Part shown: one piece after another, positions 1 to 55,670 of the stretch
How positions within the stretch are numbered: position 1 is the stretch's first letter
Layout: each line of letters starts with the position of its first letter
Source of the DNA: Candidatus Geocrenenecus dongiae
Lineage (GTDB): Archaea; Thermoproteota; Nitrososphaeria_A; Caldarchaeales; Wolframiiraptoraceae
NCBI GenBank assembly: GCA_023267855.1
Contig: JALNLN010000010.1
Span: forward strand, 1 to 55,670
Length of the DNA stretch: 55,670 nt
Direction of reading: 5' to 3'
Notes under the pieces: generated by a model
What the model was told of the DNA's origin: nothing
Seen by the model: only the letters and a program-made list of their open reading frames with translations
Databases searched by the model: none
Made by a program: the position numbers and the translations under genes

Positions 1-7
1 AGCCACG

Positions 8-343
8 ATGATAGCCGTCTCAGCACTAATAACAGTCTTGGCAAAAATAATGTATAGATTCACTATACTTATAAGAGAATGGTTCCCCATATTCTCAATC
101 CTACCTCCCACTCAAGTTCAGACATATTTCTACATACTGATACTAATAGTAGCTCTACTCAGCTCAGCCGCAATATACTTTGTAGAAGGAGACTCAGCAT
201 TCACATACACATACTTCTTAGGTCTACTTCTCTCTATGAGTGGATTAATCTACATGGCGGTATCCATGGCCTCAGACACGCTTTTCCAAATGTTCTTAAA
301 ATTCGAAGAAGGGATGGAGGACATAGTAGGTGGGATAAGATGA
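8..343 (+). CDS. Small integral membrane protein, function unknown (possibly 5'-partial)
   Basis: I do not recognise this protein. The 111-residue product has three hydrophobic segments, roughly residues 1-20, 42-59 and 66-88, and ends in a short acidic tail. The reading frame stays open to the left edge of the window, so the ATG at 8 may be internal and the true start may lie outside. Its TGA overlaps the ATG of the next gene (ATGA), which points to translational coupling and to a joint function at the membrane with the coiled-coil protein encoded there. Confidence 0.6.
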   Translation: MIAVSALITVLAKIMYRFTILIREWFPIFSILPPTQVQTYFYILILIVALLSSAAIYFVEGDSAFTYTYFLGLLLSMSGLIYMAVSMASDTLFQMFLKFEEGMEDIVGGIR

Positions 344-849
344 ACCCCGAGCCCATGCCATTAACCCTCTGGCTAATCCTCTCAACAACAATAATAGCAG
401 CATACCTGCTAACATTACTCTTCACGAAAAACATAAGCCCAAGATACCGTCAAACCAGCCTACAACACACTACACAAAATATGAGAGAAGAAGTAGAAGA
501 ACAGGAAATAAACAAAATACAGGAATTAGAAGAAAAAGAAGAAGCCGGTAAAGAAGGAAGAGAAGTAGATCTCTTAGAAAGTAGATCAGGCTCGACTTCT
601 ACTGAAAAAATAATGGTAGAAGATGCTAAAAAGATGGGTGAAGATATCTTAAAAGAAATATTGAGAGAGCTAGAAGAAACTAGACGAGAAGATAGAGAGC
701 CTGAAATTATAATACAACTCACAGATACAGAAAATGGAGAAAACAAGTTTAAAGAAATAAATCCAATAGAAGATCTAGAAAACCTTAAGAAAGAATTATT
801 CACATTAAGAAGAATTTTAAAGAGACAAGATAATGGAATTCATAAATAA
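340..849 (+). CDS. Membrane-anchored charged coiled-coil protein, function unknown
   Basis: The 169-residue product starts with a short segment rich in proline and polar residues, has one membrane helix at about residues 8-30, and then carries about 130 highly charged residues rich in Glu and Lys with heptad character (EEVEEQEINKIQELEEKEE and similar). Such a protein would be held at the membrane with a long cytoplasmic coiled coil. The ATG at 340 is preferred over the longer open frame starting at 79 because it overlaps the previous stop as ATGA and places the membrane helix at the N-terminus; the longer version overlaps the upstream membrane gene out of frame. The function is unknown. Confidence 0.6.
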   Translation: MNPEPMPLTLWLILSTTIIAAYLLTLLFTKNISPRYRQTSLQHTTQNMREEVEEQEINKIQELEEKEEAGKEGREVDLLESRSGSTSTEKIMVEDAKKMGEDILKEILRELEETRREDREPEIIIQLTDTENGENKFKEINPIEDLENLKKELFTLRRILKRQDNGIHK

Positions 850-891
850 AAAGTAAAGATTTTATCATTCAAGATAACATTACAGTTAGAG

Positions 892-1131
892 ATGGTGTAT
901 CTCTGGAAATTTAAAAAATTTCCCCAAGAACCCGTAAATCAACATTACATAAAGATCTTACTCTACCTCAAAAACAATGGTCCAAAATCTTCAAAAGAAC
1001 TTGTAGAAACACTTAACTATAAACCTAAAACAATAAGTAGAATACTCCAGAACTTGAGAAAACATGGATTCGTAGAAGTAGTATGGGTACCGAAAAAGAC
1101 TCTTAAAGATTACTCTCAAGAAAACTTATAA
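892..1131 (+). CDS. Small winged-helix DNA-binding protein
   Basis: The 79-residue product has the layout of a MarR/ArsR-like winged helix: helix 1 (HYIKILLYLKNNGPKSS), a turn into a recognition helix (YKPKTISRILQNLRKHG) and a wing (FVEVVWVPKK). It has no visible ligand or dimerisation domain, so it is probably a small transcriptional regulator. The SRP RNA promoter overlaps its stop codon. It lies 42 bases after the coiled-coil gene on the same strand and might regulate that pair, which is inference. The start could also be GTG at 895. Confidence 0.6.
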   Translation: MVYLWKFKKFPQEPVNQHYIKILLYLKNNGPKSSKELVETLNYKPKTISRILQNLRKHGFVEVVWVPKKTLKDYSQENL

Positions 1132-1137
1132 ACAAAA

Positions 1138-1145
1138 CTTATAAA
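1138..1145 (+). promoter_or_regulatory. TATA box of the SRP RNA gene
   Basis: The sequence CTTATAAA is centred about 27 bases before the first base of the SRP RNA terminal helix, the standard archaeal TATA-to-start distance. An identical CTTATAAA lies just upstream at the stop of the winged-helix gene, about 15 bases earlier. Confidence 0.65.
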
Positions 1146-1168
1146 CAGAGAACACATACTCTATTACC

Positions 1169-1495
1169 GGGCGGCGGTAGGTAGGGCCGGGGAGCTAGCC
1201 CTTCCCTGTAACCCGAAACGGGCTACATGCGGGGGCCAGATAACCTAGAGAAGCGTGGAGAGAACAACGGTACAACACATAGAGAATGGATGACTACGCG
1301 TCTACGTGGAACCCCGTAAGAGGCTGACCCATCTGTAGGGATGGGCTCCAGCCTCTGAACGTATCGAACCGTGTTAGGCCCGGGAGGGAGCGGCACTAAG
1401 ATACGGCGGGGTTGCTGCGTAGTAACGTGTAGGACGTTACTCTATGTGTCTAGGCCGTTGTTCTCTCCACCATTCTCTAGGGGCTACCGCCGCCC
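1169..1495 (+). ncRNA. ffs: Signal recognition particle 7S RNA
   Basis: This GC-rich island of about 327 bases in AT-rich DNA folds like an archaeal SRP RNA. Bases 1169-1180 (GGGCGGCGGTAG) pair exactly with 1484-1495 (CTACCGCCGCCC) to close the molecule. The 5' part (about 1183-1240) has the small hairpins of the Alu domain. Helix 6, the SRP19 site, is seen at 1320-1355 as a long hairpin with arms GAGGCTG and CAGCCTC. Helix 8, the SRP54 site, is at 1371-1396, with closing GTG/CAC and the conserved purine-rich GGAGGGAGC strand. The RNA is the scaffold of the particle that targets membrane and secreted proteins. The ends are assigned from the terminal helix and could be off by a few bases. Confidence 0.93.
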
Positions 1496-1511
1496 AATAG
1501 TAAGAAGTGTT

Positions 1512-2972
1512 TTAGATTATTTTCTGGATTCTCTTCTTTTCTCTCATGATTAGTATTGTGGAAAGTATTATGATTATTGTTGTTGTTATAGTTGCTGTAA
1601 ACATTGTTTCCATGTTTATGATTTGTTGTAGTAGTTTCTGGATTGCTTGACCTATATTCTGTAGAATCGCATTCACGTATACTGTGTACTCGCTAAAGTG
1701 GGGTATGTATAGAAGTATCTGGACACCTCTAGCTGAGACAACGAAGACGTATGCAGGTTGATCATAGATCTCCATAGCTAAATCGATTATGCTTGTAGCC
1801 ATGATCGCTTCCTGATTGTTAATAGTTACATTTAGTCCTGCCAAGTTCTCCAAGTCAATTACATCTGGATACAGATCTATCACAAACAATCTTCCAGTAA
1901 ATCCTTCAGGCGCTCTCAACTTAATTGCGATACTATTCTTCTCCACGTTTATAATCTCGGTTTCTATATCTGGATCTACTCTTATTATCTGAGGTTTATC
2001 TAGAGAGATCTTAAATAATGCTCCTACTAGACTTTGATCTTTTTCCAAAGACATGTTACCAATATCTATAGATTTATTCCCACTAACGATCAATTCTTTA
2101 CTGATAGATATTGTCGTCTTACCCCCCCTTGTAACTATGTTCTCCCTAATCACCAGCACTGTCCCATTCTCGAATTCTATTCTTCTTTCTATGTACTCGA
2201 CAACTATATTGTAACCCTCCTCGCTTTCACGCAAGGAGATACTCATATTCTTTTTACTTAATACTTCAGTTTCAACATATTCTCTAGAGAACCCTTTCTG
2301 CAGAGTCTCGGTAGGCTTTCTGAGAATTGTAGTTGTTGTAGTTTCTTCTCTATAAATTTCTTCAAAGACTTGATCTAAGAGATTTTCAACCTTATCAAGT
2401 ATTTTAAATGCTAACTCAGGTTTTCCGTAAGAAAGCTCTCTAACCTTATCTAGTAAGTTCTTAATCTGATTAATACGATTCCATACAGATTCATCTACTC
2501 CCGCAGTCTCTCTCACAACTTCTTCTAATTCGCGAAGTCTACCCTCAAGAACTGCTAACCTTTCATGAACATCTTCTGGCAGTAACTCTAACATAGGTTT
2601 ACGTTCTCCAGTAAATTTCTCTAAAGTTTTTACGATTAGTTGAATTCTCGTTTTAACATAGATAAGTTTTGAGAATGCTTCTCCGTAAACACCTTCTTCA
2701 TATAATTTAATCGCTTCATTATAGACATCTATAGCAGTTTTTAGAAAATCTCTATAGACATGGATATCCACACCTGTCTTCTCCACTTCACTTATAAATA
2801 CATCTACATATTCGATCTCTCCACCAATATCTACTATCATCTTTTTAACACGTTCTCTCAATGCATCATCTTCTCTAAGATTCTCTGCGGTTAGGAGGAA
2901 CATAGAATAAGGTTGGGAAAATATAGCTGTAAAGAATGTCATTAAGACTATTATTGAGACCAGCTTGATCAT
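1512..2972 (-). CDS. Secreted or surface coiled-coil protein with C-terminal membrane anchor, function unknown
   Basis: The 486-residue product begins with a hydrophobic signal-like segment (residues 1-20). Residues about 30-215 are helical and charged, with coiled-coil character. A threonine run follows near 216-220, then a beta-rich region of about 230 residues with many NxS/T sequons. A final membrane helix (about 455-475) precedes a basic tail (MREKKRIQKII). This is the layout of an archaeal cell-surface protein anchored by its C-terminus. I do not recognise a family. It ends 16 bases from the SRP RNA, converging with it. Confidence 0.65.
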   Translation of the reverse strand: MIKLVSIIVLMTFFTAIFSQPYSMFLLTAENLREDDALRERVKKMIVDIGGEIEYVDVFISEVEKTGVDIHVYRDFLKTAIDVYNEAIKLYEEGVYGEAFSKLIYVKTRIQLIVKTLEKFTGERKPMLELLPEDVHERLAVLEGRLRELEEVVRETAGVDESVWNRINQIKNLLDKVRELSYGKPELAFKILDKVENLLDQVFEEIYREETTTTTILRKPTETLQKGFSREYVETEVLSKKNMSISLRESEEGYNIVVEYIERRIEFENGTVLVIRENIVTRGGKTTISISKELIVSGNKSIDIGNMSLEKDQSLVGALFKISLDKPQIIRVDPDIETEIINVEKNSIAIKLRAPEGFTGRLFVIDLYPDVIDLENLAGLNVTINNQEAIMATSIIDLAMEIYDQPAYVFVVSARGVQILLYIPHFSEYTVYVNAILQNIGQAIQKLLQQIINMETMFTATITTTIIIILSTILIMREKKRIQKII

Positions 2973-3161
2973 TAAGCTATCATATTAATGTAACTAAAGA
3001 TGGTTATCAACCTTTCTTCCTCGATCTTTCTAGAAATCATTATCTCTCTGAGAATCTTCATCAGCTAACTAGATAGACATAAATTTAAGAACTTAACACC
3101 ATGTTTTTCTAGCTTATGTAAGAGAAATATATGAGGTAGAACATATTATAGAAAAAGAGAG

Positions 3162-3983
3162 TTGGAGTCAGAGAAAGCAGAAAAAGTAGTGGATACTGTC
3201 GAGGTATATGGTTTATTGAAGAACCCAATAAGGAGAGAGATACTTACATTACTCTATACGAGAGGAGAGATGACTGCAAGTCAGCTCAAGTTACTACTAA
3301 ACATAAGCTATGGAACACTATACTATCATCTAGATTACTTGAAACCTTTCATAAATCAAGTTGGGAGGGGCCGGTATGTGTTAAATGAAAAAGGATTTCT
3401 GGTAACAGAGAAGATGTTGAGAGAGTTAGGTGAGAAGCCAAAGATTAGAGAAGAGAAAAATATCTTCAGAATACTATCTATGGCCACTTTCATGGAGAAG
3501 ATTACACTTAAACCCACCAGATATATGCCTCTAGGAATAATCGTTCTCCTAACCTGTATAGTTTTGTCGCAGATAATGCCTATAAAATTTACGATACTCC
3601 ATCTTTCCATAACTTTAAGTGAAAGCTATCTTACGAATTCTATTATTAGTTTTTTCATAGTTATTGGCTACGTACTACTTGCAGGAGAGATCCTATCACC
3701 TCATAAAGGAGGATTTATAGGGCTCATCTCTGGAACACTACTCTCATATACACCTGTGGCCCTCTACATTACAATACTCTTTATACTAAAACTCTACAAT
3801 TACCTCATCTCAGAATTCGTAAACATACTTCAAATAGTCTTCATAATAGTGCACGCTCTCCAGATAATTATGATATCTTCTGCTTTAACACATTCACGTG
3901 GAATTAGTTGGGAGAAAAGCTTACCAGCAACGCTAATACTCTCATACATAAGCCTCCTAGCAATATACTACAACATCCTGTAA
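3162..3983 (+). CDS. Winged-helix regulator fused to a multi-span membrane domain
   Basis: Residues about 10-85 form an ArsR-type winged helix (VYGLLKNPIRREILTLL, then MTASQLKLLLNISYGTLYYH and the wing YVLNEKGF). After a linker, residues about 115-273 contain four to five hydrophobic segments. The protein would be a DNA-binding regulator tethered to the membrane, an architecture known in archaea, sensing something at or in the membrane. The start is TTG at 3162, chosen because it leaves an intact N-terminus for the HTH; there is no ATG before the HTH in this frame. The gene lies between the surface coiled-coil gene, transcribed away from it, and the putative origin. Its ligand and targets cannot be read from the sequence. 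Confidence 0.7.
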   Translation: MESEKAEKVVDTVEVYGLLKNPIRREILTLLYTRGEMTASQLKLLLNISYGTLYYHLDYLKPFINQVGRGRYVLNEKGFLVTEKMLRELGEKPKIREEKNIFRILSMATFMEKITLKPTRYMPLGIIVLLTCIVLSQIMPIKFTILHLSITLSESYLTNSIISFFIVIGYVLLAGEILSPHKGGFIGLISGTLLSYTPVALYITILFILKLYNYLISEFVNILQIVFIIVHALQIIMISSALTHSRGISWEKSLPATLILSYISLLAIYYNIL

Positions 3984-4332
3984 GAGAAAATCAGAAGCTT
4001 CTCACTTCACAAGAGGAATATGATTCTTGTAAAAATCTTAACAGCAAAAATGGAATATGATTTTTACTCTAAAGTTACTCTAGTATAACCTTCAGTCATA
4101 TAGGATAATACCCTCAACATTATAGTGAATCTTAGAATATTTCTTCCTTGGGAAATTGGCCACAGAACCTATCAAAAAATAAACATTCTTTAAAAAATGA
4201 CAATACATTTAGTCAATAATTGAAGATGTTTCTTGGCTAGGAGAAGGATGCCGTATTTTGCCTAAACATTCCTTTATCTCTAATAGAGAATAACGATATA
4301 TAAATAGGGTTAGAAGAAATAGTAGAGCTCCT

Positions 4333-4354
4333 TCTCCAGTAGAAAGAGAGGGGT
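4333..4354 (+). promoter_or_regulatory. ORB-like Orc1/Cdc6 binding site 1
   Basis: The sequence TCTCCAGTAGAAAG followed by AGAGGGGT resembles the archaeal ORB consensus (CTCCAGTGGAAAC with a downstream G-run). It points toward the second full site, so the two face each other. Confidence 0.6.
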
Positions 4355-4470
4355 GTTATGTATTTCTAGTGAAGAAGCTAGGAGGTTAGGAAATTGGTCT
4401 GGAAAGCTTTCTACAAAGCTTTTTCTAAAATAGTTCACAGAACAGTTTCACAATATGTGAAGACCTTTAC

Positions 4471-4482
4471 CTCCACTTGAAA
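4471..4482 (+). promoter_or_regulatory. Mini-ORB-like site
   Basis: CTCCACTTGAAA matches the dyad core of the ORB consensus but lacks the G-rich tail, like the mini-ORBs described at other archaeal origins. It is weaker evidence than the two full sites. Confidence 0.35.
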
Positions 4483-4499
4483 TCCAGACGAAAACCCCG

Positions 4500-4521
4500 C
4501 CACCCCACCGTTTCCACTCTA
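4500..4521 (-). promoter_or_regulatory. ORB-like Orc1/Cdc6 binding site 2
   Basis: Read on the minus strand it is TAGAGTGGAAAC followed by GGTGGGGTGG. The AGTGGAAAC core is an exact match to the archaeal ORB core, and the G-rich tail is in the expected place. Confidence 0.65.
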
Positions 4522-4635
4522 CAATAAAAAATTCTTCCCTAGTAATAATGAGGTGAAAACGTTTTAGAGTGGGAGATATAATTTTTTTGTGGTTGAATTT
4601 CAAGATTGTAATGGGAGATATCCATAGGGGGCTTC

Positions 4636-5946
4636 ATGACAATTGATAAACAGAACACAATTGTAGATAGATACAGTGGGCTTCATGTCCAATCGAAGAA
4701 AAGGGGTGGAGAAGATCCTCTCCACAACGTTATTGAGAAAGCTCTCCAAAGACCGAAAATCTTCAAAAATAGAGATGTCATGAGGTCTGACTATATTCCA
4801 GGCAATCTTCCTCATAGAGTTGAAGAAATAAGAAGACTTGGAGAAATACTCTCTCCTTCTCTTCATCTTTCAAAACCTAGTAATGTATTCATATATGGTA
4901 AAACTGGAACTGGAAAAACCGCTGTAGTTAAATATGTTTTTAAAAGATTTAGAGAGATAGCTGAATCCGAGAATCTTCCTCTTGAGTTCGCTTACGTTAA
5001 CTGCCGTATATCGAGTACAGAATACCGTATCTTAGCAGAATTATGTGAAACCATAAATATTAAAGTTCCTTTCACAGGTTTATCGAAAGCAGAAGTCTTC
5101 AATAGATTTAGAAATGGTTTAAATGAAAAAAAGATAGTTTTAATAGCTTGTCTAGATGAGATAGACGTGCTCGTTAAGAATTATGGAGACAACTTACTCT
5201 ACGAACTTACTAGAATAAATGAAGGCTTTGATAGAGGATCTTTAAGCATCGTAGGCGTCTCGAACGATCTTCACTTCAAAGAACTATTAGACCCAAGAGT
5301 TCTCAGTAGTCTAAGTGAAGAAGAACTAGTCTTCCACCCTTACACAGCTCTAGAACTAGTAGATATACTCTCTGAGAGAGCGGCCATGGCCTTCTATCCT
5401 GGAACAGTACCTGAAGAAGTTATAAGACTCTGTGCAGCTTTGGCGGCTCAGGAACATGGTGATGCGAGAAGAGCTATTGATTTACTTAGAGTATCGGCGG
5501 AGGTTGCTGAGAGAGTTGGTGCGGAGAAAGTAGAGGAGAAGCATGTTAGAATAGCTTTAAACATGATTGAGAGAGGTAGGGTTTTTGAAGCTCTTTCTAC
5601 ACTTCCTCTACATAGTAAGCTCGTCTTAACATCTATATACCTGCTGGTCAAGAACGATGTACATGAGATTACTTCAGGAATGCTCTATGAAACTTACAGA
5701 GAAATTTGTTCAACACTAGGTCTAGAATCATTGAGTGATAGAAGAATTAGCACCCTTGTATCAGAATTAGATATGCTAGGAGTTCTGAAGAGCGAAATAG
5801 CGAATATGGGTAGATACGGCAGAACTAGAAAGATCACACTCCTAACTTCTTTAAGTGAAGTTGAAGAGGTCTTGGAGAACGATGAAATAATCAAAACCCT
5901 ACTACAACATCGGCCATCACTAATAACGAAGTTAAAATCTAGCTAG
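4636..5946 (+). CDS. cdc6: Orc1/Cdc6 replication initiator ATPase
   Basis: The 436-residue protein binds origin recognition boxes and loads the MCM helicase. It has an AAA+ domain with Walker A GKTGTGKT (about residue 90), Walker B LIACLDEIDVL (about 170) and sensor regions ending near residue 270 (GDARRAIDLLRVSAE is the conserved arginine sensor 2). A C-terminal winged helix for DNA binding (about 330-436) includes TLGLESLSDRRISTLVSELDMLG. The length is normal for the family. It lies directly beside ORB-like sites and upstream of the PolD small subunit, the arrangement seen at Pyrococcus oriC. The ATG at 4636 follows a G-rich stretch (AGGGGGC) that may serve as ribosome binding site. Confidence 0.95.
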   Translation: MTIDKQNTIVDRYSGLHVQSKKRGGEDPLHNVIEKALQRPKIFKNRDVMRSDYIPGNLPHRVEEIRRLGEILSPSLHLSKPSNVFIYGKTGTGKTAVVKYVFKRFREIAESENLPLEFAYVNCRISSTEYRILAELCETINIKVPFTGLSKAEVFNRFRNGLNEKKIVLIACLDEIDVLVKNYGDNLLYELTRINEGFDRGSLSIVGVSNDLHFKELLDPRVLSSLSEEELVFHPYTALELVDILSERAAMAFYPGTVPEEVIRLCAALAAQEHGDARRAIDLLRVSAEVAERVGAEKVEEKHVRIALNMIERGRVFEALSTLPLHSKLVLTSIYLLVKNDVHEITSGMLYETYREICSTLGLESLSDRRISTLVSELDMLGVLKSEIANMGRYGRTRKITLLTSLSEVEEVLENDEIIKTLLQHRPSLITKLKSS

Positions 5947-5987
5947 CCCCCCAAATGATAAACAATAATAAAACATCTATTATATAG

Positions 5988-7481
5988 TTGATATGTAAAA
6001 TGGAGAATTTAAGGAAGAAGATAATTGAGATCGTTCTAGCAGAGGGATACAATATTACGGCTGAAGCTATTAACATACTCGAGAGACTTGATAATCCTAT
6101 AGAAAAACTGAAGAAAACAATAGAGAAATTGAGAAGAGAGATGCCTTCGGTCTTAGTAATAGGGAGCGAGCATCTAGTATATAATGAACCAGGAGAGAGG
6201 ATCCTGGAGGGGGTAAGTGAAACAGAAGTAGAAGAGAAAGAAGTTACTGCAGAGTGGAGTCCAAGGATAGAGGTAGATGAACGTTTCCAGAAACAGTATA
6301 GAATTAGAGGTGAAGCGTCAGAATTCCAGAACTATTTTAAGAGTAGGTATATGAAGCTGAAGAGAATTCTTGAGGAGAGGGGAGAACGTTATATCAGAAT
6401 TACCGATCTAATGAAAGCACCTAGGAATAGTGAAGCATTCTTGATAGTTATGTTGCTGGATAAGAAAGATTACCAGAACTCTATAATACTCATGGTTGAG
6501 GATGATAGTGGTCAAACAAGACTCATTATATCTAAGAAAGATACTGAGTTGTTGAAGAAAGCTGAGAAAGTTCTCCCAGACCAGGTATTCGGAGTAAGAG
6601 TTACAAAGATAAATAATACTTTCCTAGTTAAAGATCTCTTCTTGCCTGATGTTCCATTAAAACATAAAACTATTGAGAAATATCTCCGAGATGTTTACGT
6701 TGTCTTACTTTCAGATCTACATATTGGGAGCAAGAAATTTAGAAAAGATTATTTTGAATCTTTCCTCGACTGGATTAACCGTTCAAGAGACTCGGAAGTT
6801 AAAAAGATAAAGTATATTGTAATTGCTGGAGATCTAGTAGATGGTGTAGGAGTTTTCCCTAGACAAGAAGATGAACTTGAATATAATTCCATAAATCAAC
6901 AAATTGAAGAAGCAGGGAAAATACTTTCAGAAATACCTAGAGAAATGAAGATACTGATATCTGCCGGGAACCATGAACCTGTTTCTAAAGCAATCCCACA
7001 ACCTCCACTTCCATTAGAATATAGAAAGATTCTTGACAAGAATGGAGAATACATCTTTATAGGAAATCCATGTTACGTGAAATTGGAAGATAGGCTTCTT
7101 CTAGTATATCATGGACAAAGCCTCGATGATATGATACAGTATTTACCGAACATATCCTATACAACTTTAAGTAGAGATATAGGCGTGTTGCTTGAAATGA
7201 TCTTGAAGTATAGGCATCTAACACCAATCTATGGAGAGAACACCTCTATACTTCCCACCCCTGAAGACCTACTTGTAATTGATGAAATTCCAGATATAAT
7301 TCATACGGGCCATGTTCATGTAGCTTATGCTGGTGGTTACCGTGAAGTTCTATTGGTGAATAGTGGTACATGGCAAGACCAGACAAGCTTCCAGAGAGAG
7401 ATAGGTCTAGAACCAACTGTAGGTACAGCTATACTCATAAATCTCAAAACGTTAACAGTAAGATTAAAGAAGTTTAGTTAG
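5988..7481 (+). CDS. polB: DNA polymerase D small (exonuclease) subunit DP1
   Basis: This is the MRE11-like 3'-5' proofreading subunit of the archaeal replicative polymerase D. An N-terminal helical region is followed by an OB-fold (about residues 130-220) and a calcineurin-like phosphodiesterase domain with all metal motifs: LLSDLHIGS (D243, H245), IAGDLVDG (D282), SAGNHEP (N328, H329) and HTGHVHVAYAGG (about 440). The product is 497 residues from the TTG at 5988; the ATG at 6000 gives MENLRKK and is an equally good start. It lies 41 bases after cdc6 on the same strand. The large subunit DP2 is not in the window. Its presence argues against a classical crenarchaeote. Confidence 0.93.
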   Translation: MICKMENLRKKIIEIVLAEGYNITAEAINILERLDNPIEKLKKTIEKLRREMPSVLVIGSEHLVYNEPGERILEGVSETEVEEKEVTAEWSPRIEVDERFQKQYRIRGEASEFQNYFKSRYMKLKRILEERGERYIRITDLMKAPRNSEAFLIVMLLDKKDYQNSIILMVEDDSGQTRLIISKKDTELLKKAEKVLPDQVFGVRVTKINNTFLVKDLFLPDVPLKHKTIEKYLRDVYVVLLSDLHIGSKKFRKDYFESFLDWINRSRDSEVKKIKYIVIAGDLVDGVGVFPRQEDELEYNSINQQIEEAGKILSEIPREMKILISAGNHEPVSKAIPQPPLPLEYRKILDKNGEYIFIGNPCYVKLEDRLLLVYHGQSLDDMIQYLPNISYTTLSRDIGVLLEMILKYRHLTPIYGENTSILPTPEDLLVIDEIPDIIHTGHVHVAYAGGYREVLLVNSGTWQDQTSFQREIGLEPTVGTAILINLKTLTVRLKKFS

Positions 7482-7485
7482 AAGT

Positions 7486-9522
7486 TCACTCTCTAAATAC
7501 TATGTCGATATAGTTTGAGCTAGGTTTGATCTTCTTGAACAAAGTGCCTGTCCCTTCATAGAATTTTGTAAAGAATTCATATAGGTGGAGCCTCAGAGCT
7601 TGGATGAAAACCATTAAACCTTCTAGAGCCATTATGCCTATGTTTCCTATTATGAGTATGGGTAGACTCATAAATCCTAACGCTTGCCAAGTCGTGTTGA
7701 GTAGGAGGAGAAGTGCTGAGTGAACTAGTAGAAGAATAGTTAGCCTAACGTAGCTTAGTGAATTAGACATGAAGTGTATTATGTTGTCTAGAACTTCTAG
7801 TAAACCATTACCTGCGAGCCCTATAAATCCTCCCTTCTTCCAAAGTAATGATTCCACGATTGCTCTACCGAGTACTAATACTAAGATACTTGCTAAAATC
7901 ATCCCTATAGCAGTGGGTGATAGAACTTTTACGGGGACTCCTAGATATGGTACTGGGTTCTCAGAACTCATCAGTTTACCCATATCTTTTCCAGCTCCAA
8001 AGAAGCATAGTACGAACAGAACTCCAGATATATACATTATTATTGTCGGGAGTTTGGATAAAAATGCTTCAACGTAATCTCCATGTTTCAAAGCTTTTCT
8101 AAACGCTAGAGTATATCCTGTTACTATGTGAATTATTCCAAGGAATAATGTAAAATTCATCAACTTTAAAACTTCAGACATATTGAATTGTCTCTCAGCT
8201 CCATGTTCTTCAACTAAATGTAGAACTTCCGGTTTAGGGAATGGGAAATGTATCTTGAAGCCGAATGCTTCTCCAATTATGAATCCAGCTATAGCTGCTG
8301 AGATTCCTAGAATCGTTAATAGTTTGGCCCATTCTTTAAGATTCCCGTATACTCTTTTGTACATGAAGAAGCCGAATAATGCGAGGATTAGACCTTGCCC
8401 AAGATCTGCATACATTAATCCATAGAATATTGAGAAGAATATTGCCACGTAAGGTGTTGGATCTATCTCATCACTTCTCGGATAACCTTGTATGGCCACA
8501 ATATTCTCAAAACTCTTCATGAGACCTTTATTCTTAAGTAGTGTTGGAGCATTCTCATCATGTTTATGGTGACCTGCTTCTGAGAATAATACACAATATT
8601 TTTTATCGAATTCTTCTTTAAATTTTTCAACAAAGTCTTTAGGTACGTAACCATTTATTACTTTAAATCTTCTAAATCCCGTCTTAACATTAAGCTTACT
8701 GAGGAGTTCTTCAACTATCTGTACAGCTTCTCTGAGAGCTAAAATCTTTGGCCCAGAATTTACACGTATCTCAGCCAGTTTTTCCTCAGATTCTTTAAGT
8801 TCTTCTAGAAGATTTCTATATCTTTCTTCTAAGATTTTATATGCTTCTTGTAAGTTTTGTGGTAACTCTGGTGGAATTGAGAAAGCTTTTACACCGAATC
8901 CTCTTAGAACTCTCTCAACCTTCTCTCCATCTTCTTTTAGAGATATGATTAGTAGAGCTGAAACTCCTTTTTCAAGCGGTATATCCAGCACCATGCATGT
9001 AGGTAAACTTCTCTTAATCTCAGCAATATTCTTCTGCTCAGTAATAGAGAAGACTCCGTAAAATCTCTTAAACTTCTCTAAGACTGTCAAATCTATCTTG
9101 TAGTCTTTCAGAAGCCTTAAGCTAGATAACAGTACCTCAACATTTCTTATATCTTCTCTAAGTTTCTTCGCTCTTTCAATACTTTTCTTAGCGGTAGATA
9201 TTAATGGTCTGACCTCGGCTTCTATCTTCTCTATAAGTTCTTCTATATGAGATACCTCGATCTTCTCTTTTCTTACTTGATATCCTTTCAATAACTGTTG
9301 GATTACTCCAACTTCAACAGTTATATTGAATGTGGAGACTAGGTAATCTAATTCTGATCTTAGTTTCCTGAGGGTGTCATGTATCTTGCTAACTCTTTCA
9401 TCGAGCTCTACACCATGTTCTTCTATGTGAAACCACTCAAATCTATAAAGATCTCTAATTGCTTCACTAACCCTATACTCTGGAACTATCAATGTAACTT
9501 TACATACTTCTGCTAGACCCAA
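7486..9522 (-). CDS. atpI: A-type ATP synthase subunit I (a subunit)
   Basis: The 678-residue protein is the membrane stator and proton/sodium channel subunit of the archaeal ATP synthase. The N-terminal half (about 1-330) is soluble with long coiled coils, including LKELEESEEK-type stretches, and the C-terminal half has about seven to eight membrane helices. The helix containing EVLDNIIHFMSNSLSYVRLTIL holds the conserved ion-path arginine (SYVRL), and GQGLILALFGFFMY and FTLFLGIIHI are other family landmarks. The length is normal. It is divergent from atpF, 143 bases away. Its stop is only 4 bases from the stop of polB, tail to tail. Confidence 0.93.
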   Translation of the reverse strand: MGLAEVCKVTLIVPEYRVSEAIRDLYRFEWFHIEEHGVELDERVSKIHDTLRKLRSELDYLVSTFNITVEVGVIQQLLKGYQVRKEKIEVSHIEELIEKIEAEVRPLISTAKKSIERAKKLREDIRNVEVLLSSLRLLKDYKIDLTVLEKFKRFYGVFSITEQKNIAEIKRSLPTCMVLDIPLEKGVSALLIISLKEDGEKVERVLRGFGVKAFSIPPELPQNLQEAYKILEERYRNLLEELKESEEKLAEIRVNSGPKILALREAVQIVEELLSKLNVKTGFRRFKVINGYVPKDFVEKFKEEFDKKYCVLFSEAGHHKHDENAPTLLKNKGLMKSFENIVAIQGYPRSDEIDPTPYVAIFFSIFYGLMYADLGQGLILALFGFFMYKRVYGNLKEWAKLLTILGISAAIAGFIIGEAFGFKIHFPFPKPEVLHLVEEHGAERQFNMSEVLKLMNFTLFLGIIHIVTGYTLAFRKALKHGDYVEAFLSKLPTIIMYISGVLFVLCFFGAGKDMGKLMSSENPVPYLGVPVKVLSPTAIGMILASILVLVLGRAIVESLLWKKGGFIGLAGNGLLEVLDNIIHFMSNSLSYVRLTILLLVHSALLLLLNTTWQALGFMSLPILIIGNIGIMALEGLMVFIQALRLHLYEFFTKFYEGTGTLFKKIKPSSNYIDIVFRE

Positions 9523-9665
9523 AGGTAATCCCTTCTTTCCTACACTCTATAATTATCATCAATCTCAACATCAATATAAAGATCAACAATACCTGATTAC
9601 TGGAAAAGACTTAAGCTTGTTAAAATTTATTTCTTGGCTGGAGAAAAATTCTTCGGTAGAGAGTC

Positions 9666-9962
9666 TTGAGGATAGTAGCTATTGGTTCTAAACCTTTCAT
9701 TACAGGTTTCAGACTCTCCGGGATAAAAGGTATAGAAGTTGATTCACCGCAAAGTCTTCTAAGAGAAGTCGAATCTCTTCTCAATAGAGGAGATATCGGG
9801 TTAATAATACTAGATGAAGGGATCTCTAAACATGTTCGAGAACAAATAGATAAGATTAGAGCTGAACACGCAACCCCACTGATCTACGAGTTAACAAGTA
9901 TCGGAGGGAAGATAGAAAAGATAGACTATAGAAATACTTTGAGAAGAATACTGGGAGTATGA
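9666..9962 (+). CDS. atpF: A-type ATP synthase subunit F
   Basis: The 98-residue protein is the small central-stalk subunit. It starts MRIVAIGSKPFITGFRLSG, the typical subunit F N-terminus, followed by a Rossmann-like fold with IGLIILDEGIS and a C-terminal helix. The start is TTG at 9666; the MRIVAIG alignment supports it. A TATA-like AAATTTATTTC lies about 40 bases upstream. It is followed after 75 bases by atpE on the same strand. Confidence 0.88.
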   Translation: MRIVAIGSKPFITGFRLSGIKGIEVDSPQSLLREVESLLNRGDIGLIILDEGISKHVREQIDKIRAEHATPLIYELTSIGGKIEKIDYRNTLRRILGV

Positions 9963-10037
9963 TCTGAAGAAACAATCTTAAAACCATAAATCAAATATAA
10001 ATTATAGTTTTTTACTGGATTCTAGAGGGCCATAACA

Positions 10038-10640
10038 TTGTATCCAGAAAGTTTAGAGAGAATTATAAGGGAAGTTGCAGAGAAGACTACAGAAGAACTT
10101 GAATCTTCATTCAGTAGGTTTATTGAAGATCTAAGAGAGCGGGTTGGGAGAGAGCGGGAAGAAGTATCAAAAACTGTCGTATCATTTCTTGAAGATCTTG
10201 AAAAGAAAAGTAACATGATACGTTCAAGAATTCTTAGCTTAACTCAAGTAAAGATTAGAGGTATGAAGTTAGAGACGATAGAGAGATGTGTGGAAAACGT
10301 GATCAGGAAAATGTTAGAGGAGATTGATATAAAGGCTAGAAGAGGTGAGCTCAACAACGTTCTGGAGAAAATGCTTGAAGAAGCGGTAGAGATAGTTGGA
10401 GGAAACCATGTAAAGATCTATACAAATACTTTCCTCAAAGATTCACTTAAGAAGATCTCTGAAAATGTTTCTTCTAAGAAGAATATCAAGATAGAGGTTA
10501 GAGATGAACCTGTAGAGACTGTTTTTGGACTTGTAGCTAGAAGTCTAGACGACTCCATAAGCTATGATAATAGAATCGAGGTAAGAATAGAGAGGCTTAA
10601 ACCAGCTATAAGAAAGATAGTTGCATCAATGTTAACCTAG
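10038..10640 (+). CDS. atpE: A-type ATP synthase subunit E
   Basis: This is the peripheral stalk subunit, 200 residues. The N-terminal half is a long charged helix (IIREVAEKTTEELESSF and on), and the C-terminal half is the globular domain with VKIYTNTFLKDSL and the signature segment ETVFGLVARSLDDSISYDNRIEVRIERL. The start is TTG at 10038. A separate TATA-like AATATAAATTATAG at about 9994 suggests that it may also be transcribed apart from atpF. Subunits A, B, C, D and K are not nearby. Confidence 0.88.
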   Translation: MYPESLERIIREVAEKTTEELESSFSRFIEDLRERVGREREEVSKTVVSFLEDLEKKSNMIRSRILSLTQVKIRGMKLETIERCVENVIRKMLEEIDIKARRGELNNVLEKMLEEAVEIVGGNHVKIYTNTFLKDSLKKISENVSSKKNIKIEVRDEPVETVFGLVARSLDDSISYDNRIEVRIERLKPAIRKIVASMLT

Positions 10641-10675
10641 AAACATATTTACGCTAGATTCCCAAGTCTCCTATA

Positions 10676-12355
10676 TTGGAAATGTTGAACTTAAAGCGTA
10701 GAAGTAACTTGGTTGTTGAAGGTGTTGAACGTTCTCCACATAGAGCATTACTTAGAGCATTAGGTTTATCAGATGAAGAACTTTCACGTCCATTCATAGG
10801 AATCGCTAATTCTTGGAATGAAGTTGTTCCAGGACACATACATCTAGATAAACTATCCTGCAAAGTTAAAGATGGTGTTAGATCTAGAAACGGTGTACCA
10901 CTTGAATTCAATACTATAGCTGTTTGTGATGGGTTGGCGATGGGCCATGAAGGAATGAAGTTCAGTCTAGTGAGTAGAGAAGTCATAGCGGACAGCATCG
11001 AGATAATGGTCAACGCACATAGATTCGACGCACTCGTATGTATAGGGAGTTGTGATAAGATTGAACCTGGCATGGTGATAGCTATGACCCGCCTCAACGT
11101 CCCCTCGATCTTTCTAAACGGTGGACCGATGAGGTGTGGATATTATGCTGGTAGAAGACTCTCAACGGGAGATGTATTTGAAGCTGTAGGTAAATATTCT
11201 GCTGGAGAACTGTCCCTAGAAGAGTTGAAGCAGGTAGAGAAATACGCATGTCCAGGTGCAGGATCATGTGCAGGACTCTACACCGCCAACACGATGGCCA
11301 TACTCATAGAAGCATTAGGATTGATGTTACCTGGTGCTTCAACAATTCCGGCAGAAGATTCTAGAAGATATGAAGTAGCTTACAAGACTGGTCAAACTAT
11401 TATGAATGCTCTTGAAATAGATTTGAAGCCTAAAGACATATTGACCTATGAAGCATTTTTGAATGCTATAACTGTAGATATGGCGATGGGGGGCTCGACG
11501 AACGCAATACTCCACTTGATAGCCATAGCTAGAGAAGCAGGTGTAAAACTTACTTTAGAAGATTTCGATAAGATAAGTAATAGAACACCGTATATCGTAG
11601 ACTTAATTCCAGGTGGGAGGTACCCAGTAGAAGATCTCGATAAAGTTGGAGGTTTACCGCTGGTAATGAAGAAGCTTCTAGATGCAGGTCTCATAGATGG
11701 AGACGTATTAACAATAACTGGAAAAACATTAAGACAAAACTTAGAGGAATATGTCTTCCCACCTCAAACTCTAGACGTGGTTAAACCTATCGAGAACCCC
11801 CTCTCAAAACATGGATCAATAGTTGTACTGAAAGGTAATCTAGCACCGGAAGGAGCGGTAGTAAAGATTAGTGGTGTAAAGAACCTCATACACAAGGGTC
11901 CAGCAAAAGTATTCAATTCTGAAGAAGAAGCATTTAAATCAACTATGAATGGAGAGATCGAGGAAGGAGATGTAGTAGTGATAAGATATGAGGGGCCACG
12001 TGGAGGTCCAGGAATGCGTGAAATGTTATCTATAACAGCTATACTTGTAGGTCAAGGTCTAGGAGAGAAAGTTGCATTAGTAACAGATGGAAGATTCTCT
12101 GGTGCTACGAGAGGGCTGATGGTTGGACATGTATCTCCAGAAGCAGCTGTAGGTGGACCTATAGCTGTCGTAGAAGAAGATGACGAGATAATTATAGATG
12201 TACCAAACAAGAAACTTGAACTAAACATCTCTAGAGAAGAACTAGAAGATAGGTTGTCTAGATGGTCTCCACCAGAGCCTAGATATAGACGAGGAATCCT
12301 TAAAAGATATTCCGAGCTGGCTCTCCCATCCCATCTAGGAGCAGGTTTAGAATAA
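10676..12355 (+). CDS. ilvD: Dihydroxy-acid dehydratase
   Basis: The enzyme dehydrates dihydroxy-isovalerate and -methylvalerate in valine, isoleucine and leucine synthesis. The 559-residue product carries the family signatures [12 protein letters not shown] and [16 protein letters not shown], which hold iron-sulfur ligands, then [10 protein letters not shown] and [19 protein letters not shown]. The length is standard. The frame allows TTG at 10676 or ATG at 10682 (MLNLKRRS). It follows atpE by 35 bases but is functionally unrelated. Its 3' end overlaps the convergent HD phosphohydrolase gene by 9 bases. Other branched-chain genes are not in the window. Confidence 0.95.
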
Positions 12356-13549
12356 ATCTTTCAAAACCTTGCGTACTGCTGCCTCAACACCTTCAACATA
12401 ATCTTTCATTGTGTAAACTCTCATTATCTTATAAGCTTCAGACGTAAATTTTAGAAGTTGTGAATGATATTCTACTAAAGCAATCTCACCTTTTTCTTCA
12501 GTGTAGAATTCTATCTTGTCCTGGTCTAGGAATGGTAGTGGAGGTATGTATGGCGTATCTATCCAAACATATTCTCTAGGTACACCTGCTTCTCTAGCAA
12601 TCTCTTCTTCAAGATTTGAGATAGATTCAGGGTTCATCAATAAATCTACGTACTGTTTCTCTCTAAGTATTCTGCTCTCATATGCAACTTTCGGGAGAAT
12701 TCTTCTCTCAATATTCTTTACTATGTTCTTGGTTTTCTCATTCTGCTTCATGATGCACCATACAGTATAATCGTCATGTTCAAGATATTCATCTACACTC
12801 ATGGATTTGAAGTCCAATATGTCTTGCATCATTCTAACACCTCTAAGAAACATTGATTGAGCAGCTCTAACAGTATGATGGAAGTATATGTTCACGAAGC
12901 ACTGGTATCTCGCTATAGCAAGTTCTTCGACAACACCCGCAGCCTTCAAGCTCAGTGCAAGTTTTCCATCAACAATCTTACTCCTATATATTATTCTAGC
13001 AACATCAACTAAACCATAAGATGCGCCAGTGAAGTATGAATCTCTAAGTAGGAAATCAAGTTTATCCACATCAACCGGACCACTTATAATGCTTCCCAGC
13101 GGATCTTTCTTCTCAAGTACATCAATTATCTCCTTCACCTCTACGTTAGAAGATTCTATAGCTTCAGCTAGTTCTCCATTCTCTTTAAGTATCTTCACAG
13201 TTAAATCTTCATGTGTTAATCCTTTCTCTCTTAGCAAAGTTTCTAGTAGATGTGAGTAAGGTGTATGTCCAATATCGTGGACAAGCGCTGAAATAGTTAA
13301 AACTTTTGTTTCATGTTCTCCAAGTTTTAGACTTTCAGCGAAAAGTCTCGCTAAATGCATACATCCAAGAGAATGATCAAACCTGCTATGCCTAGCTCCT
13401 GGATAGACTAGGTAGACGAAGGGGAGCTGGGTAATTCTTCTAAGTCTTTGTAGAGGGGTTGAATCAACAATCTTCAAAAGAAAATCATCTAACACGAGAT
13501 AACCGTGAACAGGATCTTTAATCAACTTGAAACCTCGCCCATCAACCAT
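12347..13549 (-). CDS. HD-domain phosphohydrolase (dNTPase-like)
   Basis: About 400 residues of the HD superfamily related to dGTPases and SAMHD1. The N-terminal part gives the conserved [24 protein letters not shown] and [16 protein letters not shown], and the metal site is [17 protein letters not shown] further aspartate is in [19 protein letters not shown]. Such enzymes hydrolyse deoxynucleoside triphosphates or related phosphates, but the substrate cannot be told from sequence. The ATG at 13549 ([12 protein letters not shown]) is preferred over one at 13576 because the extra residues MVYFWWVVV are not part of the family fold. It overlaps ilvD tail to tail. Confidence 0.88.
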
Positions 13550-13731
13550 AACTACAACCCACCAGAAATACACCAAAAAGACAGGCTAGGCAAATAATCA
13601 CGATCTCCACAAATCTCTAAGTAATACATGTTAATATTTTTTTCTAATGCTTCAGAGACAACACTGCACTCTTATTCGGTAATACTGATGGAGAATAAAT
13701 CTTATTAATCCTTTAAAAAGAAGTTAAAATT

Positions 13732-15597
13732 GTGATAAAAGGTGGTTATGTAGGAAAGATTCTCAGAGTAGATTTAACGAAGGAGAAGATATGGTATGAA
13801 CCTTTACCTGATGATGAGATTCTTAGAAAGTTTGTTGGAGGCTGGGGACTCGGCCTAAAACTCTTATATGATATGTGCCCACCTGGAATACATCCACTTG
13901 AACCTGAAAATCCTATGATATTTATGACAGGTCCATTAACAGGTATCCCTGCGATACCTGCAGCTAACAATACTACATTAACAACTCTAAACGGTGATAC
14001 AGGCTTTACTGCTGGTAGATCACATTCACATGGATGGTTTGGTCCAAATCTTAAATTCGCTGGATTTGATGGTATAGTAATTACCGGTGCTTCGAAAGAC
14101 TGGGTATATCTATGGATTAAAGATGGAGAAGTAGAGATTAGAGATGCTAACAAGTTTTTAGGAAGAGATACACATGAGACCGAGGATTTGGTCAAGCAAG
14201 ATGTTGGAGAACCTAGAGCAAGCGTAGCTGCTATAGGACCTGCTGGAGAAAATCTTTGTCATGGTGCATTAATTGAGAATGATAAAAACCATTCCTTCTC
14301 ACATTCAGGTGTAGGACGTGTAATGGGTAGCAAGAAACTTAAAGCTATAGCTGTATATGGAACTGGTAAGGTTCAAGTATTCAATGAAGAGAAGCTTAAA
14401 GAAGTTGCAAAAGCATGGCATGAAAATCTTTTCAAAAGTGATGTTGCAAGAGGATTAGCGAAAGGAGGGATACCTAGGGATGAATACAGATACGCTAAAT
14501 CTATGTCAATAACTTCAGCGAAAAACTTTCTAGAAGTAAGCCCCCCAGAGTGGGGTGTCGGTATGTCGAAACATAAGATAACGCCAAAAGCATGTTTTGC
14601 TTGTCCGATAGCATGTAGTTACGATATAGAGATCGTTGAAGGTCCAAAGAAAGGTTACATAGCTACACCAGCTGGAGGTGGAGAGAACCTAGAAGGAGCA
14701 GCCTCTATAGTAGGTGTGTACGATAGCAACTGGGTCTTCTATCTAATAGATCTCTGTGATAGGTTAGGCTTTGAATCTAGTACGATCGGCTGCACCATAG
14801 CATTATGCATAGAATGCTACGAGAAAGGTTTACTTACAAAAGAAGATACCGATGGAATAGAATTACGTTGGGGAGACCCAGAACTAATAGAGAAACTTCT
14901 ACATATGGCTGCCAGAAAAGAAGGGAAGATAGGAAAACTTTTATCACTAGGACCTAAAGGTGCAGCAGAATACATAGGTGGAGATGCTTGGAAATACTCT
15001 ATACATATTAAGGGCACAGGTATGAATCTCCATGATTGGAGAGCTGCAATGGGTATAATGCTCGGACAAATAGTTGGTGGAGGATCTGGATGGCCTGCAC
15101 CTGCAGCAGATGCTTGGGCCACAGAACCAGACGTAGGCTACCCAGAATATGAAGACCCAGTAAATCCAAGATTAAAACCAATGGCTGTAGCAAAGACATG
15201 GCCTAAAAAGTATTGGGATGATTCTAACGGTACATGCTGGTTTGCCACCTGGGGTGTACCTGGAGTATTAAGATTTACATCTGAAGCTGTAGCTGCTGCA
15301 ACAGGATGGAACTTTACTGCGGAAGAAGCTTTACAAGTAGGAGAGAGACTAGTTCATCTAGAAAGAGTATTTAATATAAGACATGGTTTAACGGTGGAAG
15401 ATGATATATGTGTCTCACCGAGAATAGTTGAAGCTCCACCGAGTGGGAAAGCTGCTGGAAAAGCTATGGCCCCCTACGTAGAGTGGATGGTTAAGGAAAC
15501 ATATAGATTACTTGGATGGGATGAGAAGACGGGGAAGCCTTTGAGAAGCACCTTGAAACGAGTAGGCTTAGAAGAATACATAAAAGATATTTGGTAA
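13732..15597 (+). CDS. aor: Tungsten-containing aldehyde:ferredoxin oxidoreductase
   Basis: The enzyme oxidises aldehydes to carboxylic acids with ferredoxin as acceptor, using a tungsto-bispterin and a [4Fe-4S] cluster. The 621-residue product opens GGYVGKILRVDLTKEKI, has the pterin-binding N-terminal domain (TAGRSHSHGWFGPNLKFAG), the SGVGRVMGSKKLKAIAVYG segment, the cluster ligands ACFACPIAC (C-x2-C-x3-C) and a probable fourth cysteine in SNGTCWFATWG. The length matches the family. The start is GTG. It is followed after 47 bases by a class III CoA-transferase on the same strand, which suggests that its acid product is activated with CoA. The aldehyde substrate is not known. Confidence 0.93.
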   Translation: MIKGGYVGKILRVDLTKEKIWYEPLPDDEILRKFVGGWGLGLKLLYDMCPPGIHPLEPENPMIFMTGPLTGIPAIPAANNTTLTTLNGDTGFTAGRSHSHGWFGPNLKFAGFDGIVITGASKDWVYLWIKDGEVEIRDANKFLGRDTHETEDLVKQDVGEPRASVAAIGPAGENLCHGALIENDKNHSFSHSGVGRVMGSKKLKAIAVYGTGKVQVFNEEKLKEVAKAWHENLFKSDVARGLAKGGIPRDEYRYAKSMSITSAKNFLEVSPPEWGVGMSKHKITPKACFACPIACSYDIEIVEGPKKGYIATPAGGGENLEGAASIVGVYDSNWVFYLIDLCDRLGFESSTIGCTIALCIECYEKGLLTKEDTDGIELRWGDPELIEKLLHMAARKEGKIGKLLSLGPKGAAEYIGGDAWKYSIHIKGTGMNLHDWRAAMGIMLGQIVGGGSGWPAPAADAWATEPDVGYPEYEDPVNPRLKPMAVAKTWPKKYWDDSNGTCWFATWGVPGVLRFTSEAVAAATGWNFTAEEALQVGERLVHLERVFNIRHGLTVEDDICVSPRIVEAPPSGKAAGKAMAPYVEWMVKETYRLLGWDEKTGKPLRSTLKRVGLEEYIKDIW

Positions 15598-15644
15598 CAA
15601 AACTTTAAACATTTATTTCATATATCTTACCTTTTTTTGAGGCC

Positions 15645-16838
15645 ATGATTATGAGAGGTCCTCTAGAAGGTATTAGAGTCTTAGATTTTACTAGAATCAT
15701 GGCCGGACCGTTTACCACCATGCTACTTGGAGACTTAGGTGCAGATGTGATAAAAGTAGAGCCTCCTGGCGGAGATGATACTAGAAGCTGGGGTCCACCT
15801 TGGATAGGTGTAGATTCAGCATACTTTATGAGTGCTAATAGAAATAAGAGGAGCATTGTTATAGATTTAAAGAAACCTGAAAGTAGAACTATAATCGAGA
15901 AACTTGTAAAGTTTTCAGATGTAGTTGTAGAAAACTTTAGACCAGGTGTAGTGAAAGAGCTCGGCATAGATTATGAAGAACTCTCAAAACTAAATCCATC
16001 AATAATCTACTGCAGCATCTCCGGTTTCGGTCAAACCGGTCCCTATAGAGATAAGCCTGGATACGATTTGGTAGCATTAGCTATGAGTGGGTTGATGAGC
16101 TTGACTGGAGATCCTGATAGACCTCCAGTAAAATTCGCTGTGCCTATAGCAGATCTATCTACAGCCATCTTTGCAGCTCTCTCAATAGTTGCTGCACTAT
16201 ACTGGAGGGAGAAGACAGGTCTAGGTCAATACATAGATATATCTTTACTAGATGTTCAGGTACTGCTCCTCACTCATCAAGCATTTAACTATATTGCATC
16301 TGGGGTAGAGCCTAAGAGGATGGGTTCAGCCCACCCTAACATAGCTCCATACCAAGCATTCGAGACAAATGATGGATACATAGTTCTAACGATAGGTAAC
16401 GATAAACTTTGGAGAAAGTTCTGTGAATGTATAGGTAGAGTAGATTTAGCGGAAGATCCTAGATTTAAGGCGAATGCTGATAGAGTATTGAATAAAGAAG
16501 CACTAGTACAAGAACTTACAAAAATACTGAAATCCGCTTCCACATCTTACTGGATCAATAAATTTGAAGAAGCCGGGATCCCAGCTGCTCCAATACTTAC
16601 TGTTAGCCAAGTACTTGATGACATACACGTAAAGTATAGAGAGATGGTTGTGGAGATAGAGCATCCGATAGTTGGGAAGATGAAGAGCCTCGGAACACCA
16701 TTCAAGCTATCATTAACACCTGGAAAAATAAGACGTCCACCTCCACTGAAAGGACAGCATACAGATGAGATTTTAAGAGAAATCGGTTTTAGCCGAGAAG
16801 AAATAGAAGATTTTAAGAAGAAAGGTGTTGTTGAATAG
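15645..16838 (+). CDS. Class III (CaiB/BaiF) CoA-transferase
   Basis: The 397-residue protein belongs to the family that moves CoA between carboxylic acids by an aspartyl-CoA thioester. Signatures are GIRVLDFTRIMAGPFTTMLLGDLGADVIKVEPP at the N-terminus (seen in pieces), ENFRPGV, the YDLVALAMSGLM segment and the active aspartate D170 in VPIADLSTAIF. The length is standard. Starts at 15645 (MIMRGP) or 15651 (MRGPLEG) are both possible. It probably forms an operon with the aldehyde oxidoreductase just upstream. The acids it uses cannot be inferred. Its stop is directly adjacent to the convergent tmk stop. Confidence 0.9.
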   Translation: MIMRGPLEGIRVLDFTRIMAGPFTTMLLGDLGADVIKVEPPGGDDTRSWGPPWIGVDSAYFMSANRNKRSIVIDLKKPESRTIIEKLVKFSDVVVENFRPGVVKELGIDYEELSKLNPSIIYCSISGFGQTGPYRDKPGYDLVALAMSGLMSLTGDPDRPPVKFAVPIADLSTAIFAALSIVAALYWREKTGLGQYIDISLLDVQVLLLTHQAFNYIASGVEPKRMGSAHPNIAPYQAFETNDGYIVLTIGNDKLWRKFCECIGRVDLAEDPRFKANADRVLNKEALVQELTKILKSASTSYWINKFEEAGIPAAPILTVSQVLDDIHVKYREMVVEIEHPIVGKMKSLGTPFKLSLTPGKIRRPPPLKGQHTDEILREIGFSREEIEDFKKKGVVE

Positions 16839-17435
16839 TTACTGTACAGTTGTCTTGAGAAAGCTTCCGACAAGTCTTACTAATTCTTCTGCTACTTCAT
16901 CTACATTTTTAGACGCGTCTATAACTTTAAGCTCTCCATTTCTAACCATCTCTAAATACTTCTCTCTAACTTCTTCTAGAAACTTTTCTTTCTCAAATTT
17001 TGTTTTACGTCTCTTTATTCTACTAAGCCCTATATTTGGCTCAACATCTAAAAGTATAGCTAAATCTGGTTTAACCGCATACTTATTTATCTCCCTAACC
17101 CACTGAGGATCACCAGTAGTTACTGATTGATATGCTAGAGAAGAATAAACATATCTGTCAGATACAACCACGTATCCTTTCTCTAGGAGTGGTAGAACCG
17201 TATTCTTGAGATGTTCAAGTCTATCTGCTGCGAATAGTAATGCTTCTATTCTTGGGTCTACGTTCTCCCTTCTAACCATCTTCTTCAAAATCCTGCCAAT
17301 AACTCCATCGGTCGGCTCCTTAGTATAGACAGCCTTGATCTGCTTCTTTTCCAACCATTTAACAAGCTTCTTTGATTGTGTTGTCTTACCACATCCATCA
17401 ATACCTTCAATAGCTATAAAAACCCCACTCTCCAT
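16839..17435 (-). CDS. tmk: Thymidylate kinase
   Basis: The enzyme phosphorylates dTMP to dTDP. The 198-residue product has the P-loop IEGIDGCGKTTQ (residues 9-20), the DR motif VVSDRYVYSSLAYQ with substrate-binding residues, and DLAILLDVEPNIGLSRIKRRK as the lid. The length is normal. It has no obvious operon partner; the gap upstream to pgk holds a perfect palindrome. Its last base directly abuts the stop of the CoA-transferase gene. Confidence 0.95.
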   Translation of the reverse strand: MESGVFIAIEGIDGCGKTTQSKKLVKWLEKKQIKAVYTKEPTDGVIGRILKKMVRRENVDPRIEALLFAADRLEHLKNTVLPLLEKGYVVVSDRYVYSSLAYQSVTTGDPQWVREINKYAVKPDLAILLDVEPNIGLSRIKRRKTKFEKEKFLEEVREKYLEMVRNGELKVIDASKNVDEVAEELVRLVGSFLKTTVQ

Positions 17436-17606
17436 TGTATACCGAATAAAGGTAACAGTCCAGATATTTTAGAATTCTAATTCTAAGATCCACCATCTCT
17501 ATCAAATTTATTTTCATTATTGATGGAGAATCTGCTTAGACCTGCTTTTTCTTTAAAGTCTTTATCTTTCCTTAAAGTATCTAAAAACTCGTCTAAAGGT
17601 ATGTAG

Positions 17607-17630
17607 GCTACACATACATGTATGTGTAGC
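17607..17630. repeat. Perfect 24-base palindrome
   Basis: Two exact 12-base arms (GCTACACATACA and its reverse complement) meet without a spacer. It lies in the 297-base gap between pgk and tmk, both on the minus strand, about 100 bases after pgk and 170 before tmk. It could be an operator for a symmetrical dimeric protein. The rest of this gap holds no gene that I can see. Confidence 0.85.
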
Positions 17631-17732
17631 AAGAGCACAATTAAAAGAAATACTTTCGAGAATCACTTAACATAAAACTTCTATACAAAAGATTAAAATT
17701 AGGTCATAAAATTTGAAGAAGATATAGGTTTT

Positions 17733-18980
17733 CTATTTCTTCTTCAGTATCTCTATTCCAGGTAGTGTTCTCTTCGAGATATATGTTATCAGGGCTCCTC
17801 CTCCTAGACTTACATATGAGAAGTTGCTTGGACTTAAACCAACGAGTTCTATCGCTGTGGATGAATCCCCTCCTCCTATTAATGTAAATGCTTTACACTT
17901 AGATAATGCTTCATAGATTATCCTAGTTCCCTTCCTAAATTCTTCTCTTTCATAAACTCCAGCAGGTCCTTTAACTATTATTGCATCTTCTTCAGTTGTA
18001 TCTAAGATTATCTTAGCATATCTTCTAGCTGTCTTCTCACCTATATCGTATATCGCTCCAGGAGCTGGAAGTTTATCTACGTCTATCTCAACTCTCTTAC
18101 CATCTTCCTCATATGCAAAGTCTATCGGGGTCTCCAATCTATCTCCTAAAACATCTCTGATCTTAGCTAAACGTTCTAGATACACATCGAATTTTTTCTT
18201 CTTTATATATTCTTCTGAAGGTTCTCCAAACTTCACACCTTTTGTCATGAGGAACAACTGTCCAAGAATTCCTGCAGATAAAACTTTCTTTATATTCTCA
18301 TTCCTCTTAGAAATCAATGCGTCTATAACTTCTATACATTCTTCAGGCTTATTTCCACCCATAACCAACACTACTCTCCTATCTTCTTCAAGAACTGTTG
18401 TCAATGCTCTGAGTTCTTTCTCCATTATCCTCCCAGCTACTGTAGGTAAAACATGTGAGAATCCTACAACCGATGCATGTGCTCTATGTGCTACCGAGAA
18501 TGCATCTAAGATAAATAGGTCTGCTAGAGGTGCAAGTGTAGATACGAGTCTCCCGCGAGAATGTTCTTCAGGGGAAGCTTCTTTAGTTTCTTCATCAAGC
18601 ATTCTAACATTCTCAAGTAAAACTATCTCACCGTTCTTCAAAGACTTCACAGTTCTTACAGCTTCCTCACCAATAATATCTGGAACATACTTAACTGGCT
18701 TACCAACATGTCTTGAAAGAATTTCAGCATGATCTTTCAATGGTAAGAAATCTGGATCACCTTTCCTTCCCTGATGTGCTAAGAGAACAACTCTAGCATT
18801 TTTATCTGATAATTCCCTTACAGTTTCTGCATGAGCTCGAAATCTTTCATTATCTTTAATCTTTCCTGTCTCCGGGTCTATAGGTGAATTAAGATCTACC
18901 CTCACTATCACAGTCTTCTCTGAAGTATCTACGTCATCTAAAGTCCTAAACCAGAGACTACTTCTAGACATTCCTATCAA
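17733..18980 (-). CDS. pgk: Phosphoglycerate kinase
   Basis: The enzyme interconverts 1,3-bisphosphoglycerate and 3-phosphoglycerate with ATP. The 415-residue product has the family opening TVIVRVDLNSPID, substrate site KDNERFRAHAETVREL, VVLLAHQGRKGDPDF, LLENVRML and the C-terminal nucleotide-binding VKGPAGVYE and LIGGGDSSTAIELVG. It is of archaeal type. The frame offers MIGMSRSS, so the start may be at 18980 or three codons later. No gene is co-transcribed closely. GAPDH, its pathway partner, is 1.6 kb away on the same strand. Confidence 0.95.
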   Translation of the reverse strand: MIGMSRSSLWFRTLDDVDTSEKTVIVRVDLNSPIDPETGKIKDNERFRAHAETVRELSDKNARVVLLAHQGRKGDPDFLPLKDHAEILSRHVGKPVKYVPDIIGEEAVRTVKSLKNGEIVLLENVRMLDEETKEASPEEHSRGRLVSTLAPLADLFILDAFSVAHRAHASVVGFSHVLPTVAGRIMEKELRALTTVLEEDRRVVLVMGGNKPEECIEVIDALISKRNENIKKVLSAGILGQLFLMTKGVKFGEPSEEYIKKKKFDVYLERLAKIRDVLGDRLETPIDFAYEEDGKRVEIDVDKLPAPGAIYDIGEKTARRYAKIILDTTEEDAIIVKGPAGVYEREEFRKGTRIIYEALSKCKAFTLIGGGDSSTAIELVGLSPSNFSYVSLGGGALITYISKRTLPGIEILKKK

Positions 18981-19219
18981 CTATCTAAATAGTTAGTCTG
19001 ACTAATTAACGATTATTTTTAAATTTAAAAATAGATTGTAAAAAGCATCCTTAATATAATCGTTAGTAAGAAATCATATATCTAAAGCCCTCGATTACTC
19101 TCTTGAATCTTGAGTTATTCTTCCGATAACTTTTCATATTTCTTAAATGTATCTACACTTTGTCATTACTCTCATCGAGAGAGTTAAATTTTAAATAGAA
19201 TTCTAGTCTAAAAATTCTT

Positions 19220-20506
19220 ATGCCAAATAATTTTCTTAAGATTTTTTTCCAGTATGTTGCACCAGAAGATGCTGTGGAAAGAATTCTAGGTAGCTCTGAT
19301 ATATGTCCTAGAATTGAAGTCATAGATTCTTTAGAATCTCTTGGACGTGTTATCGCTGAAGATATTCCTTCACCTTTCTCTATCCCTAAAGAAGACGTAT
19401 CTCATTTCGATGGATATGCTGTAAAAAGCTCTGACACAGTAAATGCCTCCACTGTAAATCCTGTAAAGCTTAAGATAGCTGGAAGAATAGAATCCATTAT
19501 TGAACACGATTTATCTATTGGAGATAAGGAAGCAGTTTACGTAGTGACAGGCGTTAAAATTCCGAGGAATGCTGATGCAGTAATACCTGTAGAAAGAACT
19601 AGATTAATAGGAGACTATATAGAGATCCTCGAACCTTGTAAGAAAGGTGATAACATAACTTTTAAAGGAGCGGACATAGCTGAAGGTGACATAATTTTGA
19701 AAAAAGGTAGTATTATTAGACCTCAGGATATTAAGTATCTGCTAGAGATTAGGAAGTTTAAGATCAAAGTATATGCAAAGCCGAGAATTTCACTTATAGC
19801 TGTTGGAGATGAGCTTACTGAAAATCTAGATGAACTAACCCATAAGAAGCTTGAGACGTCTACAAAACTCGTAGCTAACTATATCAAAGAACTCGGCGGC
19901 ATCCCTAAGATAATGGGAGTGGTTCCAGATGACCCTGAACACATAATTAAAGCTGTAAAGAATTCTCTAGAAGATAGCGATATATGTGTAACTATTGGTG
20001 GCATTTCGTTAGGAGTTAGAGATCTATGCTGGAGAACATTATCCAAACATCCAGAAAGTATTCCAATAGCTAGAGGTTTAAGAATTCAACCTGGTAGAGC
20101 TACAAGTATAGTAGTTTTTTCTAAGAAACCTGTAGTAATGCTTCCAGGACACGTACAATCAACTATCTGTGGAACAATCTACATACTAATACCACTAATA
20201 TACTACATGTCTGGGCTATCAGCGAGAAAAATACTACCAACAATACCAGCAGAAATAGGCGAAGACATCGTTGTCAAAGAGTATAAATCTTTTAAGAGAA
20301 TACGTTTCGTAAAGTTAGTTAAACAAAAAGAGAAATTCATAGCTAATCTACTCATGGGAGATTCTTCAATGCTTAGCCCAATACTCAAATCTGATGGGTT
20401 CATAGAGATACCTGAGGGAGTAGAAAGAATAGAAAAAGGCTCACATGTAGATGTACACATATTATCATGGTCGCAACTATTACAAACATTCCTCAAAGAA
20501 TCATGA
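19220..20506 (+). CDS. moeA: Molybdopterin molybdenumtransferase MoeA
   Basis: The protein inserts molybdate or tungstate into adenylylated molybdopterin. The 428-residue product has EAIPSP-like domain 1 (IAEDIPSPFSIPKEDVSHFDGYAV, where most relatives have SAMDGYA), GDKEAVYVVTGVKIPRNADAVIPVE, the GD motif ISLIAVGDEL, the MPT-binding VTIGGISLGVRD and PGHVQSTICGTI, and a C-terminal beta domain. It is the normal length. It probably serves the tungsten aldehyde oxidoreductase encoded at 13.7 kb. The 239-base gap before it, upstream of pgk in the other direction, is AT-rich with only promoter-like sequence. Confidence 0.92.
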   Translation: MPNNFLKIFFQYVAPEDAVERILGSSDICPRIEVIDSLESLGRVIAEDIPSPFSIPKEDVSHFDGYAVKSSDTVNASTVNPVKLKIAGRIESIIEHDLSIGDKEAVYVVTGVKIPRNADAVIPVERTRLIGDYIEILEPCKKGDNITFKGADIAEGDIILKKGSIIRPQDIKYLLEIRKFKIKVYAKPRISLIAVGDELTENLDELTHKKLETSTKLVANYIKELGGIPKIMGVVPDDPEHIIKAVKNSLEDSDICVTIGGISLGVRDLCWRTLSKHPESIPIARGLRIQPGRATSIVVFSKKPVVMLPGHVQSTICGTIYILIPLIYYMSGLSARKILPTIPAEIGEDIVVKEYKSFKRIRFVKLVKQKEKFIANLLMGDSSMLSPILKSDGFIEIPEGVERIEKGSHVDVHILSWSQLLQTFLKES

Positions 20507-20630
20507 AGATGCCGATATGCTTGATAGAAAGTTTTGTAAAGCTTTGGGTACTGAGATTTTGTATTCTATCTCTCTCAACAATTTAGATCAATCTTCAGTA
20601 AAGTAAAATTATTGTAGAAGAAGTTTTTGG

Positions 20631-21659
20631 CTATAGCTGTTTTGCGATTAGATGTACTATGTCTACTAGGCGGCAGGAGTAACCCCATTCATTATCATAC
20701 CATCCAAGAACCTTGACCATGTCGCTTCTCTCACCTATCGTCATTATACTTAATCCATCTATGATACATGAATGTGGATTTCCGATAATATCTGCTGAAA
20801 CTATAGGGTCTTCAGTATACTCTAGTATATTCTTCATACTACCTTCTGCTGCAGATTTGTATGCTTTTCTTACTTCATCTACAGTTACATCTCTTTCTAG
20901 CAGTGCCGTTAAATCTGTTACTGAACCATCTGGTACAGGTACTCTGAGAGCTATACCATCCATCTTACCTTTAACTTCTGGAATAACAAGATGGAGTGCG
21001 GATGCAGCTCCAGTCGTTGTAGGTATTATCGAGAGTGCTGCTGCTCTAGCTCTCCTTAAATCTCTGTGAACGAGATCTAACACTCTCTGATCATTTGTAT
21101 ATGCGTGTACTGTTATCATGAATCCTTTCTTTATGCCAAAATTGTCTAAGAGTACTTTAACCATAGGTGCGAGACAGTTAGTCGTACATGAAGCACCAGA
21201 GATAACATCATGCTTAGACACATCTAACATATGATCATTAACTCCTGGAACTATCGTTACATCTGCATCCTTACAGGGAGCTGTTACAAGAACTTTTTTC
21301 ACAGTATCTCTTATGTGTTTTGAAGCATCTGTTTTACTTGTGAACTGACCTGTTGCTTCTACAACTAGCTCTACGTTTTCTTCTTTCCAAGGTATCTGAG
21401 AAGGATCACGTATACTGTAACCTCTAATCTCTTTACCATCAATCACTATGCCTTTCTCTGTGTATGAAATTTCTCTGTTAAATCTTCTATGTACAGAATC
21501 ATACTTTAAAAGTAACGCTGTAGTTTTAGTATCAGCAAGCTCATTAAATGCAACTACTTCGAAAACTTTACCATATCTTGGATCTTGAAGAGCAGCTCTC
21601 AAAAACAATCTACCAATCCTACCCATACCATTAATTCCAACTCTCAGAACCATATTCAC
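20631..21659 (-). CDS. gap: Glyceraldehyde-3-phosphate dehydrogenase, bacterial-type
   Basis: The 342-residue protein oxidises glyceraldehyde-3-phosphate to 1,3-bisphosphoglycerate, or the reverse. It has the Rossmann motif GINGMGRIGRLFLRA, the catalytic SGASCTTNCLAP with C158, the partner H185 in TVHAYTNDQ, and the end motif WYDNEWGYSCRLVD. This is the bacterial/eukaryotic class I enzyme. The usual archaeal class II enzyme has a different active site (SCNTT). The coenzyme-site segment reads FNELADTKT with Glu at 40, where NAD-specific enzymes usually have NDL; the NEL variant also occurs in erythrose-4-phosphate dehydrogenase, so the substrate is not fully certain. Transfer from bacteria is likely. 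Confidence 0.9.
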   Translation of the reverse strand: MNMVLRVGINGMGRIGRLFLRAALQDPRYGKVFEVVAFNELADTKTTALLLKYDSVHRRFNREISYTEKGIVIDGKEIRGYSIRDPSQIPWKEENVELVVEATGQFTSKTDASKHIRDTVKKVLVTAPCKDADVTIVPGVNDHMLDVSKHDVISGASCTTNCLAPMVKVLLDNFGIKKGFMITVHAYTNDQRVLDLVHRDLRRARAAALSIIPTTTGAASALHLVIPEVKGKMDGIALRVPVPDGSVTDLTALLERDVTVDEVRKAYKSAAEGSMKNILEYTEDPIVSADIIGNPHSCIIDGLSIMTIGERSDMVKVLGWYDNEWGYSCRLVDIVHLIAKQL

Positions 21660-21838
21660 AATAAGTATAAGAAAACTAATTTTTTAGTTTATGTATAAAA
21701 CAAGGTCTAAATATGTACGATTATAATTGGATTGGAATGAGTATTAATAAAAGCTTTCTAGTTTTCTGTCTTTTTAGATGAGTTTTAGATGAAATTTATG
21801 TCGGCTAGGGGTAAGTTGTAACTTCTTTGATGGGCATA

Positions 21839-21847
21839 AACTTATAA
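21839..21847 (+). promoter_or_regulatory. TATA box deciding the start of the RHH-nucleotidyltransferase gene
   Basis: AAACTTATAATG is centred about 30 bases before the ATG at 21874. It overlaps an in-frame ATG at 21847, which therefore cannot lie in the mRNA. The transcript would be leaderless or nearly so. Confidence 0.55.
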
Positions 21848-21873
21848 TGTACATCTATGATTTAAGAATTAGT

Positions 21874-22710
21874 ATGAGTAAGCATAGAACTAGTATAGAG
21901 TTTCCAGTAGAGTTATGGGAGGCATTAAAAAAACATGTTCCAGCTAGGAAGAGAAGTTCATTTATACTTGAAGCTGTTAAAGAAAAGTTGATGAGGGAAT
22001 CTCTGAAATGTTTAATTCTTTGTGGTGGTAGAGGAACAGGTTTAACACCTTTAACTTTCAGTATTCCTAAATCTATGATGCCTATCGGTTATAAACCAAT
22101 AATCGAACACATTATCTTATATCTTAAGAAGCAGGGAGTTTACAATTTTATACTTGCCATAGGATATCTTGGTGAACATTTGATAAAGTATCTAGGTGAT
22201 GGTAAGTCTCTTGGGGTAACAATAGATTATTCTATTGAGAAAGTTCCTTTGGGAACTGCTGGAGCTGTAAAAAATGCTGAAAAGAAATTTACAAACACGT
22301 TTTTAACAGTGAATGGCGATATTCTTTTTACAGGTTTAGATATATCCAGCTTGGTTGAATTTCATAAAGATAAAGGTGGTGTAGCAACAATCGTATTAAC
22401 TAGAGTTGAAGATGCTAGAAGGTATGGTCTCGTATCGATAGATGAAGAAAATAGAGTTATAGCTTTTAGAGAGAAACCTAAACAACAGGTTCCAGGTTTC
22501 ATTAATGCTGGAATATATGTCTTCGAACCAGCCATCTTCGATTACATTCCTCCAGATAGACCTTCATCTCTCGAAGAAGATGTCTTTCCAGAACTTGCAG
22601 ATCAGAATAAACTATATGCATACATACATAATGGATACTGGATAGATATTGGAGATGCTCTAGATTATGAGAAAGCATGTAAAGACTTTTACAACGGTGT
22701 ATTTTCATAA
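21874..22710 (+). CDS. Ribbon-helix-helix domain fused to sugar-phosphate nucleotidyltransferase-like domain
   Basis: Residues 1-42 look like a MetJ/CopG ribbon-helix-helix DNA-binding domain: strand HRTSIEFP, helix VELWEALKKHV, turn PARKRSS, helix FILEAVKEKLM. Residues 44-278 are a nucleotidyltransferase of the glucose-1-phosphate thymidylyl-/mannose-1-phosphate guanylyltransferase fold, with PKSMMPIGYKPIIEHII, the metal aspartate in TVNGDILF, FREKP, FINAGIYVFEP, EDVFPEL and WIDIGDALDYEKA. The signature that normally reads GGxGTRLxPLT reads GGRGTGLTPLT, with glycine 56 in place of the catalytic arginine. The domain may thus bind a sugar nucleotide without making it and act as a sensor for the DNA-binding part. 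This is inference; a weak enzyme is possible. Confidence 0.8.
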   Translation: MSKHRTSIEFPVELWEALKKHVPARKRSSFILEAVKEKLMRESLKCLILCGGRGTGLTPLTFSIPKSMMPIGYKPIIEHIILYLKKQGVYNFILAIGYLGEHLIKYLGDGKSLGVTIDYSIEKVPLGTAGAVKNAEKKFTNTFLTVNGDILFTGLDISSLVEFHKDKGGVATIVLTRVEDARRYGLVSIDEENRVIAFREKPKQQVPGFINAGIYVFEPAIFDYIPPDRPSSLEEDVFPELADQNKLYAYIHNGYWIDIGDALDYEKACKDFYNGVFS

Positions 22711-22775
22711 TCTACTCATTTTTTGGTAGATACTCAAGTTTAAGTACGGGCAGACTTTTCTTATAGAAGGAAACC

Positions 22776-23429
22776 ATGTTTACAGAAACTTCTAGACATA
22801 GGAATACTGTCATTATAAGTGTTTCAACAATTTTTGGAGCACTTTCCGCCGTACTAGCTATGTTGCCTCTCAGTTTCCCATTTCCACTAGTACCATATCT
22901 GAAGTTTGATATTGCTGAGATGCCTGTTTATGTAGCCTTCTTATCGTTTGGTCCTATACCTGGGTTTACTTCAGCTTTAACTTACTGGTTTGTATTAAAT
23001 ATGTTTGGTGAGTGGGCTCCAATAGGACCTTTAATGAAATTTATTGCTGTAGCTTCTACATTATCTGGATTTATGCTTGGCTCTAGGATTCTCTCGAAGA
23101 AGTTCTCAATGTATCTCCAAGTATTTTTCTATGGTGTTTTGGTGAGAGTTCTCGCTACTTCTATAGCTAACTACGTATTGCTAGCATTTATTATGCCATT
23201 CTTTTTTGAGTATGCCTCTAAAGTTGTTTCTACTGCTCTCGGCATAAGTCTTGGAACTGGATTTAATGCCTGGTTTCTAATACTTTTCTTGACAGCAGTA
23301 TTCAACATACTCCACGTTATCTATATAATGATTCCTTCTCTAATAGTGATTAAAAGTTTCTCTAGACAAGGGTTATTCATCGGTTTGAAAGAACCTTGGA
23401 TAATAGCTTTATCTAAGAAGAAGACTTAG
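22776..23429 (+). CDS. ECF transporter S component, RibU-like
   Basis: The 217-residue membrane protein has about six hydrophobic segments. The segment LVPYLKFDIAEMPVYVAFLSFGPIPGF resembles the conserved loop of riboflavin-type S components (YLKFDFSDIPxLIAxFLFGPLxG). S components bind a vitamin and work with an energising module (EcfT plus two EcfA ATPases), none of which is encoded here, so the module would be shared and encoded elsewhere. Riboflavin is only the best guess at substrate. It begins 65 bases after the RHH-nucleotidyltransferase gene; no functional link is evident. Confidence 0.75.
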   Translation: MFTETSRHRNTVIISVSTIFGALSAVLAMLPLSFPFPLVPYLKFDIAEMPVYVAFLSFGPIPGFTSALTYWFVLNMFGEWAPIGPLMKFIAVASTLSGFMLGSRILSKKFSMYLQVFFYGVLVRVLATSIANYVLLAFIMPFFFEYASKVVSTALGISLGTGFNAWFLILFLTAVFNILHVIYIMIPSLIVIKSFSRQGLFIGLKEPWIIALSKKKT

Positions 23430-23433
23430 GATG

Positions 23434-24384
23434 TTAGGGTTTCGTGCAGATTATCTTCTCAGCCACCTTAATCGCTTCCTCCATTATCTTCCCATTTACA
23501 ATACCGTTATTTACAGCTTTTTCAAGTAATTCTAGTTCTATTATTTTTGGCTCAGAATTTGGTAGAGCTACTACATCTAGCTCTAGATCAAAGTAATGTA
23601 TTTGGTCTGGATAAAATGCTATCGGTAGGTTAATATTATAATAGACTCCTTTAAGATTTCCAGAGAAATCGTAGTAGCTTGTCTTCATCCACCATTCTAA
23701 TCTTCTAGCATATGTTACAGCTGTATCTCCAATCTGTTTAGGAATCCCTAAGCCATCGTAAACTCCTTGACTCATTATCCTTCTAAGTATCTTAATTTCA
23801 TCATCACTTCTCCACACCACTTTTCCTATTCCTAGAACTATTCTTCTCCCATCAAGTTTTACGTGAACTATCTTTACTTTTGATCCAAGTCTAGGTGTTA
23901 GTTGTTTAACCTGTTCTTCAAACATTCTATTCATTTCTTCTGGAGGAACAATGCCTTTCTCTACGAGATCTTCTGCAAAACTCACCATATTTGAGAGAAC
24001 TTCACCTCCAGCTCTACAGTAATGATGCCATGGGACAGTGTATGTAACTCTAGCTCTAAATTCATCGAGCTTCTTCTTCGAATCTACTGGGAACCCCACT
24101 CTAACATGAGAGAAGGCTTGATCAAGCTTTCTCCAAACTATTATAGCATCTTCAAAAACATTCTTTAAAACTTCTATCAATCGTTCTAATTGTTCTCTAG
24201 ATCCTCTTATATCTATAAAATGTCTATCTTCTGAGTCTGTGATTAGTACTTCTGGTTCTGTGAAGACTTCTTCTAAACCAAATCTCTCTTTCTGAGACTT
24301 AGTAGGCTTAACTATCCTAAATCCTTCATCTAATAGTAGCCTTATGAGTGCTGTTGAATATATCCCTCTAACCGATATCTTCAA
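23434..24384 (-). CDS. fau-1: FAU-1-like RNA-binding protein/ribonuclease (DUF402)
   Basis: The 316-residue protein starts with KISVRGIYSTALIRLLLDEGF, the hallmark of the archaeal FAU-1 family, which is related to RNase E/G and binds AU-rich RNA. The C-terminal part (about 165-300) is a DUF402 domain (GVYYNINLPIAFYPDQIHYFDLELDV, seen in pieces). Known Pyrococcus-type members are longer, over 400 residues from memory, so a central segment, probably the S1-like part, appears to be short or absent here. A role in rRNA processing is known for relatives. It lies about 60 bases downstream of serS on the same strand and may be co-transcribed. Confidence 0.75.
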   Translation of the reverse strand: MKISVRGIYSTALIRLLLDEGFRIVKPTKSQKERFGLEEVFTEPEVLITDSEDRHFIDIRGSREQLERLIEVLKNVFEDAIIVWRKLDQAFSHVRVGFPVDSKKKLDEFRARVTYTVPWHHYCRAGGEVLSNMVSFAEDLVEKGIVPPEEMNRMFEEQVKQLTPRLGSKVKIVHVKLDGRRIVLGIGKVVWRSDDEIKILRRIMSQGVYDGLGIPKQIGDTAVTYARRLEWWMKTSYYDFSGNLKGVYYNINLPIAFYPDQIHYFDLELDVVALPNSEPKIIELELLEKAVNNGIVNGKIMEEAIKVAEKIICTKP

Positions 24385-24446
24385 TCTACTATAGACTATC
24401 TTCTTACTTCTCTATAATCTTGACGTGGTCTAGTTTTCTTTTAAGG

Positions 24447-25991
24447 TTATGTTACGACTTTGGGCGGAGGGGGTAGTTTTCCAATCTTTTCTCTTACTTC
24501 TACTGGCCAATCTTCGAAATTAAATCCATGTCTAGCTAGGAAGGCCGCCGCCCATCTAGTCAATCCATGACCTACACAGCCAGTCCATATATCTCTACCT
24601 TTAACTTCTTTTATCTTGAATGCTTTAACATAGAAATCTCTATGTACTGTGGCCGCTGTTATCTCAAGCCATTCTGCTTCTTCTCTACCTCCTCTATACG
24701 GTAGATAGACTTCTACGTCTAGTGTAGGTATCTTATCTATGCTGGATACGTCTATCAATCTTTTAGATGCTTCTTCTGGAGATAAGAAGAAGGGTGCCCC
24801 AGCTACAAGCCTCCACTCCATATCGAGAACCTTGTCTACAAGCTCTATAGTTAGATCTGTAACTCTATTTCTTAATTCTACTGTTTCTTCAGGGTTTGCT
24901 AAGAAAACCATCTCCATTCTCCAGAACTCGTTCGTTCTAACTATTCCCTCAACCCCTCCCGCTTCATTTCTCCAAGTCCAGCCTCCAAGCAAGTCGAATG
25001 CTTTTATAGGTAGATCTTCTAACCTAACGAGTTCTCCTGAAAAGTATTGGTAGAAAGGTGGGCACTGAACGGCTTCAAGAACATATCCAGGTTCTTCTAG
25101 AATATTCTTCAGCAGATCTCTCCTTACCTCTCTTCTAAGAATATATTCTTTCTTGAATTCTTCAAATGCTGCTGGATTTCTAGGTGGAGCACATACATAG
25201 AATACTCCATCTGGAAGATGTTCAACATATGTTGATAGCTTCTTGAATACTTCTAGAGGCATGAGTCTCGGGAACATCCATTCATGGAATCCAAGAGGCT
25301 TCGCAACATACTCGATAATCAATTCTGATAATGTTCTCAGTAAAGCTGTCAGAGGTGGAGTGAATATCCATTGACCTTTAGCTGGATAACGTTTAATCCA
25401 ACAAAGTCTCTCTGCTTCAGCAGATACTTCTCCAAGAAACTTGTAAGGCTTCTCTACACCTTTCTTTAAAACTGTACCGAAGGGCGCAAGTTTCTCTCCT
25501 TCAATTTTCACGGTTTCTTGTTTAGCAAGTTTTATAGCTCTATCAACTATTCTATCACGAAGATCGTGTTCTGTAAGGTTCTTGAAGATGAGTATTAAAG
25601 AACCGTCTTGCATGCTTACTTCTGCTACACCTTTCAGCGTATTCTCAATTCTAGATAAGTCTACACGTTCCCCACTAATCTTAACTACTAGTCTCTCAAT
25701 GAATACTTCTCGGACACCTATCTTTAAAGATGATCCGAGTCTACTGGCTAGAATATTCTTGAACCTCATTAAAGCATCATGTGCTCTCAATTTACCTCCA
25801 GAGATTATTCTTAACCATATTTTTCTTCCATCACTACTATACTCTACTATTACTGTTCCTCCACCAACTTCTCCAACATTCTTTCTGAAGATTTCATTAG
25901 CTTCTCTAACTACCTCAGCTACCTCATGTATGATCTTATCCACCTCCGAAGTTATTTCTATGTATCCTTTAAGCTCTATCCAAACCTCCAT
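24447..25991 (-). CDS. serS: Seryl-tRNA synthetase, methanogen-type (type 2, zinc-dependent)
   Basis: The enzyme charges tRNA-Ser. The 514-residue product is not the common SerRS. Its N-terminal domain (about 1-165) is the alpha/beta tRNA-binding domain of the rare form instead of a long coiled coil. The catalytic core has FHEWMFPRLMPLEVF, the probable zinc ligands in VQCPPFYQYFSGE (Cys), RTNEFWRMEMVF (Glu) and WTGCVGHGLTRWAAAF (Cys), and the motif 3 arginine in GLTRW. This form is known mainly from methanogens. No second SerRS is in the window, so this should be the cell's SerRS unless one is encoded elsewhere. Confidence 0.9.
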   Translation of the reverse strand: MEVWIELKGYIEITSEVDKIIHEVAEVVREANEIFRKNVGEVGGGTVIVEYSSDGRKIWLRIISGGKLRAHDALMRFKNILASRLGSSLKIGVREVFIERLVVKISGERVDLSRIENTLKGVAEVSMQDGSLILIFKNLTEHDLRDRIVDRAIKLAKQETVKIEGEKLAPFGTVLKKGVEKPYKFLGEVSAEAERLCWIKRYPAKGQWIFTPPLTALLRTLSELIIEYVAKPLGFHEWMFPRLMPLEVFKKLSTYVEHLPDGVFYVCAPPRNPAAFEEFKKEYILRREVRRDLLKNILEEPGYVLEAVQCPPFYQYFSGELVRLEDLPIKAFDLLGGWTWRNEAGGVEGIVRTNEFWRMEMVFLANPEETVELRNRVTDLTIELVDKVLDMEWRLVAGAPFFLSPEEASKRLIDVSSIDKIPTLDVEVYLPYRGGREEAEWLEITAATVHRDFYVKAFKIKEVKGRDIWTGCVGHGLTRWAAAFLARHGFNFEDWPVEVREKIGKLPPPPKVVT

Positions 25992-26153
25992 ACCTCAAAC
26001 GCCTAGCCCCACTACACCTAATTAGAAAATAAAAATAGTTAAGATAAATACTTGTTTTATGGACAACTCTAGATTTTAACACTTTAACAATAGGCTTTAG
26101 GTAAGACTAGGAAAATGCTTAGACTAATGCCTCAGGAAGAATCAGGCTCAAAT

Positions 26154-26162
26154 CTTTTATAC
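26154..26162 (+). promoter_or_regulatory. TATA box of the PCNA gene
   Basis: CTTTTATAC is centred about 36 bases before the ATG at 26194, giving a short leader that contains AGAGGAGAA, a good ribosome binding site. Confidence 0.5.
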
Positions 26163-26193
26163 TTCCATTAGCTTTTCATCAGTTAGAGGAGAA

Positions 26194-26958
26194 ATGTCGT
26201 TCAGGATGAGGTTGCCTAGTGCAGACTACTTTGCAGATCTTATGAAAGCTATACATGCTGTTGTAGATGAGGGGACATTCAAGATAACTGAAGAAGGTAT
26301 GAGATTGATAGCTATGGATCCAGCTCACATCTCTCTAGTAGACTTCGAGCTAAGTAGTTCTGCTGCAGAAGAGTATGAGTGTGGTGGAGAGCTCCAGATG
26401 ACTCTCAGCATATCTGAGATGATGAAGTTTCTGAAGAGGATCAAGAAAGGTGAATCTCTAACAGTGATCTACGATGACCAGGCCAGAAAGCTGAGCCTGA
26501 TACTCGTTGATGCAACTGGATCTAGAGAGAGAACATTCACATTAAACACTCTCGAAACTGTTGAAGCGAGAAGCACTACTCCTAAGCTATCTTTCGATGC
26601 GAAAGCTAGACTGAACGTTGATGCAGTACTAGACGCTATAAAAGATAGTGATGTCGTAAGCGACTACGTAAAGATAACTATCAATCCAGATGAAGTAGTG
26701 TTCCTAGCTAAGGGAGAGCTTGGAACAATCCAAACAAAGTTCAGTAAGATGGGTGCAGCAGTCTACGAGATAGAAACAGACACAGAAGTATGGGCGCACT
26801 TCAGCATCAACTACCTAGAAAAGATAGTTAAAGCTGGAAGCGAGCTCTCAGAAGAAGTAATCATGAACCTATCAACAAACAAACCCATAAAACTCGGGTT
26901 CCCAATACCTTCAGGAAAATTAGAATACCTCATAGCACCAAGAATAGAAGGTACATAG
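26194..26958 (+). CDS. pcn: DNA polymerase sliding clamp PCNA
   Basis: The 254-residue protein forms the ring that tethers DNA polymerase, ligase and FEN1 to DNA. It shows the repeated PCNA fold: FKITEEGMRLIAMDPAHISLVDFEL in the first half, the interdomain loop region around residues 118-135, and the C-terminal signature LGFPIPSGKLEYLIAPRIEG, where PIP-box partners dock. The length is standard. It stands alone on its strand, divergent from serS. No second copy is in this window. Confidence 0.95.
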   Translation: MSFRMRLPSADYFADLMKAIHAVVDEGTFKITEEGMRLIAMDPAHISLVDFELSSSAAEEYECGGELQMTLSISEMMKFLKRIKKGESLTVIYDDQARKLSLILVDATGSRERTFTLNTLETVEARSTTPKLSFDAKARLNVDAVLDAIKDSDVVSDYVKITINPDEVVFLAKGELGTIQTKFSKMGAAVYEIETDTEVWAHFSINYLEKIVKAGSELSEEVIMNLSTNKPIKLGFPIPSGKLEYLIAPRIEGT

Positions 26959-27116
26959 AATTAGACTAAAGCATTTCTTAAACTACGACATAGATGTTGT
27001 TCTACAAGACGGGGAACAACACTAGTTATAAACTTACTATACTTCTGAAAAATTCTCGACCTGTTCAGCAAGCATTATAGTTAAATATTGTTTCCTCCAC
27101 CATGATTTGAGGAATA

Positions 27117-27269
27117 TTGGAGAGAGACTTAAAATCAAGAATTCTTGAACTCGTAGAAGTTGAGTTTAAACAAATCGAAGAGAAAGTTACATCTACCGTT
27201 GAAGAAAAACTGAGTGAATTGAAGAATGAGATCAAGATGATTGTAGAAGAAATCTTAAGAGAACGATAG
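27117..27269 (+). CDS. Small coiled-coil protein of 50 residues, unknown
   Basis: This reading frame starts with TTG at 27117 after a TGAGG ribosome-binding-like sequence and encodes an almost wholly helical, charged peptide (RILELVEVEFKQIEEKV, then EEKLSELKNEIKMIVEEIL). The steady heptad pattern argues that it is a real coiled-coil protein rather than chance. It lies in the 337-base gap between pcn and the convergent tldE gene and may have its own promoter (TTAAATATT at about 27101). Nothing else is seen in that gap. Its function is unknown. Confidence 0.45.
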   Translation: MERDLKSRILELVEVEFKQIEEKVTSTVEEKLSELKNEIKMIVEEILRER

Positions 27270-27295
27270 GAGTCTTGCTATTAATACAATTCCTA

Positions 27296-28612
27296 TTACT
27301 GTGGTTTAGTGAATGTTAATTTTTCTAGGACTATGTATGGTGCATAGACTGGTGTCTCGACTTCCCACCACTTAATCCAGTACTTCTCTCTACTTATTTC
27401 TCTAATCCCCTTAAGTATATTGAGCATGTTATCACTTATTCTTAATCCTTTAACCGGATACTCTATGCTTCCATTCTTTATTCTGAACATTCCATCTCTA
27501 GGTAGTGTGGAGAAGTCTCCTGTTCTATAGTTTTGATATCTTAGATACCAGTTGTTTGTAACGTATATTCCATCGTCTATACTTGCAATAAGATCTTCTA
27601 AACTTCTTCCTTCTCCTTCAACTAATAAGTTGAATGGTCTCGGAATGATTAATCCAGCATTAGCAGTACTTTCTACACCAAACTTCTTAGCTGTAGTAGA
27701 ATTGTGTAGGTAGGTCTCGAGAACACCATCCCTTACTATGACGTTCCTCCTAGTAGGTAGCCCCTCATCATCGAAAGGCTCTGTCCCAACAACTCTAGGA
27801 ATAGTTGGATCATCTACCAACGTAAATATCTTAGAAGCAACTTGCTCTCCAATCTTATCTGCTAGAAAAGATAATCCTGCATCAACATAGAAAGCTGAAG
27901 CCGAGTTCCCTACATGTTCAATAAAGTTTGCGGAGATCATAGGTCCGAGAAGAGCTTCATACGTACCAGGTTCTTCTACCTTAGGATTTATTGAGAGTTT
28001 CGCTATTTCTCCAGCTTTTCTTCCAGCTGCCTCTGGATCAAAATCTTTCCTATCAGCAGCTATTGAAACAAAATGTCCAGTTGCGTCTTCTGATGCGAAT
28101 GCTCTTATAGACAACTCTATATCTTGGTAATATGATTCACTTTCAACTCCACTACTAGTCTTAATCATTCTCCTACCTTTAGAGCAAGTCAATATTCCTG
28201 CAACTTTTCCTACTTTCTCACTTAAAGCAGCATTTACAGCTGCTTCAACATAATCGACAAGCTTCTCTGGAGACATGTTTATCCTGCCAGGTTTTAATAA
28301 TTCTGAATTATATGTATATGGTCCTTGAGGTAGTGGAGCGTAAATCTCTGAAGGCTGACTTCTCCTAGCTATTTCTAATGCTTCTCTCACAGCTTTCTTA
28401 ATAGAATTTGGAGATACATCATTAACTTCTACTATTGCCCGCTTCTCTTTAATAGCAACGTATATCTCAGCCCATTTCTCAACGATTTCTTTAACTATGG
28501 TGATCTCATTATTGGAGAACCTTATGATTCTATTTAGCTCGTTGTAAATGTTGATAGCGACGTCGGATGCACCTTGCTCAATAGCCATAGAAATGAATTT
28601 GTCAAGTTTCAT
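27296..28612 (-). CDS. tldE: TldD/PmbA-family protein, TldE-like
   Basis: The 438-residue protein belongs to the TldD/TldE (PmbA) family, which as a heterodimer degrades unfolded peptides. Family features are IEQGASDVAINIYNELNRIIRFSNNEI near the start (in pieces), VGKVAG, KKFGVESTANAGLIIPRPFNLLVEGEGRS and GIYVTNNWYLRYQNYRTGDFS. The zinc motif HExxxH, which marks the catalytic TldD subunit, is not present, so this is the TldE-like partner. The TldD gene is not in this window. Confidence 0.85.
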   Translation of the reverse strand: MKLDKFISMAIEQGASDVAINIYNELNRIIRFSNNEITIVKEIVEKWAEIYVAIKEKRAIVEVNDVSPNSIKKAVREALEIARRSQPSEIYAPLPQGPYTYNSELLKPGRINMSPEKLVDYVEAAVNAALSEKVGKVAGILTCSKGRRMIKTSSGVESESYYQDIELSIRAFASEDATGHFVSIAADRKDFDPEAAGRKAGEIAKLSINPKVEEPGTYEALLGPMISANFIEHVGNSASAFYVDAGLSFLADKIGEQVASKIFTLVDDPTIPRVVGTEPFDDEGLPTRRNVIVRDGVLETYLHNSTTAKKFGVESTANAGLIIPRPFNLLVEGEGRSLEDLIASIDDGIYVTNNWYLRYQNYRTGDFSTLPRDGMFRIKNGSIEYPVKGLRISDNMLNILKGIREISREKYWIKWWEVETPVYAPYIVLEKLTFTKPQ

Positions 28613-28684
28613 AATATCAGAATGCTCACTACAAAATAAAAGTATTTTCTCTGTAGAAAAATAAATAACTTTAAAATAAAGAAC

Positions 28685-30301
28685 ATGAATTTAGATGATG
28701 GAAGGCAGTTTATGTTTTATGTAGAGATAGACACGTTAGTAGGAAGATTGAATTTACGGAGAGAAGAGTTAGTATCTATAAGCATACATGGACCTCAGTC
28801 TACACATGTGAAACCGTTCTCTCAAGCTTCTAGATTACTGATTGTTCATAGATCTGGGAAGAGGAGGGTGAGGATTATCGATGTGAACCTAGAGAATAGG
28901 AAGACTTCATCTATAATCATAGATGAATCATCATTTAGAGAAGATTGTGTAGAAGAAGCTTTAGGCGGATTTGCATCTCATCTAATCATCTTCCCCTACA
29001 CTCCACTACTTGGAGAAGAATTCTTAAGAGAGATGGAGAACAACTACATAAAACATGTTGTATTAGAATCTCTGAGAAATCTTATCATAAACTATAGACT
29101 CTCATCCACATTCATAATCTTAACACCAGAGTACATCCTATATGATAAACTTAAGAGACTTAGCGTAATGTACCCATTATGTAGACCCATCATAAGAAGT
29201 CTAGATAAATCTGACATAGAACATGTCTTAAAGAAGATCAGGAATGTTTTAGATATGATGGTTTCAGAAGATTTACTTAAGAATGATAAAGGAGGTTATG
29301 TTCCTTCTGAGAGATTGGTAGAACAAGTATTAAAGAACGTTTCTCCATTAAAAGGTGTAGAAGATCTTGAACACATATTCAGATTATACGTTCTCGGAGG
29401 TCGTACATCATCTCTAGACTTTGTAAGAAATATACGTATAGGCAGATTTATCTTCGACGTACCTAAACTACCAGACCCTGAAGATTTTCTATACGCAAAA
29501 ACCAATATAGGAATTCAGCCTATGTCTACGAGACTGAGTATAATAGAGTTTATTAGAGATAAGTTTAACGTTGATCGTGAAAAAATAAATGTTAAGAGAT
29601 TCGGCGGCATTCTTAATGCTACTTACTTGGTAGAGTTCTATAAAGATAATGAGAAAGAGAGAATTTTTGCGAAGAAGTATCTTAATTGGTCTGATTTTAA
29701 GTGGGTTGTAGCATGGTTGTGGACTCTCGGTGTTAAAAACTTCTCCGTACTCGCAACTACGAGAATGAGCAACGAAATATACTTTATCAATAAGTTAGCT
29801 GAACTAGGCTTCAATACAGCTGAGATACTCTACGTAGATTGGAAAGAGAAAATAATATTGCAGAAATTCATTGAAGGTGAAAACACAGTACAGTTAATGA
29901 AGAGTAAAGGTTTCCAGAATGTTGGTGAGATCGCTGAAGTTCTTGGTAGATTGTTAGCTAATCTCCACTCAAAAGATGTAACCATAGGAGATTGTAACCC
30001 ATTCAGCTTCATCTTTACGAAAAGTGGAGAAGTATATTTAACAGACCTAGAGCAATGTTCTTTTAAAGGATTAAAATCCTGGGATCTCACAGAACTCATC
30101 TTCTACACGATACGTTATCTCCCACCAGACAAGATTGAAGAATTCTCTAGAACACTTACAAAGTCATACATTGAAGAAGGCGGAGATATAGAAGATGTTA
30201 AAGAATCTATACAGCAGAAGTATACTCGCTTACTTCTACCTCTTACACCACTATGGATTCAGTCTAAAGCAGTTCAAGCAATACAGGAAATTGTTGCATA
30301 G
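28685..30301 (+). CDS. Bud32/lipopolysaccharide-kinase-like protein with a large unknown N-terminal domain
   Basis: The 538-residue product has two parts. Residues about 1-285 form an alpha/beta region that I do not recognise. Residues about 290-538 form a small atypical kinase fold of the RIO/Bud32/aminoglycoside phosphotransferase type, with a candidate ATP lysine in RIFAKKYL, the hinge-like ILQKFIEGE, the catalytic segment LHSKDVTIGDCNPFSF and a metal-binding aspartate in VYLTDLEQCS, where most kinases have DFG. The kinase residues seem intact, so it is probably active. The target is unknown. The gene is divergent from tldE and has no operon partner. Confidence 0.7.
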   Translation: MNLDDGRQFMFYVEIDTLVGRLNLRREELVSISIHGPQSTHVKPFSQASRLLIVHRSGKRRVRIIDVNLENRKTSSIIIDESSFREDCVEEALGGFASHLIIFPYTPLLGEEFLREMENNYIKHVVLESLRNLIINYRLSSTFIILTPEYILYDKLKRLSVMYPLCRPIIRSLDKSDIEHVLKKIRNVLDMMVSEDLLKNDKGGYVPSERLVEQVLKNVSPLKGVEDLEHIFRLYVLGGRTSSLDFVRNIRIGRFIFDVPKLPDPEDFLYAKTNIGIQPMSTRLSIIEFIRDKFNVDREKINVKRFGGILNATYLVEFYKDNEKERIFAKKYLNWSDFKWVVAWLWTLGVKNFSVLATTRMSNEIYFINKLAELGFNTAEILYVDWKEKIILQKFIEGENTVQLMKSKGFQNVGEIAEVLGRLLANLHSKDVTIGDCNPFSFIFTKSGEVYLTDLEQCSFKGLKSWDLTELIFYTIRYLPPDKIEEFSRTLTKSYIEEGGDIEDVKESIQQKYTRLLLPLTPLWIQSKAVQAIQEIVA

Positions 30302-30360
30302 AGATTATAAGAACAGATGGGATTTCCAATCAATTCTAGCTACTTACATTTAATGGATTG

Positions 30361-31368
30361 TTATTTTAGTAGCTTTATGTATTCTATGCCAGCTGCATCG
30401 AAAGATCCTATGAGGAAGCTGTAGAACTTCCTCCCACTCTTAATCTCTCTTACTTCCTCTAGCTTACCATAAACTTCTACATATTCTCCTGGACGGAATA
30501 ATGCTGTGTACATTCCATCATAGCATATAAGTTTCTGAACAAATAATTTCTCAGAACCCATTTCTACGGATCCTCTAACAGTATAGATGGATGGTGTGAA
30601 TATGGATTCTCTTGAATCTACTATTTCTAAGATGGCTTTCGCAATCCCCACTCTATTATAACAGTATTCTCCATATTCTTCATGTAGTTCTTCTTCACTT
30701 CTTATAGCATTTACTGAGAAACGTACTCCACGATATACTCCACGATACTTAATTCTATTAATGATCTTCGAAGGATCTCCACACATTAAATGAGGATATC
30801 TATGTAACTTCTTGGATATGCTCTCCAAGTCTATGTATCCTAATTCTTCGATAAGACTAGAAATCTTCCAGAAGTTTTCTCCTCCATACACGACGATATC
30901 TATGTCAGATTTTTCATAATGTATGCCTAGAAGTATCGAACCTGTGATGCCGAAATCTTCTAGAGACGTATCTGAGTGCTGACTTAAAATGTGTACAAGT
31001 TCTACTGCAACTTCTTCTAATCTATCTTTCTTATCTTTCTCTAAAAGTTTCCTCAACCCCTCCCTACAATTGTAGTATCTCAGTATTTTTGATCTTGGAG
31101 TAAAGAACATTTCAGCATTAATCATGTGATCATATATAACATACTCCGATCTACTTTTCTTCAATTCCTCCAGGATTCTTTTAAACTCAACTATACTGTA
31201 TTCTTTGAAGATTCTTTTGAAACTTTGATTTCCTCTTTTCCATGGTCCTTCTCCGGGAACGTATTTTGGGTATGCGAAGAACCCGTCTGGAGGATGTACT
31301 TCACCTACTACGCAGAACATCCAGTTATCCACAGTCTCTAGGTAATCCTTATCCCTAATCTTCTCCAC
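30361..31368 (-). CDS. Predicted nucleotidyltransferase
   Basis: The 335-residue product contains a minimal polymerase-beta type nucleotidyltransferase motif, GSILLGIHYEKSDIDIVVYG, with G143-S144 and metal ligands D155 and D157. The region before it is alpha/beta with no recognised domain. The C-terminal part (about 250-335) looks like a small beta barrel (EYVEVYGKLEEVREIKSGRKF). It resembles a conserved archaeal family of predicted nucleotidyltransferases of unknown substrate. It converges with the kinase-like gene. Confidence 0.7.
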   Translation of the reverse strand: MEKIRDKDYLETVDNWMFCVVGEVHPPDGFFAYPKYVPGEGPWKRGNQSFKRIFKEYSIVEFKRILEELKKSRSEYVIYDHMINAEMFFTPRSKILRYYNCREGLRKLLEKDKKDRLEEVAVELVHILSQHSDTSLEDFGITGSILLGIHYEKSDIDIVVYGGENFWKISSLIEELGYIDLESISKKLHRYPHLMCGDPSKIINRIKYRGVYRGVRFSVNAIRSEEELHEEYGEYCYNRVGIAKAILEIVDSRESIFTPSIYTVRGSVEMGSEKLFVQKLICYDGMYTALFRPGEYVEVYGKLEEVREIKSGRKFYSFLIGSFDAAGIEYIKLLK

Positions 31369-31517
31369 AATATATCTATCCTAGATACCGAGCATTTAGA
31401 TATTAAACAAGACTACTCACACAGCAGTTTCAACATGTTCTCACCAGATAGATTTTACAATCGTATGTTCAAGTAATTAGATAACACTTAAAAATTAGTG
31501 TATCTACAGTATTTTAG

Positions 31518-31970
31518 ATGGTTATCCCTCCAGATGGTTTAGATGATGAAGTTATTAGGAGAATTCTTAGAGAATATAGAGTTGTCGCTGTTGTAGGCAT
31601 GTCTAAAGACCCTATGAAGCCTGGACACTATGTTCCAAAATTCCTAATGAGGCATGGATATAAGATAATCCCCGTGAACCCCACTATTCAAGAAGTGCTT
31701 GGATTGAAATCTTATGAAAGTCTTCTAGATGTTCCTGAAGAAGTAGATATAGTAGATGTTTTCAGGAGACCTGAACATACAGTAGAGGTAGCTGAACAAG
31801 CAGTTAAAAAGAAGGCCAAGGTTCTATGGTTACAGGAAGGAATATACAATCCTGAAGCTGTTGAGATAGCTAGAAAGGGTGGACTCGTAGTTATATGGAA
31901 TAGGTGTATTATGAAAGAGCATAATAGACTCTTCGGGAGTAAGCCTCACATATCTATGGATAGACTCTAA
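31518..31970 (+). CDS. CoA-binding domain protein (YccU family)
   Basis: The 150-residue protein is a single Rossmann-like CoA-binding domain: VVAVVGMSKDPMKPGHYVPKFLMRHGYKIIPVNP at the start (in pieces), then VDIVDVFRRPEHTVEVAEQA, LWLQEGIYNPEA and a C-terminal WNRCIMKEHNRLFG. The family is widespread, and its role is not established. It overlaps the convergent beta-CASP nuclease gene by 4 bases. Confidence 0.88.
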   Translation: MVIPPDGLDDEVIRRILREYRVVAVVGMSKDPMKPGHYVPKFLMRHGYKIIPVNPTIQEVLGLKSYESLLDVPEEVDIVDVFRRPEHTVEVAEQAVKKKAKVLWLQEGIYNPEAVEIARKGGLVVIWNRCIMKEHNRLFGSKPHISMDRL

Positions 31971-33226
31971 ACTATGTAGATCTCATCTCTTACAGGGTTT
32001 ACTGCATCTAGATTCAGCTCACTTCTACAATATCTGGCCAGCTCCTCTGTACTAGCAGGCTCACCATGAATTGTAAACACCTTTGTCCCAGCATTAAACC
32101 TCTTTAAATATTCATGTAGCTGTGTTCTCCCTGAGTGGGAGCTGAATCTAAACTGGTCTACCTGAGCTTTAACTTTCATATCAAGTCCATCTGCTACAAG
32201 TCTTTTCTCATTTAGTAGTATTGCTCCCGGTGTATCTGGAAGCTGGAAGCTCACCAAGAATATCGCCGATCTTTCATCCTCAGCTAGCTCTCTCGCATAA
32301 ACTACTGCGGGACCGCCTTTCAGCATCCCCGCAGGACTTATAATTACCGATGGTGTGCTTAATGCTTGAGTTCTCTTCTTTCTACTGGTAACTTTAGTTA
32401 CATGTTTTGCAGCTTGATAGAGTAACTGTTTGCCGTGAACGTATTCCTCCATTTCGAGATATATGTCAAGTACTTTGATCGCCATACCGTCAATGTAAAC
32501 TGGCTCTCTAAAATTGTATGCTTCAAGTACACACATGATCTCTTGTGCTCTAGCTACGGAGAATGCTGGTACTAGAACTCTTCCACCATTCTCTACTGTT
32601 TCTCTAACTCTTGATACGAATTCTCTTTCTAAGCTTCTTCTCTCTGGATGATCTTCTAGAGCGTATGTAGACTCTATTACAACAACATCTACATCTCTAG
32701 GTCCAGGTTCAGCTCCACGTAGAAGCCTAGTCTTTATTGTTGAGAAATCTCCCGTATAGAGTAATGTCTTATCACCGTTGACGAGTATCTGTGCGCTTCC
32801 AGGAATATGTCCTGCATCTATGAACGTTATCTCTACATCCTTGATTCTCACTGTTTCTCCATACGCCACTCTTTTACCTTTCTTAAGAAGTTCCTTCACT
32901 TCAAGAACTTCATATGGGAGATAGTATCCTGAGAGTTTGATGAAGTCTCTTAACAGTATGTCTCCAACCCTGTATGCCATTTCTGTAGCGTATACGTCTA
33001 GATTGTTACTTAACATGAATATTGGTGTTGCACCTATATGGTCTAGATGCGGATGTGTTAAGATGACAGCATCTACGTCTCTGGGAGCGATATGCGATGG
33101 GAAGAGTGGTTCTGGTTCTTCAGGTTTAACACCGTAATCTAACAGTATTCTAGCTCCGCCAGTCTTAACTAGTATCGCTGATCTACCTACTTCCTGCGTT
33201 CCTCCAAGAAATCTTATCTCGAAGAT
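31967..33226 (-). CDS. Beta-CASP metallo-beta-lactamase ribonuclease (aCPSF2-like) with a non-AUG start
   Basis: The protein is of the archaeal CPSF/Ysh1-like RNA nuclease family, without KH domains. The full frame is 419 residues. It opens FEIRFLGGTQEVGRSAILV and carries the catalytic THPHLDHIG (residues 57-65), DAGHIPGSAQIL, YTGDFS, VVIESTYA, QFRFSSHSGR and IHGEP, so every metal motif is present. The only in-frame ATG lies at residue 71, after the HxHxDH motif, and cannot be the start. Between that motif and the upstream TAG there is no ATG, GTG or TTG. A strong GGAGGTG ribosome binding site stands 4 bases before an ATC codon at 33226, the likely start; an ATA at 33217 is the alternative. 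A sequencing error is possible. Confidence 0.85.
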   Translation of the reverse strand: MFEIRFLGGTQEVGRSAILVKTGGARILLDYGVKPEEPEPLFPSHIAPRDVDAVILTHPHLDHIGATPIFMLSNNLDVYATEMAYRVGDILLRDFIKLSGYYLPYEVLEVKELLKKGKRVAYGETVRIKDVEITFIDAGHIPGSAQILVNGDKTLLYTGDFSTIKTRLLRGAEPGPRDVDVVVIESTYALEDHPERRSLEREFVSRVRETVENGGRVLVPAFSVARAQEIMCVLEAYNFREPVYIDGMAIKVLDIYLEMEEYVHGKQLLYQAAKHVTKVTSRKKRTQALSTPSVIISPAGMLKGGPAVVYARELAEDERSAIFLVSFQLPDTPGAILLNEKRLVADGLDMKVKAQVDQFRFSSHSGRTQLHEYLKRFNAGTKVFTIHGEPASTEELARYCRSELNLDAVNPVRDEIYIV

Positions 33227-33230
33227 ACGA

Positions 33231-33237
33231 CACCTCC
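33231..33237 (-). promoter_or_regulatory. Ribosome binding site deciding the nuclease start
   Basis: GGAGGTG on the minus strand fits the 3' end of 16S rRNA well and lies 4 bases before ATC (33226). No AUG, GUG or UUG in the gene's frame lies within reach of it. Confidence 0.6.
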
Positions 33238-33298
33238 AACTTCTTTTCTAACATCAAACCTTAAAATCATAAAGATAAATATTTTCTATTGACTACAT

Positions 33299-34876
33299 TT
33301 AACTCTCTCTATCTATATAGAGTACCTCAACCTTTACTCCAACCTCTCTTAACTTCTCCTCAATTTTCTTAGCCGCCTCCCTTATATAGACCCCCCTTCC
33401 TTCAAGCAACAGTATATTTCTGTACCTTGATTCTCTAATCTGCTGTACCACAGTTTCCACAACATCTTCTTCACATGATAAATGTTTGGGGAATTCTGTC
33501 TGGGCGAAGGGGTACGTGTACCTCAATTCTAATGGAAGTAAGCCGTAAGGTCCACCATAAAGTAATATGTCAACTTCTTTAACTCCATGTTTAGATAATA
33601 GTTCTTCAAGCCTACGTTTACTAATATTAAGGTTTATGGGTAGTAGTAATGCATATTCTACTTCTCTATTCTTAAAGAAGTTTTCTAGAAGTTTTCTTCT
33701 GGCCCTCCTAACTTCAGGTCTCTTAAGACTAAGATCATCGTAGATATTTATTCCACGTCTAGAGTATAGGGGAGTGTGATGTTCCATAACTTCGACGATA
33801 TCTTTCCTCAAGACTACTTCTCTAAATGCTTGATATAAGCTTGGATGACTTCTAGCTTTAATCTCTAGCAACTCTACTAGTCTACCATCTTTAATCGCTT
33901 GCTTAATCTCAGCAACTTCTCTAAAACAAACATATAGATTATGTTTTGCAATTAACTCTACTCTCTCTTTTCTCGGTAATTTCTTTAATTCTTCGATAGT
34001 GATGTTGGAACAGATTGGACACTCGCATACGAGGTAATCAAGCCTATCTAATCTTATTGTTCCTGTCCCAGTCATATATCTATCATCTTCAGCGTATAGA
34101 TAGTAGCTAGCAGAATCAAATGTATCTACTCCTAGAGCTACAGCGAAAGCAAACATCATTGGATGACCTGCACCAAAAAGGTGAAGGGGTTTATCGTAAC
34201 CCAAAGTAGACTTAGCTGTAAACAACACTTCAAACAACTTACTAAACCTGTAGCTCTCCATCAAGGGTGTAGGGCTGCCTAGAGCATACATATCGAAACC
34301 CATCTCTCTAACCTTTTCTGCACAGAATCTAACTAAATCTAGGTGGACACCTCCCTGAACAGTCCCAACCCATAAAGCATGTTTCTCAGATCTTTCAGCT
34401 AATATTCTAATGGTGGTCTCGAGATTTCTTAAAGTCTTTTCTACAGATTCTACTGCTTGTTCTCTACTGCTTAGGCCTGTAGGAATATCCAGTGGGACAG
34501 CTATATCTGTCTTGATAGCTTCTTCAAAGACTGCGATATCTTCTGGTCCTACATCAACTTCACCATACTCCAGTATCTGGTATCCACCACTATCAGTCAT
34601 TACAACACCATTAAACTCTAAGATGCCGTGAACAGTTTTTTCAAGAACCTCGTTTCTAAGCCTCTTGTAAAGTATATACGCATTCGTTATAACAATCTCT
34701 GCTCTAAGATTCTCCGCAATCCAGCTTGCAGGAATATCTTGACGAATAGGATTAATCACAGGAAGAAAAGCAGGAGTCTCAACAACCTTCCCACTCCTAG
34801 TTCTCAACCTCCCAATCCTACCAAGAAGATCTTCAACAACTACCTCAAACAACCCAACAAAACAACGCACTACCAA
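33299..34876 (-). CDS. tgtA: Archaeosine tRNA-guanine transglycosylase
   Basis: The enzyme swaps guanine 15 of tRNA for preQ0, the first step of archaeosine formation. The 525-residue product has the TIM-barrel core with VETPAFLPVINP, the nucleophile region VMTDSGGYQILEYG, LDIPTG, the LWVGTVQGG loop, ALGSPTPLMESY and the zinc site CECPIC plus a downstream histidine. The C-terminal region (about 370-525) is the extra domain of archaeal TgtA; I see no clear PUA domain, which could be a separate gene. Starts at 34876 (TTG) or a second TTG about 8 codons later (MFEVVVEDLLGR) are both possible; the latter fits the family better. Confidence 0.92.
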   Translation of the reverse strand: MVVRCFVGLFEVVVEDLLGRIGRLRTRSGKVVETPAFLPVINPIRQDIPASWIAENLRAEIVITNAYILYKRLRNEVLEKTVHGILEFNGVVMTDSGGYQILEYGEVDVGPEDIAVFEEAIKTDIAVPLDIPTGLSSREQAVESVEKTLRNLETTIRILAERSEKHALWVGTVQGGVHLDLVRFCAEKVREMGFDMYALGSPTPLMESYRFSKLFEVLFTAKSTLGYDKPLHLFGAGHPMMFAFAVALGVDTFDSASYYLYAEDDRYMTGTGTIRLDRLDYLVCECPICSNITIEELKKLPRKERVELIAKHNLYVCFREVAEIKQAIKDGRLVELLEIKARSHPSLYQAFREVVLRKDIVEVMEHHTPLYSRRGINIYDDLSLKRPEVRRARRKLLENFFKNREVEYALLLPINLNISKRRLEELLSKHGVKEVDILLYGGPYGLLPLELRYTYPFAQTEFPKHLSCEEDVVETVVQQIRESRYRNILLLEGRGVYIREAAKKIEEKLREVGVKVEVLYIDRES

Positions 34877-34988
34877 AAAATAAAACCTACATCCAACCCA
34901 GATAAAAACATCTACTCTAACTAGAAAACAACAAGAAATTATAGAAAGAAGAGAAATTAGGGAAATAATGTAATGATAGTGTATATAT

Positions 34989-35111
34989 TGCTCCGGCCGG
35001 GATTTGAACCCGGGTCTCGGGCTCGATTGACCTAACCCTTCAAGGGTATGAGGCCCGCATACTTGGCCGGGCTATATTCGGCGCCTTCTTTCTCGGAGGC
35101 TCTACCGGAGC
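34989..35111 (-). tRNA. tRNA with CAU anticodon (elongator Met or Ile2), two probable introns
   Basis: The 3' part is clear: acceptor strand CCGGAGC with discriminator A (34989), T arm CCGGG-TTCAAAT-CCCGG, variable AGAC, and an anticodon arm CGGGC with loop CTCATA+A closed by GCCCG. CAT is the anticodon. Between A37 and A38 lies an insert of about 23 bases, the canonical intron position. A D loop AGCCCGGCCAA with GG is present, but the stem is AT-only (ATAT/GTAT). The acceptor 5' strand GCTCCGG plus TA (35111-35103) is separated from the D arm by about 25 bases, a second intron. Removing both leaves about 75 bases. G1-C72 excludes an initiator. No CCA is encoded. Identity and the first intron's borders are inferred. 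Confidence 0.75.
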
Positions 35112-35131
35112 ATCTTTCACTAGACCGGAGC
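35109..35131 (-). repeat. Duplicated 5' segment of the tRNA gene
   Basis: ATGCTCCGGT occurs twice, 20 bases apart, the second copy being the tRNA acceptor start at 35111. The upstream copy begins at 35131, about 25 bases after the TATA box, so transcription should begin there. Either it is a 20-base leader or the mature 5' end lies in the upstream copy. Confidence 0.6.
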
Positions 35132-35151
35132 ATATACAACATGTTCTCGGC

Positions 35152-35160
35152 TTTATAAAA
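35152..35160 (-). promoter_or_regulatory. TATA box of the tRNA gene
   Basis: TTTTATAAA on the minus strand is centred about 25 bases before 35131, setting the probable transcription start at the upstream GCTCCGG copy. Confidence 0.55.
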
Positions 35161-35225
35161 ATTATTCGTTTCTAAGTATATATAGTTCGATTCATGGAGA
35201 TTTAGAAATGAATTCTTTGGAAAAG

Positions 35226-36503
35226 TTACCAACTCTGCTTCTTAACATATGTTATGTGTATGTTTTTCATAGATAGATGGTTTACTATTTCGTGGAGCTC
35301 ATGTTTAATCTTTTCTCTATCTGGTTCTACTTCTATTAATGCTATTGGTTTGAAGAGCTGGAGATTTGGATCTTTCAAGATGTGTCCTGTACATACGCAT
35401 ACTACTGTATCGTTTTTATCTAATTCTCCTATCTCGACTTTCTTTTTTACACCCGCAATGGAAGCTGCTGAAGCTGGTTCAACACCTAGACCTTCAAGTC
35501 TAGCTATCGCTGTTTGTGCTTCAAGAATTTCCTGGTCAGACACAATCTCTACATCTCCACCTGATTCTCTTATAGCTTTCAAAGCTTTCTTCCAGTTTAC
35601 AGGTCTACCTATTCTTATCGCTGAAGCTATTGTTCTAGGATTATCTATTGGGTTAAGTTGTTCTCCATGTTCTTTAACTAGCTTTGCGAAAGGTGCAGCT
35701 CCTTCTGCTTGTACGCCAAGCATTCTAGGTAAGTTTCTCAGTAGACCTAGTTCAGCCAGCTCTTTAAATCCTTTCCATATAGCTGCGATATTTCCACAAT
35801 TCCCGACGGGGACAGAGATTATACACTCTCCCCCAATTTCTTCAGCTAACTCGTATCCCAGAGTCTTCTGTCCCTCGATCCTCCAAGCATTTACAGAATT
35901 CAGTACATAGAAACCAAGTTCTTCTGATACTTGGAAGACAATCTTTAATGCTTGATCAAACGATCCCTTGATCTTTACGAGTATAGCTCCATAAGCTATT
36001 GCTTGGAATATTTTCCCTACTGCAGCATCTTCAGGTATAACTGTTATACATGGTAGACTTGCTCTAGCAGCGTATGCGGCGAGAGATGCAGCTGTGTTTC
36101 CGGTGGATGCGCAGATAACACCTTTAACCTTTAATTCAACAGCTTTCGTTACGGCCACAGTCATTCCACGATCTTTAAAACTTCCTGAAGGATTCGTTCC
36201 TTCAAATTTAATGTAAAGCTTCTCTAACCCAACCCACTCATTTAAACGTTTACATTCAATTAATGGTGTTCCACCTTCATTTAATGAAACACGTCTATTA
36301 TAGTCTACTGGAATTAATTCTCTGTATCTCCAAACTCCACGTGATCTATCTTTAAAGATACTCCAACTATTGATATTCAGTATATCTAGATTTAAGATTA
36401 CTTCAAGTAAATCTCCACACTTACTGCAGACATAACCTCGATAATCTAAAGAATATGTTTCTCCACAGTTAATACATCTTATCCAAGCCGAATCTTCTAT
36501 CAA
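35226..36503 (-). CDS. thrC: Threonine synthase
   Basis: The PLP enzyme makes threonine from O-phosphohomoserine. The 425-residue product has an N-terminal zinc ribbon (CINC at 10-13, CSKC at 26-29), the PLP lysine K110 in NPSGSFKDRGMT, the phosphate loop VPVGNCGNIAAIWKG, and the C-terminal VCVCTGHILKDP. The end of the protein, about residues 385-425, is an extra alpha/beta segment (IALIEVEPDREKIKHELHEIV), probably a small regulatory domain. It is transcribed toward the tRNA gene and has no operon partner here. Confidence 0.9.
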   Translation of the reverse strand: MIEDSAWIRCINCGETYSLDYRGYVCSKCGDLLEVILNLDILNINSWSIFKDRSRGVWRYRELIPVDYNRRVSLNEGGTPLIECKRLNEWVGLEKLYIKFEGTNPSGSFKDRGMTVAVTKAVELKVKGVICASTGNTAASLAAYAARASLPCITVIPEDAAVGKIFQAIAYGAILVKIKGSFDQALKIVFQVSEELGFYVLNSVNAWRIEGQKTLGYELAEEIGGECIISVPVGNCGNIAAIWKGFKELAELGLLRNLPRMLGVQAEGAAPFAKLVKEHGEQLNPIDNPRTIASAIRIGRPVNWKKALKAIRESGGDVEIVSDQEILEAQTAIARLEGLGVEPASAASIAGVKKKVEIGELDKNDTVVCVCTGHILKDPNLQLFKPIALIEVEPDREKIKHELHEIVNHLSMKNIHITYVKKQSW

Positions 36504-36593
36504 GCTCGTCGAAAATATGGTGTACCAGTATTTAAGATTAGTAATATTGTTATTAACCGAGAATTAAGATTTACATTGCACTTTTTCCAAATT

Positions 36594-36618
36594 CACTGTC
36601 CAGTGTTTAGAACGTTCT
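36594..36618. promoter_or_regulatory. Two adjacent palindromes upstream of the SIMPL gene
   Basis: CACTG-TC-CAGTG (36594-36605) and AGAACGTTCT (36609-36618) lie 3 bases apart, just before the TATA box of the SIMPL gene and about 90-115 bases before the divergent thrC. The site suits binding by dimeric regulators. A further outer pair, TTTCCAA and TTGGAAA, brackets them. Confidence 0.45.
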
Positions 36619-36633
36619 ATCAAAATGTTGGAA

Positions 36634-36640
36634 ATATTTA
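36634..36640 (+). promoter_or_regulatory. TATA box of the SIMPL gene
   Basis: ATATTTA is centred about 26 bases before the ATG at 36663, so the mRNA should be leaderless. Confidence 0.5.
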
Positions 36641-36662
36641 TCAGTAGATCTATATATTATGT

Positions 36663-37442
36663 ATGATGAATAGGGTGAACGCAACTTTCTGGACATCCGT
36701 ATCAACTCTAGTTTTAGTAGGAGTCTTGCTAGCAGTATTCATTACGAGTCCAGCAGCTATTCAGCAGACATCTGAAAACAAGAATACTACATTGAATGCC
36801 ACTAAAGGTAATGTAAAAACTATCCTTTCAATAACAGGAGTAGGATCAATAAAATACTTTCCAGATACTTTTATAATATCGTTTACAGCTATTGGTCAAG
36901 GAAATACAGCGGAAGAAGCTCTCAGATTATGTAGTATGAAGCTTGGTAGAACTGTGGAGGCATTAAAGAATAATGGGGTCTCTGAGAAAGATATGGAAAC
37001 TACGACTATAAACCTCTACCCACTATACGATTGGGAGTCTAAACCTCCTAAGATAATTGGATACGAGGCAAGTTATGGTTTAAATGTAAAAACAAATTCT
37101 ATCGAATTAGCTGGCAAGCTCATTGATGTTGCAGTGAATGTGGGTATAGAGAGAGTTGGTGGAATCTTTTTCACTACCTCAAAAGAAGTATTAGAAAGTT
37201 TAAGGAATGAAGCTATTAAACTAGCTTTAAGAGATGCTGAAATAAAAGCCAACCTCATAGCTGAATCTTTAAATCTGAAGATCTCTGGTATACAATCTAT
37301 ACAAGTCTCTGTATCTGAACCACCAATACGGATACAACCTGCCTATAAGGAAACATACACCCTATCTATTCCAATATATCTACCAGAGGAAGAATACACT
37401 GCAACAGTATCAGTAACCTACGAAATGGAACCGAAAACCTAG
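36663..37442 (+). CDS. SIMPL-domain (DUF541) secreted or membrane-anchored protein
   Basis: The 259-residue product has an N-terminal signal/anchor (residues about 10-30, WTSVSTLVLVGVLLAVFITSP) and a SIMPL domain: ILSITGVGSIKYFPDTFIISFTAIGQGNTAEEAL (in pieces), TTTINLYPLYDW, IGYEASYGLNVKT and LRNEAIKLALRDAEIKANLIAESLN. The domain is found in periplasmic or surface proteins of many prokaryotes and assembles into oligomers; its role is not settled. The protein would sit outside the membrane. The start follows the TATA position. Confidence 0.85.
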   Translation: MMNRVNATFWTSVSTLVLVGVLLAVFITSPAAIQQTSENKNTTLNATKGNVKTILSITGVGSIKYFPDTFIISFTAIGQGNTAEEALRLCSMKLGRTVEALKNNGVSEKDMETTTINLYPLYDWESKPPKIIGYEASYGLNVKTNSIELAGKLIDVAVNVGIERVGGIFFTTSKEVLESLRNEAIKLALRDAEIKANLIAESLNLKISGIQSIQVSVSEPPIRIQPAYKETYTLSIPIYLPEEEYTATVSVTYEMEPKT

Positions 37443-37525
37443 TAACACAATCTTCTCTTCTTTTTTGTTTATATCATCTTTTTAAAGCTTAAAAAGGAGA
37501 AGAATATCTAATTTCATTAATTGGC

Positions 37526-38095
37526 GTGTTACCATCAAGATATGGTAGGTTGATGGCTTTCAGCGATCCAGATGTTAGGGAAAGATTACGGGGTGGTGTA
37601 AATAAGGCAGCTGTAGTAATCTTCTATGTTCCAAGTTACGAAGATGCTGAGATTTTATTCGTTGTTAGAAGTATTCGTGAAGATGATAGATGGTCTGGAC
37701 AAGTAGCTTTTCCAGGAGGTATGTGGAAGCCCATAGACAGAGATCTTTACGATACTGCTGTAAGAGAATTAATGGAAGAAGTCAGCATAGAACTTGAAAA
37801 ATATGCTAATAAAATAAGTGTGCTCAGAATATTCAATCCAAGTAATATGCCTGAGCTGAAAGTAACACCTATCCTAGTTCAAGCCTCATCTAAGCCAGCT
37901 ATAAGACTTTCAGAAGAACTTTCTGCATATTTCTGGGCTTCTCTAAAAAACTTAGAGAAGACTGAAATAGAGATCGAGCTTCAGGATAAAATTAAGAAGA
38001 AGGTTCTAGCTTTTAGAAGCGATAAATGGGTTATCTGGGGTATGACTGCAAGAATACTTGAAGAAGCAATACCGATAATTTCTAGAAACCTGTAA
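37526..38095 (+). CDS. Nudix hydrolase, CoA-pyrophosphatase-like
   Basis: The 189-residue product contains the Nudix motif as FPGGMWKPIDRDLYDTAVRELMEEVSI, in the variant form known from NudL-type CoA diphosphatases (GG...D.DL..TA.RE..EE). The preceding VVRSIREDDRWSGQVAFPGG also fits that subfamily. It would hydrolyse CoA or another nucleoside diphosphate derivative. The start is GTG at 37526; a later in-frame ATG at 37553 (MAFSDPDV) is possible. Confidence 0.85.
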   Translation: MLPSRYGRLMAFSDPDVRERLRGGVNKAAVVIFYVPSYEDAEILFVVRSIREDDRWSGQVAFPGGMWKPIDRDLYDTAVRELMEEVSIELEKYANKISVLRIFNPSNMPELKVTPILVQASSKPAIRLSEELSAYFWASLKNLEKTEIEIELQDKIKKKVLAFRSDKWVIWGMTARILEEAIPIISRNL

Positions 38096-38201
38096 TCTCT
38101 AAGTAAGATTCTAGATAATCTTCTGGATATCTCAAAATACTTCTAGAATCAAAATATTATTATCCAGTTCTGGCAATATTATACTGGAAGTGCATGGGAA
38201 G

Positions 38202-38285
38202 ATGATGAACATACTCAAACTACTCCTCATAATAACAGAATTAGCCGCTATCCTAGCTTTAATAATAGTAGGTTTTTTCCTTTGA
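38202..38285 (+). CDS. Possible 27-residue single-span membrane peptide
   Basis: Two ATG codons start a short frame encoding MMNILKLLL followed by IITELAAILALIIVGFFL, which would span the membrane once. Its 3' end overlaps the tail of the convergent M6 protease gene by 27 bases. A TATA-like ATTATACT lies about 25 bases upstream. In AT-rich DNA such short hydrophobic frames can arise by chance. Confidence 0.3.
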   Translation: MMNILKLLLIITELAAILALIIVGFFL

Positions 38286-40640
38286 GAAGGTCTTGTACAC
38301 TATAACTATTATACTCACTAAGCTCAGAACAATAAAAACTAGAAATATCTGTCCAAGAGTTATATGTATGATGCCTATTTCTATCTCCGGTATAGTTACT
38401 TCTAGATCTGTTTTTGGAGAATGAATCTTGACAATTATGGTATCTCTAGTTATGAGTAGTATGGAGGGCATATTTACTGGAACATAGAGGAAGGGAGTCT
38501 TCACGACGGCATCATGTATCTTAACACCATCTATTATCAAAGAGATATTAACATCTTCAATATCTTTTTTTGAGAGATCGTGAATACTGATTTTTATTTT
38601 CTTTAAGCTTGTCGGTATTAAGCACTCTTTACTCGGCTCTACAATAGGTTCTAAAGATACGTCAACACCATTCCATAAGATTTCTTCTACACGCCAAAAC
38701 CCTTCTTCAATCCATAGAGGTGTCCCCCTCCAGACTACTCTATCATGAGTCCTCATGTTTACTATAACCATCTGGTCAGGATTTTTTTCAAGTATATCTC
38801 CATCTATAGTTAAGAATACTGGAGCTAATTTGTACTCGTATGTATATATAGATTCTAGAGTAAGTGGACTACACACTTCTACAACTCCACCAACTATCTC
38901 TCCAGAGATTTTATCTTGTAAACCATCAATTCTTAAACGTTTGTTTTCCGAAATCTCCAAATATCTCTTCAAATCTAGATTAAGTACACCGCATTCTTCA
39001 ACCCAGTATACATTCTTCTCTAAACCTGCTAAATCAACTTCAACTTTATATGATCTTCTCCAAGATGCTTCTATACTTTTCGGAGAATTAGCAGTGAATT
39101 CTTCTCGAGTATTTTTAGAAGAGATATCTCCTCTCCACGTATCGAAGATCAGCATCGTACCATTTTCTAACACAATCTCAGGTGTAATCATCTCGATAAC
39201 TACCTTCTCCCCCTCTCTATACCATCCACCTCCTTTAACGACACCTATGTTGGAAGAGACATTAACAAAATACGTTTTAGAATAAATTGCAGAAAGTTCT
39301 GTATCTTTATCAAGGTATAGGATTCTAGATTCTTCTCTCCATCCATCAATCCATCCATCTAAAACATATTTTATCTTATTATCTATGGAGAATTCTTTTT
39401 GGAGTGTTATGTTGTAGACACCTTCCGATAGTTCCAAGGAGAGAAGACCGTTTACATCTGTTTTCATCTCCGTATTGTTTATCCATACAGAGATAAATGG
39501 TACTGCAGAAATCTTAATTAAATATTTTTTAAAACCAAATCTTAAATCTAAGATGTAATTATCATTCTCCTTCTTTTCCAACCATACTTCTAACCCTATT
39601 CTTTCATCTCTAAATACTTCATTAATAGAGTATGCAGCTCTTCTAAGATCTCTTGTAGGAGGTGGGATAACTCTTACTATTCCTTCACCAGACTTTCTAC
39701 TCTCATTTACGAGTAGTGCTATCAATCCTTCACTAGGAAGATAACTGTCAAAGTCTACTTTCTCCCTAATCTCAAATAGATAATAGACTACGTCATCCTC
39801 AATAGGGATTTTTAAAATTTTTACACCTTCTTCTAAATGTAGAGGTTTTAGGACAACCTTGCCAGACCACTTCTTCTCCATGATTGTCACTATTTCTTCG
39901 TTAGTTATCCATCCAAGCTTGATCTTACTCCAACTAGTTAAACCAGTCGGCTTACTTCCAGGTTTTGTTAAGGGTCCAGCCCATGATCCACTGGCCATCA
40001 AATCCCATACATCTACAAAGATATCTGAACTTCCTCTAGAATTCTTATCATATAGATCTGGAAGACCTAGAAGATGACCAAATTCATGAAGCCATATACC
40101 TACAGGATCCATTCTAGATACAACCGAAATAATTGTGATTATTTTTTCTTCTGTAGAGATGGGGCCGCACCCTACTGTCATAGACCATATGTCTTCAAGG
40201 TTACCTGTAGATGCCTGATCTAATCCTGAATGCATTATCATAATGTAGTCGTATTTTGAGAAATCTAGAATTCTGTCAGCTTCTCTTAAAGCTTCGTAAA
40301 TCATTACACATATATTGTCGTCTGTATCAACTACGTCTACACCATAGTATCTAATGGGGTGCATCAATCTTATCCAGACGTCAAGGACTTCTAAATCTAC
40401 ATCTAGCTTACCATAACTCATTTTTCTCCAGTAATCTTTAAACACATTATAGATTTCTTCAACATACTTTTTCGGAGATTCCTCAATTCTGAGATTTGGA
40501 AAATCTACCGGGATAACGATCACCCTAACTTTTCCTTCAACTGCTCCTACTTCAAGTAATATAACCGTAGATAAGATTAAGATTAAAGAGATCACTAGTA
40601 AAACTGTTTGCAGTCGAAGCTTCATCAAACTATTGAACAT
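38259..40640 (-). CDS. Secreted M6-family metalloprotease with C-terminal membrane anchor
   Basis: The 793-residue protein has a signal peptide (about 8-34), a metalloprotease domain with the zinc motif HEFGHLLGLPDLYD (H185, E186, H189, then D), followed by beta-rich domains. One contains VVKGGGWYREGEKVVIE (about residues 475-500), a module also seen in the subtilisin encoded at 49.6 kb. A final membrane helix (about 765-785) precedes a short basic tail. It is of the immune-inhibitor A type, which degrades extracellular protein, and should be cell-surface bound. Long Asn-x-Ser/Thr content fits glycosylation. The gene stands alone on the minus strand. Confidence 0.9.
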   Translation of the reverse strand: MFNSLMKLRLQTVLLVISLILILSTVILLEVGAVEGKVRVIVIPVDFPNLRIEESPKKYVEEIYNVFKDYWRKMSYGKLDVDLEVLDVWIRLMHPIRYYGVDVVDTDDNICVMIYEALREADRILDFSKYDYIMIMHSGLDQASTGNLEDIWSMTVGCGPISTEEKIITIISVVSRMDPVGIWLHEFGHLLGLPDLYDKNSRGSSDIFVDVWDLMASGSWAGPLTKPGSKPTGLTSWSKIKLGWITNEEIVTIMEKKWSGKVVLKPLHLEEGVKILKIPIEDDVVYYLFEIREKVDFDSYLPSEGLIALLVNESRKSGEGIVRVIPPPTRDLRRAAYSINEVFRDERIGLEVWLEKKENDNYILDLRFGFKKYLIKISAVPFISVWINNTEMKTDVNGLLSLELSEGVYNITLQKEFSIDNKIKYVLDGWIDGWREESRILYLDKDTELSAIYSKTYFVNVSSNIGVVKGGGWYREGEKVVIEMITPEIVLENGTMLIFDTWRGDISSKNTREEFTANSPKSIEASWRRSYKVEVDLAGLEKNVYWVEECGVLNLDLKRYLEISENKRLRIDGLQDKISGEIVGGVVEVCSPLTLESIYTYEYKLAPVFLTIDGDILEKNPDQMVIVNMRTHDRVVWRGTPLWIEEGFWRVEEILWNGVDVSLEPIVEPSKECLIPTSLKKIKISIHDLSKKDIEDVNISLIIDGVKIHDAVVKTPFLYVPVNMPSILLITRDTIIVKIHSPKTDLEVTIPEIEIGIIHITLGQIFLVFIVLSLVSIIVIVYKTFSKEKTYYY

Positions 40641-40732
40641 CTTTAGAAGATAAAAATTCTACATTCATAATTCTTTTAGTCTATGAAAGCAAATTATTAT
40701 TAGGTGGTTTTTAACATCTCCTAGGGGAGAAA

Positions 40733-42088
40733 TTGGTGTTAAAGTATTATTCTACTGGAAAAGAAGAGAAAGAGAAGTATGGTAGAGAAGCTTTTGAAAA
40801 AGTTTTAAGACTTTTAGAAGAACATCATAAATGGTTTTCTGAATCTATACCGCTTATTGCTAGTGAGAATATTCCTAGTCCGGCTGTTAGAGAAGCTCTA
40901 GCAAGTGATTTCGGTAATAGGTATGCTGAAGGATGGCCGGGTGAAAGACTCTACGCTGGATGCAGGTATATAGATCAAGTAGAACTACTGGCGATAGAGC
41001 TTGGAAAGAAGGTTTATGATGCAGAATTTGTAGATGTACGTCCAATTTCTGGAGTAATGGCGAACTTAGCCACATACATAGCGTTTGCAAATCCAGGAGA
41101 TTTAATGATTGCTCTGGCAGTACCTCACGGTGGGCACATAAGTCACGGTAAGCTCAAATGGGGTGGAACAGCAGGAGTTGTTAGACATCTAGATGTTGAG
41201 AGATATGAATTCGATGAAGAGAACTTCCAGATAGATATAGATGGCACTAGGAAACGATTGAAGAAACTAGAAGAGGAAGGTAAGAAGCCTAGTATCTTCA
41301 TGCTTGGTGCAAGTGTCTTCCTTTTCCCTCATCCAGTTAAAGAGATAGCTGAGATAGCTAAAGAATACGGTGCGAAAGTTGTTTATGACGCTGCTCACGT
41401 AGCTGGACTAATAGCTGGAAAAATATTCCAGGATCCTCTAAGGGAAGGAGCTGACGCCGTAACTATGAGTACTCATAAAACACTGGCAGGGCCACAACAT
41501 GGAATGTTGCTTTCATGGAATAAGTATGCAGAAGATTTTAAGAAGATTGTATTTCCTGGGCTCCACTCAAACCATCACCTCCACGCTGTCGCTGGTGTAG
41601 CCATAGCCTTAGCTGAAGCATATGTTTTCTATGAAGATTATGCTCGCCAGATCGTTAAGAATGCTAAAGCATTAGCGAGAGCTCTTCATGAAAGAGGAAT
41701 AGAAGTACTCTATGAACATAGAGGGTATACAGAATCCCATACAATAATAGCAGATGTAAGTAAGTATATGGATGGCATGAAGGCTGAAAAGAAGCTTGAA
41801 GAAGCAAACATAATCTTGAATAGAAATCTAATACCAAAAGATTATAGGTTAAAGACAGACTACAGAACTCCTAGTGGTATAAGAATGGGTTCACAGGAAG
41901 TAACTAGGCTAGGTATGAAGGAAGGAGAAATGGAAGAAATAGCAGAATTCATAAAAATGGTGCTGGTAGATGGTAGAGATTCTAAAGAAGTAGCTGTGAA
42001 GGTTAGGGAGTTTAGAAAAGAATTCCAGAAAGTACACTATGCTTTTAGTTCACAAACAGAAGCATACGAATACATAAAGATAAGATAA
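40733..42088 (+). CDS. glyA: Serine hydroxymethyltransferase
   Basis: The PLP enzyme interconverts serine and glycine with a pterin one-carbon carrier. The 451-residue product has IPLIASENIPSPAVREAL, GNRYAEGWPGERLYAGC, the PLP lysine K249 in VTMSTHKTLAGPQHG, and GIRMGSQEVTRLGM near the end. In archaea tetrahydromethanopterin or tetrahydrofolate may be used; the sequence does not say. The start is TTG at 40733. The length is normal for the archaeal form. Confidence 0.95.
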   Translation: MVLKYYSTGKEEKEKYGREAFEKVLRLLEEHHKWFSESIPLIASENIPSPAVREALASDFGNRYAEGWPGERLYAGCRYIDQVELLAIELGKKVYDAEFVDVRPISGVMANLATYIAFANPGDLMIALAVPHGGHISHGKLKWGGTAGVVRHLDVERYEFDEENFQIDIDGTRKRLKKLEEEGKKPSIFMLGASVFLFPHPVKEIAEIAKEYGAKVVYDAAHVAGLIAGKIFQDPLREGADAVTMSTHKTLAGPQHGMLLSWNKYAEDFKKIVFPGLHSNHHLHAVAGVAIALAEAYVFYEDYARQIVKNAKALARALHERGIEVLYEHRGYTESHTIIADVSKYMDGMKAEKKLEEANIILNRNLIPKDYRLKTDYRTPSGIRMGSQEVTRLGMKEGEMEEIAEFIKMVLVDGRDSKEVAVKVREFRKEFQKVHYAFSSQTEAYEYIKIR

Positions 42089-42233
42089 ATTCAAAACCTT
42101 AGGAAGATAATCTTTCTAAGAAATTCCAGAGGCTCAGAATCTGCTCTAGAATAATTCTAACCTAGATTTTAAGCTCTATATATGGTAATGTTTTTTATCT
42201 ATCTTAAACAATCTTCTCTATAGGCTGATTGAC

Positions 42234-43451
42234 TTGGCTCTGGTTAAGGTTGGTCTAATTGGGAAGACGAATACGGGTAAGACTACTTTCTTTAATGCTG
42301 CAACATTGGGTGCGGCTGAAGTATCAACATATCCTTTTACTACAAAGCAGCCAAATTATGGGACAGCTCATGTAACTTCTCTCTGCGTATGCCGTGAATT
42401 TGGTGTAAGAGATAATCCGAGAAACTCGAAATGTGTTGAGGGCTGGAGATATATACCGATAGAAATAATCGATCTACCAGGTTTAATTAAAGGAGCATGG
42501 GCAGGTAAGGGGCTGGGAAACCAGTTTCTCTCCGTAGCTTCTCAATCAGACGTACTACTACACGTTGTAGATATAAGTGGTAGTGTAGATGAAGAAGGTA
42601 AACTTACAGAACCAGGTACAGGAAACCCTATCGCAGACTACTATGATATAGAAGAAGAGTTAGTAATGTGGTTTATGAAGTTGTTGGAGAGAAATGAAGA
42701 TAAGATAGTTAAAAGCTTGAAGCAAGGTGTATCTCTACCTCAGGCTATGGCTGAGATTCTGAAAGGTATAAAGATATCAGAACAACATATCTCAATAGCA
42801 TTACGACAGAGCAACTTAATGAATAAAGACTTCGAGAACTGGACTCCTCTAGATGATAAGAAATTCGCACAAGCCTTAAGAGAGGTTTCAAAACCAACAA
42901 TAATAATCGCTAATAAGATAGATTTAGATACAGCTCCAGAGAATTTCGAGAAACTTAGAGATCAGCTTCCAGATAAGATAGTTGTACCATGTAGTGCAGA
43001 AGCAGAATTATCTCTCAGGAGAGCGGAACAGAAAGGATTGATAAAGTATATTCCAGGTCAAGAAACTTTTGAGATAATCAAGATGGAGGGATTGACGGAG
43101 AAGCAGAAATGGGCTCTAGATTTCATAGCAAAGAGAGTGTTAGGACAATATATGAGGACTGGCGTGCAGTTTGCGTTAAACGTAGCGATATTCAAGCTAC
43201 TGAAGATGAATGCTGTTTACCCTGTTTATGATCCACAAAAACTTTCAGATAAACATGGAAACATACTTCCAGACGTCTTACTGATGCCAGATGGGTCGAC
43301 AGTTGAAGATCTAGCAAAAGAAATACATACAGAATTAGCGAAAGGCTTAATGTACGCTATTGATGCTAGAACAGGCTTAAGACTACCAGTAAACTATAAA
43401 TTAAAAGATAGAGACGTACTCTCCATATATTCAGCAACAAGGAGAAAGTAA
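42234..43451 (+). CDS. YchF/Ygr210-type OBG-family GTPase
   Basis: The 405-residue product has the P-loop GLIGKTNTGKTTFFN, switch region STYPFTTKQPNYG, the G3 motif IIDLPGLIKGA and G4 IIANKIDLD, and a C-terminal TGS domain (LPDVLLMPDGSTVEDLAKEIHTEL). This is the archaeal branch of Obg-like translation-associated nucleotide hydrolases, and members of this branch bind ribosomes. The start is TTG (MALVKVGLIG). It is followed by an unknown gene 80 bases later. Confidence 0.9.
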   Translation: MALVKVGLIGKTNTGKTTFFNAATLGAAEVSTYPFTTKQPNYGTAHVTSLCVCREFGVRDNPRNSKCVEGWRYIPIEIIDLPGLIKGAWAGKGLGNQFLSVASQSDVLLHVVDISGSVDEEGKLTEPGTGNPIADYYDIEEELVMWFMKLLERNEDKIVKSLKQGVSLPQAMAEILKGIKISEQHISIALRQSNLMNKDFENWTPLDDKKFAQALREVSKPTIIIANKIDLDTAPENFEKLRDQLPDKIVVPCSAEAELSLRRAEQKGLIKYIPGQETFEIIKMEGLTEKQKWALDFIAKRVLGQYMRTGVQFALNVAIFKLLKMNAVYPVYDPQKLSDKHGNILPDVLLMPDGSTVEDLAKEIHTELAKGLMYAIDARTGLRLPVNYKLKDRDVLSIYSATRRK

Positions 43452-43534
43452 ATAACACCGATTCTCTATAAACAATTCTTTCTCCCTCTTTACCATGTAA
43501 TCCTTAAATTTTCTATAAAATTTCTACATGAGTG

Positions 43535-43978
43535 ATGTCTAAGGTCTTTGAGAAAGCTTTAGAATACGTTAAGAATGAGATTTCATCTAATAAGTCTAAG
43601 AAGACTCTTCTTCAAATCGAGTTTCCAGAATTCCGGGATGGTGATTTCATAGTAAATTTATACATAGACGGAGATCCCCCCTTATTGGGCAGAGTGCTTG
43701 ATAGGGATATAATTGAGTTTACACCTAAAATTGTTAGACATATTTTTAGGTTTGGTCTCCTACATGGCTGCACGATCCACCGAATAGGTCAGGAATTCTA
43801 CTATGTACGTGATGGAAAGATTGTAGCAGTAATTGGTAGAAGACATTACGCAGCTTCAGAACCAAAATTGTTTGAAGAGATAAGTAGAGAGATATACGGG
43901 ATAGGGGGAGAAAGAATAATAGATATAGATAAACCTCTAGGATGGAGTAAAGCACTCAAGATGATAACCAAACTCTAA
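43535..43978 (+). CDS. Conserved-looking protein of 147 residues, unknown
   Basis: I do not recognise a family. The product has a short N-terminal helix (VFEKALEYVKNEI), a beta-rich middle (LLQIEFPEFRDGDFIVNLYI), then a helix-strand region with FGLLHGCTIHRIGQEFYYVRDGKIVAVIGRR and a C-terminal helix. No signal or membrane segment is present. Start at the GTG at 43532 or the ATG at 43535; the latter is chosen. It follows the YchF-like GTPase on the same strand. Confidence 0.6.
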   Translation: MSKVFEKALEYVKNEISSNKSKKTLLQIEFPEFRDGDFIVNLYIDGDPPLLGRVLDRDIIEFTPKIVRHIFRFGLLHGCTIHRIGQEFYYVRDGKIVAVIGRRHYAASEPKLFEEISREIYGIGGERIIDIDKPLGWSKALKMITKL

Positions 43979-44091
43979 ATCCTATGAAACTATCAATATT
44001 TCTTGGAAATATTCTTACTTTAAACTAGACTACTTTCATCGCAATATTACGTCGAGTCTTGTGGAAATTTGATGTAGGTTTTGTTAGTTAG

Positions 44092-45555
44092 CTATATTTT
44101 TATTAGTTGTGTTGCTGTGCTGGCTATTATCTTTGTTATTGGATAGTTTAGGAATCCCAGTATGATTACTAGTATGATTAATATGCTCATGGGTACAGCC
44201 ATGTTTATTGGAGCATCATGTACCTTTGTAAGGTCATGTCTTGGTTTAAGGAAGAAGATTGCTCTAATCATTCTTAGATAGTATCCTGCTGTTATAGCTG
44301 TATTTGCTATTGCTATAGCTGTGTAAAGTGTTAGACCAGACTCCATGCCTCCTCCAAATATCATCCACTCACTTGCAAACCCTCCTAAAGGTGGTGTTCC
44401 AGCTATTGAGAGTCCTCCCAAAAGCATAGCCATAGCTGTTAAAGGCATTCTAGAAGCTAATCCACCAAGCTTATTCAGATCTCTCTCGTTCAATACATGA
44501 ATTAGCACACCTGAACACATGAAGAGTAAACCTTTAGCAAATCCATGATTTAGTACATGGAATAGTCCTCCAGACACTCCTGTAGGGTTTAATGTTATTA
44601 GACCGAACAATATGTACCCCATCTGGCTTATACTACTGTATGCTAGTAGTCTTTTAACATCTGTCTGTACTAGCGCCATGAACCCTCCCCACAGCATGCT
44701 TAGAAGCGATAATATGGCAAGCATATCTACCATCGACTGTAGTGGCTGGTAGAAGAGTCCTAAGAGTATTCTCGCTACAACGTAGGCTCCTGTCTTTATC
44801 ATTACCCCGCTTAGTAGTACGCTTATCGGCGTAGGTGCTTCAGCGTGAGCATCAGGCAACCAGGTGTGGAACGGGAAGATAGCCATCTTAACAGCAGCAC
44901 CTATAAAGATTAGTGAAGCTATGTAGATATTCTCAGCTCTATCTGTTATTAGAGTTGATAGTTGTGATATCTCTAAACTTCCATAGAGAACGTACATCCA
45001 GATTATTCCAAGTAACATCACTAGAGCACCAGCATGTGTAAATACGAAATACTTGAAACCTATAATTCTCGGTCTTCCTGTACCCCAGTACGCTATCAAG
45101 AAGTAGCTTGGGATGAGCATCAGCTCCCAGAATATGTAGAGTAAGAACAGGTTTGTAGCGAGAACAACCCCAACCATCCCAGCATTAAACATTAGTAGTA
45201 GAGCCATGTAAGCTGGATAGCCATGTTCATGCTCCATATACTTTGTTGAGTATATCGTTGAGAGGAAGCCCATTAAAGTTATTAAGAGCAAGAACGGGTA
45301 ACTGAGGGAATCGAGTAGAAAACCTAGCTTAAGCTGGAATGCAGGTATCCAGTAATATTCTTCATATATAGATACGCCTGAGTATATGTCGTTGAATAAT
45401 AGTATTGTTATTATAAATGGTATCGAAGATGCTGCAACTGCTACAGCATCCACCGACTTCTTGTTTCTAGATGTTACTAGGAAGACTATTGGAGCAAAGA
45501 TTAACTGTATAAATATGGCGATGCTGAGAAGAGAGCTTAGAGAATAGTAGATCAT
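44092..45555 (-). CDS. nuoM: Complex I antiporter-type subunit NuoM
   Basis: The 487-residue membrane protein with about 14 helices belongs to the NuoL/M/N-MrpA/D family of ion-translocating subunits. Landmarks are IFWELMLIPSYFLI with the conserved glutamate, FPFHTWLPDAHAEAPTPISVLLSGVMIKTGAYV with its lysine, RLLAYSSISQMGYI and VLNHGFAKGLLFMCSG. It directly follows nuoL (1 base gap), so both are in one operon. The other complex I subunits are not in the window. Confidence 0.92.
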   Translation of the reverse strand: MIYYSLSSLLSIAIFIQLIFAPIVFLVTSRNKKSVDAVAVAASSIPFIITILLFNDIYSGVSIYEEYYWIPAFQLKLGFLLDSLSYPFLLLITLMGFLSTIYSTKYMEHEHGYPAYMALLLMFNAGMVGVVLATNLFLLYIFWELMLIPSYFLIAYWGTGRPRIIGFKYFVFTHAGALVMLLGIIWMYVLYGSLEISQLSTLITDRAENIYIASLIFIGAAVKMAIFPFHTWLPDAHAEAPTPISVLLSGVMIKTGAYVVARILLGLFYQPLQSMVDMLAILSLLSMLWGGFMALVQTDVKRLLAYSSISQMGYILFGLITLNPTGVSGGLFHVLNHGFAKGLLFMCSGVLIHVLNERDLNKLGGLASRMPLTAMAMLLGGLSIAGTPPLGGFASEWMIFGGGMESGLTLYTAIAIANTAITAGYYLRMIRAIFFLKPRHDLTKVHDAPINMAVPMSILIILVIILGFLNYPITKIIASTATQLIKI

Positions 45556-45556
45556 T

Positions 45557-47476
45557 CTACATCAACCCCCAGAAGATCGCTAAGAGTATTAATAGTAAGA
45601 TCGCTATGCCTATCATTAAACCACTAACATTTATGTTACTACTACCTGTCTGTATATTTCTCGCTATGTTTACAAATCCCTTCACGCCGTCCGCAACTAA
45701 GTAGTTAAATCTATCTATGCCTCCATCTTCAACCCACTTCCTCAAGACAGCAGTGAAGCCGACGAAACCATCTACAATCTTATAATAGAATGCATCAACA
45801 TAGTATCTATTTACGAGTATACGGTGAATGGTTTTTCCTAAACCACCTTCTCTAAACTTTTCTGGAGGTATTTTCTGAGAGAAATAGACTAGGTAGACTA
45901 TTAATGCTCCAGTTAAGATTACTCCTGCAGATGTTAAAAGTGTTTCAAGGCTTGTTGAATGCTTCAGGTGTAGTCCGAAGAAGTCTATAAAACTGTGTGT
46001 AAGTTCAGAATATATTCCAGATAAAGTTGCACCTATAGCTAAGACTATAAGTGGTATCGTCATGACTGGTGGAGATTCGTGTACATGATGGCTTCCATGT
46101 TCAGAATGTTCTACGTGGAATCTAGGTGAGCCCAAGAATATCTTGTATATCCACCTCATTATGTAAATGAATGTAAGTACTGAAGTAAGTGTTATAAGTA
46201 TGTATATGGCAATATGTCCTGATTCTAGTGAAGCTTCTATTATAAGATCCTTACTGAAGAATCCTGAGAATGGTGGGACTCCAGCTAAAGCTAGTGCTCC
46301 TACTAATGATGTTGTGAAAGTTATCGGCATATGCTTGGCTAATCCACCCATCTTATCTATATTCGTCGTTCCAACAGCATGCATAACTGAGCCGGCTGCA
46401 AGAAAGAGGAGAGCTTTGAAGAGTGAGTGGTTCAGTATGTGGAATGTGCTTGCAGTCCAAGCTAGCTCAGAGGCTAGTCCAAGAGATGCTAGCATGAGTC
46501 CAAGCTGGCTGATAGTTGAGTAAGCTACAACTCTCTTTACATCCGTCATCACTAAGCCCATAGTTGCGGCGAAGAAAGCTGTAACCGCACCTATGTAGGC
46601 CACTATCTGGTACCACTGAGAAAGCATGAGAGGTGGGAATTCTTCAAAAGGTATAACAGTTAATGTTAAACGTGCTGTAAGATATATTCCAGCTTTAACC
46701 ATCGTTGCTGCATGGATTAATGCGCTTACAGGTGTAGGTCCTTCCATAGCATCTGGAAGCCATACATGTAACGGTATTTGAGCAGATTTTCCTACAGCTC
46801 CTCCGAATATCAATAACAGTATCGTAGTTAACAGTGTTAGATTTATCGTTCCCTCCTTGAATCCATGAGAGAGAGCGTGCGTAACTTCAGAATACTTAAA
46901 TGTTCCAAACATTGCGTAAATTATCACAACACCTATCAACATCAATACATCACCGATCCTAGTAGTCACGAATGCTTTAATTCCAGCGTGTGCTGCTTCA
47001 GGCTTCTTATAATAGAATCCTATCAATGCATATGAGCATAGACCAACTATCTCCCAGAAGATGTAGAGTTGGAGGAAGTTGTCTGCCATTACAAGCCCTG
47101 TCATACCTCCGATAAAGAATACCATGAAGAAGTAGTATCTCGGTAAACCTTCTTCATGAGCCATGTAGCCAACTGAGTATAGTATTATCCATGCACCGAT
47201 AAATGTAGCAATACATGCCATCATAACAGATAGTGGATCTATGAGGACACCTGCTTCCACGAAGCCTCTAGATGTAGGGATCCAGGGAAGAGTCTCAGTC
47301 CAAGATTTCCCTCCCCAGACATCTGGTATCATGGAGAGAGCGAAGAGTGATGAGATGAATGTGATCGTGACGGAATATGCTTCACCTACACGTTTACCTA
47401 GCTTGAAGAATAATGGGACGAGAGTAGATCCAGCAAGAGGTATAATCCAACATAACCAAGCTGCGTATGGCAACAA
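45557..47476 (-). CDS. nuoL: Complex I antiporter-type subunit NuoL
   Basis: The 639-residue membrane protein has the NuoL family landmarks IDPLSVMMACIATFIG, IFWEIVGLCSYALIGFYYKKPEAAHAGIKAFVTTRIGD (in pieces), IPLHVWLPDAMEGPTPVSALIHAATMVKAGIYL, RVVAYSTISQLGLM and ILNHSLFKALLFLAAG. The conserved glutamate and lysines of the ion path are present. A longer C-terminal part with the lateral helix is expected and is seen in IHRILVNRYYVDAFYY. It heads the nuoL-nuoM pair. Confidence 0.93.
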   Translation of the reverse strand: MLPYAAWLCWIIPLAGSTLVPLFFKLGKRVGEAYSVTITFISSLFALSMIPDVWGGKSWTETLPWIPTSRGFVEAGVLIDPLSVMMACIATFIGAWIILYSVGYMAHEEGLPRYYFFMVFFIGGMTGLVMADNFLQLYIFWEIVGLCSYALIGFYYKKPEAAHAGIKAFVTTRIGDVLMLIGVVIIYAMFGTFKYSEVTHALSHGFKEGTINLTLLTTILLLIFGGAVGKSAQIPLHVWLPDAMEGPTPVSALIHAATMVKAGIYLTARLTLTVIPFEEFPPLMLSQWYQIVAYIGAVTAFFAATMGLVMTDVKRVVAYSTISQLGLMLASLGLASELAWTASTFHILNHSLFKALLFLAAGSVMHAVGTTNIDKMGGLAKHMPITFTTSLVGALALAGVPPFSGFFSKDLIIEASLESGHIAIYILITLTSVLTFIYIMRWIYKIFLGSPRFHVEHSEHGSHHVHESPPVMTIPLIVLAIGATLSGIYSELTHSFIDFFGLHLKHSTSLETLLTSAGVILTGALIVYLVYFSQKIPPEKFREGGLGKTIHRILVNRYYVDAFYYKIVDGFVGFTAVLRKWVEDGGIDRFNYLVADGVKGFVNIARNIQTGSSNINVSGLMIGIAILLLILLAIFWGLM

Positions 47477-47657
47477 CTATATCCACCCTCAACCTCAACA
47501 AAAATATAATCAACCCTATTTAACTATAAAATCTAAATAAATCTACGCCTATGGATGAGAGCTGAGCTAAAATTTCTAATACTCAACAGCCTTGATTTTT
47601 GAAGAATAAATTCTTAGGTTTATGTTTTTATAATGTTCTTCGTTTCTTTTACGTAAA

Positions 47658-48521
47658 TTGAGAGGCAGGGTTTTCTATATTCTCCAGGGAGGTCTCGCAG
47701 GATTCTTCTTCGGAACATCCGCCATCTTTATCCGCTATCTTCCCTACATGGATTCTTTCATGATTGGTTTTTACCGTCTTGTAATTGCATCTCTAATACT
47801 TACATTTTTTGGAATATTCTTTCTCAGAGAAGATCTTTTGAAAGCTTTTAAGATGGGTGGTTTCAGATTGATTGTTCTGGGATTTGTGATAGGACTCCAC
47901 TTTGTAACGTATATCGATTCTGTAAAGAATACTACCGTTATGAATGCTACTGTCATCACGAACACCACGCCAATTTTCGCAATAATATTTTCCGTAATCT
48001 TCTACAAGCACATTCCAAGCTTAAAGAGTATCATGGGGATAATCTCTTCGACAATAGGTATCATCATAATCTTCTCAACTTCTCTAACATTCACTTCAAA
48101 TATCTTAGGAGATTTCGAAGCACTACTAGCTGCTATATTCTGGGCAGTATACTTAATTTATGGAAAATCTTTAAGGAGCATAGCTAACCCATTTGCTACG
48201 ATGATACTCGTCTACGTTTCATCAAGCTTACTGCTCTATGTCTTTGGATTCCTTTTTGGTTCACCTAGATTGTTTACTTTAAGTGAGCTTCCACCGATAC
48301 TAGGTCTAGCAATACTTCCAACTACTTTAGGTCACACACTCTCATTTAGTTCTCTCAAAGGATTGCAGCCATACCAGACAGCTATACTATCCCTACTAGA
48401 ACCAATAGTTTCAACAATCCTAGCTATCCCTCTATTCGGAGAAGTACCTACAGCTGTAGCAGTAATAGGGTCAATACTGGTCTTTGCTGGAATATATCTT
48501 ACCGTAAGTAGTGAGAAGTAA
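47658..48521 (+). CDS. EamA/DMT-family transporter
   Basis: The 287-residue product has ten hydrophobic segments arranged as two repeats of five, the layout of the drug/metabolite transporter superfamily. FFFGTSAIFIRYLPYMDSFMIGFYRLVIASLIL begins repeat 1 (in pieces), and LLAAIFWAVYLIYGKSL begins repeat 2. The substrate cannot be predicted. The start is TTG at 47658. It is divergent from nuoL. Confidence 0.88.
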   Translation: MRGRVFYILQGGLAGFFFGTSAIFIRYLPYMDSFMIGFYRLVIASLILTFFGIFFLREDLLKAFKMGGFRLIVLGFVIGLHFVTYIDSVKNTTVMNATVITNTTPIFAIIFSVIFYKHIPSLKSIMGIISSTIGIIIIFSTSLTFTSNILGDFEALLAAIFWAVYLIYGKSLRSIANPFATMILVYVSSSLLLYVFGFLFGSPRLFTLSELPPILGLAILPTTLGHTLSFSSLKGLQPYQTAILSLLEPIVSTILAIPLFGEVPTAVAVIGSILVFAGIYLTVSSEK

Positions 48522-48531
48522 TCTTAAAGTG

Positions 48532-49494
48532 TTAAACTTGTAGTTCTCTAGCATATTTCTTCAATAGAGCATATGTTGCTGCATTGTCTTGTACTGCTAA
48601 TCCAACACTCTTGAAAATAGTTATTTCTTCAGATGTAGTTCTACCAGGTTTTACTCCTAGTAGAATTTCTCCAAGCTCACCATGTATCTTATCCTTTGAG
48701 TATCTTCCCTCTTTTATCGGTATTATTATGTCTCCCGCTTCTGAAAGCGCTGCCTCCATGTTATCTACAACTACTTTAGAATCTATTATCGTCTCTGTAT
48801 CTAGTTCTCTCATTTCAGGTGTGTAAGCGCCAATAGCATTTATATGTGTTCCAGGTTTAATCCATTCTCTCTTAACAACTGGTTCCCTACTGGTGGTCGC
48901 TGTCACTATAATGTCTGCTTCTTCTATAGCTTTTTTAGCTGAATCCGTAACCTCTACTTCTACTCCAATTTTTTCTCTAATTTCTTCACCATATTTCACA
49001 GCCTTCTCAACAATCACGTCATATGCGACTATCTTCTGTATATTTCTTACTTCACATACACCTATTGTCTGTGTTCTTGCTTGGTAACCACACCCTATAA
49101 CTGCAAGCACCTTAGAATCTTTTCTTGAAAGATATTTTGTGGCCACAGCGCTTGCTGCCCCGGTTCTTAGGGCTGTCAAGTATCTTGCCTCGATCAATGC
49201 TACTGGTACACCCTTAACAGCGTCTGCAACAATTATTACAGCATGTATAGTTGGGATCCCTCTACCTACATTTTCAGGATAGACTGAGACTATTTTGTTT
49301 GTATAAATCTTAAAGTCTTCTATTAGGCATGGCATGGAAAGTATGTCGCCATTATATCTCTCGCTGCTAACTCTACTTCTAAGAGGAGCTTTAACCTTAC
49401 CCATCGCTAAAAGCTTAAACCCTTCTTCTACAGCTTCTATAACATCCTTCATATCTAGCATCCTTTCAACATCATGATCAGATAGAAACAACAT
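48532..49494 (-). CDS. Ornithine cyclodeaminase/mu-crystallin family dehydrogenase
   Basis: About 320 residues. Family features are FLSDHDVERMLDMKDVIEAVEEGFKLLAMGK at the start (in pieces), the substrate-binding ALRTGAASAVATKYLS, the NAD-binding LAVIGCGYQARTQ and a C-terminal FKSVGLAVQD. Members include ornithine cyclodeaminase, archaeal alanine dehydrogenase and ketimine reductase; which one applies cannot be told. The ATG at 49494 is preferred over one at 49524, whose extra residues (MFWYGWCGLL) are not part of the fold. Confidence 0.88.
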   Translation of the reverse strand: MLFLSDHDVERMLDMKDVIEAVEEGFKLLAMGKVKAPLRSRVSSERYNGDILSMPCLIEDFKIYTNKIVSVYPENVGRGIPTIHAVIIVADAVKGVPVALIEARYLTALRTGAASAVATKYLSRKDSKVLAVIGCGYQARTQTIGVCEVRNIQKIVAYDVIVEKAVKYGEEIREKIGVEVEVTDSAKKAIEEADIIVTATTSREPVVKREWIKPGTHINAIGAYTPEMRELDTETIIDSKVVVDNMEAALSEAGDIIIPIKEGRYSKDKIHGELGEILLGVKPGRTTSEEITIFKSVGLAVQDNAATYALLKKYARELQV

Positions 49495-49574
49495 GAGTAG
49501 CCCACACCATCCATACCAGAACATTCAGGGTCATAAACATTTAGTAAGAGGAAGGTTAGTAAGAATGTACGGGA

Positions 49575-51842
49575 ATGCTGTCAGAGTTTATGCATAGAAT
49601 CTCAAGAAGATCTTATGTTATTATGATTATGGTAATTGTGGTTTTGGTTTTCACATCTCAGACCCACGTTATATCTGAAGAAGTGCATAAGATAGAGAAT
49701 TCATTCAGTAAAGACAAAGTAAACTATGATATAGAATTTCTTCGAGAAAACTATATCTCGAGAAGGCTCTACAAATTATTGTTAGATGTAAGTGTCCCAG
49801 AAATCCATGTAGATAATTTATGGAGTGTAAAAGATAATCTAGGTAGAAGTATAGATGGATCGGGGATAGCTGTAGGCATAATCGATACTGGGATAGATTA
49901 CACCCATCCAGATTTCTACTTCAAAAATGGGTCAACAAAGATTCTAGCAATATGGGATCAAACTGTTAATGGGAAACCTCCAAAGAACTTTAACTATGGA
50001 TACGAATGTACTAAAGACGATATAGAATCAAGGACATGTCCGACAAATGATATTGTAGGTCATGGCACACATGTAGCATCCATAGCTGCTGGATCCGGTA
50101 GAGCTGGACCTTATAGAGGTGTCGCGCCTGGAGCTTCTCTAATAATAGTTAAAAGCGGTGGACCTGCATGTAATGGAACTAGCTGGTATATGAGTGAAGC
50201 AGAAATCATAGATGGTTTGATGTATATAGCTGAAAAAGCCCGTGAACTCGGTGTTAGAACTGTGGTAAACTTGAGTCTGGGAACAGATCTAGGTGGACAT
50301 GACGGTTCCTCGCCACTCGAGTACGTTATCGAGAAGCTTGTAGATGAAGGTATTATAGTAGTCGTAGCAGCAGGAAATTCTGCAGAAGATGATATACATG
50401 CAATAGGCTATATAGAAGAAGGAAAGAAGATTGAAGTTAAATGGTTTATACCTCCTGAAACATCTTCTTTTGGATTTTCTTTATGGCTTGATCGGGGAGA
50501 CATAGTTAAGCTGACATTAAAAACACCCAGTGGAATAAGTGTGAAAAGTCCTACGAGAAATCTGATACTAGATAATCTAACAATATCTATTACGGAAAAC
50601 ATTTATAGAGATTCAGTTGAATGGTTGATTGAGCTTTACTCAAACAGTAGTTTAGAAAGTGGTGTGTGGAGTCTAGAGATAGAATTTCTGAAGAATGTTG
50701 GAGAAAAAATCTGGCATGCATGGATAGATAGCGATACATGTTCATATCTCAGTGAAAGAATACTTCCAGGAGAAGGATACATTATCACAAACAATTACAC
50801 AGTATCTATACCAGCAACTTCTCCGAAAACAATATCTGTAGGTGGATATGTAACAAAGAATACCTGGGTAAACTATAAAGGAGAAGTACTTAACACTAGG
50901 TATAATATCGATGAACTACTAGAGTTTAGTGGAAGAGGGCCGACGAGAGATGGACGTGTAAAGCCAGATATAACTGCTCCTGGATCTGTTATCGTAGCTG
51001 CGAAACCTACCTCGGAACCATCTTCAATTTCAGACATAAATAGATACTATACGGTTAAGCATGGAACAAGCATGGCTTCACCTCACGTCGCAGGTTTAGT
51101 AGCACTCATACTACAGATAAACCCTCACGCTACTTACGAAAATGTTATAAGTATACTTAAGACTTCAGCTCGTTGGAATGAGGATTGGGGTCAGAGACCT
51201 AGAAATGATTGGGGTTGGGGTAAAGTAGATGGAAGAATAATCTATTGGTTAAATATTTCGTTCAACATACCTTCAGCCCTCGATGAAATAGAATTTTCAA
51301 TAGATAATGAAACGATAACAATTAGTGGAAATAAGAATTACAGTACATTTTTCCTGAAGGGTACAAGCCACCAGCTCAGAGTAAGAGATGTGATAGAAAT
51401 CGGTGAGTATGTAAGATACGTTACGGAAAAGCCTTTCTATGAAATTGTGAATGATAGTAATATTGAAGTAAGATATTTTGCTGAATATTATCTTAAAGTT
51501 TTATCGGAACTTGGAGGCGAGGTAGGTAGTGGATGGTATAGACATGGAGAGATCGCTAAATTTACAGCAAGAGAATACGTTTTCCCAATAGGATTAGAAG
51601 TACTCTTCAAACCAATCTACAGATTATCACACTGGATAGATGAAGAAGGTAGAATACTTAAAGGAAACTGGATAACTATGGATTCACCGCATACAGTTAA
51701 AGCCATATACATCGAAGACTATGGATTAGTTTACACGGGATGGGTAATACTATTAACATCTCTCCTAATATCTATATCGATACTCTACAGATTGTTCAAG
51801 ACCAGTTATAAGAGTGTACAGATTAAATTTACAGAAACATAA
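49575..51842 (+). CDS. Secreted subtilisin-family (S8) protease with C-terminal membrane anchor
   Basis: The 755-residue product has a signal segment (about 13-30) and a subtilase domain with catalytic D104 (GIIDTGIDYTHPDF), H163 (DIVGHGTHVASI), oxyanion N268 (AAGNSA) and S499 (HGTSMASPHVAG). A beta-rich insert lies between N268 and S499. After the catalytic domain comes a module with GGEVGSGWYRHGEIAKFTA (about 655-680), shared with the M6 protease at 38-40 kb, and a final membrane helix (about 720-740). It should be a cell-surface endopeptidase. It stands alone on its strand. Confidence 0.93.
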   Translation: MLSEFMHRISRRSYVIMIMVIVVLVFTSQTHVISEEVHKIENSFSKDKVNYDIEFLRENYISRRLYKLLLDVSVPEIHVDNLWSVKDNLGRSIDGSGIAVGIIDTGIDYTHPDFYFKNGSTKILAIWDQTVNGKPPKNFNYGYECTKDDIESRTCPTNDIVGHGTHVASIAAGSGRAGPYRGVAPGASLIIVKSGGPACNGTSWYMSEAEIIDGLMYIAEKARELGVRTVVNLSLGTDLGGHDGSSPLEYVIEKLVDEGIIVVVAAGNSAEDDIHAIGYIEEGKKIEVKWFIPPETSSFGFSLWLDRGDIVKLTLKTPSGISVKSPTRNLILDNLTISITENIYRDSVEWLIELYSNSSLESGVWSLEIEFLKNVGEKIWHAWIDSDTCSYLSERILPGEGYIITNNYTVSIPATSPKTISVGGYVTKNTWVNYKGEVLNTRYNIDELLEFSGRGPTRDGRVKPDITAPGSVIVAAKPTSEPSSISDINRYYTVKHGTSMASPHVAGLVALILQINPHATYENVISILKTSARWNEDWGQRPRNDWGWGKVDGRIIYWLNISFNIPSALDEIEFSIDNETITISGNKNYSTFFLKGTSHQLRVRDVIEIGEYVRYVTEKPFYEIVNDSNIEVRYFAEYYLKVLSELGGEVGSGWYRHGEIAKFTAREYVFPIGLEVLFKPIYRLSHWIDEEGRILKGNWITMDSPHTVKAIYIEDYGLVYTGWVILLTSLLISISILYRLFKTSYKSVQIKFTET

Positions 51843-51908
51843 GTTTTTCTATTTTGTTGAAAGAGAACGATATTCTTATAGATGACCTTTATTAATTTAT
51901 TGCTTGTT

Positions 51909-52160
51909 ATGGTTGAGGCGAGATACATCGTTAAAGTTATGTCTTCTGAGAAATCTATACGTGTAAGTAGAGAAATAGTAGAGCAGCTTAAGAATAGTCT
52001 CGGATCAAAGATGATTCAGAGAATGAAGAAAGAATACGTAGAATGTCCAGTAGCTAACAAGAGAGTCTCCTTCCTAGAATGCTATTCATGTACATCTTTC
52101 ATAAGAAGAATCAGAGGTGAAGTTCATTGTGCTGGAATAGAGTTCAAGTTAAAAACGTGA
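51909..52160 (+). CDS. Small archaeal protein with four cysteines
   Basis: The product is 83 residues from ATG 51909 (MVEARYIVKVM). The frame also reads upstream to 51882, but that part is hydrophobic and unlikely. Four cysteines, in EYVECPVANKRVSF, LECYSCTS and VHCAG, could bind zinc. Family unknown. Its TGA overlaps a GTG of a short frame (GTGA), and the LSm gene follows 90 bases on, so it may be part of an RNA-related operon. Confidence 0.6.
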   Translation: MVEARYIVKVMSSEKSIRVSREIVEQLKNSLGSKMIQRMKKEYVECPVANKRVSFLECYSCTSFIRRIRGEVHCAGIEFKLKT

Positions 52161-52249
52161 AAGAAGAAAAAATTCAAGCTATGTTTTTAGCAACAATAGA
52201 AACACATAAATACCATATGGAGAAAGCTTACATAGAAAAGGTGTACTAG
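52157..52249 (+). CDS. Possible 30-residue peptide, translationally linked
   Basis: A GTG overlapping the previous stop (GTGA) opens a frame encoding KEEKIQAMFLATIETHK and ending in EKAYIEKVY. It ends one base before the TTG of the LSm gene, so it exactly fills the gap. The tidy fit suggests translational coupling, but 30 codons could be chance. Confidence 0.3.
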   Translation: MKEEKIQAMFLATIETHKYHMEKAYIEKVY

Positions 52250-52250
52250 A

Positions 52251-52703
52251 TTGGCTGCAATAGCTTCGAAAAGATTTAGTGATGAGTTTTCATCTATGCT
52301 AGATAAACAGGTACGTGTCGAGCTATCTGGAGGAATATCTTTCGAAGGTAAGCTAACAGCATACAATCCTACAGATTATAGTCTATGGCTTGTAGACGCC
52401 AGAGACAATACTGGTAAACATTTTCCAAAGATCTTTATTTCCGGAAGAAGCATAACATTCATAGAAGTTCTAGAGGCTGGTGTAAGTCTTGAGAAGCTTG
52501 CAGAGAAGCTCAACAAAGTATTTCCAAACATGGTTAAATATATACGTGAAGCAGACGTCATACTCGTAATGGATAGAATAAGAGTTACGAAAGACGGTGT
52601 AGTAGAAGGAAGCGGTCCAGCAGCTGAAAGAGTACAAAAAATTTACGAAGAATTCATGAAAGAAGTTTATGGAGACGAATACCATAAAGAGAAGAAAGAA
52701 TGA
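52251..52703 (+). CDS. Sm-like (LSm) protein with C-terminal domain, SmAP3-like
   Basis: The 150-residue product starts with an Sm fold: FSSMLDKQVRVELSGGISFEGKLTAYNPTDYSLWLVDA (in pieces) and KIFISGRSITFIEVL. Residues about 78-150 add an alpha/beta domain (LEKLAEKLNKVFPNMVKYIREADVILVMDRIRV, in pieces), the two-domain layout known from crenarchaeal SmAP3. Sm-like rings bind U-rich RNA. The start is TTG at 52251 after GGTG. It forms a likely operon with the four-cysteine protein upstream. Confidence 0.85.
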   Translation: MAAIASKRFSDEFSSMLDKQVRVELSGGISFEGKLTAYNPTDYSLWLVDARDNTGKHFPKIFISGRSITFIEVLEAGVSLEKLAEKLNKVFPNMVKYIREADVILVMDRIRVTKDGVVEGSGPAAERVQKIYEEFMKEVYGDEYHKEKKE

Positions 52704-52835
52704 TAATCTACTGGAGAACACTCTCTTAAAAAGTACCACAGAATAGAATAACCCGAATAATATTAATGCTTTTCTTAAGAATTCTAAATAGAAGTTATCT
52801 TAAAATCATGGATGAACTGAAAGATCTTATAGACA

Positions 52836-53777
52836 TTGGATTTAAAAGTTCTAGATATATTTGCTGGTGCTGGAGGCTTTAGTTTAGGGTTTAGAGAGAA
52901 TGTTGTAGCAGCAATAGAGAATCATCCACACATAGTTAAGAGTTATAGAGCGAATTTTCCAAACGTTACTCTTTTTGCAGAAGATGTCAAGAGAGTGTGT
53001 GGTAGAGATATAGTTTCATGTGTTGGGAAGATAGATATCGTGATAGGTGGTCCTCCATGCGAACCATTCACAAGCATGAACACAAGAAGAATGAAGGATC
53101 CATACGATAGATTGTTTACAGATTCTCAAGGTAGACTTATATTAGAGTTTATAAGACTTGTTGATGAGCTTAGACCAAAACTTTACATACTTGAAAATGT
53201 TCCAGAACTTATAACAGAACCTCTAGGAATGATGTTAAAGAAACTATTCAATAGGATTGGATATGAAGCATATTTCAATATTATAGATGCAGAGAAGTAT
53301 GGTGTCCCATCAAGACGTAGAAGAGTATTCATCTCAAATATAGAGATCGATTTATCTGGTATGGAGGAAGAACCTGAGAAGACTGGAAAAATCCTGGGAG
53401 ACATGCCTCCGATAGGATCTCTCCCAAATCATAAACTTGTTAGCGTAGGAAAGGTTAGATTACAGAAGATTAAGAAGTTGAGGTGGGGTGAAGCTCTCTT
53501 CAAATTTCGTGATTCTGAAGGTCATGTTAGATTCAACTGGCTAAGACTCCACCCGGAGAAGATCGCTCCCACAATATACGGTAAAGCTAGATTCATACAT
53601 CCGTATGAAGATCGTTTACTAACGGTTAGGGAGCAGGCCAGACTTATGACATTTCCAGACAGCCACGTCTTTTATGGAGGTGTTGATAGACAATTCGATC
53701 AAGTAGGTGAAGCCGTTCCACCTAAACTATCTTCAAAAATAGCTAAGATAACGTATAGAAAAATCAGTGAACTGTAA
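52836..53777 (+). CDS. DNA cytosine-5 methyltransferase (orphan)
   Basis: The 313-residue enzyme carries the C5-MTase motifs in order: I (VLDIFAGAGGFSLGF, AdoMet site), IV with the catalytic cysteine (IGGPPCEPFTS, where most have PPCQxFS), VI (LYILENVPE), VIII (SRRRRVFIS) and X (QVGEAVPPKL). The target-recognition region between VIII and X (about 185-255) is short, so the site recognised is unknown. No restriction gene lies nearby. The start is TTG at 52836; an ATG at 52809 is in another frame. It converges with the L31e gene. Confidence 0.9.
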   Translation: MDLKVLDIFAGAGGFSLGFRENVVAAIENHPHIVKSYRANFPNVTLFAEDVKRVCGRDIVSCVGKIDIVIGGPPCEPFTSMNTRRMKDPYDRLFTDSQGRLILEFIRLVDELRPKLYILENVPELITEPLGMMLKKLFNRIGYEAYFNIIDAEKYGVPSRRRRVFISNIEIDLSGMEEEPEKTGKILGDMPPIGSLPNHKLVSVGKVRLQKIKKLRWGEALFKFRDSEGHVRFNWLRLHPEKIAPTIYGKARFIHPYEDRLLTVREQARLMTFPDSHVFYGGVDRQFDQVGEAVPPKLSSKIAKITYRKISEL

Positions 53778-53784
53778 AAATAAT

Positions 53785-54081
53785 CTACTTTTTCTCTTCT
53801 CTCTTCTGTTCTTCTTCAACTTCTCTTAAGAGTAGGACTTCCACTACTCCCTCCTTCTTCTTCCTCATGATTACTTTGATTCTTCTAGGAGGTTTTTCGA
53901 TTCCTCTACTCCAGATAAGCTGGTTTACACCTTGAGATATCTTTACTATCTCTGCTTTCATATGTCTTCTAGCAAACTCTCTAACTATGTTTATAGCTCT
54001 TTTCGCTCTTCTAGTTCTAGAAGCTTCGTATGCGTCTCTAAGAGGAATAACATACTCTCTTTCAAGAACGATTTCACTCAA
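53785..54081 (-). CDS. rpl31e: Ribosomal protein L31e
   Basis: The 98-residue large-subunit protein has EREYVIPLRDAYEASRTRRAKRAINIVREFARRHMK (in pieces) and VNQLIWSRGIEKPPRRIKV, both standard for L31e. Its lysine- and glutamate-rich C-terminal tail is longer than usual. The start is TTG, 11 bases after the L39e stop with a GGTGAG ribosome binding site between, so both are one operon. The eIF6 gene that often follows is absent; a methyltransferase gene converges instead. Confidence 0.93.
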   Translation of the reverse strand: MSEIVLEREYVIPLRDAYEASRTRRAKRAINIVREFARRHMKAEIVKISQGVNQLIWSRGIEKPPRRIKVIMRKKKEGVVEVLLLREVEEEQKREEKK

Positions 54082-54092
54082 ACTTTCTCACC

Positions 54093-54248
54093 TCAAGTCT
54101 TTATCTTTCCACTTCTCCTCCAATGTCTCCACTTAGCACTAACCCTAACTTTTCTATGAGTTCGAAGAATTACCCAAGCTGGAACAGACCACCCTCTTCT
54201 TAAAGCTTTTGCAAGTCTCTTCTTCAAGGCAAGTGTTCTAATCGTCAT
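54093..54248 (-). CDS. rpl39e: Ribosomal protein L39e
   Basis: The 51-residue, very basic protein lines the exit tunnel of the large subunit. It reads [18 protein letters not shown], then [17 protein letters not shown] and [12 protein letters not shown], which matches L39e. The ATG at 54248 follows GGAGATG-like ribosome binding sequence (GGAGA). It lies between PDCD5 and L31e in the usual archaeal order. The 231-base gap before it has no gene that I can see. Confidence 0.93.
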
Positions 54249-54479
54249 CTCCAATCTCTCCCTTTATTATCTCTAATCTACGTATTTTACCTTATCTCAA
54301 GAGTAAAGATAGTTTAATCATATCTGTATCTTTTTGGGTAGAGAGATGGTATACAAGACGGAAAATCAGAAGTCATATAGATAGAGGACTGGTTCTTCAA
54401 CTATAAGTATTGAAAAGTTAGTAGTCTACTAGTGATCCTCAGTTTTACTGTATTCTTAGCTATTCGTAGATCTTGAAGA

Positions 54480-54806
54480 TTACTTCCTAATTATTCTTAT
54501 CTCTCTCTTCTTTTCTTCAGCTATCTTACTTAGAATTTCTTTTAAGATATCATCTGTTATCGGAGTTTTTATTCTACCTACTTGAGCTAAAGATATCAAT
54601 TGCTGTTCTAGTTGTTCGACAAGTTCAGGTTTCACAAGTCTAAGGTTTGCAAGCCTCTGTCTAGCTTCAGGTGTAAGTATTATTCGGAGAACAGCTGCTT
54701 TCTCTGCTTCTCTTCTCTTCTTCTCTTCTTCTTCAGCAATCTTCCGCTGAAGCTCCATTAATCGTCTCTCCTTAATCTTCTCTAATTCTTCTTCATCAAA
54801 AGACAT
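54480..54806 (-). CDS. PDCD5-family DNA-binding protein
   Basis: The 108-residue protein is of the PDCD5/TFAR19 family. The N-terminal region is a charged helix ([32 protein letters not shown] in pieces), followed by the compact triple-helix core [31 protein letters not shown] (in pieces). Archaeal members bind nucleic acid, and the gene is typically found between S19e and L39e, as here. Confidence 0.93.
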
Positions 54807-54872
54807 GCCAGCACCCTCACTGTAGATAAATCATTATAACAAATCTTTAACCTTTACGTAGGAATCTTATTT

Positions 54873-55325
54873 TTAGGTCTTCTTTGCTTCTGTTTTCAAT
54901 ATGGCTCTAGCTGCTTCTTCAAGTAGCTCTCTACCTTTAGGTGTAAGCCTCCTACCTTTTCTATCAGCTTTCTCCATAAGACCAGCACTCTCCAACTGTT
55001 GTAGTATCTTTCTTATCACTGCACCACTAGCTTTAGCAAACTTAGGTGGATGATGACCTAATCTATGTTTACCACCGTATATTGTTCTTAGCCTAGATAC
55101 TCCGAGGGGACCTTTAAGGTAAATTTTCCTCATTATAGAAGCAGCTCTAATATACCACCAGTTAGGGTTCTGTGGTGGTAATTCTTTATGAACACCAGTC
55201 TTAACAAACATGGCCCACTGTGGAGGTACGATAACATGATTCTCCTTTAAGTAGTTAGCAACTTTTTCAATCAACTTCCAAGCATCAACAGATGACACAG
55301 GTGACACCATCTGAAATGAAGACAT
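54873..55325 (-). CDS. rps19e: Ribosomal protein S19e
   Basis: The 150-residue small-subunit protein has the typical segments VPPQWAMFVKTGVHKELPPQNPNWWYIRAASIMRKIYL (in pieces), KGPLGVSRLRTIYGGKH and GAVIRKILQQLESAGLMEK. It heads the S19e-PDCD5-L39e-L31e cluster. A TATA-like GAGATATACTT lies about 28 bases upstream on the minus strand. Confidence 0.95.
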   Translation of the reverse strand: MSSFQMVSPVSSVDAWKLIEKVANYLKENHVIVPPQWAMFVKTGVHKELPPQNPNWWYIRAASIMRKIYLKGPLGVSRLRTIYGGKHRLGHHPPKFAKASGAVIRKILQQLESAGLMEKADRKGRRLTPKGRELLEEAARAILKTEAKKT

Positions 55326-55580
55326 TAACCTATCTATTATTAAGTATATCTCTAATAGCTACGATAAAAATCAAATAAAAGGATTCTCCAAACAAATTCG
55401 CTCCCACCAGACTAAAAACTAGAACCATATCCACAATCCTAAATAATTAATTTATGTAATAAGTATAACCCACCACTAACAATCCACATCACAAAAAATA
55501 ATTACACATCTTTAGAAAAGTAGAAAATAACAATATATCATCTAACTCAATCTACAGAAGCCTTAAAAAGAGAAAAGAAG
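55326..55580. other. AT-rich gap without a gene
   Basis: These 255 bases separate the truncated RtcA-like frame from the S19e gene. I see no reading frame, RNA or repeat that I can support, other than the probable S19e promoter. Confidence 0.5.
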
Positions 55581-55670
55581 TTAATTGTTAGTTAAATGTT
55601 GTGGTCTAAGTCCTGGATTACTTCTCTTAACTCTAATATTCTTGATTTTTATAGGTTTGAGTAGGACTGC
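55581..55670 (-). pseudogene. RtcA-like (RNA 3'-phosphate cyclase) frame that stops early
   Basis: Read on the minus strand from the window edge, 29 codons give IKIKNIRVKRSNPGLRPQHL, a close match to the early RtcA signature (IRA-R-xPGLRPQHLxG), then TNN and a stop. Intact RtcA has about 300 more residues after this point, and no continuation is found in the following 255 bases. It is therefore probably the remnant of a broken rtcA/Rcl1-type gene. The 5' end lies outside the window. Confidence 0.6.

Follow-up and report, generated by a model that had tools for sequence, protein, structure and literature searches.

A ribbon-helix-helix domain fused to an arginine-deficient nucleotidyltransferase: a probable sugar-metabolite-sensing transcription regulator in archaea

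The window, the whole stretch of DNA that was analysed, is a 55,670-base contig from a Caldarchaeales ('Aigarchaeota') genome of the family Wolframiiraptoraceae, whose genus contains 4 genomes. At positions 21874–22707 on the + strand (stop codon 22708–22710) it encodes a 278-residue protein in which a ribbon-helix-helix (RHH) domain is joined to an NDP-sugar pyrophosphorylase-fold nucleotidyltransferase (NT) domain. This RHH-NT protein very likely (probability approximately 0.8) belongs to an undescribed archaeal family of one-component transcription regulators that sense sugar metabolites, although there are no binding or expression data and the effector is inferred. An earlier note on the sequence had offered two readings, an enzyme turned into a transcription factor that senses a metabolite, or a self-regulating enzyme. 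That suggestion is supported, and the first reading is clearly favoured because the exchange of the signature arginine for glycine is fixed, catalytic residues are repeatedly lost in fused proteins and hardly ever in ordinary NTs, operator-like repeats lie at its own promoters and, in Aenigmatarchaeota, also at those of phosphoglycerate kinase (PGK) or fructose-1,6-bisphosphatase (FBPase)-PGK, and the genomic context is one of sugar phosphates and gluconeogenesis.

The open reading frame contains an alternative in-frame ATG upstream at 21847. Conservation among orthologues begins at MSKHRTS in the family alignment, and a TATA-like TTATAA is located at 21842–21847, approximately 27–32 nt 5' of 21874, so the start at 21874 is taken as correct. 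The NT domain covers residues 44–278 (22003–22707, + strand). A Pfam search matched residues 46–270 to NTP_transferase (PF00483) with an E-value of 1.7e-47, the sole domain to exceed its Pfam cut-off in this protein. The AF2 model had a pLDDT of 85 and its top PDB matches in Foldseek were GDP-mannose pyrophosphorylases (E 3.8e-24), which are the nearest relatives of the NT domain in both sequence and predicted structure.

The RHH domain comprises residues 1–42 (21874–21999, + strand), with helices at residues 12–21 and 24–42 in the predicted structure. It was missed in the window protein by single-sequence Pfam and PDB profile searches. Profile-profile comparison of the aligned N-termini with a profile built from 30 archaeal CopG proteins gave a probability of 90% and an E-value of 1.5e-6, a score reached by none of 60 column-shuffled controls. 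Three related fusions scored 25.2, 22.6 and 21.7 bits against Pfam RHH_1 (PF01402), above the cut-off of 20.5. The window protein thus meets the strand-helix-helix criterion (approximately 40 residues) of the CopG/MetJ RHH superfamily. Sequence-specific binding of DNA by an RHH dimer is inferred, with indirect support from the operator-like repeats described below. Direct hhalign comparison of the two N-terminal subfamilies of RHH-NT proteins gave no match; they are connected by way of the NT domain and a shared RHH profile, and not directly. The N-termini of the Asgard proteins can be aligned with the window family, and their identity as RHH lacks independent confirmation in the profile comparison.

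Sixteen full-length orthologues were identified, one per genome in four genera of the family, with identities of 61–84%. All retain the full length and an open reading frame, the RHH core HRTSIE[FL]P..[LV]W..L...R+R..FI..A..+KL is kept in 16/16, and the RHH residues (HRTSIEFP...) together with the glycine are invariant or nearly so. A pseudogene, or a chance resemblance of the N-terminus to RHH, could be proposed because single-sequence searches fail to detect the domain, but conservation in every orthologue, the profile-profile E-value and the uninterrupted frames practically rule this out. The same applies to a sporadic arginine-to-glycine mutation, which was rejected since glycine is present in 16/16 orthologues. 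The gene was not found in any of the 6 genomes (95–98% complete) of a fifth genus of the same family, g4, and RHH-NT is therefore dispensable.

The NT signature of the window protein is GGRGTGL, with Gly56 (codon 22039–22041, + strand) at the position of the triphosphate-binding arginine, giving GGxGxG[LM] instead of GGxGxRL in all 16 orthologues. In the GDP-mannose pyrophosphorylase VTC1, Arg13 touches the citrate/pyrophosphate site, and Lys23, Asp111, Glu195-Lys196 and Asp219 are also implicated (PMC9168903). Residues were mapped onto VTC1 by ourselves, using motifs common to both proteins. The following equivalents are retained on the + strand: the signature PK lysine Lys66 (22069–22071; VTC1 Lys23), metal-binding Asp149 (22318–22320; Asp111), Glu200-Lys201-Pro202 of the sugar-phosphate site (22471–22479; Glu195-Lys196) and metal-binding Asp258 (22645–22647; Asp219). 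Lys66, Asp149, Glu200-Lys201 and Asp258 are invariant in 16/16 orthologues. Two criteria of active NDP-sugar pyrophosphorylases of the RmlA/GMPP type therefore give different answers: the GxGxR[LM] arginine is absent from every family member, while the PK lysine, both metal-binding aspartates and the EKP motif are present. As the arginine is lost and the other mapped residues are retained, the family lacks one specific triphosphate contact and keeps its sugar-phosphate and metal sites.

The earlier note's structural claims are borne out by these results. It had described an RHH at residues 1–42 joined to a sugar-nucleotide nucleotidyltransferase fold, a change of GxGTRL to GRGTGL with the arginine missing and the metal-binding aspartates kept, and a TATA box that fixes the start, and all three held. 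It had also stated that homologues with a poorly conserved N-terminus, or with the GTRL arginine present, would refute its interpretation; inside the family neither is the case, as the first 42 residues and the glycine are conserved in 16/16 members, and among more distant fusions the arginine is present in some and replaced in others.

The RHH-NT layout also occurs in other Thermoproteota, in Aenigmatarchaeota and in Asgard archaea. Two Aenigmatarchaeota proteins, L060 and L149, are closely related to the window family and carry Arg and Gln respectively at the signature position. Fusions in other Thermoproteota have Lys, Asn or Arg, and Aenigmatarchaeota fusions with a canonical CopG N-terminus have Lys (8), Arg (7), Asn (2) or Ser (1). 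Heimdall-type Asgard proteins have Arg in 18 cases and Ser in 1, and the EKP lysine is missing in 19/19. A second Asgard clade has lost the arginine, the PK lysine, the EK pair and the second metal-binding aspartate in 10/10 members. Across these distant fusions the arginine is thus kept in some, such as L060 and the Heimdall type, and replaced by K, N, S, Q or G in others. Overall the signature arginine is kept in 28/69 fused NTs, compared to 55/56 ordinary NTs, most of which come from the same genomes as the fused proteins. On a quick tree from which the scored columns had been left out, the arginine state changed at least 9 times, one of which may be the single exception among the ordinary NTs; the fused proteins form two clades on this tree, for which one common origin remains possible. 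Almost all of the genomes are MAGs, and relatives within subtypes are not independent. The degenerate-active-site Asgard relatives (L182–L191, L244–L253) are found in a different context, flanked by a polyprenyl synthase-like gene and a gene for a large membrane protein.

The Asgard clade that lacks nearly all ligand residues would be consistent with a regulator that senses no metabolite, in which an inactive NT domain serves only as a scaffold for oligomerisation and the RHH works free of ligand. For the window family this is highly improbable, as all tested ligand and metal residues other than the arginine are kept in 16/16 orthologues and would not be needed in a mere scaffold.

A candidate operator, GCATAAACTTATAATGTACAT, overlaps the TATA box of the window gene at 21834–21854 (+ strand), and a related motif is found at family promoters; no binding data exist for it. 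A TRCATAAANNTTATATGTA-like motif is present approximately 35–48 bp 5' of the start in 17/18 promoters, comprising 15/16 of the family together with L060 and L149. The L005 site was located by eye, that of L002 is degenerate and that of L014 lies at a displaced promoter. The Wolframiiraptoraceae motif is a partial palindrome that occurs once, over the TATA/BRE position; the overlap would be compatible with repression, and some of the conservation may simply reflect promoter sequence. A stricter pattern gave 10 matches in 20 genomes, 8 of them at the RHH-NT promoter, which weakens a generic-promoter account of the motif without excluding it.

Aenigmatarchaeota carry three further types of element, which were first spotted by eye in RHH-NT promoters and afterwards tested elsewhere. 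Subtype 1 is a tandem TCATAC-N4-TCATAC with a 10-bp period, of which 9 of the 10 occurrences in 172 kb are just upstream of RHH-NT genes; when 16 spacings were tried only one other pair was obtained, at spacing 14. In whole genomes the repeat was present in 11/11 with subtype 1 and 3/19 others, and the reversed-pattern control for this count matches the same repeats and so gives no information. Subtype 2 is the palindrome GTAGnATAnnnTnCTAC, and subtype 3 is TAATACTTCGTAATAT. An additional TCATAC-N4-TCATAC in G465 (L327 position 1501), flanked by an epimerase gene and a gene starting MTEFKADCRYF, marks a candidate target.

In 7/11 Aenigmatarchaeota genomes tested, the element upstream of RHH-NT is found again at the promoter of PGK or FBPase-PGK. 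The tandem repeat occurs twice before a fructose-1,6-bisphosphate aldolase/phosphatase-PGK operon in G416 and twice before PGK in G417, where the second copy is less perfect. In G438, G439, G440 and G442 the subtype-2 palindrome precedes PGK and matches the motif derived from RHH-NT promoters at 12/12 positions; these four GTAG-type genomes are close relatives and do not represent four independent cases. The subtype-3 element of G493 is identical (17/17) at RHH-NT and PGK. Since elements of subtypes 1, 2 and 3 all recur at PGK promoters, three distinct types of computationally predicted operator each tie RHH-NT to PGK. Comparison with the RHH-NT promoter motifs revealed no common site at PGK in G496, G420, G429 or G441, and several genomes of the subtype have no detectable PGK. 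In Wolframiiraptoraceae, a search around the GAPDH and PGK starts for a further copy of the operator gave none.

Gene order links RHH-NT to gluconeogenic genes independently of these operators. In the window a type-I GAPDH gene (20631–21659, − strand) is divergent from RHH-NT and likely co-regulated with it, as it is the divergent neighbour in most family members. The exceptions are G004, where other ORFs intervene, G005, where the separation is approximately 9 kb, and G001, where galK-galE-galT takes the place of GAPDH (L034 2067–5317). In G005, a Wolframiiraptor allenii MAG, the segment of approximately 9 kb (L043 ~3290–12160) lies between the RHH-NT gene and its promoter, so that a stub MRKHRTS remains beside GAPDH and the RHH-NT gene has a TTG start; this is either an insertion or a chimeric contig. 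PGK lies in the same neighbourhood (17733–18980, − strand), and in the Wolframiiraptoraceae family its own promoter lacks a copy of the operator; a MoeA gene (19220–20506) is located between PGK and GAPDH, which are adjacent in several congeners. Directly downstream of RHH-NT, and probably co-transcribed with it, is an ECF-transporter S-component-like membrane gene (22776–23429, + strand; PF12822, 30.1 bits against a cut-off of 30.7), an order conserved in the family except at a contig end in G001. A GH130 beta-mannoside phosphorylase gene is found near the locus in congeners (L032 3801–5702, with equivalents in L031 and L033); such enzymes can give mannose-1-phosphate, a candidate effector. 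Elsewhere RHH-NT is divergent from PGK-GAPDH-TIM (L060) or forms an operon GAPDH-PGK-RHH-NT (L104/L105), and in Aenigmatarchaeota it is found in heptose clusters (HddA, GmhA, GmhB-HddC), often beside a separate intact NT (L197, L200, L213). Control of GAPDH in the window genome is inferred from divergent adjacency only. Wolframiiraptor has a tungsten GAPOR in addition to GAPDH and PGK (PMC9246946), and the role of GAPDH-PGK in this genus is for this reason undecided.

The main alternative is a self-regulating enzyme similar to PutA, in which the NT domain still makes an NDP-sugar, Lys66 replaces the lost arginine and the RHH tunes only its own transcription. In its favour, the window protein still has Lys66, Asp149, Glu200-Lys201 and Asp258, the PK lysine takes the place of the arginine in the pyrophosphate contact in one VTC1 protomer (PMC9168903), some fused relatives keep the arginine, and PutA is a real precedent for an RHH-enzyme (PMC5293562). 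Against it, glycine is fixed in 16/16 orthologues and the arginine and other catalytic residues are repeatedly lost across the fused family; the G000 genome encodes three other NT matches and the Aenigmatarchaeota clusters often contain an intact NT; and the operator is present at PGK promoters. We consider this alternative unlikely for the window protein. It may hold for the minority of fused NTs that retain every tested catalytic residue, such as L060.

In the preferred reading, a metabolite-sensing regulator, the RHH dimer would bind the operator over its own promoter, where it would block TBP or RNA polymerase, so that RHH-NT would repress its own gene and probably also, in the window, the GAPDH gene that diverges from it. 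With the arginine that holds the triphosphate or pyrophosphate gone, the NT domain is predicted to be no longer an enzyme, or a very poor one; this loss of catalysis in the window member is inferred. The loss of catalysis alongside retained sugar-phosphate and metal-binding residues suggests that the domain acts as a sensor. A sugar-1-phosphate or NDP-sugar in the retained pocket would alter the geometry of the RHH dimer and thereby its affinity for the operator, metabolite binding being inferred from the fold and the retained residues. The putative regulon would consist of genes for gluconeogenesis and for the supply of sugar nucleotides, namely GAPDH, PGK, FBPase and the heptose and galactose genes. 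The likeliest polarity is end-product feedback with an NDP-sugar as co-repressor, which is the most economical option but a guess.

A bolder reading, also likely, is that RHH-NT proteins sense sugar nucleotides directly and thereby control the genes of gluconeogenesis (GAPDH, PGK, FBPase) and those for sugar nucleotides, as a previously undescribed transcription-factor family of Caldarchaeales, Aenigmatarchaeota and other archaea. Few archaea have known regulators of glycolysis and gluconeogenesis, and in the open-access literature searched no described one was found for Caldarchaeales, Aenigmatarchaeota or Asgard archaea. If true, this reading would supply a family of archaeal gluconeogenesis regulators with predicted binding sites and targets, and would directly couple the demand for sugar nucleotides to the gluconeogenic genes that supply it. 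It would also mean that an enzyme became a sensor on more than one occasion, and that extant relatives still show the intact, half-lost and dead stages. The earlier note knew of no regulator of this kind, and this held within the open-access literature searched, in which no RHH-NT fusion regulator is described; most subscription papers were outside that scope.

When RHH-NT was compared with known systems, the closest in layout was PutA, an autogenous repressor with an N-terminal RHH on a metabolic enzyme domain, proline dehydrogenase (PMC5293562); for RHH-NT, autoregulation is a proposal. PutA remains an active enzyme, while RHH-NT carries an NDP-sugar pyrophosphorylase without the signature arginine in a gluconeogenesis gene context, and the criterion for trifunctional PutA (RHH with active proline and P5C dehydrogenases) is unmet since the fused domain is PF00483. 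In its proposed mode of action RHH-NT is similar to the CggR/SorC family, which includes the repressor of the Bacillus gapA operon and uses a sensor derived from a sugar-phosphate enzyme fold to control gapA and neighbouring glycolytic genes (PMC11229326). Those proteins are bacterial, with a different DNA-binding domain and a NagB-like sensor fold unrelated to NT; their criterion of a NagB-like effector domain with an N-terminal (w)HTH is not met by the window protein, which has an NT fold with NTP_transferase only. GMPPA, the non-catalytic regulatory paralogue of GDP-mannose pyrophosphorylase, belongs to the same NT fold family and binds an NDP-sugar to regulate (PMC11228364), but the GMPPA type combines NT with a left-handed beta-helix and partners an active GMPP, and the window protein has nothing beyond the NT domain, its last residue being 278. 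CopG, NikR and MetJ share with RHH-NT the N-terminal RHH and operator-like sites that are either palindromic or 10-bp tandem repeats. For NikR and MetJ the signal is metal or SAM, and no regulator of the CopG/NikR/MetJ type with an NT sensor was found described in the open-access literature searched. By the criteria tested RHH-NT belongs to none of the PutA, SorC/CggR and GMPPA types, although enzyme-derived one-component regulators are, as a kind, already known.
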